Shown: piece after piece, positions 1 to 32,118 of the stretch | How positions within the stretch are numbered: the stretch's first letter is position 1 | Layout: every line of letters starts with the position of its first letter | NCBI GenBank assembly: GCA_947631015.1 | Contig: CANRJS010000021.1 | Coordinates: forward strand, 1 to 32,118 | Direction: 5' to 3' | Origin: an uncultured Clostridia bacterium | GTDB taxonomy: Bacteria > Bacillota > Clostridia > Oscillospirales > JAAYOS01 | DNA length: 32,118 bases | Translations under genes and position numbers: made by a program | Notes under the pieces: model-generated | Database searches by the model: none | What the model saw: only the letters and a program-made list of their open reading frames with translations | Told to the model about the DNA's origin: nothing

Positions 1-41
1 TCACGCCGCAAACGTGGGTTCGATTCCCGCACGGGTCACCA
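1..41 (+). tRNA. tRNA-Glu (UUC), 3' part only (window starts inside it)
   Basis: The T-arm is visible as stem GTGGG (14-18), loop TTCGATT (19-25) and stem CCCGC (26-30). It is followed by the acceptor 3' strand ACGGGTC (31-37), discriminator A38 and an encoded CCA (39-41). Upstream, GCCGC (5-9) fits the 3' strand of the anticodon stem and AAAC a four-base variable loop. The first four bases, TCAC, then fit the end of a CTTTCAC anticodon loop, as in Firmicutes tRNA-Glu, whose acceptor end is also ACGGGTCA. The anticodon's first base lies outside the window, so tRNA-Asp (GTC) is not formally excluded, but discriminator A and the acceptor sequence favour Glu. Confidence 0.8.
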
Positions 42-128
42 CCAAACAAGCGCTGAGGCAGACGGTGTCCGCAGCGTGACAGTGAGATTGAAAAGTGAAT
101 AACGACTTACTGCAAGGGCGGTAAGGAA

Positions 129-173
129 CGAAGACGACGTTCTTCGCTGCTTACTTCCCTTGAAGGGAAGTAA
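129..173 (+). other. Two hairpins in the tRNA-5S spacer, probable processing sites
   Basis: CGAAGA (129-134) pairs with TCTTCG (141-146). TTACTTCCCTT (151-161) pairs with AAGGGAAGTAA (163-173), a near-perfect palindrome ending a few bases before the 5S mature end. There is no T-run after either, so they are unlikely to be terminators. RNase III-type processing of a tRNA-5S precursor is an inference. Confidence 0.45.
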
Positions 174-177
174 ATGT

Positions 178-295
<118 letters not shown>

Positions 296-297
296 AG

Positions 298-329
298 AGA
301 AGCAGTCCTGCGGGACTGCTTCTTTTTAT
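298..329 (+). terminator. Intrinsic terminator of the tRNA-5S unit
   Basis: AGAAGCAGTCC (298-308), loop TGCG, GGACTGCTTCT (313-323), then TTTTAT. This is an 11-bp stem with a T-run, right after the 5S rRNA. It ends inside the last codons of the convergent tspO gene. Confidence 0.92.
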
Positions 330-805
330 CTGTTCAGCCACCAGACCCCGAAATTGAGGTACGCGGCATAGAGCACCCAGACAAGGTACGGGATCTGCAA
401 ATACGCGGCCTTTGGGCGGGCGCGATAGAAGAACACTATCATCGTTATGACGAGGCCGATGAGCAGAAGCAGCCAAAGGAACGCGAGCAGATACGCGCTC
501 TGACGGAAGAACAGAAACGGCCATATCAGATTCACCGCAAGCTGCACGGCGTATATGAGCAGGCTGTCGCTCCGCTCCTTTGAGGGCGGCAGAACGTATA
601 TCAGATACGACGATATTCCCATCAGGATATAGAGGATGCTCCAGACTATCGGGAAAACGATGCCGGGCGGCGAAAGCGGCGGCTTCTCGACCGCGCGGTA
701 GAGCGTGACGTCCTCACGGAGCAGTATCCCCACCGCTCCGCCCAGGATCAAAGGTATCGCGATGCACACTATTAGCGGCTTCAGGCGCAGACTGTGTATT
801 TTCAA
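326..805 (-). CDS. tspO: TspO/MBR family tryptophan-rich sensory protein
   Basis: This 159-residue protein has the usual TspO length. Five hydrophobic segments are visible (about residues 8-28, 47-70, 80-97, 103-126 and 134-156). Family motifs include the PPLSPPG loop followed by FPIVWSILYILMG, and the C-terminal WVLYAAYLNFGVWWLN segment. TspO proteins are membrane proteins that bind porphyrins and other hydrophobic ligands; the role in anaerobic Firmicutes is not settled. The ATG start at 805 is preceded by GGAAGGAGCG on the coding strand at a normal distance. The gene is convergent with the 5S unit and divergent from the membrane-protein gene at 1006. No operon partner is evident. Confidence 0.93.
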   Translation of the reverse strand: MKIHSLRLKPLIVCIAIPLILGGAVGILLREDVTLYRAVEKPPLSPPGIVFPIVWSILYILMGISSYLIYVLPPSKERSDSLLIYAVQLAVNLIWPFLFFRQSAYLLAFLWLLLLIGLVITMIVFFYRARPKAAYLQIPYLVWVLYAAYLNFGVWWLNR

Positions 806-905
806 GACGATCGCTCCTTCCGTAATTCGCTGCGGAACGTGTGCCGGCGCAGACGGCCGGCTGTGTAGAGTATATGCAGCACATTCCCGCTTTAGCCGAA
901 AAGCC

Positions 906-934
906 TTGTGTCGAAGTTGAGTTCGTGATACAAT
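906..934 (+). promoter_or_regulatory. Sigma-A-type promoter for the 1006-2009 unit
   Basis: TTGTGT (906-911), 17-bp spacer, TACAAT (929-934) with an upstream TG giving an extended -10 (TGATACAAT). It lies about 70 bp before the start codon at 1006. The same arrangement recurs upstream of pduL. Confidence 0.65.
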
Positions 935-1005
935 ATGGATACAAAGCCGCGCCGCGCGGCCTGTGAGCGCGGCGGGATACGATCTTACACTTGGCGGTGT
1001 GAACG

Positions 1006-1437
1006 ATGAAGAAAAAGAAAATGAATATCGGTTTTAAGACGATAGCGGCTTGGGGGCTCCTCATACTGATGGCGGTGGGAGTATTCCTGCCGTGGTACTC
1101 CGGCTCCTCGCTCGCGGGACTGCTGCGTTACGGCCTCGGTCTCGGCGGCTCGCTGAGCGGCGTCAGCTGGGGCGAGCTCGGCTCGCTCGTGACGATGCTG
1201 TTTGTGATAGTTGCGGCGGCGACGGTCGCGTCGCTGCTGTTCGCTGTCCGCGCGGCGGTGACGTCGCTCTACGGCAGGATAAAGGGTCTCACCCCGGCGG
1301 GGACGCTCATGAGCGTGCTCGCGATATGCGTTCTGGTTCTCGCTGTGATGCTCGACGGCATCGGGAGCGTGCAGGTCGGGCTGTGGCTCTGCCTCATTGC
1401 CGGCGCCGCCGAGACAACGTGGGGCATATTCAATTGA
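1006..1437 (+). CDS. Small membrane protein of unknown function, four predicted TM segments
   Basis: This 143-residue protein starts with a basic stretch (MKKKKMN) and has four hydrophobic segments at about residues 11-28, 56-80, 97-115 and 122-140. The first is followed by an FLPWYS motif. Positive charges near residue 83-93 (RAAVTSLYGRIKG) would face the cytoplasm. I do not recognise the family; the FLPW motif after the first TM is common in small uncharacterised Firmicutes membrane proteins. Its TGA overlaps the TTG start of the next gene (ATTGA), so the two are likely translated as a coupled pair. The ATG at 1006 has no strong Shine-Dalgarno sequence, only a weak GGCGG about 15 nt upstream. 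Confidence 0.75.
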   Translation: MKKKKMNIGFKTIAAWGLLILMAVGVFLPWYSGSSLAGLLRYGLGLGGSLSGVSWGELGSLVTMLFVIVAAATVASLLFAVRAAVTSLYGRIKGLTPAGTLMSVLAICVLVLAVMLDGIGSVQVGLWLCLIAGAAETTWGIFN

Positions 1438-2009
1438 GCGGCCTGCTTTACCATGTCTCACCTCAGGGCGGACTCGACGCGCTTGAACCGCGAGCCTCGA
1501 CCCACGGCGTCCCCTACGTCTACGCCGTGCGCGACCTCGCGGCGGGACTGCTCTTCGGCGCGAAGCAGGACGACTTCGACTTCATCATCTCTACCCTTCC
1601 GGACGGGCGCACCGAGCTCTGCGAGTGTTGGGAAGGAGCGCTCGAAGCGCGGTATGCCAGGCGGGAATGCTCGGTTTACACCGTCGCGGAGGACGGGTTC
1701 CTCGAAGGAATGACCGGCTGGCCGGCGGAGCTCGTCTCGGAACGCGCCGTGGCCGTTCTCTCGGAGGAGAGAGTGGGCGACCTCCTTGAGCGTATACTCG
1801 CGGAGGAAACGCGCGGCGCGCTTGCGGTGCGGCGTTACAGCCGGGATCGCGAGTACCGCGCGACGGTCGCGCGCCACATTACCGACCGGCTCATACGCTT
1901 CGACGTCGATATAGAGAACTGTCTTGACGGCGGCGACGAGCGGTTCCGGCGGCATTACGCAGGCATTGTGCGCGCGCTCGCGGCCGCGCGGGACGGCAGT
2001 CTCCTTTGA
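1434..2009 (+). CDS. Hypothetical protein, possibly ADP-ribosyltransferase-like N-terminus
   Basis: The reading frame is open from further upstream, but the likely start is the TTG at 1434, which overlaps the TGA of the preceding gene and has a GGGG stretch about 10 nt upstream. This gives a soluble 191-residue protein. The N-terminus (GLLYHVSPQGGLDALEPRAS, then HGVPYVYAVRDL) resembles the YHGS-x-GLxxLxP-x-S-HG-PYVYA pattern of a widespread uncharacterised Clostridia family that I associate with ADP-ribosyltransferase-like or RES-like folds. That link is by pattern memory only. No signal peptide or TM segment is present. The second half is acidic/basic and helical, with no motif I know. Translational coupling to the membrane protein suggests a shared function. 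A strong terminator follows. Confidence 0.7.
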   Translation: MSGLLYHVSPQGGLDALEPRASTHGVPYVYAVRDLAAGLLFGAKQDDFDFIISTLPDGRTELCECWEGALEARYARRECSVYTVAEDGFLEGMTGWPAELVSERAVAVLSEERVGDLLERILAEETRGALAVRRYSRDREYRATVARHITDRLIRFDVDIENCLDGGDERFRRHYAGIVRALAAARDGSLL

Positions 2010-2034
2010 CTGCGCCCTCGCCGCAAAACAAACG

Positions 2035-2069
2035 AAAAGTCCGGATGTCTTTCGACATTCGGACTTTTT
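2035..2069. terminator. Bidirectional intrinsic terminator between convergent genes
   Basis: AAAAGTCCGGATGTC (2035-2049), loop TTTC, GACATTCGGACTTTT (2054-2068) plus one more T. The arms pair fully with one G-U pair. T-tracts on both strands let it serve the 1434-2009 gene and the convergent acetyltransferase. Confidence 0.92.
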
Positions 2070-2105
2070 GCTGTCCCACATAAGCAAACTGGCGGTTCGC
2101 GGCGT

Positions 2106-2582
2106 TCAGTTCGCCCCGAAGCCGCCGTCTAACCGAAGTTCGAGCGGTACGAACACAGCGCCTCCGCGCGTCTGCTCCACACCAGCGGGGCGGAAGCCAA
2201 GCCGCTCGTAGACGTGCGCCTCCGAGGGCGAGGGGCTGGCGATGAGTACCGTGCCGCCGTGCGTCAGCGCCTCCTCGCGCATCGCCTCGACGAGCGCGGC
2301 GTCGAGTCCGAAGCCCCGGTAGGGCTCGGCGACGTAGAGAAAAACGATATCCCTCCCGCCGCGAAGCGCGCCGACGGCGCGCAGCTCGCCGTCCGCGCAG
2401 CCCCAGAGCTTGAGCTCGCCCGCGAGCATACGCCCGAAAAAGGAGGAAAATTCGGTGGCGCGATAGAAAAGCGCGCGGCTCGCCTCGGTGACGTCCTCCG
2501 TCTCGTCAAAGCATCGGCGGGCAAGCGCCAGCGCGTCAAAGACCGAGTCGCGTGTGATTATCGGAGCGGTACTGAGCGGCAT
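2106..2582 (-). CDS. GNAT family N-acetyltransferase
   Basis: This 158-residue protein has the size of a single GNAT domain. Strand beta4 and the acetyl-CoA loop are seen in IVFLYVAEPYRGFGLDAALV (about residues 79-98), with YRGFGLD in place of the classical R/Q-x-x-G-x-G/A signature. The C-terminal VYERLGFRP segment is also typical of the fold. The substrate cannot be inferred. The start at 2582 is preceded on the coding strand by AAAGGAGGAAC at good spacing. It is divergent from glpK across a 151-bp intergenic region that holds an inverted repeat, and ends 36 bp from the terminator it shares with the convergent gene. Confidence 0.88.
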   Translation of the reverse strand: MPLSTAPIITRDSVFDALALARRCFDETEDVTEASRALFYRATEFSSFFGRMLAGELKLWGCADGELRAVGALRGGRDIVFLYVAEPYRGFGLDAALVEAMREEALTHGGTVLIASPSPSEAHVYERLGFRPAGVEQTRGGAVFVPLELRLDGGFGAN

Positions 2583-2630
2583 TTTGTTCCTCCTTTCGGG
2601 CGGTTCCGTCTTGCGTTCGGCGGCGAAATA

Positions 2631-2681
2631 ATGTAAAATAGTATATGTCGGTTTACATAAGTCTCTATGAAACTATTATAC
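2631..2681 (+). promoter_or_regulatory. glpK promoter with an overlapping inverted repeat (candidate operator)
   Basis: TTTACA (2652-2657) with TATTAT (2674-2679, spacer 16) or TTATAC (2676-2681, spacer 18) forms a plausible promoter for glpK. A perfect inverted repeat, ATGTAAA (2631-2637) and TTTACAT (2652-2658), overlaps the -35 element. The half-site centres are 21 bp apart, about two helical turns, as expected for a dimeric regulator. The regulator is unknown. Confidence 0.5.
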
Positions 2682-2733
2682 AGCAAAATATCGCAATACA
2701 CAACAATTTCGACGAAAAAAGGGAGGCAGCCTT

Positions 2734-4215
2734 ATGAAGAAGTACATACTTGCGCTCGACCAGGGAACGACCTCGTCCCGCGCGATAGTGTTTGACGCGG
2801 GCGGCAGAGCCGTATCTGCCTCGCAGAAGGAGTTCCGGCAGATATACCCGCAGGCGGGATGGGTCGAGCACGACCCGGACGAGATATGGCAGAGCCAGCT
2901 CGAGTGCGCGCGGGAGGCGCTTCGCCTCGCGGGCGCGGCGGGGGACGAGGTCGCGGCTGTCGGTCTCACGAATCAGCGCGAGACGACGATAGTCTGGTCC
3001 GCCCTCACCGGGAGGCCGATATACAACGCTATAGTCTGGCAGTGCCGCCGCACGGCGGAGCGCGCGGAGGAGGCGGCGTCCGGCCCGCTCGGACGGCTTG
3101 TCCGCGAGAAATGCGGCGTCGAGCCGGACGCGTACTTCTCTGCGACGAAGATAGAGTGGATACTGCAAAACGTCCCGGGTGCGCGGGAGGCGGCGGAGCG
3201 CGGCGAGCTCCGCTTCGGGACGGTCGACTCGTGGCTGATATGGAAGCTCACCGACGGCCGCGAGCACCTCATGGACCGCACGAACGCCTCCCGCACGATG
3301 CTCTACGACATCCGCAAATTTGAGTGGTGCGGCGAACTGCTCGACGCATTCGGCGTGCCGCGCTCGATGCTGCCTGAGGTGCGTCCGAGCGGCGCGGGCT
3401 TCGGCATGACCGCGCCCGAGCTGTTCGGAACGGCGATACCGATAGCCGCCGCTGCGGGCGACCAGCACGCCGCGCTCTTCGGACAGTGCTGCTTTGCGCC
3501 GGGCGAGGCGAAGAACACATACGGCACCGGCTGCTTCCTTCTCATGAACACGGGCACGGAGGCGATAGAGTCGAAGAACCGCCTCATAACGACGCTCGCC
3601 GCCACCGAGGACGAGCGGCCGGAGTACGCGCTCGAGGGCAGCGTCTTTGTCGCGGGCGCGGCGGTTCAGTGGCTGCGGGACGAGATGGGGCTTATAAGCT
3701 CGGCGGCGGAGAGCGAGCCGGTCGCGCGGAGCGTTCCGGACACCGCCGGGGTGTACCTCGTGCCGGCGTTTACCGGCCTCGGCGCGCCCTACTGGGACGC
3801 CTACGCGCGCGGAACGATCGTCGGCATCACGCGCGGCGCGGGGCGGGCGCACATCGTCCGCGCGGCGCTCGAGGGGATAGCGTATCAGGCGGCGGACGTC
3901 CTCCGCGCCATGGAAGCGGACACGGGGCGGCGGCTCCCCTCGCTCCGAGTGGACGGCGGCGCGAGCATGAACGCGTTTTTGATGCAGTTCCAGGCGGACA
4001 TCCTAGACGTACCGGTGCAGCGCCCCGGCTACGCAGAGACGACGGCGCTCGGCGCGGCGTATCTCGCGGGGCTGAATGTCGGAATGTGGAGCGGCCGGGA
4101 CGAGCTCTGCTCGATGGCGGCGAGCATGACCGAGTTTACGCCGTCCATGGAACAGAGCAGGCGTGAGGCGCTGCTCGACGGCTGGCGCGCCGCGCTCGGA
4201 CGCGCCCTGCGCTGA
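2734..4215 (+). CDS. glpK: Glycerol kinase
   Basis: GlpK phosphorylates glycerol to sn-glycerol-3-phosphate with ATP in the cytoplasm. The 493-residue length matches the family. FGGY-kinase motifs are present: ALDQGTTSSRAIVFD near the N-terminus (phosphate-binding loop), AGDQHAALFGQ at about 240-250, NTYGTGCFLLMNTG at about 262-275, and the C-terminal signature around RVDGGASMNAFLMQFQAD (about 403-421). The ATG at 2734 has an AAGGGAGG Shine-Dalgarno sequence 8 nt upstream. No glpF, glpD or glpP-type antiterminator lies next to it, so it is an orphan unit. The segment MTAPELFGTAIPI occupies the place where PTS-regulated Firmicutes GlpK proteins, as I recall them, carry a phosphorylatable His in an HFYG/HFFG motif. 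That His is absent here. No clear terminator follows. Confidence 0.97.
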   Translation: MKKYILALDQGTTSSRAIVFDAGGRAVSASQKEFRQIYPQAGWVEHDPDEIWQSQLECAREALRLAGAAGDEVAAVGLTNQRETTIVWSALTGRPIYNAIVWQCRRTAERAEEAASGPLGRLVREKCGVEPDAYFSATKIEWILQNVPGAREAAERGELRFGTVDSWLIWKLTDGREHLMDRTNASRTMLYDIRKFEWCGELLDAFGVPRSMLPEVRPSGAGFGMTAPELFGTAIPIAAAAGDQHAALFGQCCFAPGEAKNTYGTGCFLLMNTGTEAIESKNRLITTLAATEDERPEYALEGSVFVAGAAVQWLRDEMGLISSAAESEPVARSVPDTAGVYLVPAFTGLGAPYWDAYARGTIVGITRGAGRAHIVRAALEGIAYQAADVLRAMEADTGRRLPSLRVDGGASMNAFLMQFQADILDVPVQRPGYAETTALGAAYLAGLNVGMWSGRDELCSMAASMTEFTPSMEQSRREALLDGWRAALGRALR

Positions 4216-4219
4216 CAGT

Positions 4220-4297
4220 AACAAACAATTACAAAAGGTTTACAAATTATTACAACTTTATAAACTCACTTGAAATTAAAATTTGATGGTGTATCAT
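4220..4297 (+). promoter_or_regulatory. AT-rich promoter region of the exporter operon
   Basis: TTGAAA (4270-4275), 16-bp spacer, TATCAT (4292-4297). It is preceded by three closely spaced TTACAA-type repeats between 4226 and 4256, an AT-rich island in GC-rich surroundings. The roughly 115-nt leader after it contains the palindrome GCGGCGCGCCGC (4306-4317). Confidence 0.5.
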
Positions 4298-4416
4298 ATA
4301 TGACAGCGGCGCGCCGCGATTTTGCGGAACTTTTTGGCGCGGCGCTCGTCTAAAGCTCATAACGGCGCGCGGACGGGCTGTCCGGGCGGAAAAATCAAGT
4401 GTCGGGAGGAATTGCC

Positions 4417-6300
4417 GTGAACGAGAACGTAAACACAGCCGGGGCGGCCGAGGTCGTCGACCCCGTTGCGGCTGCGCGTGAGCAGAAGCGGATGGAGGCG
4501 GCGAAGCGCCGCCGCCGCAAGAAGATAATCAAGCGGATAGTCATACTCGTGATACTCCTCGCGGTGGCGGGGCTCATCTGGTTCGGGGTGTACGAGCTCT
4601 TCCTCAAGCCCGAGCCGGTGCCGGCTCCGCAGACCACGTTCTCCTATCGCGGCGGCTTCAGCTCGAGCGTGAGCGGCTACGGTCAGGTAAAGGCGAACCG
4701 CACCGAGAGCGTCTCCGCCCCGGCGGAGGGACAGCTGCTCCAGCTCCTCGTCGCGGAGGGCGACACCGTAACCGAGGGTCAGCCCCTCTTTACGATGGAC
4801 GACTCGACGCTGCGCGCGCAGATAGAGGAGCTCGAGAAGAAGATAGAGAGCATCAACAAGAGCATTGACGACGCAATAGAGTCCCGCCAGCGCACCGCCG
4901 AGACCCGCGCGGAGGTCTACGAGAGCCTTGCGGACTATGACAAGCAGATAGCCGAGGCGGAGGAGAAGGTCGCTTCGCGCAACCTCACCGCGCCGTTTGC
5001 CGGAAAGCTGCTCGACGTCGGCGTGAAGAAGGGCGACACCGTAACCGAGGGGCAGGAGATAGGCACCCTCGTGCGCGACGGCGAGATGAAGCTCACAAGC
5101 TACTTCAGCTACGCCTATGAGAACGCGGTGTACCTCGGCCAGACCGCGAAGGTCTCGATACCCTCGAGCATGGAGGTCATAACCGGCAAAGTTACCCGCA
5201 TCGACAAGGTGCGCTACATAACCGAGGAGGGCGGCGTCCTGTTCGCGGTTGAGGTCACAATTCCGAACCCCGGCGCGCTCACAAAGGACATGAACGCGAT
5301 GGCGGTGCTCGTCGGCACGGACGGCAGCGAGATAACCCCGGCCGAGCAGTCCGCGCTCGAGTATGCCGAGACCGAGACACTTACCGCCCCCGCGAAGGGC
5401 AAAATCCTTGACCTCAACATGACCGCCTTTGCGGAGTACGCCGAGGGCGCCGTGCTCTACACCCTCTCGGACGACGGCTACGCCGCCGATATCGAGAGCC
5501 TGCGCGACTCGAGCAAGTCGGTTCGCGACCAGGTCGAGGGCTACGACGAGCAGATAGCGGGCTATACCGACCAGATAACCGAGTTCGAGAAGCAGATAGC
5601 GGACACCGAGGCGGAGATAGAAAAGCAGAACGAGCGCTTCGACCTCTTCAACGGCGTCGCGCCGATGAGCGGACTCGTCACCGCAGTCACGGCGATGGAG
5701 GGTCAGACCCTTCAGGAGGGCGGCGCGATACTTGCCATCAGCGACACGAGCGCGATGACCGTCTCGATAGACATCGACGAGATGAACATCGGCAACGTCT
5801 CGGTCGGCACTCCCGTGAACCTCACCCAGACGACGAGCGAGGGGGAGATGTACTACTCCGGCACCGTCACCCAGATAGCGCTCGAGGGCAACTACGACTG
5901 GGGCTACACCTACTACCCCGCGACCGTCACCATAGACGGCGGCGACGGGCTTCGCGCGAACTCCTCCATGTACTACGAGATAATCATGAGCCAGAAGGAA
6001 GACTGCGTGCTCGTTCCGATAAACGCCGTCAAGTACACCGAGGCCGGCCCGTGCGTGTTCGTCCGTATCCCGGAGGGCGAGAGCGCGCCGGACAATGCGA
6101 TAGAGCTTGCGGAGGGCGTCGTGCCCGACGGCTTCTACGCCGTGCTCGTCGAGACCGGACTTTCGGACGACGCGCAGGTCGAGATAGTGAGCGGCATAGA
6201 CGAGGGCGTCGAGCTCTACGTCGCGGAGGGCATCCCCGGGCAGGACGGCGACGCTATGATGCCGGTCGGCAACACGGTGACGACGGTCGTCTACGGCTGA
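4417..6300 (+). CDS. HlyD/MacA-family membrane fusion (adaptor) protein with duplicated modules
   Basis: The GTG at 4417 is chosen because GGGAGGA lies 6 nt upstream; an in-frame GTG at 4399 would place the Shine-Dalgarno sequence inside the gene. The product is 627 residues. It has a short basic cytoplasmic tail (RRRRKKIIKR), one TM segment (about 35-60), then extracytoplasmic domains. Biotinyl-lipoyl half-motifs occur four times: SAPAEGQLLQLLVAEGDTV, LTAPFAGKLLDVGVKKGDTV, TAPAKGKILDL and VAPMSGLVTAVTAMEGQTL. Two coiled-coil stretches lie between the pairs (about residues 125-185 and 365-425), and beta-barrel segments follow each pair. A MacA/YknX adaptor is about 370-400 residues with one such module; this one is nearly twice as long and appears internally duplicated. 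It heads the operon with the ATPase (14 bp downstream) and permease, so it most likely couples that ABC exporter to the cell surface. Confidence 0.9.
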   Translation: MNENVNTAGAAEVVDPVAAAREQKRMEAAKRRRRKKIIKRIVILVILLAVAGLIWFGVYELFLKPEPVPAPQTTFSYRGGFSSSVSGYGQVKANRTESVSAPAEGQLLQLLVAEGDTVTEGQPLFTMDDSTLRAQIEELEKKIESINKSIDDAIESRQRTAETRAEVYESLADYDKQIAEAEEKVASRNLTAPFAGKLLDVGVKKGDTVTEGQEIGTLVRDGEMKLTSYFSYAYENAVYLGQTAKVSIPSSMEVITGKVTRIDKVRYITEEGGVLFAVEVTIPNPGALTKDMNAMAVLVGTDGSEITPAEQSALEYAETETLTAPAKGKILDLNMTAFAEYAEGAVLYTLSDDGYAADIESLRDSSKSVRDQVEGYDEQIAGYTDQITEFEKQIADTEAEIEKQNERFDLFNGVAPMSGLVTAVTAMEGQTLQEGGAILAISDTSAMTVSIDIDEMNIGNVSVGTPVNLTQTTSEGEMYYSGTVTQIALEGNYDWGYTYYPATVTIDGGDGLRANSSMYYEIIMSQKEDCVLVPINAVKYTEAGPCVFVRIPEGESAPDNAIELAEGVVPDGFYAVLVETGLSDDAQVEIVSGIDEGVELYVAEGIPGQDGDAMMPVGNTVTTVVYG

Positions 6301-6314
6301 GCGGAGGGCAGAAA

Positions 6315-7126
6315 ATGACGAACACCAGTGTTGCGCCCCCCGCCGACAGGCTGATAGAGCTTAACGACGTATACAAGATATACGGCGAGGGGCTTGAGAG
6401 CGAGGTGCGGGCTTTAGACGGAGTGAGCCTGCACATTGACAGAGGGGAGTTCACCGCGATAATCGGCTCGTCCGGCTCGGGCAAGAGCACGATGATGAAC
6501 ATCCTCGGCTGTCTCGACCTCCCCACCTACGGGGAGTACTACTTAAACGACGAGCGCGTGAGCGACCTTTCGGACGTAGAGCTCTCGCGGATACGGAACC
6601 GCGAGATAGGCTTCATCTTTCAGGGCTTCAACCTGATACCGGCGCTCACGGCGCTTGAGAACGTAGAACTGCCGCTGGTATACGCCGGTGCGGGAGCCCG
6701 CGCGAAGAAGGGCGCCGTCGGGGACGAACGGCTGCTCCGCAGCCGCGAGGAGCTCGCGTGGGCGGCGCTCGAGAAGGTCGGCATCGACCACCGCGCCCAT
6801 CACCGTCCGGCGGAGATGAGCGGCGGCCAGCAGCAGCGCGTGGCTATCGCGCGCGCGATAGTCACGAATCCTCCGCTGATACTTGCCGACGAGCCGACCG
6901 GCAACCTCGACAGCCGCACCACCGAGGACGTCATGAAGATACTCCGCGAGCTGCACGCCGCGGGCTCGACCGTCGTGCTGATAACGCACGACCGCGAGAT
7001 AGCCGAGGCGGCGGACAGGACTGTCCGCCTGCTCGACGGAAAGATAGTCTACGACTCCAAGCGCGACGGAGACGACGGCAGCCGCGGCGACCCGCTCGGC
7101 CTCGGAACGAAGGGGGGCGCGGGAGC

Positions 7127-7130
<4 letters not shown>
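6315..7130 (+). CDS. ABC transporter ATP-binding protein (MacB/YknY/LolD type)
   Basis: The start is the ATG at 6315, preceded by GGAGGGCAG; longer in-frame extensions run into the upstream gene. The product is 271 residues. Motifs in order are Walker [10 protein letters not shown] (51-59), Q-loop FQGFNL (Q103), signature MSGGQQQR (168-175), Walker [13 protein letters not shown] (188-199) and switch His in LITHD (H225). These match the MacB/LolD/YknY subfamily, which powers FtsX-fold permeases in mechanotransmission-type export. Between the Q-loop and signature there is an insertion of roughly 15 residues (around 124-147) compared with the usual short linker. The C-terminus overlaps the permease start by ATGA, implying coupled translation. 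Confidence 0.96.
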
Positions 7131-8338
<1,208 letters not shown>

Positions 8339-8354
8339 TGAGGGAGGAAAAGTG

Positions 8355-10646
8355 ATGAAAAAGAGGTTGATTTCGCTCCTGCTCGCGGCGGCGCTCGTCG
8401 TGGGACTTGTGCCGGCGGCGGCCGCATTCGGAGACGTGCCGTCGGGCGAGCTCTCCGCAAAGCTGGAGCTCTTGCAGCAGCTCGACATAATAGACGGATA
8501 TACGGACGGCACCTTCCGCCCGAACAACACGCTCACCCGCGCGGAGTTCACGAAGCTCATCGTGACAATGCTCGGCGGCGGGGACGCGGCGGAGCTCTAC
8601 TCGGGCTACACCATCTTCACCGACGTTACGAGCGGTCACTGGGCGGCGGGCTGCATCAACTACGCCGCAAAGTCGACGGAGAGCGGCGGACTGAGCCTCA
8701 TCAAGGGCTACACCGACGGCAGCTTCCGCCCGAACGCGATCATTAAATTCGGCGAGGCTGTGACGATAGTCCTCCGCGCGCTCGGATGGAGTGACGCGAC
8801 GGTCGGCTACAACTGGCCCGCCGACTATATCACGAAAGCATCGCAGAGCGGTATCAGCGACGGGGTGACGCTCTCGGCCGAGCAGCCGGTGACGAGGGCA
8901 GACGGCGCGCGCATCTTCTACAACTCCCTCTTCGCCGCCAAGGCGGACGGAACGCACATTATCGACGGGCTCATCGGAGAGACGATTGCTTCCGCCGTCA
9001 TAGCCGATGTGAGCGCGGACGGCGTCTCGCTGTACGGCTATACGGGGACGTTTGCGAACGCCGCGGGTCTCGTGCGGGACGACGTCGGCAGGCGCTATAA
9101 GGTGACGCTCTCTAAGGACGGCGGCACGATACTCCGTGCCGAAGCTCTCGAGGAGAGCGGCAGTTCTGTGACGATAACCTTCGCCTACTACTCCGGCGAC
9201 GAGGTCACGGCGGTGGACGGGACGGTGTACAAGGTCACGGCGGACACCGCCGCCTACGCGAATAAGGACGGCGAGGACGCCGGGGCCACGACCTTCGGCG
9301 CCATACGCGACGATTTGAGCTACGGCGACACGCTGCGGCTCGAGATGGACAGCCGTGGCAGGGTGACGAGCGTCGTCGCCCTGTACGGTGAGGCCGCGGT
9401 CGCGGTATACGAGCCGGGGGACACGCAGAGCACGGTCCTCGCGGCGCTCGGAGCGCCGAGCGGGGTCAGGATATACAAGAACGGCGCGGAGACTGAGTTC
9501 TCCGCGCTTTCGGAATACGACGTGCTGAGCTACGTTCCGGGCGGAGCCGTTGTAGTGAGCGACTTCAAGCTGAACGCGGTCTACACCTACGCCGTCCCGA
9601 ACAGCGCCGCGCCGAACAGCATACGCGTTTACGGAGAGATGATTCCTCTCGCGCCCTGCGCGAAGGAGAGCGTCGCGGCGTTCAAGCCGAACGCCCGCCT
9701 CTGCCTGCTCTTTGCGGCGGACGGGCGCATCGCCGGAGCCAAGGATCCCGACGGGAGCCGCGCGGTCGGGATGTACACCGGCAGCTCGGTGCAGTTTGTC
9801 GGCGGGCCGGAGGTGTCGATGACGCTCGAAAAGACAGAGACGGGCGAACTCGTTGAGGTCTCGGTCGACGGAAAGGGCGCGCCGAAGGCGTCCGCCGTGA
9901 GGAACAGCGCGCCGGACAAGGATCTCGACCTTGAGAAGATGACCCTCGGCGGCGAAGCGCTCGCACCCGACTGCGCGCTGTACGAGCGCGCGGCAGCGGG
10001 CGTCCTGCCGGTGCGTATATCCCGCTCGGACATCACGGCGGACACCGTCGCGGCGAAGGATATAGTCCACGTCGGGCGCAACTCGGACGGCAGCGCGAAC
10101 CTCGTCATATTCGGAGACGTGACCGGCGACCGCTACGAGTACGGCAGGATGAGTTACAGGACGGAGTCCGTATCGGTAGGATTTGTCGGCAGCACCGAGG
10201 TCATGACTACCGAGCGGGAGATAACGCTTGACAACGCCAACGGCAGTACCGAGGCTCCGGCGCGTCCGTCGCTTCAAATGCCCGCCGGACTGCGCGAGAG
10301 CGTGGGTGAGCAGAATTACTATTACATCTGGGCGGGCGTTCTGAAAGGAAGCTACACGAGCGCCGCCGGCAGGACGGACGAGCGTATGCTGGAGGCGAAG
10401 CCTCTCGAGGAGAAGTACGAGGTCGGCCGCGCCGGCTTCGACGGTTCGTCGGCGGTGATGCTCGACGGAAAGCGCGTGCCGATAGCGCCTGGCGTGCAGG
10501 TGTTCATTGAGAGCGTAGGCAGCTTTATGTCGCCGAGTGACTTCGGCGGGAGCGTAGCTCAGATGGTGAGCGCCGCCCGCGCGCAGAGCGACAAGTTTGA
10601 CGTGTACACGGCAAACGGCAAGGTGCGGGTGATAGTAGTAAAGTAA
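8355..10646 (+). CDS. Secreted S-layer homology (SLH) domain protein, exporter-operon partner
   Basis: The ATG at 8355 is chosen because GGGAGG sits just upstream and it gives a clean signal peptide (MKKRLISLLLAAALVVGLVP, then AAAAF cleavage region); an ATG at 8331 overlaps the permease end. The mature protein, of 763 residues in total, begins with three SLH repeats. Two are canonical (LDIIDGYTDGTFRPNNTLTR and IKGYTDGSFRPNAIIKFGEA) and a third, weaker one ends in QPVTRADGARIFYN. SLH domains bind pyruvylated secondary cell-wall polymers. The remaining 560 or so residues are beta-rich with no catalytic motif I recognise. Only 16 bp separate it from the permease, so it is co-transcribed. I infer a wall-anchored component working with the exporter, or its cargo. 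Confidence 0.9.
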   Translation: MKKRLISLLLAAALVVGLVPAAAAFGDVPSGELSAKLELLQQLDIIDGYTDGTFRPNNTLTRAEFTKLIVTMLGGGDAAELYSGYTIFTDVTSGHWAAGCINYAAKSTESGGLSLIKGYTDGSFRPNAIIKFGEAVTIVLRALGWSDATVGYNWPADYITKASQSGISDGVTLSAEQPVTRADGARIFYNSLFAAKADGTHIIDGLIGETIASAVIADVSADGVSLYGYTGTFANAAGLVRDDVGRRYKVTLSKDGGTILRAEALEESGSSVTITFAYYSGDEVTAVDGTVYKVTADTAAYANKDGEDAGATTFGAIRDDLSYGDTLRLEMDSRGRVTSVVALYGEAAVAVYEPGDTQSTVLAALGAPSGVRIYKNGAETEFSALSEYDVLSYVPGGAVVVSDFKLNAVYTYAVPNSAAPNSIRVYGEMIPLAPCAKESVAAFKPNARLCLLFAADGRIAGAKDPDGSRAVGMYTGSSVQFVGGPEVSMTLEKTETGELVEVSVDGKGAPKASAVRNSAPDKDLDLEKMTLGGEALAPDCALYERAAAGVLPVRISRSDITADTVAAKDIVHVGRNSDGSANLVIFGDVTGDRYEYGRMSYRTESVSVGFVGSTEVMTTEREITLDNANGSTEAPARPSLQMPAGLRESVGEQNYYYIWAGVLKGSYTSAAGRTDERMLEAKPLEEKYEVGRAGFDGSSAVMLDGKRVPIAPGVQVFIESVGSFMSPSDFGGSVAQMVSAARAQSDKFDVYTANGKVRVIVVK

Positions 10647-10720
10647 TCTCGACGCGAAATGTGTTCGTGGCTAATTCGAGCGCATCGACATATTCCGCAT
10701 CTGACCACATTCGCCCCTCT

Positions 10721-11122
10721 TGGGCTTTGCCCGCTTCGCGGGCAAAGCCCACTCCCATCTAGCGGGGAAGTACCGCGAGCAAGCGGGCAGAGCCCACACC
10801 CATCTAGCGGGGAAGCCCCGCGTCCCTAAGTGAGGCAAAGCCTCACCGGCACTTTGCGGGGATTGCATCCCCACCCCTCTAGCGGGGAAGCCCCGCGAGC
10901 ATTCGAGGGGCGAGACTCCGCGTCCCGAGTGGGCAGAGCCCACACCCTTCCAGCGGGGAAGCCCCGCGAGCATACGCGGGGCGACCCCGCGTCCCTAAGT
11001 GAGGCTGAGCCTCACCACTACTTTGCGGGGGCTGCGCCCCCGCACCCTGCGTTACTTTTTGCTTGTGCAAAAAGTAACCAAAAAGCACACAAAGGGGAGA
11101 AAACTTTGTTTTCTCCCCTTTG
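10721..11122 (+). repeat. Left hairpin array: chain of perfect palindromes, copy 1
   Basis: About fifteen hairpins follow one another, mostly with 3-5 nt loops. The sharpest are 10721-10751 (14-bp stem, loop TTC), GCGGGGAAGCCCCGC at 10807, 10882 and 10953, GTGAGGCAAAGCCTCAC at 10830, GGGGATTGCATCCCC at 10858, GTGGGCAGAGCCCAC at 10929, CGCGGGGCGACCCCGCG at 10975 and GTGAGGCTGAGCCTCAC at 10999. The chain continues with a 21-nt G5/C5 palindrome at 11024-11044, a 12-bp stem at 11051-11078 (GTTACTTTTTGC arm), AACCAAAAAGC, and a final 15-bp stem at 11090-11122 (loop TTT). Linkers such as CGTCCCTAA and CTTTGCGGGG recur. The block reappears inverted at 11447-11893. There is no coding potential. I do not recognise a named family. 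Confidence 0.9.
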
Positions 11123-11446
11123 TACCCCTCTTTCCTTTGACCGGAAGGTCTCTGCCACGCGGGACGTCCGTCCGTAGCTTAGTACAAGCTTCCCCGCTCA
11201 TATTCTCGATTAGAACCGAAAGTTACGTTTTCTTGGGAAAGCATCTGCATTACGCTTATAGTTTAAGCGTAGGAGCGGACTTTTTGTATCTACTACGCAG
11301 GAACTGTTCGATGTCGTCGACGACAGTGGGAAAGTCGGATATTCTTCCCCCAGAAACTCACCCGGTCGGATGATAGATTTGTTGGATACAGAGTATCGTC
11401 ATACTCTGGGGGTAATGGTGTTGTGTCGTATTCAGGAGAGGGATTA
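11123..11446. other. Spacer between the inverted hairpin arrays, no gene recognised
   Basis: This 324-nt segment is less GC-rich than the arrays and has no convincing gene. It contains a small stem GAGTAT-CGTC-ATACTC (11391-11406) and an outer long-range pairing CCCCCAG (11348-11354) with CTGGGGG (11406-11412). A short minus-strand open stretch (about 11270-11370) reads protein-like but has no start or ribosome binding site. It could be a remnant. Confidence 0.4.
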
Positions 11447-11893
11447 TTAAGGGAGAGGGCGAAGCCCTCTCCCTTAAGCGCGCTTTTTGGCTACTTTTTG
11501 CGCGAGCAAAAATGTAACGCGTGCAGGCTTGAACCTTTTCCGCATAGATACATTCTACAGCCCGCACTAGCATTGTCCGCTTCGCGGACAATGCCCAACA
11601 CTTTCTTCACGAAACCGTGCAGGGCGGCACAGCCCCGCCGGGGGTGCGGGGGCAGAGCCCCCGCAAAGTGTCGGTAGAGCTCTGCTCTACCTAGGGACGC
11701 GGGGTCTCGCCCCGCGAATGCCCGCGGGGCTTCCCCGCTAGAGGAGTGGGGATGCAATCCCCGCAAAGTACCCGTGAGGCTCTGCCTCACTTCAGGTCGC
11801 GGGGTCTCGCCCCGCAGATTCCTGCGGGGCTTCCCCGCTGGAGGGTTGTGGGCTTCGCCCACGGATTGGGGAGGGGCGCACAGCCCCCGCAAA
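11447..11893 (-). repeat. Right hairpin array: inverted copy of the left array
   Basis: Read on the minus strand, this region repeats the left array in the same order. GTGGGC-GAA-GCCCAC (11848-11862), GCGGGGAAGCCCCGC (11824-11838, 11724-11738), the CGCGGGG-CCCCGCG stem (11799, 11698), GTGAGGCAGAGCCTCAC (11774-11790) and GGGGATTGCATCCCC (11748-11762) are followed by a GGTAGAG stem (11673-11691) and the 21-nt G5/C5 palindrome (11645-11665). Then come the TTAC...AAAAAGT stem (11491-11518), CCAAAAAGC, and a terminal 14-bp stem at 11447-11477. The terminal stem has a different sequence from its left counterpart yet pairs perfectly. An extra stretch of about 125 nt, with an 11-bp hairpin at 11570-11594, lies between the G5/C5 palindrome and the TTAC stem. 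Confidence 0.88.
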
Positions 11894-11929
11894 GTCTGTC
11901 AAAAAGTTCGTCAGAACTTTTTGGCAGAC
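11894..11929 (-). terminator. Terminator of the glgCDA operon
   Basis: On the minus strand, an AAAAAGTTC arm, loop TGAC and GAACTTTTT arm sit inside a longer stem (GTCTGTC...GGCAGAC on plus, with one G-U pair). The run of T in the 3' arm and its position 56 nt past the glgA stop support an intrinsic terminator. It also abuts the end of the hairpin array. Confidence 0.7.
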
Positions 11930-11933
11930 GTAA

Positions 11934-11958
11934 GCGGAGAGGGATATTCCCTCTCCGC
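11934..11958. other. 11-bp perfect hairpin after glgA
   Basis: GCGGAGAGGGA (11934-11944), loop TAT, TCCCTCTCCGC (11948-11958). On the plus strand it is followed by CTTCTCGTTTTT. It lies between glgA and its likely terminator, and may protect the mRNA 3' end or stop plus-strand transcription coming out of the array. Confidence 0.55.
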
Positions 11959-11984
11959 CTTCTCGTTTTTGAGTTTTGCCGCGC

Positions 11985-13424
11985 TCAGCGCTTGCCTGTG
12001 ATGTCGCGGTAGAGCTTGCGGTACTCGAGCGCGCTCTTCGTCCAGCTGAAGTCGCGGCCGAGGTCGCGCAGCATCATCTTCTCCCACTCGGGACGGTTGT
12101 CACGGTAGAGCTGAGTTGCGAGCCACAGGACGTGGACCATCTCGTCCGCGTTGTAGTTTGCGAACGTGAAGCCCGCGCCGGTGCCCTCGAACTCGTTGTA
12201 CGGCTCGACGGTGTCCTTGAGGCCGCCGGTCTCGCGGACGACCGGGATTGTGCCGTAGCGCATGGCTATCATCTGCGAGAGACCGCACGGCTCCTTCTGC
12301 GAGGGCATGAGGAAGATGTCCGCGCCGGAGTATATCCGCCGCGCGAGGCTCTCCGAGAAGGTGATGCAGCTCGCGATGCGGCCGGGATAGCGCTGCGCCG
12401 CGCTCGAGAAGAACTGCTCGTAGCCCTGCTCACCCGTTCCGAGTATGACGAACTGCACGCCGAGGCTCATGATGGCGTCCATCCGCGCGAGGACGAGATC
12501 CATGCCCTTGTGTGCGACGAGCCGTCCGACACATGCGACTATCGGCGTGTCCGGCTCGACCGCGAGGCCGAGCGACTGCTGAAGCTCCGCCTTGCAGACG
12601 GCCTTGCCCGAGATGTCCTTTGCGGTGTAGTTTTTCGCGATGGCGGCGTCGGTCTCGGGGTCGTAGGACTCCATGTCGATGCCGTTGAGGATGCCGGTGA
12701 AGCGGTCGCGTATGACGTTCACGACGCCGTCGAGACCGTATGCGTAGTAGGGATAGCGCAGCTCCTCGGCGTAGGTCGGCGAGACTGTGCTGACCGCGTC
12801 CGCGGTGAGCATGGCGCCCTTCATCAGAAGGATGTCGTGGTCATACTCAAGCCTGCCGGAGGTGTACCAGCCCTCGTTGAGACCGAAGAGGTCGGTGAGA
12901 AGCTCGCGTCCGTAGCGACCCTGATACTCGATGTTGTGGATGGTGAACAGCGTCTTGATATCGGCGAGCGAGCCGTCCATGCCCATCATGTCGTGGAGGT
13001 ATATCGGCACGAGCGCGGTCTGCCAGTCGTTGCAGTGGAGGATGTCCGGCCGCCAGTCTATCTGCCAGAGCAGCTCGGCGGCGGCGCGGCTGAAGAATGC
13101 GAAGCGCTCGCCGTCGTCAAAGTGGCCGTAGAGGCTCTCGCGCTTGAAGTAGTACTCGTTGTCGAGGAAATAGAAGACGGTGTTGCGGTACTTCAGCGTG
13201 AAGATGCCGCAGTAGACCTTGCGCCAGCCGAGGGTGACGTAGAAGTTCTTCTCGTAGGTCATCTGCTTGCGCCACTCCTCCTTTATCGAGCCGTAGAGGG
13301 GCATGACGACGCGGCAGGAGCAGCCGGGCATGTTCAGCGCTTCGGGAAGCGAACCAGCGACGTCTCCGAGTCCGCCGCTCTTTGCAAACGGAGCGGCTTC
13401 GGAGGTGATAAACAGAACTTTCAT
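11985..13424 (-). CDS. glgA: Glycogen synthase (ADP-glucose), GT5
   Basis: GlgA transfers glucose from ADP-glucose to the non-reducing end of alpha-1,4-glucan in the cytoplasm. At 479 residues it has the standard bacterial length. The N-terminal ADP-glucose-binding KSGGLGDVAGSLPEAL motif (15-30) is intact. The C-terminal Rossmann half shows the retaining GT-B donor site PSQKEPCGLSQMIAMRYGTI, then PVVRETGGLKDTV (about 376-410). The start at 13424 has GGAAAGGAGCA on the coding strand. It is the last gene of glgC-glgD-glgA, 80 bp after glgD, and is followed by a terminator. Confidence 0.97.
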   Translation of the reverse strand: MKVLFITSEAAPFAKSGGLGDVAGSLPEALNMPGCSCRVVMPLYGSIKEEWRKQMTYEKNFYVTLGWRKVYCGIFTLKYRNTVFYFLDNEYYFKRESLYGHFDDGERFAFFSRAAAELLWQIDWRPDILHCNDWQTALVPIYLHDMMGMDGSLADIKTLFTIHNIEYQGRYGRELLTDLFGLNEGWYTSGRLEYDHDILLMKGAMLTADAVSTVSPTYAEELRYPYYAYGLDGVVNVIRDRFTGILNGIDMESYDPETDAAIAKNYTAKDISGKAVCKAELQQSLGLAVEPDTPIVACVGRLVAHKGMDLVLARMDAIMSLGVQFVILGTGEQGYEQFFSSAAQRYPGRIASCITFSESLARRIYSGADIFLMPSQKEPCGLSQMIAMRYGTIPVVRETGGLKDTVEPYNEFEGTGAGFTFANYNADEMVHVLWLATQLYRDNRPEWEKMMLRDLGRDFSWTKSALEYRKLYRDITGKR

Positions 13425-13504
13425 ATAGAATTGCTCCTTTCCTTGAAAGTATTGAAGGCTGACGGCGCAGCCGAGAAAGCGGGAAAGCGCCGTGGGACGG
13501 TTTT

Positions 13505-14617
13505 TTACACCTTGGAGCCCTTGGCGATTATGATGGGATAGCTCTCGTGACCCGTGAGCATGCGGCCGGCGGCTATCTCGGTGTCCTTATCGGCGATGAC
13601 GCAGGTGAGCTCCGCGCCCTCGCACACGACGGCGTTCTGCATGAGTATGCAGCCGCGCAGCTTCGCGCCCTTGCCTATCTTGACGCCCCGGAAGATGATG
13701 CAGTTCTCGAGGTCGCCCTCGATGTAGCACCCGTCCGAGACGAGGCAGTTGCTCACGTTCACGTCGGAGGAGTAGTAGGTGGGCGCCTCGTCGAGCACCT
13801 TCGTGAGGACCGGGCGGTCGGCGGGGAAGAGGTCGCGGCGGACCTCGCGCCTAAAGAGCTCCATGCTCGTGTCATAGTAGAGGCGGGTGGTGTCCGGCCG
13901 CGCGACAAAGTCATGCACGACGTAGCCCATTATCTTCAGTGTGTCGTGCCGCGCGAGGAGCACTCCGTCGGTAAAGCTGTACTGCGCGTGCGCGACGCAT
14001 TCGTCCACAAGCTTCAGCAGAAGCTCGCGCGAGAGGATGTATACGCCGACGCCGACATATCCTTCGCCGTTCTTTGCACCCTTCTTGACGTCCACAGCGC
14101 GCCCAGTATCATCGAGCGTGAAGCGGACGCGAGGCTGGAGGAACCTGTCGTCCGCCGCGCAGATGCAGGTGATATCCGCGCCGGTGGAGAGGTGGTACTC
14201 GTATGCCTTCGAGAGGTCGAAGCTCGACACGAGCATCGCGTCCGCAAGGACGATGTAGTCCTCGCGTATCCTAGCAAGATAGGTGCGGATGTTGTCGAGC
14301 GCGTCTATATGGCCGAGGTATGCGGCGCTCGAGTGTGTGTGACCCATGCCGAACGGGGGCAGCAGCTTGAGGCCGCCGCGCTTGCGCACAAGGTCCCACG
14401 TCTTGCCCGAGCCGAGGTGGTCGAGCAGCGACTGATACCTCTCCTCGAGCACGACGCCGATGTCGGTGATGCCGGCGTTGGTCATGGCGGAGAGAATGAA
14501 GTCGATTATGCGGTAGCGTGAGCCGAAGGGTATGGACGGTGCGGTACGGGTCTCGCCAAGCTCGCCGAGCCCCGCGTCGCCTACGTATCCGAAGATTATA
14601 CCGTGGAGATTTTTCAT
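13505..14617 (-). CDS. glgD: Glucose-1-phosphate adenylyltransferase subunit GlgD
   Basis: This 370-residue GlgC paralogue is typical of Firmicutes. The N-terminus FGYVGDAGLGELGETRTAPS replaces the catalytic GGQGSRL loop of GlgC while retaining the SIPFGSRYRIIDF segment. Left-handed beta-helix hexapeptides occupy the C-terminal part (from about residue 275). GlgD is known to act as a poorly active or regulatory partner that stimulates GlgC. Start and coupling: the glgC stop TAA and this ATG are separated by one base, with the Shine-Dalgarno GGAGGGCAAG inside the glgC 3' end, so the two subunits should be made in fixed ratio. Confidence 0.96.
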   Translation of the reverse strand: MKNLHGIIFGYVGDAGLGELGETRTAPSIPFGSRYRIIDFILSAMTNAGITDIGVVLEERYQSLLDHLGSGKTWDLVRKRGGLKLLPPFGMGHTHSSAAYLGHIDALDNIRTYLARIREDYIVLADAMLVSSFDLSKAYEYHLSTGADITCICAADDRFLQPRVRFTLDDTGRAVDVKKGAKNGEGYVGVGVYILSRELLLKLVDECVAHAQYSFTDGVLLARHDTLKIMGYVVHDFVARPDTTRLYYDTSMELFRREVRRDLFPADRPVLTKVLDEAPTYYSSDVNVSNCLVSDGCYIEGDLENCIIFRGVKIGKGAKLRGCILMQNAVVCEGAELTCVIADKDTEIAAGRMLTGHESYPIIIAKGSKV

Positions 14618-14618
14618 C

Positions 14619-15833
14619 TTACTTGCCCTCCTTTGCCTCGATGTCGCTGTCTATCATCTTGCCTGCGGGCACGGCGGCGTTCTCGCCGATGTTCACGTCC
14701 GCGGCGATGACCGCGATGCCCCACTTGTCCGGGTCGACCGACTGCGGGTCGCCGCCGACGTGCGCTCCGGCGTGGATGTGCGCGCCCTCCGCGACGATGG
14801 CGTATTCGACCACCGCGCCCTCGTCTATGACGGCGCCCGGCATGACCGCCGAGTAGCGCACGACCGCGTCCTTCTCGACCGTGACGCTGTGGAAAAGCAC
14901 CGAGTTTTCGACGCGGCCGTATATCTCACAGCCCTCGGGGATTATCGAATGCTCGACGTGCGCCTCGCGCGAGATGTAGTGCGGCGGGGCGGTGGGGTTG
15001 CGGGTGTATATCTTCCAGTTCGCGCCGAACGCGTCAAGCTGGGGATTTATGAGCATATCCATGTTCGCGTCCCACAGGCTGTTTATCGTGCCGACGTCCT
15101 TCCAGTAGCCGTCGAAGCGGTGCGCGACGACGGTCTCTCCGGCGGCTATCATCGCGGGGATGATGTCTCCGCCGAAGTCGTTCTTGGAGTTCGGGTCAGC
15201 CTCGTCGCGCGTGAGATAGTCGCGGAGCTTCTCCCACGTGAATATATATATGCCCATCGAGGCGAGGTTCGACTTCGGCTCCTTCGGCTTTTCGGCAAAC
15301 TCGATGATATTGTCGTTCTCATCGACGCTCATGATGCCGAAGCGGCTCGCCTCCTCCCACTCGACCTCGAGCACGGCGATGGTGGCCGCCGCGTTGTGGC
15401 TCTTGTGCTGGTCGAGCATCTTGGAGTAGTCCATCCTGTATATATGGTCCCCGCCGAGGATGACGACATACTTCGGGTCGTACTGCTCGATGAAGTCCAT
15501 ATTCTGATAGATGGCGTTCGCGGTACCCTTGTACCACTCGCCGGTGGAGCCGGTCATGTACGGCTGGAGGACGTGGACGCCGCCGTTTTCACGGTCGAGG
15601 TCCCACGGCTGGCCGTTGCCTATGTATGCGTTCAGCTCCTGCGGGCGATACTGCGTGAGCACGCCGACGGTGTCTATGTCGGAATTGGTGCAGTTGGAAA
15701 GGGGAAAGTCGATTATCCTGTACTTTCCGCCGAACGGCACGGCGGGCTTTGCCACCTTAGTCGTAAGCACATACAGGCGCGAGCCCTGTCCGCCCGCGAG
15801 GATCATTGCCACACATTCCTTGCCCTGACCCAT
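14619..15833 (-). CDS. glgC: Glucose-1-phosphate adenylyltransferase, catalytic subunit
   Basis: GlgC forms ADP-glucose and pyrophosphate from ATP and glucose-1-phosphate, the committed step of glycogen synthesis. The protein is 404 residues. The nucleotide-binding loop [14 protein letters not shown] (12-25) is followed by [34 protein letters not shown] (about 125-138) carries the catalytic Asp region and FAEKPKEP (about 174-181) the substrate-binding segment. The C-terminal 130 residues form a beta-helix with effector-site features. Start at 15833 with AAAAGGAGGTATAAGC just upstream on the coding strand. It leads the glgCDA operon from a strong promoter about 85 bp upstream. Confidence 0.97.
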
Positions 15834-15918
15834 GCTTATACCTCCTTTTATCTGTCAGAAGGGGACTCCGCCGCCTTTGCGGCGCCGCCAAAAGAGGCTC
15901 AGCCCCCACATTGGTTAA

Positions 15919-15947
15919 ATTATACCATATTCCTCTGCCCTTGTCGA
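15919..15947 (-). promoter_or_regulatory. glgCDA promoter
   Basis: On the minus strand TCGACA (15947-15942), 17-bp spacer, TATAAT (15924-15919), with TGG before it giving an extended -10. The transcript leader is about 80 nt and contains a GCCGC-x4-GCGGC hairpin. Confidence 0.8.
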
Positions 15948-16018
15948 TACTTTTCTGCAAATTCGACAAAAAGAATTTGCAAACGACGGCAGAGAAATGG
16001 CAAAACCTCACCTCGCTT

Positions 16019-16474
16019 TTAGTTTGCCAGATTGATGACTGGCTTTCCCAGCCTCCGCGCATAATTTACCGTATCCCACGCGCCGCCGAAGTTTCTGTAG
16101 ACGCAAGCGAGAACGATATCCGACTGATTGACCATCCACCGATTTCTCAATCCGATTGCCGCCTTGCGGTGAGCGGCGTCTGATGTCGACGGTATTATGA
16201 TCCCATCGAAAAGGGCTTCGTAGTATTCTCTGTCGGCGTTCAAGCGGTTTGAGGGGTATGGAAGAACCAGCGTCAGGGTGATGTCTATGTCCGGGTGGCG
16301 TCGTTTGGCCGCGCGCACGGCGGCACTTGCCATTTCATCGAACTGTCCCATACCGCCGCTCAGAAATAAAAACTTGTTGTCTGTTTGCAACAGCCGTTCA
16401 ATCTCGTCCGCCAATCTCATTTCTATGCCGGGAATGAGCACCTCCCGATGTCCCGAAAATACGCAGGTAATCAT
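16019..16474 (-). CDS. SLOG family protein (YpsA/DUF1273-like nucleotide-binding fold)
   Basis: The ATG at 16474 (MITCVFSGHREV) is preferred because CGGGAGG precedes it and the family begins with this strand. The frame is open upstream to 16588, but that part covers a promoter-like region and hairpin DNA. The product is 151 residues. SLOG features are the N-terminal FSGHR, FLSGGMGQFDEMAS (the glycine-rich nucleotide-ligand loop) and SDIVLACVYRNFGGAWDTVN with RLGKPVINL at the C-terminus. SLOG proteins are predicted to bind or cleave nucleotide derivatives; the cellular role is unknown. It is divergent from a mini HTH gene across a region containing the palindrome GCATAG-T-CTATGC (16506-16518). 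Confidence 0.88.
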   Translation of the reverse strand: MITCVFSGHREVLIPGIEMRLADEIERLLQTDNKFLFLSGGMGQFDEMASAAVRAAKRRHPDIDITLTLVLPYPSNRLNADREYYEALFDGIIIPSTSDAAHRKAAIGLRNRWMVNQSDIVLACVYRNFGGAWDTVNYARRLGKPVINLAN

Positions 16475-16561
16475 ATCAGCCTCCCGATATATGCCCAATA
16501 TTAGAGCATAGTCTATGCCTATTATATCGAGCATAATAAGAATATGTCCGCGCCCGTTCGC

Positions 16562-16671
16562 GCGGTTGAAGTTGCTTGCCGCAGGCAAGCAACTTCGCGC
16601 AGGCGGAATTCATTTCCGCCGAGCATTTCAACCGAAAGGGCTCCCAAACGACGCGACTGCGTCGTTTGGGA
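16562..16671 (+). repeat. Three-hairpin structured element, copy A
   Basis: Hairpin I: GAAGTTGCTTGCC (16568-16580), loop GCA, GGCAAGCAACTTC. Linker GCGCA. Hairpin II: GGCGGAA (16602-16608), loop TTCAT, TTCCGCC. Linker GAGCATTTCAACCGAAAGGGC. Hairpin III: TCCCAAACGACGC (16642-16654), loop GACT, GCGTCGTTTGGGA. All arms pair perfectly. Copy B at 18124-18228 has the same plan with compensating base changes. The 3' arm of hairpin III supplies the GGGAAGG used as ribosome binding site by the HTH gene at 16681. Confidence 0.88.
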
Positions 16672-16680
16672 AGGTGCGCT

Positions 16681-16911
16681 ATGATTGTTTACGACCCGCT
16701 TTGGGACACGATGACAAAGAAGGGCTTCTCAACCTATACGCTCAGGTTCAAGCTTGGGATGAGCGGCAGCACGGTGCAGCGTCTGCGGAAGAACATGTCG
16801 GTTTCGACGAACACGCTTGACGACCTGTGCCGGATGCTCGACTGTTCCGTTGAGGAGATAGTGAGGTACGTCCCGGATGCGTCGCCCGCCGCCGGGCGCG
16901 GGGTCGAGTAG
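16681..16911 (+). CDS. Mini XRE-family (YozG-like) transcriptional regulator
   Basis: The ATG at 16681 gives 76 residues, almost entirely one Cro/C1-type helix-turn-helix domain. KGFSTYTLRFKLGMSGSTVQ is the helix 1-3 region, then NTLDDLCRMLDCSVEEIVRYV as helices 4-5. Such single-domain regulators are common in Clostridia; targets are unknown. The ribosome binding site GGGAAGG overlaps the 3' arm of the last hairpin of structured element A, so folding of that RNA should occlude it if the element is transcribed with the gene. No dedicated promoter is obvious between the element and the start. A long hairpin (16925-16976) follows the stop by 14 nt. Confidence 0.82.
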   Translation: MIVYDPLWDTMTKKGFSTYTLRFKLGMSGSTVQRLRKNMSVSTNTLDDLCRMLDCSVEEIVRYVPDASPAAGRGVE

Positions 16912-16924
16912 GGAAGAACGCCAA

Positions 16925-16976
16925 AGCGCAAGGCTGTCCAAGCGGCGCGCCACGCCGTTTGAGACAGTCTTGCGCT
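16925..16976 (+). other. Long interrupted hairpin after the HTH gene
   Basis: AGCGCAAGGCTGTC (16925-16938) pairs with GACAGTCTTGCGCT (16963-16976), and an inner GCGGCG pairs with CGCCGT. No T-run follows; instead the 3' arm carries the -35 of the next promoter. It may act as a rho-independent-like pause, an mRNA 3' protector, or an operator-like structure. Confidence 0.6.
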
Positions 16977-16998
16977 TATCCATCGAATATGATACAAT
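16970..16998 (+). promoter_or_regulatory. Promoter of the M28 peptidase gene
   Basis: TTGCGC (16970-16975), 17-bp spacer, TACAAT (16993-16998) with extended TGA before it. It lies 43 bp upstream of the ATG at 17041. Confidence 0.65.
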
Positions 16999-17040
16999 TC
17001 CAACATGGCCACAACTATTGCAAACCGGAGGAAAGGAAAC

Positions 17041-17817
17041 ATGAAGTACATAGAACGAATAGCGAGCGCGGATCAGTCGAAGCGGAAGCAGGCTATCAAG
17101 GATATACTGGGAGAAATCGGCGTGAAATACACCATGCAAGACGTCCATATCGGGGAACACGACGTGACAAACATCGTCGTTTCCTTCAACCCGTCCCCGG
17201 CGAGGCTCGTCATAGGTGCGCACCACGACAGCGTCGAGAACAGCACCGGCTCCAATGACGATGCGAGCGGGTGCAGTGTCCTCCTTCACCTGATAGAGCG
17301 GCTGAAGGGCACGAAGCGCAGCATAGACTTCGTATTCTTTGACCGCGAGGAAGTGATGGATCACGGCAGCGACGCCTATATGGACACCGTCGGGCAGGAG
17401 AACATAGCGGCGATGATAAACCTCGACATGTGCGGCTGGGGAGACATCGTGACGGTTTCGGACAAGGGCAACCTTGGTAATCCTGCGTTCGGCGGCGTCC
17501 TTGACGAAAAAGTGATAGAGAAGCATGGCGTGAACGTCGTGGGCTTCCTGCCGAACGGGGACGACAACAGATTTGCTGCGAGAAACATCCCGAACATCTC
17601 GGTCTGCACGCTCTACGGGAAGGACGCCGCGTTCTTCCGTCACCTCGGCGAGAAGATAAAGAGCGGTGAACCGCTCACCGACGAGGACAACAAGGGCTTC
17701 CGCAACCTCGAAGTCGTGACAACGATGCACCTCGGCCCGAACGACAACATCGGCTCCTGCCATCAGCTCGCGGTGGACAAGGTGACCGAGTGGATAGCGG
17801 ACGGCCTCGCGGAATAA
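17041..17817 (+). CDS. M28-family metallopeptidase (aminopeptidase-like)
   Basis: The ATG at 17041 has CGGAGGAAAGGAAAC directly upstream; an in-frame ATG at 17005 lies before this Shine-Dalgarno sequence and is rejected. The product is 258 residues. Zinc-site motifs of clan MH are visible: IGAHHDSVE (first His and catalytic Asp), GSNDDASGC (bridging Asp), FFDREEVMDHGS (general-base Glu plus ligand Glu), NLDMCGWGD (Asp ligand) and TTMHLGPNDN (last His). It has no signal peptide or accessory domain, so it is probably cytoplasmic, hydrolysing N-terminal residues of peptides. It is a single-gene unit with its own promoter and a strong terminator. Confidence 0.92.
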   Translation: MKYIERIASADQSKRKQAIKDILGEIGVKYTMQDVHIGEHDVTNIVVSFNPSPARLVIGAHHDSVENSTGSNDDASGCSVLLHLIERLKGTKRSIDFVFFDREEVMDHGSDAYMDTVGQENIAAMINLDMCGWGDIVTVSDKGNLGNPAFGGVLDEKVIEKHGVNVVGFLPNGDDNRFAARNIPNISVCTLYGKDAAFFRHLGEKIKSGEPLTDEDNKGFRNLEVVTTMHLGPNDNIGSCHQLAVDKVTEWIADGLAE

Positions 17818-17837
17818 ACCTTCCACACAAACACAAA

Positions 17838-17877
17838 ACAGGCGTCCCTGCCGACGGCAGGGACGCCTGTTTGTCTT
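17838..17877 (+). terminator. Terminator of the M28 peptidase gene
   Basis: ACAGGCGTCCCTGCC (17838-17852), loop GAC, GGCAGGGACGCCTGT (17856-17870), then TTGTCTT. The stem is a perfect 15 bp. Confidence 0.9.
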
Positions 17878-17953
17878 ATAGTCTTATGGCAAAAGCCTCG
17901 CAGAGAATGCGCCCCTCGGGATATACTGCAATCAACCCTCTACCGGACGTATC

Positions 17954-18115
17954 GGCATTCGGCGCAAAGCGCCGAATGCCCTACATTGCACGAGCCGGAG
18001 GGTGCCGAAGGCGGTTCCGCCTTTTCATTAGCCCAATGTCGGTCAATATTCGCAAAGCGAATATTGCGAGCGAGGGCTGTAAAATGTTGGATAGGGAATT
18101 GATTCGCGCCCTCGC
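17954..18115 (+). repeat. Hairpin-rich non-coding segment upstream of element B
   Basis: Four hairpins lie in a row: GGCATTCGGCGC-AAA-GCGCCGAATGCC (17954-17980), AAGGCGG-TT-CCGCCTT (18008-18023), CAATATTCGC-AAA-GCGAATATTG (18044-18066), and GCGAGGGC (18070-18077) with GCCCTCGC (18108-18115). An outer pairing CATTG/CAATG encloses the second. No gene is recognised in 17878-18328. Confidence 0.75.
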
Positions 18116-18123
18116 GGTTCGCA

Positions 18124-18228
18124 GCGGTTGAAGTTGGCGGCTTTGCCGCCAACTTCGCGCAGCCGGAATTCATTTCCGGCGAGCATTTCAATAGAAAGGT
18201 TCCCACGCGGTCGACGACCGCGTGGGAA
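18124..18228 (+). repeat. Three-hairpin structured element, copy B
   Basis: Hairpin I: GAAGTTGGCGGC (18130-18141), loop TTT, GCCGCCAACTTC. Linker GCGCA. Hairpin II: GCCGGAA (18162-18168), loop TTCAT, TTCCGGC. Linker GAGCATTTCAATAGAAAGG. Hairpin III: TTCCCACGCGGTC (18200-18212), loop GAC, GACCGCGTGGGAA. Compared with copy A the linkers and loop II are conserved, while the distal part of stem I, the base of stem II and all of stem III differ in both arms so that pairing is kept. Confidence 0.88.
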
Positions 18229-18280
18229 TTGCGAAGCGGAGCGTTTGCCGACGGCAGAGCTCCGCTCTGTCCGGCGGACT

Positions 18281-18323
18281 CGCGGGAAATAGGTTGCGGG
18301 CGAAGCCCGCACGATTTCCCGCG
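18281..18323 (-). terminator. Compound hairpin directly after glgB
   Basis: CGCGGGAAAT (18281-18290) pairs with ATTTCCCGCG (18314-18323), enclosing a second perfect hairpin TGCGGGC-GAA-GCCCGCA (18295-18311). It starts five bases after the glgB stop on the minus strand. There is no T-run, so this may be a 3'-end stabiliser rather than a classical terminator. Further palindromes (18235-18266) follow. Confidence 0.5.
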
Positions 18324-18328
18324 AAGTT

Positions 18329-20377
18329 TTACTTTTTGTCCTTCTTTAGCTTCCGGTCGAGCTTCAGCACGACGCCGCCGAGCGGCGGGAGCTTTATCTC
18401 GAGCGAATGCTCGCGCTCGTGGCAGGGCGCGGAGGAGGAGTATATCGGCTCGGAGTTGATGTGCGCCCCGTCGCCGCCGAACTCCTCGCGGTCGGTGTTG
18501 AAGACCTCGGTGTAGACGCCGCTGTCCTGAACGCCGACGCGGTAGCCGTCCCGCTCCATCGGTGAGAAGTTTATCACGAAGATGAGCTCGCGGCCGTCCC
18601 TGTCGCGGCGGATGAAGGAGACGGTGTTCGCCTGGAAGTCGTCGTGGCAGATCCACTCGAAGCCGTCCCACGAGAAGTCGATCTCCCACATCGCGGGGTG
18701 CGCCTTGTAGAAGGCGTTCAGCGCCGAGACGAAGTTCTTCAGCTTCGCGTGGCGGTCAAAGTCGAGCAGCAGCCAGTCGAGCCCGTTCTCGAAGTTCCAC
18801 TCGATGAACTGTCCGAACTCCTGACCCATGAAGAGCAGCTTCTTGCCGGGGTGCGCGAACATGTAGAGCAGGAACGCGCGGACGCCCGCGAACTTCTGCT
18901 CGTACTCTCCGGGCATCTTGTCAAGCAGGGAGCGCTTTCCGTGGACGACCTCGTCGTGCGACACCGGCAGCAGGAAATTCTCGCTGAAGGCGTACATGAA
19001 CGAGAATGTGATGTCCTTGTGGTTGAACTGGCGGAAGTACGGGTCGAGAGCGGCGTAATGCATCATGTCGTTCATCCAGCCCATGTTCCACTTGAGGTTG
19101 AAGCCGAGACCGCCGTCGTGCGGGGGCTTGGTGACCATCGGCCACGCGGTCGACTCCTCGGCTATCAGCGCCACGTCGGGGTGGCGCGCGAACATGACCT
19201 CCGAGAGCTTGCGGAGCATCGAGACCGCCTCGAGGTTCTCGTTGCCGCCGTACTTGTTGGCCTTCCACTGACCGTCCCGGCGGCCGTAGTCGAGGTAGAG
19301 CATACTCGCCACCGCGTCAAGACGGAGCCCGTCGGCGTGGAAGCAATTAAGCCAGAAGTCGGCGCTCGAGAGCAGGAAGGAGCGGACCTCGCTGCGCCCG
19401 TAGTCGAAGATGCGGGTGCCCCAGTCGGGGTGCTCGCGCATTTGAACGTCCTCGCCCTCGTACAGTCCGGTGCCGTCGAAGTCGACAAGGCCGTGGCCGT
19501 CGCGCGGGAAATGCGCCGGCACCCAGTCGAGGATGACGCCGATGCCCGCCCGGTGGAGCCTGTCGATGAGGTCCATGAGGTCGGCGGGGGTGCCGAAGCG
19601 GCTCGTCGCGGCGAAGTAGCCGGTGACCTGATAGCCCCAGCTCGCGTCAAGCGGGTGCTCCATGACGGGCATGAACTCGACGTGCGTGAAGCCGGTCTCC
19701 TTGAGGTAGGGGATGAGGTCGTCCGCGATCATGCCGTAGCTGTAGAACTGTCCGTCCGCGCCGGGGGAGACCTTCTTCCAGGAGCCGAGGTGCATCTCGT
19801 AGATGCTCATCGGCCGGTCAAGGAGGTTGGAGGAGGCGCGCTTCTTCATCCACGCGCCGTCGCCCCACTTGTGGCAGCCGTCTATCGGATAGAGCTTGGA
19901 AGCGTTCGCGGGGCGGGTCTCGGCGTGGAAGGCGTAGGGGTCGCACTTGTCTATCACGTCCCCGCGCTTTGTCTCTATCGAGAACTTATATGCGTCGTAG
20001 GTCTGCGCGCCGGGCACAAAGGTCTCCCAGACCTCGGGATCCTCCTTCGTGCGCTTCATGGGATGCGCCGTGCGGTCCCACTCGTTGAAGCTGCCTATCA
20101 CAGAGACGCTCACGGCGTTCGGCGCCCAGACGCGGAATATGTACCCCTCCGCGCCGCGCTCGGTGTGCGGATGCGCGCCGAGCCACTCGTAGGCGGCGCA
20201 CTCGCTCCCCTCGTGGAAGAGGTAGATGTGGTCGCCGAGCTCGCGGCGAAGCGCCGCGCGGCTCTTATCCGCAGGCTTCTTTGCCGGCTTTTCGGCAGGC
20301 TTTTTTGCTGTTTGCTTTGCGGCCGCCTTTTCGGGCGCGGCCGAATCCTTCTTACGTCGGGATGTGTTTTCCGCCAT
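18329..20377 (-). CDS. glgB: 1,4-alpha-glucan branching enzyme (GH13)
   Basis: GlgB makes alpha-1,6 branches in glycogen. The product is 682 residues. It begins with a Lys/Ala/Pro-rich, probably disordered tail of about 40 residues, then a CBM48 domain (GYIFRVWAPNAVSVSVIGSF, about 79-98) and the GH13 barrel. Catalytic regions are DWVPAHFP (I), GLRLDAVASMLY (II, nucleophile Asp, near 355), LIAEESTAW (III, acid/base Glu, near 404) and VSHDEVVHGK (IV, near 473). The ATG at 20377 has GGAGG 7 nt upstream. It is 52 bp downstream of pduL on the same strand, so the two are probably one operon, separate from glgCDA. Confidence 0.97.
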   Translation of the reverse strand: MAENTSRRKKDSAAPEKAAAKQTAKKPAEKPAKKPADKSRAALRRELGDHIYLFHEGSECAAYEWLGAHPHTERGAEGYIFRVWAPNAVSVSVIGSFNEWDRTAHPMKRTKEDPEVWETFVPGAQTYDAYKFSIETKRGDVIDKCDPYAFHAETRPANASKLYPIDGCHKWGDGAWMKKRASSNLLDRPMSIYEMHLGSWKKVSPGADGQFYSYGMIADDLIPYLKETGFTHVEFMPVMEHPLDASWGYQVTGYFAATSRFGTPADLMDLIDRLHRAGIGVILDWVPAHFPRDGHGLVDFDGTGLYEGEDVQMREHPDWGTRIFDYGRSEVRSFLLSSADFWLNCFHADGLRLDAVASMLYLDYGRRDGQWKANKYGGNENLEAVSMLRKLSEVMFARHPDVALIAEESTAWPMVTKPPHDGGLGFNLKWNMGWMNDMMHYAALDPYFRQFNHKDITFSFMYAFSENFLLPVSHDEVVHGKRSLLDKMPGEYEQKFAGVRAFLLYMFAHPGKKLLFMGQEFGQFIEWNFENGLDWLLLDFDRHAKLKNFVSALNAFYKAHPAMWEIDFSWDGFEWICHDDFQANTVSFIRRDRDGRELIFVINFSPMERDGYRVGVQDSGVYTEVFNTDREEFGGDGAHINSEPIYSSSAPCHEREHSLEIKLPPLGGVVLKLDRKLKKDKK

Positions 20378-20429
20378 ACCGACACCTCCAAAAATCTTTA
20401 TATTTCCGCTGAGTACCTGTGCCGCCGTG

Positions 20430-21008
20430 TTACTTCTTTATGACGGTGCCGTAGGTCTCGCTTCCGAGGCAGCAGGCGTTGCCCTCGTCAAAGTCGATGT
20501 GCATGGCGAGGCTGAAGCTGGGGCTCACGCGGATGACGACCTCGTCAAACACGAGCGCACGCTCACCCTCGACGCGGACGCAGACGGTCTCCTTATCCGC
20601 AAAGCCGTACTTCTCGGCGTCCTCGGGGGTCATATGTATGTGGCGCTTGGCGACTATGCAGCCCTCCGGGAGGTCTATCGAGCCGTTCGGGCCGATGACC
20701 TTTATCGGTGCGGAGCCGGCGAGGTCGCCGCTCTCACGGACGGGCGGGGTGACACCGAGCGCGCGCGCGTCGGTAAAGCTTACTTCGACCTGCGAAGCCT
20801 TGCGGACGGGGCCGAGTATCGAGACGCGCTCTATTTTGCCGCGCGGACCCTCGAGAGTGACCTTCTCCTCGGAGAGGAACTGGCCGGGCTGGCTAAGCGC
20901 GCGCTTGAAGTGGAGCTCGTAGCCCTCGCCGAACAGCTTTGCGAGATCCTCGGTGGTGACGTGTACGTGACGGGCGGAGCCCTCTACCAAAACCTTCATC
21001 TGTTCCAT
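20430..21008 (-). CDS. pduL: Phosphate propanoyltransferase PduL (phosphotransacylase)
   Basis: PduL interconverts acyl-CoA and acyl-phosphate. The ATG at 21008 (MEQMKVLVEGSARHVHVT) has GAAAGGAAG upstream; an in-frame start at 21080 would include promoter DNA. At 192 residues it is a short, single-unit PduL with no microcompartment-targeting extension at the N-terminus. The metal-binding His motifs are visible as SARHVHV (about 11-17) and AKRHIHM (about 119-125). The usual C-terminal HxDxDE-N pattern is seen in MHIDFDEGNACCLG. No other pdu or compartment shell genes are present, so it likely replaces Pta in acetyl-phosphate formation. It leads the pduL-glgB operon and is divergent from an XRE regulator. 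Confidence 0.93.
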   Translation of the reverse strand: MEQMKVLVEGSARHVHVTTEDLAKLFGEGYELHFKRALSQPGQFLSEEKVTLEGPRGKIERVSILGPVRKASQVEVSFTDARALGVTPPVRESGDLAGSAPIKVIGPNGSIDLPEGCIVAKRHIHMTPEDAEKYGFADKETVCVRVEGERALVFDEVVIRVSPSFSLAMHIDFDEGNACCLGSETYGTVIKK

Positions 21009-21070
21009 ATTTACAGCTTCCTTTCGTCTTTGTCGGAATTTATGCGGAACCGTCCGCATACCTTGTCTAT

Positions 21071-21099
21071 ATTGTATCACACGCGGCAGGACAACACAA
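21071..21099 (-). promoter_or_regulatory. pduL-glgB promoter
   Basis: On the minus strand TTGTGT (21099-21094), 17-bp spacer, TACAAT (21076-21071), with TGA preceding as extended -10. It is the same combination as the promoter at 906-934. Confidence 0.65.
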
Positions 21100-21104
21100 G
21101 GACT

Positions 21105-21165
21105 AAAATTCCGTCTGAATGAGGCGGATTTTGTCCTTTACAAATCGTTGAAACGGATTTATAAT
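21105..21165 (+). promoter_or_regulatory. XRE regulator promoter with repeated operator-like boxes
   Basis: TTTACA (21137-21142), 17-bp spacer, perfect TATAAT (21160-21165). A box resembling AAAT(C)CGtt occurs four times as two inverted pairs: AAAATTCCG (21105) with CGGATTTT (21125), and AAATCGTT (21142) with AACGGATTT (21152). The second pair lies exactly in the promoter spacer, which suggests autorepression; the first lies between the two divergent promoters. Confidence 0.6.
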
Positions 21166-21266
21166 AAACGTACTGTTGTGCCGGACGGGCGAGGCAGCGG
21201 AGGCCGCCGCGTCGCCGCGCGCCGTGGCGCGTATGCGCATAAATGAGGGATAGGGAGTTGGGGGAT

Positions 21267-21965
21267 TTGTCGGTACAGAATACGGATTTTCCGCGCACGC
21301 TTTCGCTGCTGCGCAAGGAAAAGGGCGTGAGCCAGAAGGACGCGGCGGCGGAGCTGGGAGTTTCCCAGGCGCTGCTCAGCCACTACGAGCGCGGACTGCG
21401 CGAGCCGGGGCTGAGGTTTGTCGCGCTCGCCGCCGACTACTACGGCGTGAGCGCGGACTTCCTGCTCGGCAGGACGCAGTCGCGCGACGGGTCGGACGTC
21501 GACCCGACCGAGTATTTCGACGTCAGCGCCGCGAGCGACAACCGTCTGCGCGGCTCGGCGGCGGCGATGTTCTCGAAGAAGGTGCTCTCAAACGCCATGA
21601 GCGTCCTTTTCGACATTGTCGGCAAGACCGGCAGTCAGGCGCTGCTCGGCGGCTGCTACAACGTCCTTGCCTCGACGGTGTACGGCATCTTCCGCGAGAT
21701 ATACGAACACTGCGGCAGCGAGCCGGACAGATTTTTCGCGCTCGACAGGCGGGAGTCGCGCCGGGTCATAGCGGCGAGAATGCAGATGGCTTTGAGCTCG
21801 CTTGAGGCGGAGCTTGACCGCCGCGAAGCGCAGCTCGACCCGCTCTCGCACGATCTGCTCGTAAAGAACTGGCCACAGGCGGCAAACTCCGTGATGTCGA
21901 TAATCCACTCGGCGGAGAGCGCCGCCGCCGCCATGCGCGACGCGGTCGAGGCCGCGGAGGAATGA
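21267..21965 (+). CDS. XRE-family transcriptional regulator with helical C-terminal domain
   Basis: The TTG at 21267 is chosen because TAGGGAG lies 9 nt upstream; an ATG at 21243 has no Shine-Dalgarno sequence. From the TTG the protein is 232 residues and starts MSVQNTDFPRTLSLLRKEKG. The helix-turn-helix covers about residues 7-65 (VSQKDAAAELGVSQALLSHY is helices 2-3), followed by YYGVSADFLLGRT. The remaining 150 residues are alpha-helical with no domain I can name and may sense a signal or oligomerise. A near-consensus promoter and inverted repeats precede it. Its divergent arrangement with pduL-glgB makes that operon a candidate target. Confidence 0.88.
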   Translation: MSVQNTDFPRTLSLLRKEKGVSQKDAAAELGVSQALLSHYERGLREPGLRFVALAADYYGVSADFLLGRTQSRDGSDVDPTEYFDVSAASDNRLRGSAAAMFSKKVLSNAMSVLFDIVGKTGSQALLGGCYNVLASTVYGIFREIYEHCGSEPDRFFALDRRESRRVIAARMQMALSSLEAELDRREAQLDPLSHDLLVKNWPQAANSVMSIIHSAESAAAAMRDAVEAAEE

Positions 21966-21991
21966 GCGCAGACTTTCGAAAAAGACAACAG

Positions 21992-22019
21992 GAAGGGGAC
22001 GGCTTTCGCCGTCCCCTTC
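21992..22019. terminator. Hairpin between convergent XRE and alpha-xylosidase genes
   Basis: GAAGGGGACGGC (21992-22003), loop TTTC, GCCGTCCCCTTC (22008-22019), a 12-bp perfect stem between two stop codons. T-rich sequence follows only loosely on either strand. It probably terminates both genes. Confidence 0.75.
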
Positions 22020-22031
22020 TGGTTTCATATT

Positions 22032-24326
22032 TTACAGATCTATCGTCGTTGTAAGTCCTTCGCACGGATATTTCACGCCGTCGATTTCCGCCGCAAGACC
22101 CGCGAGCGGCTTTGTCGCGGAGACGGTGAATTTGCCGCCCTCGCGCGTGACGGTGACGAGCGCGTCGCGGACGCCGGTGACGTTCGGTATCTCGCGGGAC
22201 GCCGCGCCATCCCCGGGGAGGTTTATTATGAGCGTGAGTGAGTCGGTGTAGTCGTAGTCCGGGCGGGTCTCGGTGCTGCCGACCGGTATCACCGCGCCGG
22301 GACGGACGAGCAGCGGCAGGGAGAAGTAGTCGAAGGTCTCTTTGTACCATCTGCCGCCCTCGTACTTCTTCCCGTCGAGGAGGCTCCGCCACTTGCCCTG
22401 CGGGACGTAGAACTCCGCCGTGCCGTCCGGGCTGAACACCGGCGCGACGAGAAGGTCGTGCCCGAGCATGTACTGCCGGTCGAGGTAGGCGCAGGCGGGG
22501 TCGTCCGGGAACTCGAACGCCATCGGACGGATGACCGGCACGCCGGTCTCGTGCGCCTCTATCGCGTGCTCGTAGATGTAGGGCATGAGGCTGTTCTTGA
22601 GGCGGACGAAGCGGCGGAGCACCGTGCTCGCCTCCTCGTCAAAGCTCCACGGCACGCGGTAACTCGACGAGCCGTGCAGGCGGGAGTGGCTCGAGAGCAG
22701 TCCGAAGGCGCACCAGCGCTTGTAGAGGTCGGCGGGCGCCGTGGCCTCGAAGCCGCCGATGTCGTGGCTCCAGAAGCCGTAGCCGGACACCGCGAGCGAC
22801 AGTCCCGCGCGCAGGGTCTCCGCCATCGAGGGGTAGTTGCCGGCGTTGTCGCCGCCCCAGTGGACGGGGTACTTCTGCGTCCCGGCGGTCCCGGAGCGGG
22901 CGAACACGACCGCCTCGCCGATGCCGCGCTCGCTCTCTATCGCGCGGAAGACGGTGCGGTTATACAGCTCGGTGTAGTAGTTGTGCATACGGACGGGGTC
23001 GCTCCCGTCGTACCACTTCACGCCTTTCACGGGTATGCGCTCGCCGAAGTCGGTCTTGAAGCAGTCGACGCCCATCCGCATCATCTCGCGGAGGTAGCCC
23101 GCGTACCACTCGCAGGCGGCGGGATTCGTGAAGTCGACTATGCCCATGCCGCTCTGCCAGAGGTCGGTCTGCCAGACCGAGCCGTCCTCCTTCTTCAGGA
23201 GGTAACCGTTCGCCATGCCCTCGTCAAACAGGCGGGACTGCTGGGCGATGTACGGGTTTATCCAGACGCATATCTTCAGGCCCTTCTCGTGGTAGCGGCG
23301 GAGCATGCCTTCGGGGTCGGGAAACATCTCCGGATCCCACACGAAGTCGGTCCAGTGGTTGCCGCGCATCCAGAAGCAGTCGAAGTGGAAGACCGAGAGC
23401 GGAATGTCCCGCTCGGCCATGCCGTCGATGAAGGAGGTGGCGGTCGCTTCGTCGTAGTCGGTGGTAAAGGAGGTCGAGAGCCACAGCCCGAAGCTCCACG
23501 CGGGCGGGAGCGCGGGACGTCCGGTGAGCAGCGTATATCGCTCGAGCACGTCGGCGGGCTTCGCGCCGTACATCACGAAGTAGCGGAGCGTCTCACTCTC
23601 CGCCGTGAACATGACCCGCTCGACCTTCACCGTGCCGACCTCGAAGTTGATGTCGGCGGGGGAGTCGACAAACACGCCGTAGCCTCTGTTTGAGAGGTAG
23701 AACGGGACGTTCTTGTACGCCTGCTCCGAGCCGGTGCCGCCGTCCGCCTGCCACATGTCGACCGACTGACCGTTCTTCACTAGCGGGCCGAAGCGTTCGC
23801 CGAGGCCGTATATGCACTCGCCGACGCCTATTTCAAGCTGCTGGGAGGTGTAACCCGCGCCGCTTTTGCTGTCGTAGAAGTAGGCCGCGCTCCGCGCGGC
23901 GGAGGAGGTGAGCGGCTTTCCGCCGCCGACAAATTCCATGTTCCAGCCCATGTACCCGCCGTGGCGGACTATCCTTGCCTCGAGCTCGCCCGTGCGATAG
24001 ACGAGAAGGTTTTCCTCCTCGCGGAGTTCGGGGGAGGTCTGCTCGCCGCCGAGCTCGAAGTCGGGGCCGCGCTTCGCCTCGCCCCGGAAGTGGGTGACCT
24101 CGACGCCGATGACGTTCCTTGCCGGCGAGGTGAGCTTTACCGTGAGCATCGGCCCGCCGAGGCCGCCGCGCGAGGCGTTCGGCGAGGGCGAGGTGAAGAG
24201 GGTGAGCGCGCCGCCCTCAAACGTGTGGGTCGCGACGCTCTCGGCAAAGGTCGGGACGATGCCCGGCTCGTACATCCAGTTGCCGTTGTAGAAGCTCGCC
24301 TTCTTCGGATTTTTGAAAAAGTCCAT
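22032..24326 (-). CDS. yicI: Alpha-xylosidase / alpha-glucosidase, GH31 (YicI type)
   Basis: The product is 764 residues from the ATG at 24326, preceded by GAAAGGAAGGG. The open frame continues far upstream only as a shadow of the neighbouring gene. It reads as a close YicI relative along its length. The catalytic nucleophile is in CFKTDFGERIP (Asp near 424) and the acid/base in VHWGGDNAGNYPSM (Asp near 492). Also present are FGLWLSTSF, CFWMRG and the segment GFWSHDIGGFEATAPADLYK followed by RWCAFGLLSSHSRLHGSSSY. There is no signal peptide, so it acts in the cytoplasm, probably releasing xylose from isoprimeverose-like oligosaccharides. It lies 86 bp after the DUF3810 gene; whether it shares the lepA transcript is uncertain. 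No transporter for xyloglucan oligosaccharides is in the window. Confidence 0.95.
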   Translation of the reverse strand: MDFFKNPKKASFYNGNWMYEPGIVPTFAESVATHTFEGGALTLFTSPSPNASRGGLGGPMLTVKLTSPARNVIGVEVTHFRGEAKRGPDFELGGEQTSPELREEENLLVYRTGELEARIVRHGGYMGWNMEFVGGGKPLTSSAARSAAYFYDSKSGAGYTSQQLEIGVGECIYGLGERFGPLVKNGQSVDMWQADGGTGSEQAYKNVPFYLSNRGYGVFVDSPADINFEVGTVKVERVMFTAESETLRYFVMYGAKPADVLERYTLLTGRPALPPAWSFGLWLSTSFTTDYDEATATSFIDGMAERDIPLSVFHFDCFWMRGNHWTDFVWDPEMFPDPEGMLRRYHEKGLKICVWINPYIAQQSRLFDEGMANGYLLKKEDGSVWQTDLWQSGMGIVDFTNPAACEWYAGYLREMMRMGVDCFKTDFGERIPVKGVKWYDGSDPVRMHNYYTELYNRTVFRAIESERGIGEAVVFARSGTAGTQKYPVHWGGDNAGNYPSMAETLRAGLSLAVSGYGFWSHDIGGFEATAPADLYKRWCAFGLLSSHSRLHGSSSYRVPWSFDEEASTVLRRFVRLKNSLMPYIYEHAIEAHETGVPVIRPMAFEFPDDPACAYLDRQYMLGHDLLVAPVFSPDGTAEFYVPQGKWRSLLDGKKYEGGRWYKETFDYFSLPLLVRPGAVIPVGSTETRPDYDYTDSLTLIINLPGDGAASREIPNVTGVRDALVTVTREGGKFTVSATKPLAGLAAEIDGVKYPCEGLTTTIDL

Positions 24327-24412
24327 AGAATTCCCTTCCTTTCTTGCGCCGTTCGGACGGCGGTTAGTAGCAAATCGAATCGGAAGCAGCCCGCGCACCC
24401 GCCGGCGGACGG

Positions 24413-25693
24413 TCAGTGGTGCGCGTCGTAGTCCGCGAGGATGAGGTCGACGACCTCGCCGTAGCTCTTCACGCCGGAGGGCTGCGCCATCGTCTTGAGA
24501 TAGCCGTCGTTGACGGCGGTGGCGGCCTTCTTTATCTCCCCCTCGAAGCTCTGCCAGTACGCGTTCCGCGCGTGCAGCTCGTCCACTACGCTCTCCGGGA
24601 GCATGTACCAGCAATCGAACGCCGCCTCGCGGTCGACCTCGACGAGCTGATTGTAGCAGTACACGAACGCCGCGAGCAGCCCGGAGTAACGGGCGTAGGG
24701 AGAGGAGCTTCCCCGGCAGGCGAGGTAGGCGGCGAAGTTTGCCTCGTTCTCGGCGGCGCATCCGAGCGAGTGAGCGAGCTCGTGCGCCATCGTGAATATC
24801 CGTCCGGAGTCGCGAAAGTCGCGGTTCACGTTCGCCTCGCCGGTGAAGGCGACGAAGATGCCGGTAAGCCCCATATAGCTGAGCGCGCGGCTCGCCGCGA
24901 CCGGCTTCACGCGGACGGGGGACGCTCCCGCAAAGTACGGCTCGGACTCGGCAAGCTCCCGCCATGCCCCGCGCGCGATGTCGCTCTGCTCCGAGAAGGA
25001 CGGCCAGACTATCTCGCCGCCCGCGTCCTTCGGAAGCTCCGACTCCGCCGCCGCGAGGTCGAGCGTTATCTCCTCGAGCGCGGCGCGGAGCGTCTCCGCC
25101 GGGCGCTCGTGGACGTCGAGCCCGAGGGAGTACCCGAGCCCCGCCGAGTAGTAGTTGACGCCCCAAGTGAGTATGAACACCGCGAGCATCGAGGCCGCTA
25201 TGCGGGAGGTATGCGAGAGCCAGCGCGCGAGACGCTTCACGCCGCCTCCGCAATTCTTTGCAAGGACTATCAGCGCCACGGCGCCGCACGGGACGGCGAG
25301 CAGGGCGGCGTACAGCAGAAGCTCGACAAACGAAAACGGGAATATGCCGAATATCGAGCCGAGGACATGCTGCGCCGCGCGGGAAAAGCGGACGTAGCGC
25401 GCCGATATCCACTCGGGATAGCGGCTCATCACGGCCGCCGTGAGCATAGCCGCGCCGAGTATCAGAAGCGCCTCCGCAAAGCGGCGGACGTTCGGGGACC
25501 GGCGGAAGAAAGACCGCCGGGATTTCTCCTCGGACGGAGCTTCCGGCGAGGAGACCGCTTCCGCGGCCGCGCCGGGGCGCGCAGAGTCCTCCGCGAGGAC
25601 GGAGACCGCCTCGGCGGACGTGACTTCGGTATTTTCCGGGGAGACCTCCTGTTCGGTCGCGCCGGCGTATTTGCGGGGGTCGGGGGTAGTCAT
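24413..25693 (-). CDS. DUF3810 family membrane protein with HExxH metallopeptidase-like motif
   Basis: The product is 426 residues. An acidic, Ser/Ala/Glu-rich N-terminal tail (about 1-65) precedes three TM segments (about 71-90, 118-144 and 164-185). An extracytoplasmic region follows, with TMAHELAHSLGCAAENEANF (about 306-325). HELAH plus the downstream Glu pair looks like a gluzincin-type zinc site, and the EANF motif is characteristic of DUF3810. The biological role of the family is not established. The ATG at 25693 overlaps the hemW stop (ATGA) and has AAAGGAG at 5 nt, so it is translationally coupled to hemW. Confidence 0.9.
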   Translation of the reverse strand: MTTPDPRKYAGATEQEVSPENTEVTSAEAVSVLAEDSARPGAAAEAVSSPEAPSEEKSRRSFFRRSPNVRRFAEALLILGAAMLTAAVMSRYPEWISARYVRFSRAAQHVLGSIFGIFPFSFVELLLYAALLAVPCGAVALIVLAKNCGGGVKRLARWLSHTSRIAASMLAVFILTWGVNYYSAGLGYSLGLDVHERPAETLRAALEEITLDLAAAESELPKDAGGEIVWPSFSEQSDIARGAWRELAESEPYFAGASPVRVKPVAASRALSYMGLTGIFVAFTGEANVNRDFRDSGRIFTMAHELAHSLGCAAENEANFAAYLACRGSSSPYARYSGLLAAFVYCYNQLVEVDREAAFDCWYMLPESVVDELHARNAYWQSFEGEIKKAATAVNDGYLKTMAQPSGVKSYGEVVDLILADYDAHH

Positions 25694-26901
25694 CTCTGCT
25701 CCTTTGCAAACGGACTGCGTATCGGCTTCAGGCTGTCGAATATCCGCAGGATAAGCGTGTTCGAGAGCAGGAAGCCCTTTTCGGTGAGCCGGACGGAGTC
25801 CGGCAGGTCCTCGACGAGCCCCGCCTGCGCGAGCGCTTCAAGCTCGTCCTTTGCGGAGTCGGGGTCGAGGCGGTAGACGTTTGTGAGGCGGCGCTTCGAG
25901 ATGCCGTCCGAGGTGCGGAGGCCGAGCATAACGTACTCGAACGCGCGCTCCGAGTCGGGGATGCGGTCGTAGTCCTCAAAGACCTCGCCGCCCGATTCGA
26001 CAGCTTCTATGTAGCGCATGATGTCGCGCGGCGCGGCGCTGCGGACGCCGAAGCAGTCCGAATGCGCGGCGGCGCCGAAGCCGCAGTACGGCTCGAGCCG
26101 CCAGTAACGGAGGTTGTGGCGGCTCTCGTATCCCGGCTTTGCCCAGTTGGATATCTCGTAGTGGCGGTAGCCCGCGAGCGCGAGGACGCGGCAGGCGGTC
26201 TCGTACATATCGGCCTGCGCGTCGTCCGACGGGAGGAAGACCTCCCCGACGCCCGCGCGGCGGGCAAGCGGCGTGCCGGGCTCCACCTTCAGCCCGTAGG
26301 CCGAGATGTGGCGCGGTTCGAGGGCGGCCGCCGCGCCGAGCGTCCTCGCCCAGCTCTCCTGCGTCTGACCCTCTATGCCGTACATGAGGTCGATGCTGAT
26401 GTTCTCTATCCCGGCGCTCCGCGCCGCCTCGACGGCGGCCTTCGCGCCCTCGAAGTCGTGCAGCCGCCCGAGCGCTTTCAGCTCCGCGTCGCACGCGCTC
26501 TGAACGCCGAAGGACACGCGGTTCACCCCGGCCTTCCTCAGGCGTTTGAGGAGCTTTTTGTCGGAGGACTCGGGATTTGCCTCGCAGGTTATCTCGGCGC
26601 GCTTCGTTAGCTCGAAGCGGCGTGATATGAGCTCGAGCAAAGCCGCGAGCCTGTCCGCGCCGAAGACGGTCGGCGTACCGCCGCCGATGTATACGCTGTC
26701 CACCGGGTCGGCTATAGTGACGGAAGTCTCCTCCATCTGACGCAGGAGCGCCGCGAGATAGCGGTCCATGAGCGCCGCGTCGTCCGCGCGCTCGAGCGAG
26801 TAGAAGTCGCAGTAGGCGCATTTGCGGCGGCAGAAAGGAATGTGTATGTACAGGCCGAGCGGCGCGCCGGGACCGCTGCGGCGTGTGGCGTCAGTCCTCA
26901 T
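25690..26901 (-). CDS. hemW: Radical SAM heme chaperone HemW (HemN-like)
   Basis: The product is 403 residues. The radical-SAM 4Fe-4S motif CRRKCAYC (C24, C28, C31) follows LYIHIPF, and GGGTPTVF (SAM-binding) lies near residue 75. The C-terminal part contains a HemN-like winged-helix domain ([20 protein letters not shown]). HemW proteins were long annotated as oxygen-independent coproporphyrinogen oxidase but are heme-binding chaperones. They commonly follow lepA in Firmicutes, as here. The ATG overlaps the last 11 bases of lepA and lacks a strong Shine-Dalgarno sequence, so translation probably depends on coupling. Confidence 0.95.
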
Positions 26902-28699
26902 CGAGCTTCAGAACCGCCATGAACGCCTCCTGCGGCACTTCGACCGTGCCGAAGGTGCGCATGCGCTTCTTGCCCTCCTTCTGCTTCTCGAGGAGCTTCT
27001 TCTTGCGGGTGATGTCGCCGCCGTAGCACTTCGCGAGGACGTCCTTGCGGAGCGCCTTTACCGTCTCTCGCGCGATTATCTTGCCGCCTATCGCCGCCTG
27101 GACCGGTATCTCAAAGAGCTGGCGCGGGATGTTGTCCTTGAGTTTTTCGCATATCTTCCGCGCGCGGGGGTACGCCTTGTCCTTGTGGACTATGAAGCTG
27201 AGCGCGTCGATGATGTCGCCGTTCAGCAGGATGTCGAGCTTGACGAGGTCGCTCTTGCGGAAGTCGCTTATCTCATAGTCGAGCGAGGCGTAGCCGCGCG
27301 TGCGGCTCTTGAGCGCGTCGAAGAAGTCGTAGATTATCTCGCCGAGCGGAAGGTCGTAGTGGAGCTCGACGCGCGTTGCGTCGAGATAGGTCATGTCGCG
27401 GTAGACGCCGCGCCGCTCCTGACAGAGCTCCATTATCGCGCCGGTGTACTCCGGCGGGGAGATGATGCTCGCCTTCACGAACGGCTCCTCGGCGTAGTCG
27501 AGGGTGGTGCCGTCCGGAAAGTCGAGCGGGTTCTGTATCATTTTCTCGGTGCCGTCGGTGAGGTGGATGTTGTAGCTGACGGACGGCGCCGTCGTGATGA
27601 GGTCAAGCGAAAACTCGCGCTCGAGCCGCTCCTGAATGACCTCCATGTGCAGCAGGCCGAGAAATCCGCAGCGGAAACCGAAGCCGAGCGCCGCCGAACT
27701 CTCCGGCTCGAAGGTGAGCGACGCGTCGTTGAGTCGGAGCTTCTCGAGCGCGTCGCGCAGGTCGGGATACTTCGCGCCGTCGGCAGGGTAAACGCCGCTG
27801 AAGACCATGCTCTGCACCTTGCGGTAGCCGGGAAGAGCCTCCGGCGCGGGCATGTCGGCGTGGGTGACGGTGTCGCCCACCTCGCAGTCGCGCACGTTCT
27901 TTATCGAGGCGGTGAGGTAGCCGACCTCGCCCGGGCCGAGCTCGCCCGTCGGGACGAGGTTCCGCGCGCCGAGGACGCCGCACTCCACTACGTCGTACTC
28001 CGCGCCGGACTGCATCATCAGGACGCGGTCGCCGGTGCGGAGGGTGCCGTCGGTCACGCGGAGGTAGACGATGACGCCCTTGTACGGGTCGTACTGGCTG
28101 TCGAATATCAGACAGCGGAGCGGCGCGGACGGGTCGCCCGTGGGCGCGGGGATGTTATTCACGATATACTCCGGCACCGCCTCCATGCCGAGACCGGTCT
28201 TTGCGCTCACGCGCGGCGCGTCGAGCGCGGGGATGCCGATGACGTCCTCAATCTCGTGCGCGACGCGGTCGGGGTCGGCTGCGGGGAGGTCTATCTTGTT
28301 TATGACGGGCAGCACCTCGAGCCCCGCGTCTATGGCGAGGTAGGTGTTCGCGAGCGTCTGCGCCTCGATGCCCTGCGAAGCGTCCACGACGAGCAGAGCC
28401 CCTTCGCACGCGACAAGCGACCGGCTCACCTCGTAGTTGAAGTCGACGTGGCCGGGGGTGTCGATGAGATTGAGGGCGTAGGTCTCGCCGTCCGACGCGG
28501 TGTAGCTGAGGCGGACGGCGCGCGCCTTTATCGTGATGCCGCGCTCGCGCTCGAGCTCCATGTTGTCGAGAAGCTGGTCCTCCATGTCGCGCTCCGCGAC
28601 GGCTCCGCACATCTCGAGCAGACGGTCCGCGAGCGTACTCTTGCCGTGGTCGATGTGCGCCACTATCGAAAAGTTCCTTATCTTTGATATGTCCTGCAA
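26891..28699 (-). CDS. lepA: Elongation factor 4 (ribosome back-translocase GTPase)
   Basis: The start is probably the TTG at 28699, 6 nt after GAGGTG; a GTG at 28708 is itself part of that Shine-Dalgarno sequence. This gives 602 residues beginning [20 protein letters not shown], the usual LepA N-terminus. GTPase motifs are AHIDHGKST (14-22), RGITIKA (about 52-58), DTPGH (about 76-80) and NKID (about 131-134). The LepA-specific C-terminal domain is present ([20 protein letters not shown] equivalent, [20 protein letters not shown] here). LepA acts on stalled or mis-translocated ribosomes and in ribosome assembly. It is first gene of lepA-hemW-DUF3810. Confidence 0.97.
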
Positions 28700-28738
28700 G
28701 GGTTTCACCTCAAAAAGCCTTTATGGAATGGATACATC

Positions 28739-28767
28739 ATTATAACACATTCAGGGGGCAAGTTCAA
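28739..28767 (-). promoter_or_regulatory. lepA operon promoter
   Basis: On the minus strand TTGAAC (28767-28762), 17-bp spacer, TATAAT (28744-28739) with TGT before it (extended -10). It lies about 40 bp from the lepA start. Confidence 0.82.
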
Positions 28768-28892
28768 TTTGCGGGGCAAGATTTTTCGCGCGTTCGGGCG
28801 ACCGATATGTGCCAAATATTACATTATCTGCATCCGGACGGCTTTCGACACGCCTTCCGCAAAAATTTTCTGTTTTTTTGCGGGAAAGGGTG

Positions 28893-28920
28893 TGTACATT
28901 TTTGAAAAATCCTGTATAAT
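28893..28920 (+). promoter_or_regulatory. glgP promoter
   Basis: TGTACA (28893-28898), 16-bp spacer, perfect TATAAT (28915-28920), 61 bp before the glgP start. It is divergent from the lepA promoter about 130 bp away. The -35 is weak, which may mean activator dependence. Confidence 0.65.
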
Positions 28921-28981
28921 ATAGAAGCTTGTGACTTTGCCCGGAGCGGCTTGCGCTCCGAAAAGAGAGGGGAAGAACATA

Positions 28982-31387
28982 ATGGCAACCAACGAAATAG
29001 TACGCAGTGAAGTTATCGAGGCGCTCAAAGAAAAACTGCGCCTGAACTTCGGATGTGAGCCGCGCGAGGCGGAGCCGATACAGGTGTTCAAGGCCTGCGC
29101 GCTCATCATGCGCGATATAATGGCCGCACGGCTCGTCGATGCGGACAACCGCACCGAAAAGACCGAGGCGAAGCAGGTCCACTACCTGTCGCTCGAGTTC
29201 CTGCTCGGCCGCTCGCTCGAGAAGAACGCCTACAACCTCGGTATGCTCGACATAATCGAGGACGCGCTGCGCGACCTCGGCTTCGATCCCGCCGAATTTT
29301 TCGAGATAGAGACCGACGCGGCGCTCGGCAACGGCGGCCTCGGCCGTCTTGCCGCCTGCTATCTCGAGGCGATGACGACCCGCGGCCTGCCCGCGACCGG
29401 CTACTCGCTCCTGTACGAATACGGCCTCTTCCGTCAGAAGTTCATAGCTAACGAACAGCAGGAGCTGCCGGACAAGTGGCTCGACGTTGACGACGTATGG
29501 CTTATCCGCAACTATGCCGACAGCTACACCGTCCGCTTCGGCGGCACGGTAGAGTACAAGTGGTCGGGCGATAAGATGACGCCGGTGTATCACGACGCAA
29601 GCGAGATAATCGCGAGCCCCTCCGATATGCTGATAAGCGGCTATGCTACCGACACTGTCAACCGTCTCCGCCTGTGGAGCGCGCGCGTCGAGGACGACAT
29701 GGATATGGGTCTGTTCACACAGGGCCAGTACCTTCAGGCCGTGCAGAAGCGCGCCATGGCGGAGGTGCTGACGAAATGCCTCTACCCGTCGGACGATCAC
29801 TTCGAGGGCAAGATGCTCCGCCTCCGCCAGCAGTACTTCTTTGTCTCCGCCACCGTGCAGGACATCGTAAAGAAGCACCTCGAGCAGTACGGCACGCTCT
29901 CCAACTTCCATAAGAAGCACGTCCTCCAGATAAACGACACGCATCCGACGCTTGCCATACCCGAGCTCATGCGCATCTTCCTCGATGAGCACGGCTATGA
30001 CTGGGACCGCGCGTGGCACATCGTCTCGCAGTCGGTCTGCTACACGAACCACACCGTCCTGCCGGAGGCGCTCGAATGCTGGCCGCAGAACATCATGCAG
30101 ATGCTCATTCCGCGCATATACGACATAATCGCCGAGATACACCGCCGCTTCGACCTCGATATCGAGGCGCGCTTCGGCGGCGACCCCGCAAAGAAGAGCG
30201 CGCTCTCGATACTCTACGGCGGACAGGTGCGCATGGCAAACCTCTGTATTGCCGGCTGCCACAAGATAAACGGCGTTTCGGCTCTGCACACCGACATACT
30301 GAAAAACAACGTCTTTGCCGACGCGAACAGGATGTTCCCCGGAAAGATAGAGAACGTCACCAACGGCATCGACCACCGCCGCTGGCTCGGCCAGGCGAAC
30401 CCGCGCCTTGCCTCGCTTATCGACGAGCTTATAGGCGAGAACTGGAAGACCGACGCCTCGCTTTTCAGCGGCCTTATGAAGTATACGGACGACAAGCAGG
30501 TGCTTCGTCGCCTAGCCGAGATAAAGCACGCGAACAAGGTGCAGATGGCGGATATAATCAAGCGCAACTGCGGCGTCACGGTCGACCCGGACTCGATGTT
30601 CGACGTGCAGGCGAAGCGTCTGCACGAGTACAAGCGCCAGCTCATGAACGTCATGCACATCCTCTACCTCTACCTGAAGATAAAGGACGGCAATGCCGGC
30701 GGCCTTCAGCCGCGCACCTTCATCTTCGGCGCGAAGGCGGCGAGCGGCTACTACGTCGCAAAGCGCATAATCAAGATGATAAACGACGTCGCACAGATGA
30801 TAAACTCCGACCCGGACGCGAGCAAATATATCCGCGTGGCGTTCCTCGAGAACTACAACGTCTCCCTCGCGGAGCGTCTGATGCCCGCAAGCGAGCTCTC
30901 CGAGCAGATATCCCTTGCCGGCAAGGAGGCGAGCGGCACCGGCAACATGAAGTTCATGATGAACGGCGCGCTCACGATAGGCACCATGGACGGCGCTAAC
31001 GTCGAGATGTGCGAGCTCGCCGGACGCGAGAACATGTTCATCTTCGGCATGAGCGCGGACGAGGCGGCACAGCTCGCCGCGGGCGGCTATAACCCCATCT
31101 CGATGTACGAGTCGAACGCGATGCTCAAGCGAGTGGTCGACTTCATGCGGAGCGGCTTTGTCGCGGGCGAGGGGTATGCGGACATCGTCCACTCGCTCCT
31201 GAACGACGATACCTACCGCCTCTTTGCCGACCTTCCGAGCTACACCGCGGCGCATCAGCTCGCGGAGCAGGCTTACCGCGACCCCGAGCGCTGGAACCGC
31301 ATGTCGCTGATAAACATAGCAAAGAGCGGCCACTTCGCCGCCGACCGGTCGATAGCGGAGTACGCAAATAAAATCTGGCACGTATAA
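28982..31387 (+). CDS. glgP: Glycogen/starch/alpha-glucan phosphorylase (GT35)
   Basis: GlgP releases glucose-1-phosphate from glycogen by phosphorolysis. The ATG at 28982 has GAGGGGAAG upstream; an earlier GTG at 28931 has none. The product is 801 residues, the normal bacterial length. The N-terminal half shows YLSLEFLLGRSL and ALGNGGLGRLAACYLE, and the middle shows QINDTHPTLAIPELMR. The pyridoxal-phosphate site is EASGTGNMKFMMNGALTIGT with the Schiff-base Lys at about 657. Stands alone on the plus strand, divergent from lepA, and is unlinked to the synthetic glg genes. This allows separate control of synthesis and breakdown. Confidence 0.98.
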   Translation: MATNEIVRSEVIEALKEKLRLNFGCEPREAEPIQVFKACALIMRDIMAARLVDADNRTEKTEAKQVHYLSLEFLLGRSLEKNAYNLGMLDIIEDALRDLGFDPAEFFEIETDAALGNGGLGRLAACYLEAMTTRGLPATGYSLLYEYGLFRQKFIANEQQELPDKWLDVDDVWLIRNYADSYTVRFGGTVEYKWSGDKMTPVYHDASEIIASPSDMLISGYATDTVNRLRLWSARVEDDMDMGLFTQGQYLQAVQKRAMAEVLTKCLYPSDDHFEGKMLRLRQQYFFVSATVQDIVKKHLEQYGTLSNFHKKHVLQINDTHPTLAIPELMRIFLDEHGYDWDRAWHIVSQSVCYTNHTVLPEALECWPQNIMQMLIPRIYDIIAEIHRRFDLDIEARFGGDPAKKSALSILYGGQVRMANLCIAGCHKINGVSALHTDILKNNVFADANRMFPGKIENVTNGIDHRRWLGQANPRLASLIDELIGENWKTDASLFSGLMKYTDDKQVLRRLAEIKHANKVQMADIIKRNCGVTVDPDSMFDVQAKRLHEYKRQLMNVMHILYLYLKIKDGNAGGLQPRTFIFGAKAASGYYVAKRIIKMINDVAQMINSDPDASKYIRVAFLENYNVSLAERLMPASELSEQISLAGKEASGTGNMKFMMNGALTIGTMDGANVEMCELAGRENMFIFGMSADEAAQLAAGGYNPISMYESNAMLKRVVDFMRSGFVAGEGYADIVHSLLNDDTYRLFADLPSYTAAHQLAEQAYRDPERWNRMSLINIAKSGHFAADRSIAEYANKIWHV

Positions 31388-31406
31388 AACGTCGCGGCAA
31401 ATCGAA

Positions 31407-31437
31407 GGAGCGGGCTTAACAGCCCGCTCCGCGTTTA
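31407..31437 (+). terminator. Terminator of glgP
   Basis: GGAGCGGGCT (31407-31416), loop TAAC, AGCCCGCTCC (31421-31430), then GCGTTTA. The stem is perfect, and the T-run is weak. Confidence 0.75.
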
Positions 31438-31471
31438 TTGCTCCGCGAGCGTCGAGCCCATACTTCGATAA

Positions 31472-31502
31472 AAAAGCAGACCGAAAATAACGGTCTGCTT
31501 TT
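31472..31502. terminator. Bidirectional terminator between glgP and the distal GNAT gene
   Basis: AAAAGCAGACCG (31472-31483), loop AAAATAA, CGGTCTGCTTTT (31491-31502). On the minus strand the stem is followed by six T, a strong stop for the acetyltransferase gene that ends at 31541. On plus it backs up the glgP terminator. Confidence 0.9.
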
Positions 31503-31540
31503 CGGTATTCAGTTTTAATGGGACGATGATAAACGGAAAC

Positions 31541-32059
31541 TTAGCTTTTCATCGCCTGAAATTCATCTTGAAGTAATCCGTACAAATACAGGTCTACCCA
31601 ATTCCCCTCATTGTTTTGCGTCTGACTTCTCTGTACTCCCTCGCGCTTCATGCCCAGCTTTTCCATCAATCCAACTGACTTCACACCGTCAATGGCTTCT
31701 GCAACTACTTTATGCAATTTCATGTCAGAAAAGCCGTATTTCATTACTGCGGAGCAGGACTCATACGCATAACCCTGACGCCAATATTTTTTATTAAATA
31801 TCCAGCCAATTTCATAGACATCATCTTCCCACGGCTTAAATAGGATATAACCAATTACTTTGTTGGTCTGTTTCAGTACCGCCGCGAGTGCGCCGCTTTT
31901 TCCAATGCAAAATTCATTCAGAAATTGCCGCGTCTTTTCAAACGTATATGCAGGCTCACAATTTTTCATTGTTTCGCTGTCGCCGAAAATTTCATGTAAA
32001 TCATTTATATCGTTTGGAGTAAAATCCCTGACATACATTCTTGATGTTTCTATCTGCAT
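31541..32059 (-). CDS. GNAT N-acetyltransferase, RimJ/RimL type
   Basis: The ATG at 32059 (MQIETSRMYVRDF) is chosen for the GAGGTGACTAAT just upstream; an in-frame ATG at 32095 lacks one. The product is 172 residues. The family opening ETSRMYVRDFTPNDINDLHE, the strand VYEIGWIFNKKYWRQGYAYE with acetyl-CoA loop (W/R-Q-G-Y-A), and the C-terminal SVGLMEKLGMKREG are all RimJ/RimL-like. Substrates of this group include protein N-termini and small amines; this one is unassigned. The gene is clearly AT-richer than the rest of the window, with AAA, AAT and ATT codons common, which suggests recent acquisition. Confidence 0.9.
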   Translation of the reverse strand: MQIETSRMYVRDFTPNDINDLHEIFGDSETMKNCEPAYTFEKTRQFLNEFCIGKSGALAAVLKQTNKVIGYILFKPWEDDVYEIGWIFNKKYWRQGYAYESCSAVMKYGFSDMKLHKVVAEAIDGVKSVGLMEKLGMKREGVQRSQTQNNEGNWVDLYLYGLLQDEFQAMKS

Positions 32060-32118
32060 ATTAGTCACCTCACTAAATTTGAAATTCCATTTCAAACTTG
32101 TTGAACAGGTAAAGACGC

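Follow-up and report, generated by a model that had tools for sequence, protein, structure and literature searches.

The window analysed here, a stretch of 32,118 nucleotides from an uncultured Clostridia bacterium (contig CANRJS010000021.1), carries two copies (A and B) of a multi-hairpin unit which we interpret, at a probability of about 0.8, as a mobile palindromic element about 120 bp long, without genes and non-autonomous, that has been amplified in four species and for which an insertion route is proposed below. Taken by itself, the conclusion that the repeat of the host genus is a dispersed mobile palindromic DNA element is very probable, as copy number is high, units are present or absent at corresponding sites in sister species, they are intergenic and randomly oriented, and direct duplications lie beside some of them. 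A preliminary description of the window, made from the sequence alone, had offered a choice between a structured RNA and a mobile palindromic element; the second half of that proposal was supported but the first was not in the host genus, where stem mismatches are strand-symmetric and orientation relative to transcription is near random. Genomes were examined as sequence stretches and through pattern and model searches.

The hairpin unit in the window and its distribution

Both copies lie where the preliminary description had placed them, with the linkers and the loop (TTCAT) that it named and with paired stems, but its account of the extent of the unit required correction: the left edge of copy A lies earlier, at 16548 and not 16562, and the hairpin at this side (hairpin 0, Table 1) had been overlooked. 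The unit is about 120 nt long and consists of hairpin 0 and stems I, II and III; tandem units elsewhere repeat with a period of 118. Copy A does adjoin the start of a regulator gene as had been claimed, with 9 bases between its end (16671) and the ATG (16681) of the HTH_26 gene, and sits between this gene and a minus-strand ORF with no Pfam match. Copy B sits between the convergent Peptidase_M28 and GlgB-like genes, and its long-hairpin module is also present at other copies (e.g. L002, L007 and L015). A 35-base core shared by A and B gave two matches in the window and none in 100 shuffles, and both copies folded much better than their shuffles on either strand, with z-scores of −7.0 to −8.2. 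No long flanking duplication is kept at copies A and B, and no intrinsic terminator (GC hairpin plus T run) was found at stem III on the plus strand of either, one weak terminator-like match being located on the minus strand (18228–18200). When the window was compared with Rfam only 5S rRNA was matched and the hairpin units were without a match, as were 20 unit-bearing loci; the check for an existing family that the preliminary description had proposed was thus negative.

Table 1. Coordinates in the window of the two copies, their component hairpins and the neighbouring genes
Feature	Position	Strand	Basis or remark
Copy A, full unit (hairpin 0, stems I–III)	16548–16671	+	Sequence; 62-copy genome alignment
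Copy A, hairpin 0, CCGCGCCCGTTCGCGCGG (CCGCGC-CCGTTC-GCGCGG)	16548–16565	+	Kept in nearly all copies
Copy A, stem I, type GAAGTTGCTTGCC	16568–16596	+	Sequence
Copy A, stem II, GGCGGAA-TTCAT-TTCCGCC	16602–16620	+	One of five common stem II types
Copy A, stem III	16642–16671	+	Right boundary of the unit
HTH_26 (Cro/C1-type) regulator gene, neighbour of copy A	16681–16911	+	Pfam HTH_26, E 2.5e-14
Peptidase_M28 gene, between copies A and B	17041–17817	+	Pfam, E 5.4e-23
Copy B, left long-hairpin module (GCGAGGGC ... GCCCTCGC)	18070–18115	+	Alternative to hairpin 0
Copy B, core	18130–18228	+	Sequence; 62-copy alignment; orthologous G002 unit with different stems
Copy B, stem I	18130–18156		
Copy B, stem II	18162–18180		
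Copy B, stem III	18200–18228		
GlgB-like alpha-amylase gene	18329–20377	−	Pfam CBM_48, Alpha-amylase, GlgB_N

At the site orthologous to copy B, the sister genome G002 carries a unit that differs simultaneously in both arms of all three stems (I, II and III). The HTH_26 gene is missing at the corresponding place in the same genome; a block of about 980 bp that holds both copy A and this gene (15988–16968 in the window) is absent there, with a stem II remnant left. Elsewhere in the window, a 1.3-kb intergenic tract (10640–11985) is made up of other nested palindromes, TCTAGCGGGGAAGCCCCGCGAGCAT and variants, and has long inverted arms (10809–10929 and 11691–11811) that are 88% complementary.

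What had been described from two copies recurs throughout the host genome (G000, 1.89 Mb), where pattern searching yields 70–86 copies depending on the pattern used (70 matches to a core pattern with three or fewer mismatches and 86 to a second core pattern with two or fewer), and pairing is kept among them. Sister genomes G001, G002 and G004 hold 65–78 copies each and G003, of the same genus, holds none. Only 6 of 156 units overlap a gene called with a simple codon-based gene caller. Units are concentrated in convergent gaps: the gaps that bear a unit are convergent in 25 cases, codirectional in 24 and divergent in 4, compared with 19, 66 and 36 respectively for gaps without one, and in codirectional gaps the orientation of units is near random (37 versus 29). 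Units have been gained, lost and rearranged at orthologous sites in the sister genomes, and they form mosaics and tandem arrays. When 84,980 species genomes were scanned with an exact pattern, matches were obtained only in three rabbit-gut Clostridia MAGs (Lapin-003-2 bin20, Lapin-004 bin9 and Lapin-008 bin30). A covariance model, the approach recommended in the preliminary description, was built from 46 copies and did find diverged relatives elsewhere in the order, in families other than that of the host and mainly in f13 (best E 5e-14); outside the order a second model found little, a class-wide survey (R2) giving weak partial matches only. Three sequences labelled ‘Bacteriophage sp.’ (L231–L233; MT839134, MT838853 and MT838705) carry relatives of the unit. 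A phage origin was rejected for L231, whose ORFs include SpoIIE- and RibF-like ones and which looks like a bacterial contig.

Compensatory stem changes and strand symmetry

The compensatory changes noted between A and B recur genome-wide, being two-sided in 22 of the 27 predicted pairs among 62 aligned copies. Stem I exists in 87 variants among 156 copies, and stem II in five common types with few single-arm intermediates. These changes speak for a structured RNA, either cis-regulatory or an sRNA, in which the hairpins would be selected as RNA and the copies would be paralogous regulatory elements. However, palindromic repeats can covary through a process acting on DNA, so that covariation is not in itself a sign of RNA, and a count of G.T against A.C pairs, which tests strand symmetry, is a simple way to tell the two apart, as a G-U-tolerant RNA is expected to show G.T pairs and few A.C pairs. 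Summed over stems I–III of the 156 host-genus copies, which are not independent and whose stems were delimited with our own parser, there are 4358 Watson–Crick, 28 G.T and 26 A.C pairs. Pairing is therefore strand-symmetric, as expected if the arms are corrected mutually in DNA or whole stems are swapped between units; stem tips are found in both orientations (GGCAAAGCC and GGCTTTGCC). Together with the near-random orientation to codirectional genes this symmetry argues against a structured RNA in the host genus, and the presence or absence of units at orthologous sites and the Rfam result also count against one. Stem III of the diverged relatives has 15 G.T and 3 A.C pairs, which favours a functional single strand there, so that the top strand of the element may matter in that family; this bias and the sense orientation of most relatives to the duplicated gene (see below) are the further points on the side of RNA, which we nevertheless consider an improbable explanation of the element.

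RNAalifold performed weakly on the relatives (alignment A3) as stem lengths vary, and their stems were accordingly parsed copy by copy. An outer closing stem, GGTTGAA/TTCAATC, was rejected since it shows no covariation (GGTTAAA occurs with TTCAAT). In columns 58–59 and 85–86 of A3 the linkers around stem II (GCGCA and GAGC) show paired G-C to C-G changes, and in the relatives these linkers may pair across an internal loop.

Gene-end duplications and junction complements

A direct repeat at the same site (score at least 20) was found at 40 of 59 loci with diverged relatives, compared with 0.85% of swapped controls. The repeat is usually the end of the adjacent gene (26–114 bp), its right copy mostly starts 3–7 nt past the model match, and the right boundary of the relatives is precise whereas the left is variable. 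Most relatives are at gene 3′ ends in the sense orientation, and LepA-, EF-P- and WhiA-like ends are among those duplicated (judged from translated tails); L131, L174 and L183 adjoin the 5′ ends of genes that are antisense to the element, and L195 is at a sense 5′ end. In genus g46 the lepA site is filled in four genomes, empty in five and occupied in two by a different palindromic insert (described below). In a cultured isolate, Vescimonas fastidiosa MM35, the 5′ end of truB is duplicated (61/63 bases).

At its left end the element carries a reverse complement of the target (A′), 10–17 nt long, drawn from around the junction (P1). With a score of at least 10, A′ is present at 26 of 37 duplicated loci but in only 1.3% of swapped controls; it typically spans 5 nt before to 8 nt after P1 (as an example, at L180, GGTCTACGGCGGC with gccgccgtagacc), and at lepA an A′ match of about 18 nt occurs in four species. 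A segment, x, of 0–70 nt lies between the first gene end and A′, and at V. fastidiosa truB it provides a new ribosome-binding site. No core sequence common to the loci of the relatives was found. Supported by the swapped controls, these arrangements indicate that the relatives probably insert with duplication of the gene end and a junction-complementary segment.

Between the left and the right copy of the gene end, 67 codons show synonymous and 7 non-synonymous differences, where the neutral expectation is 26% synonymous (p = 2.6e-31, which overstates independence as the loci are partly related). The end duplications at L189, L203 and L180 are 100% identical over 42, 64 and 77 bp respectively, in inserts that look recent, and the right copy of the lepA end in G202 has an in-frame stop. 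From these three observations taken together it would follow that the left copy serves as the functional gene end and that the right copy was working until recently or has been exchanged with a working one. Divergence that is almost only synonymous is not accounted for by a simple, dead duplication of the target alone; it fits either the spread of filled alleles by homologous recombination or an element bringing a gene end of its own.

Direct repeats beside the units of the host genus are in excess over controls with a few long cases, a clear long flanking duplication being kept by about half a dozen of 148 copies. At the 3′ end of a gene that we take to be yicC, from its yicC–remA neighbourhood, G000, G002 and G004 have a gene end, a unit and a second gene end, whereas in G001 and G003 the gene end is single and a unit is missing; the two yicC end copies have species-specific bases in common. 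An aspartokinase-like gene (L075) has an end duplication of about 67 bp, and the locus in G000 looks like a unit–unit recombinant that has lost it. On inspection by eye no A′ complement was evident at the duplications of the host genus (yicC, L075 and L035). Among the relatives, those at L134, L137, L139, L140, L177, L179, L184 and L194 are fused to terminator-like hairpins; several of these are beside tRNA 3′ ends, and they are without gene-end duplication.

A proposed insertion route, rival explanations and comparison with known elements

The machinery families searched were Y1, DDE_Tnp_1 and RVT_1. In the five genomes of the host genus no Y1 transposase (Y1_Tnp, PF01797; controls positive), no DDE_Tnp_1 protein and no RVT_1 reverse transcriptase was found, so the last two were rejected as resident mobilisers in the genus and nothing visible from these families could move the element today. 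RVT_1 proteins are held by genomes of the relatives and also by G010, where no copy of the element was found.

The insertion route that we prefer, tentatively and at less than even odds, starts from a staggered cut. The element would enter the end of a conserved gene, which would stay intact, and the product would read, in order, gene body, P1, gene end, x, A′ and hairpins, followed by P1 and the gene end again, A′ representing, in reverse complement, the roughly 5 nt preceding and 8 nt following P1. The two target strands would be cut 26–114 nt apart and one end would be joined precisely after stem III, while the other, single-stranded 3′ end would fold back at P1, copy a few bases (the future A′) and join the hairpin side. 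Filled alleles would later spread between species by homologous recombination, and this would explain why nearly all differences between the gene-end copies are synonymous. In the host genus most copies would be old and shuffled by unit–unit recombination, their stems being perfected or exchanged through a strand-symmetric DNA process, and a trans-acting enzyme would mobilize the element. It should be noted that the x segment is left without explanation by fold-back copying and that synonymous-only divergence also fits a right copy that is still coding or a gene end borne by the element. Further points against this reading are the negative machinery searches in the host genus, the scarcity of long flanking duplications there and the lack of A′ at those that were inspected, as well as the G.T excess in stem III of the relatives.

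We rank this route above, in descending order, an element-borne gene end, retroposition, the structured RNA discussed above and an intron-like element. In the element-borne model, which is possible although doubtful, the mobile block would comprise gene end, x, A′ and hairpins and would recombine at P1 in the manner of a miniature integrative element or a folded single-strand site (cf. integron attC and CTX-phage attP), the left copy being derived from the donor and the right being the displaced native end. The 67:7 ratio, the decay of the right copy in some cases (the G202 stop) and the ribosome-binding site given to V. fastidiosa truB by x are all in keeping with this, and pairing of A′ with its complement A would restore, across P1, a duplex with the sequence of the target; on the other hand left and right copies are identical at L180, L203 and L189, the yicC copies share their species-specific bases, and the junction sequence differs from locus to locus so that no common recombination site is visible. 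Target-primed retroposition of a bacterial SINE-like element, with RNA copied into a nicked target, would give inserts that are precise at the 3′ end and variable at the 5′ end, with target duplications of variable length. The boundaries of the relatives, the 26–114 bp range and the top-strand wobble bias all agree, but the absence of RVT_1 from all five host-genus genomes and its occurrence in G010 as well as in genomes of the relatives make this route unlikely. Removal of the sequence from P1 to P1 from the mRNA, as by an intron, with both gene-end copies translated, would account for their protein-constrained appearance and for the complementarity of A′ to both sides of the junction, which resembles an internal guide sequence. 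It is very improbable, since several elements adjoin the 5′ end of an antisense gene (L131, L174, L183 and V. fastidiosa truB), a right copy with a stop exists, and the unit is too short to accommodate a group I or II core and has no Rfam match. Least credible is an ordinary REP/BIME family moved by TnpA-REP (RAYT): the intergenic palindromes, mosaics and tandem arrays and the tens of copies per genome are as in such families, yet a RAYT-mobilized REP was rejected, no Y1 protein having been found in the five genomes, the unit is much longer than REPs and the relatives carry long gene-end duplications.

Literature searches of open-licence papers found no description of such an element. Integrative elements at gene 3′ ends restore the gene end, and attC and CTX-phage attP are folded single-strand sites; these systems carry or use integrases that act on one core site. 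They resemble the present elements in gene-end insertion with the end restored and in folded sites, but here the insert is about 200 bp without genes and the target sequence is different at each locus. Diversity-generating retroelements have two near-identical repeats at a gene 3′ end, and hairpins lie either between these repeats or beyond the second; here, by contrast, the differences are synonymous (67 to 7) and not adenine-directed, and RVT_1 is lacking in the host genus. REP/BIME sequences with their TnpA-REP (RAYT) are similar as intergenic palindromes in many copies, mosaics and tandem arrays, but REPs are 20–50 nt long with a GTAG-type tag and a Y1 transposase (PMC8266576), whereas the unit here is about 120 nt with four hairpins, no GTAG-type tag in the alignment and no Y1_Tnp. 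MITEs and the small enterobacterial repeat units RU-1, RU-2 and RU-3 (100–170 bp) are, like the present units, non-coding, intergenic and presumed to be mobilized in trans (PMC2759123). No common or IS-type terminal inverted repeats were seen here, and in place of the constant short target duplication of MITEs the relatives have variable duplications of 26–114 bp, far longer than usual. Direct repeats of variable length are shared with IS1549 and IS1634, for which 8–514 bp have been reported on insertion with no mechanism proposed (PMC2266710), but those are full insertion sequences with transposases, and the elements here have no genes, a bias to gene ends and a target-complementary segment. 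Mitochondrial double-hairpin elements are also dispersed mobile hairpins but are organellar (PMC5910586).

None of the element classes compared here has the insertion anatomy of the relatives, in which the element is flanked on either side by a gene end, the two ends diverge synonymously and a segment complementary to the junction is present. Whether this amounts to a new mobile class (gene-free, multi-hairpin and about 120–200 bp, found order-wide at conserved gene ends, duplicating or re-supplying the end, target-complementary and with no recognized enzyme of the transposase and reverse transcriptase families searched in the host genus) we judge to be evenly balanced; a mechanism, if found, would represent a new way for DNA to enter conserved genes without breaking them. 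At the lepA 3′ end G201 and G203 (L208 and L215) carry an unrelated palindromic insert between duplicated gene ends of 33 bp, the two copies of which show synonymous differences; the style of insertion is alike and the element different.
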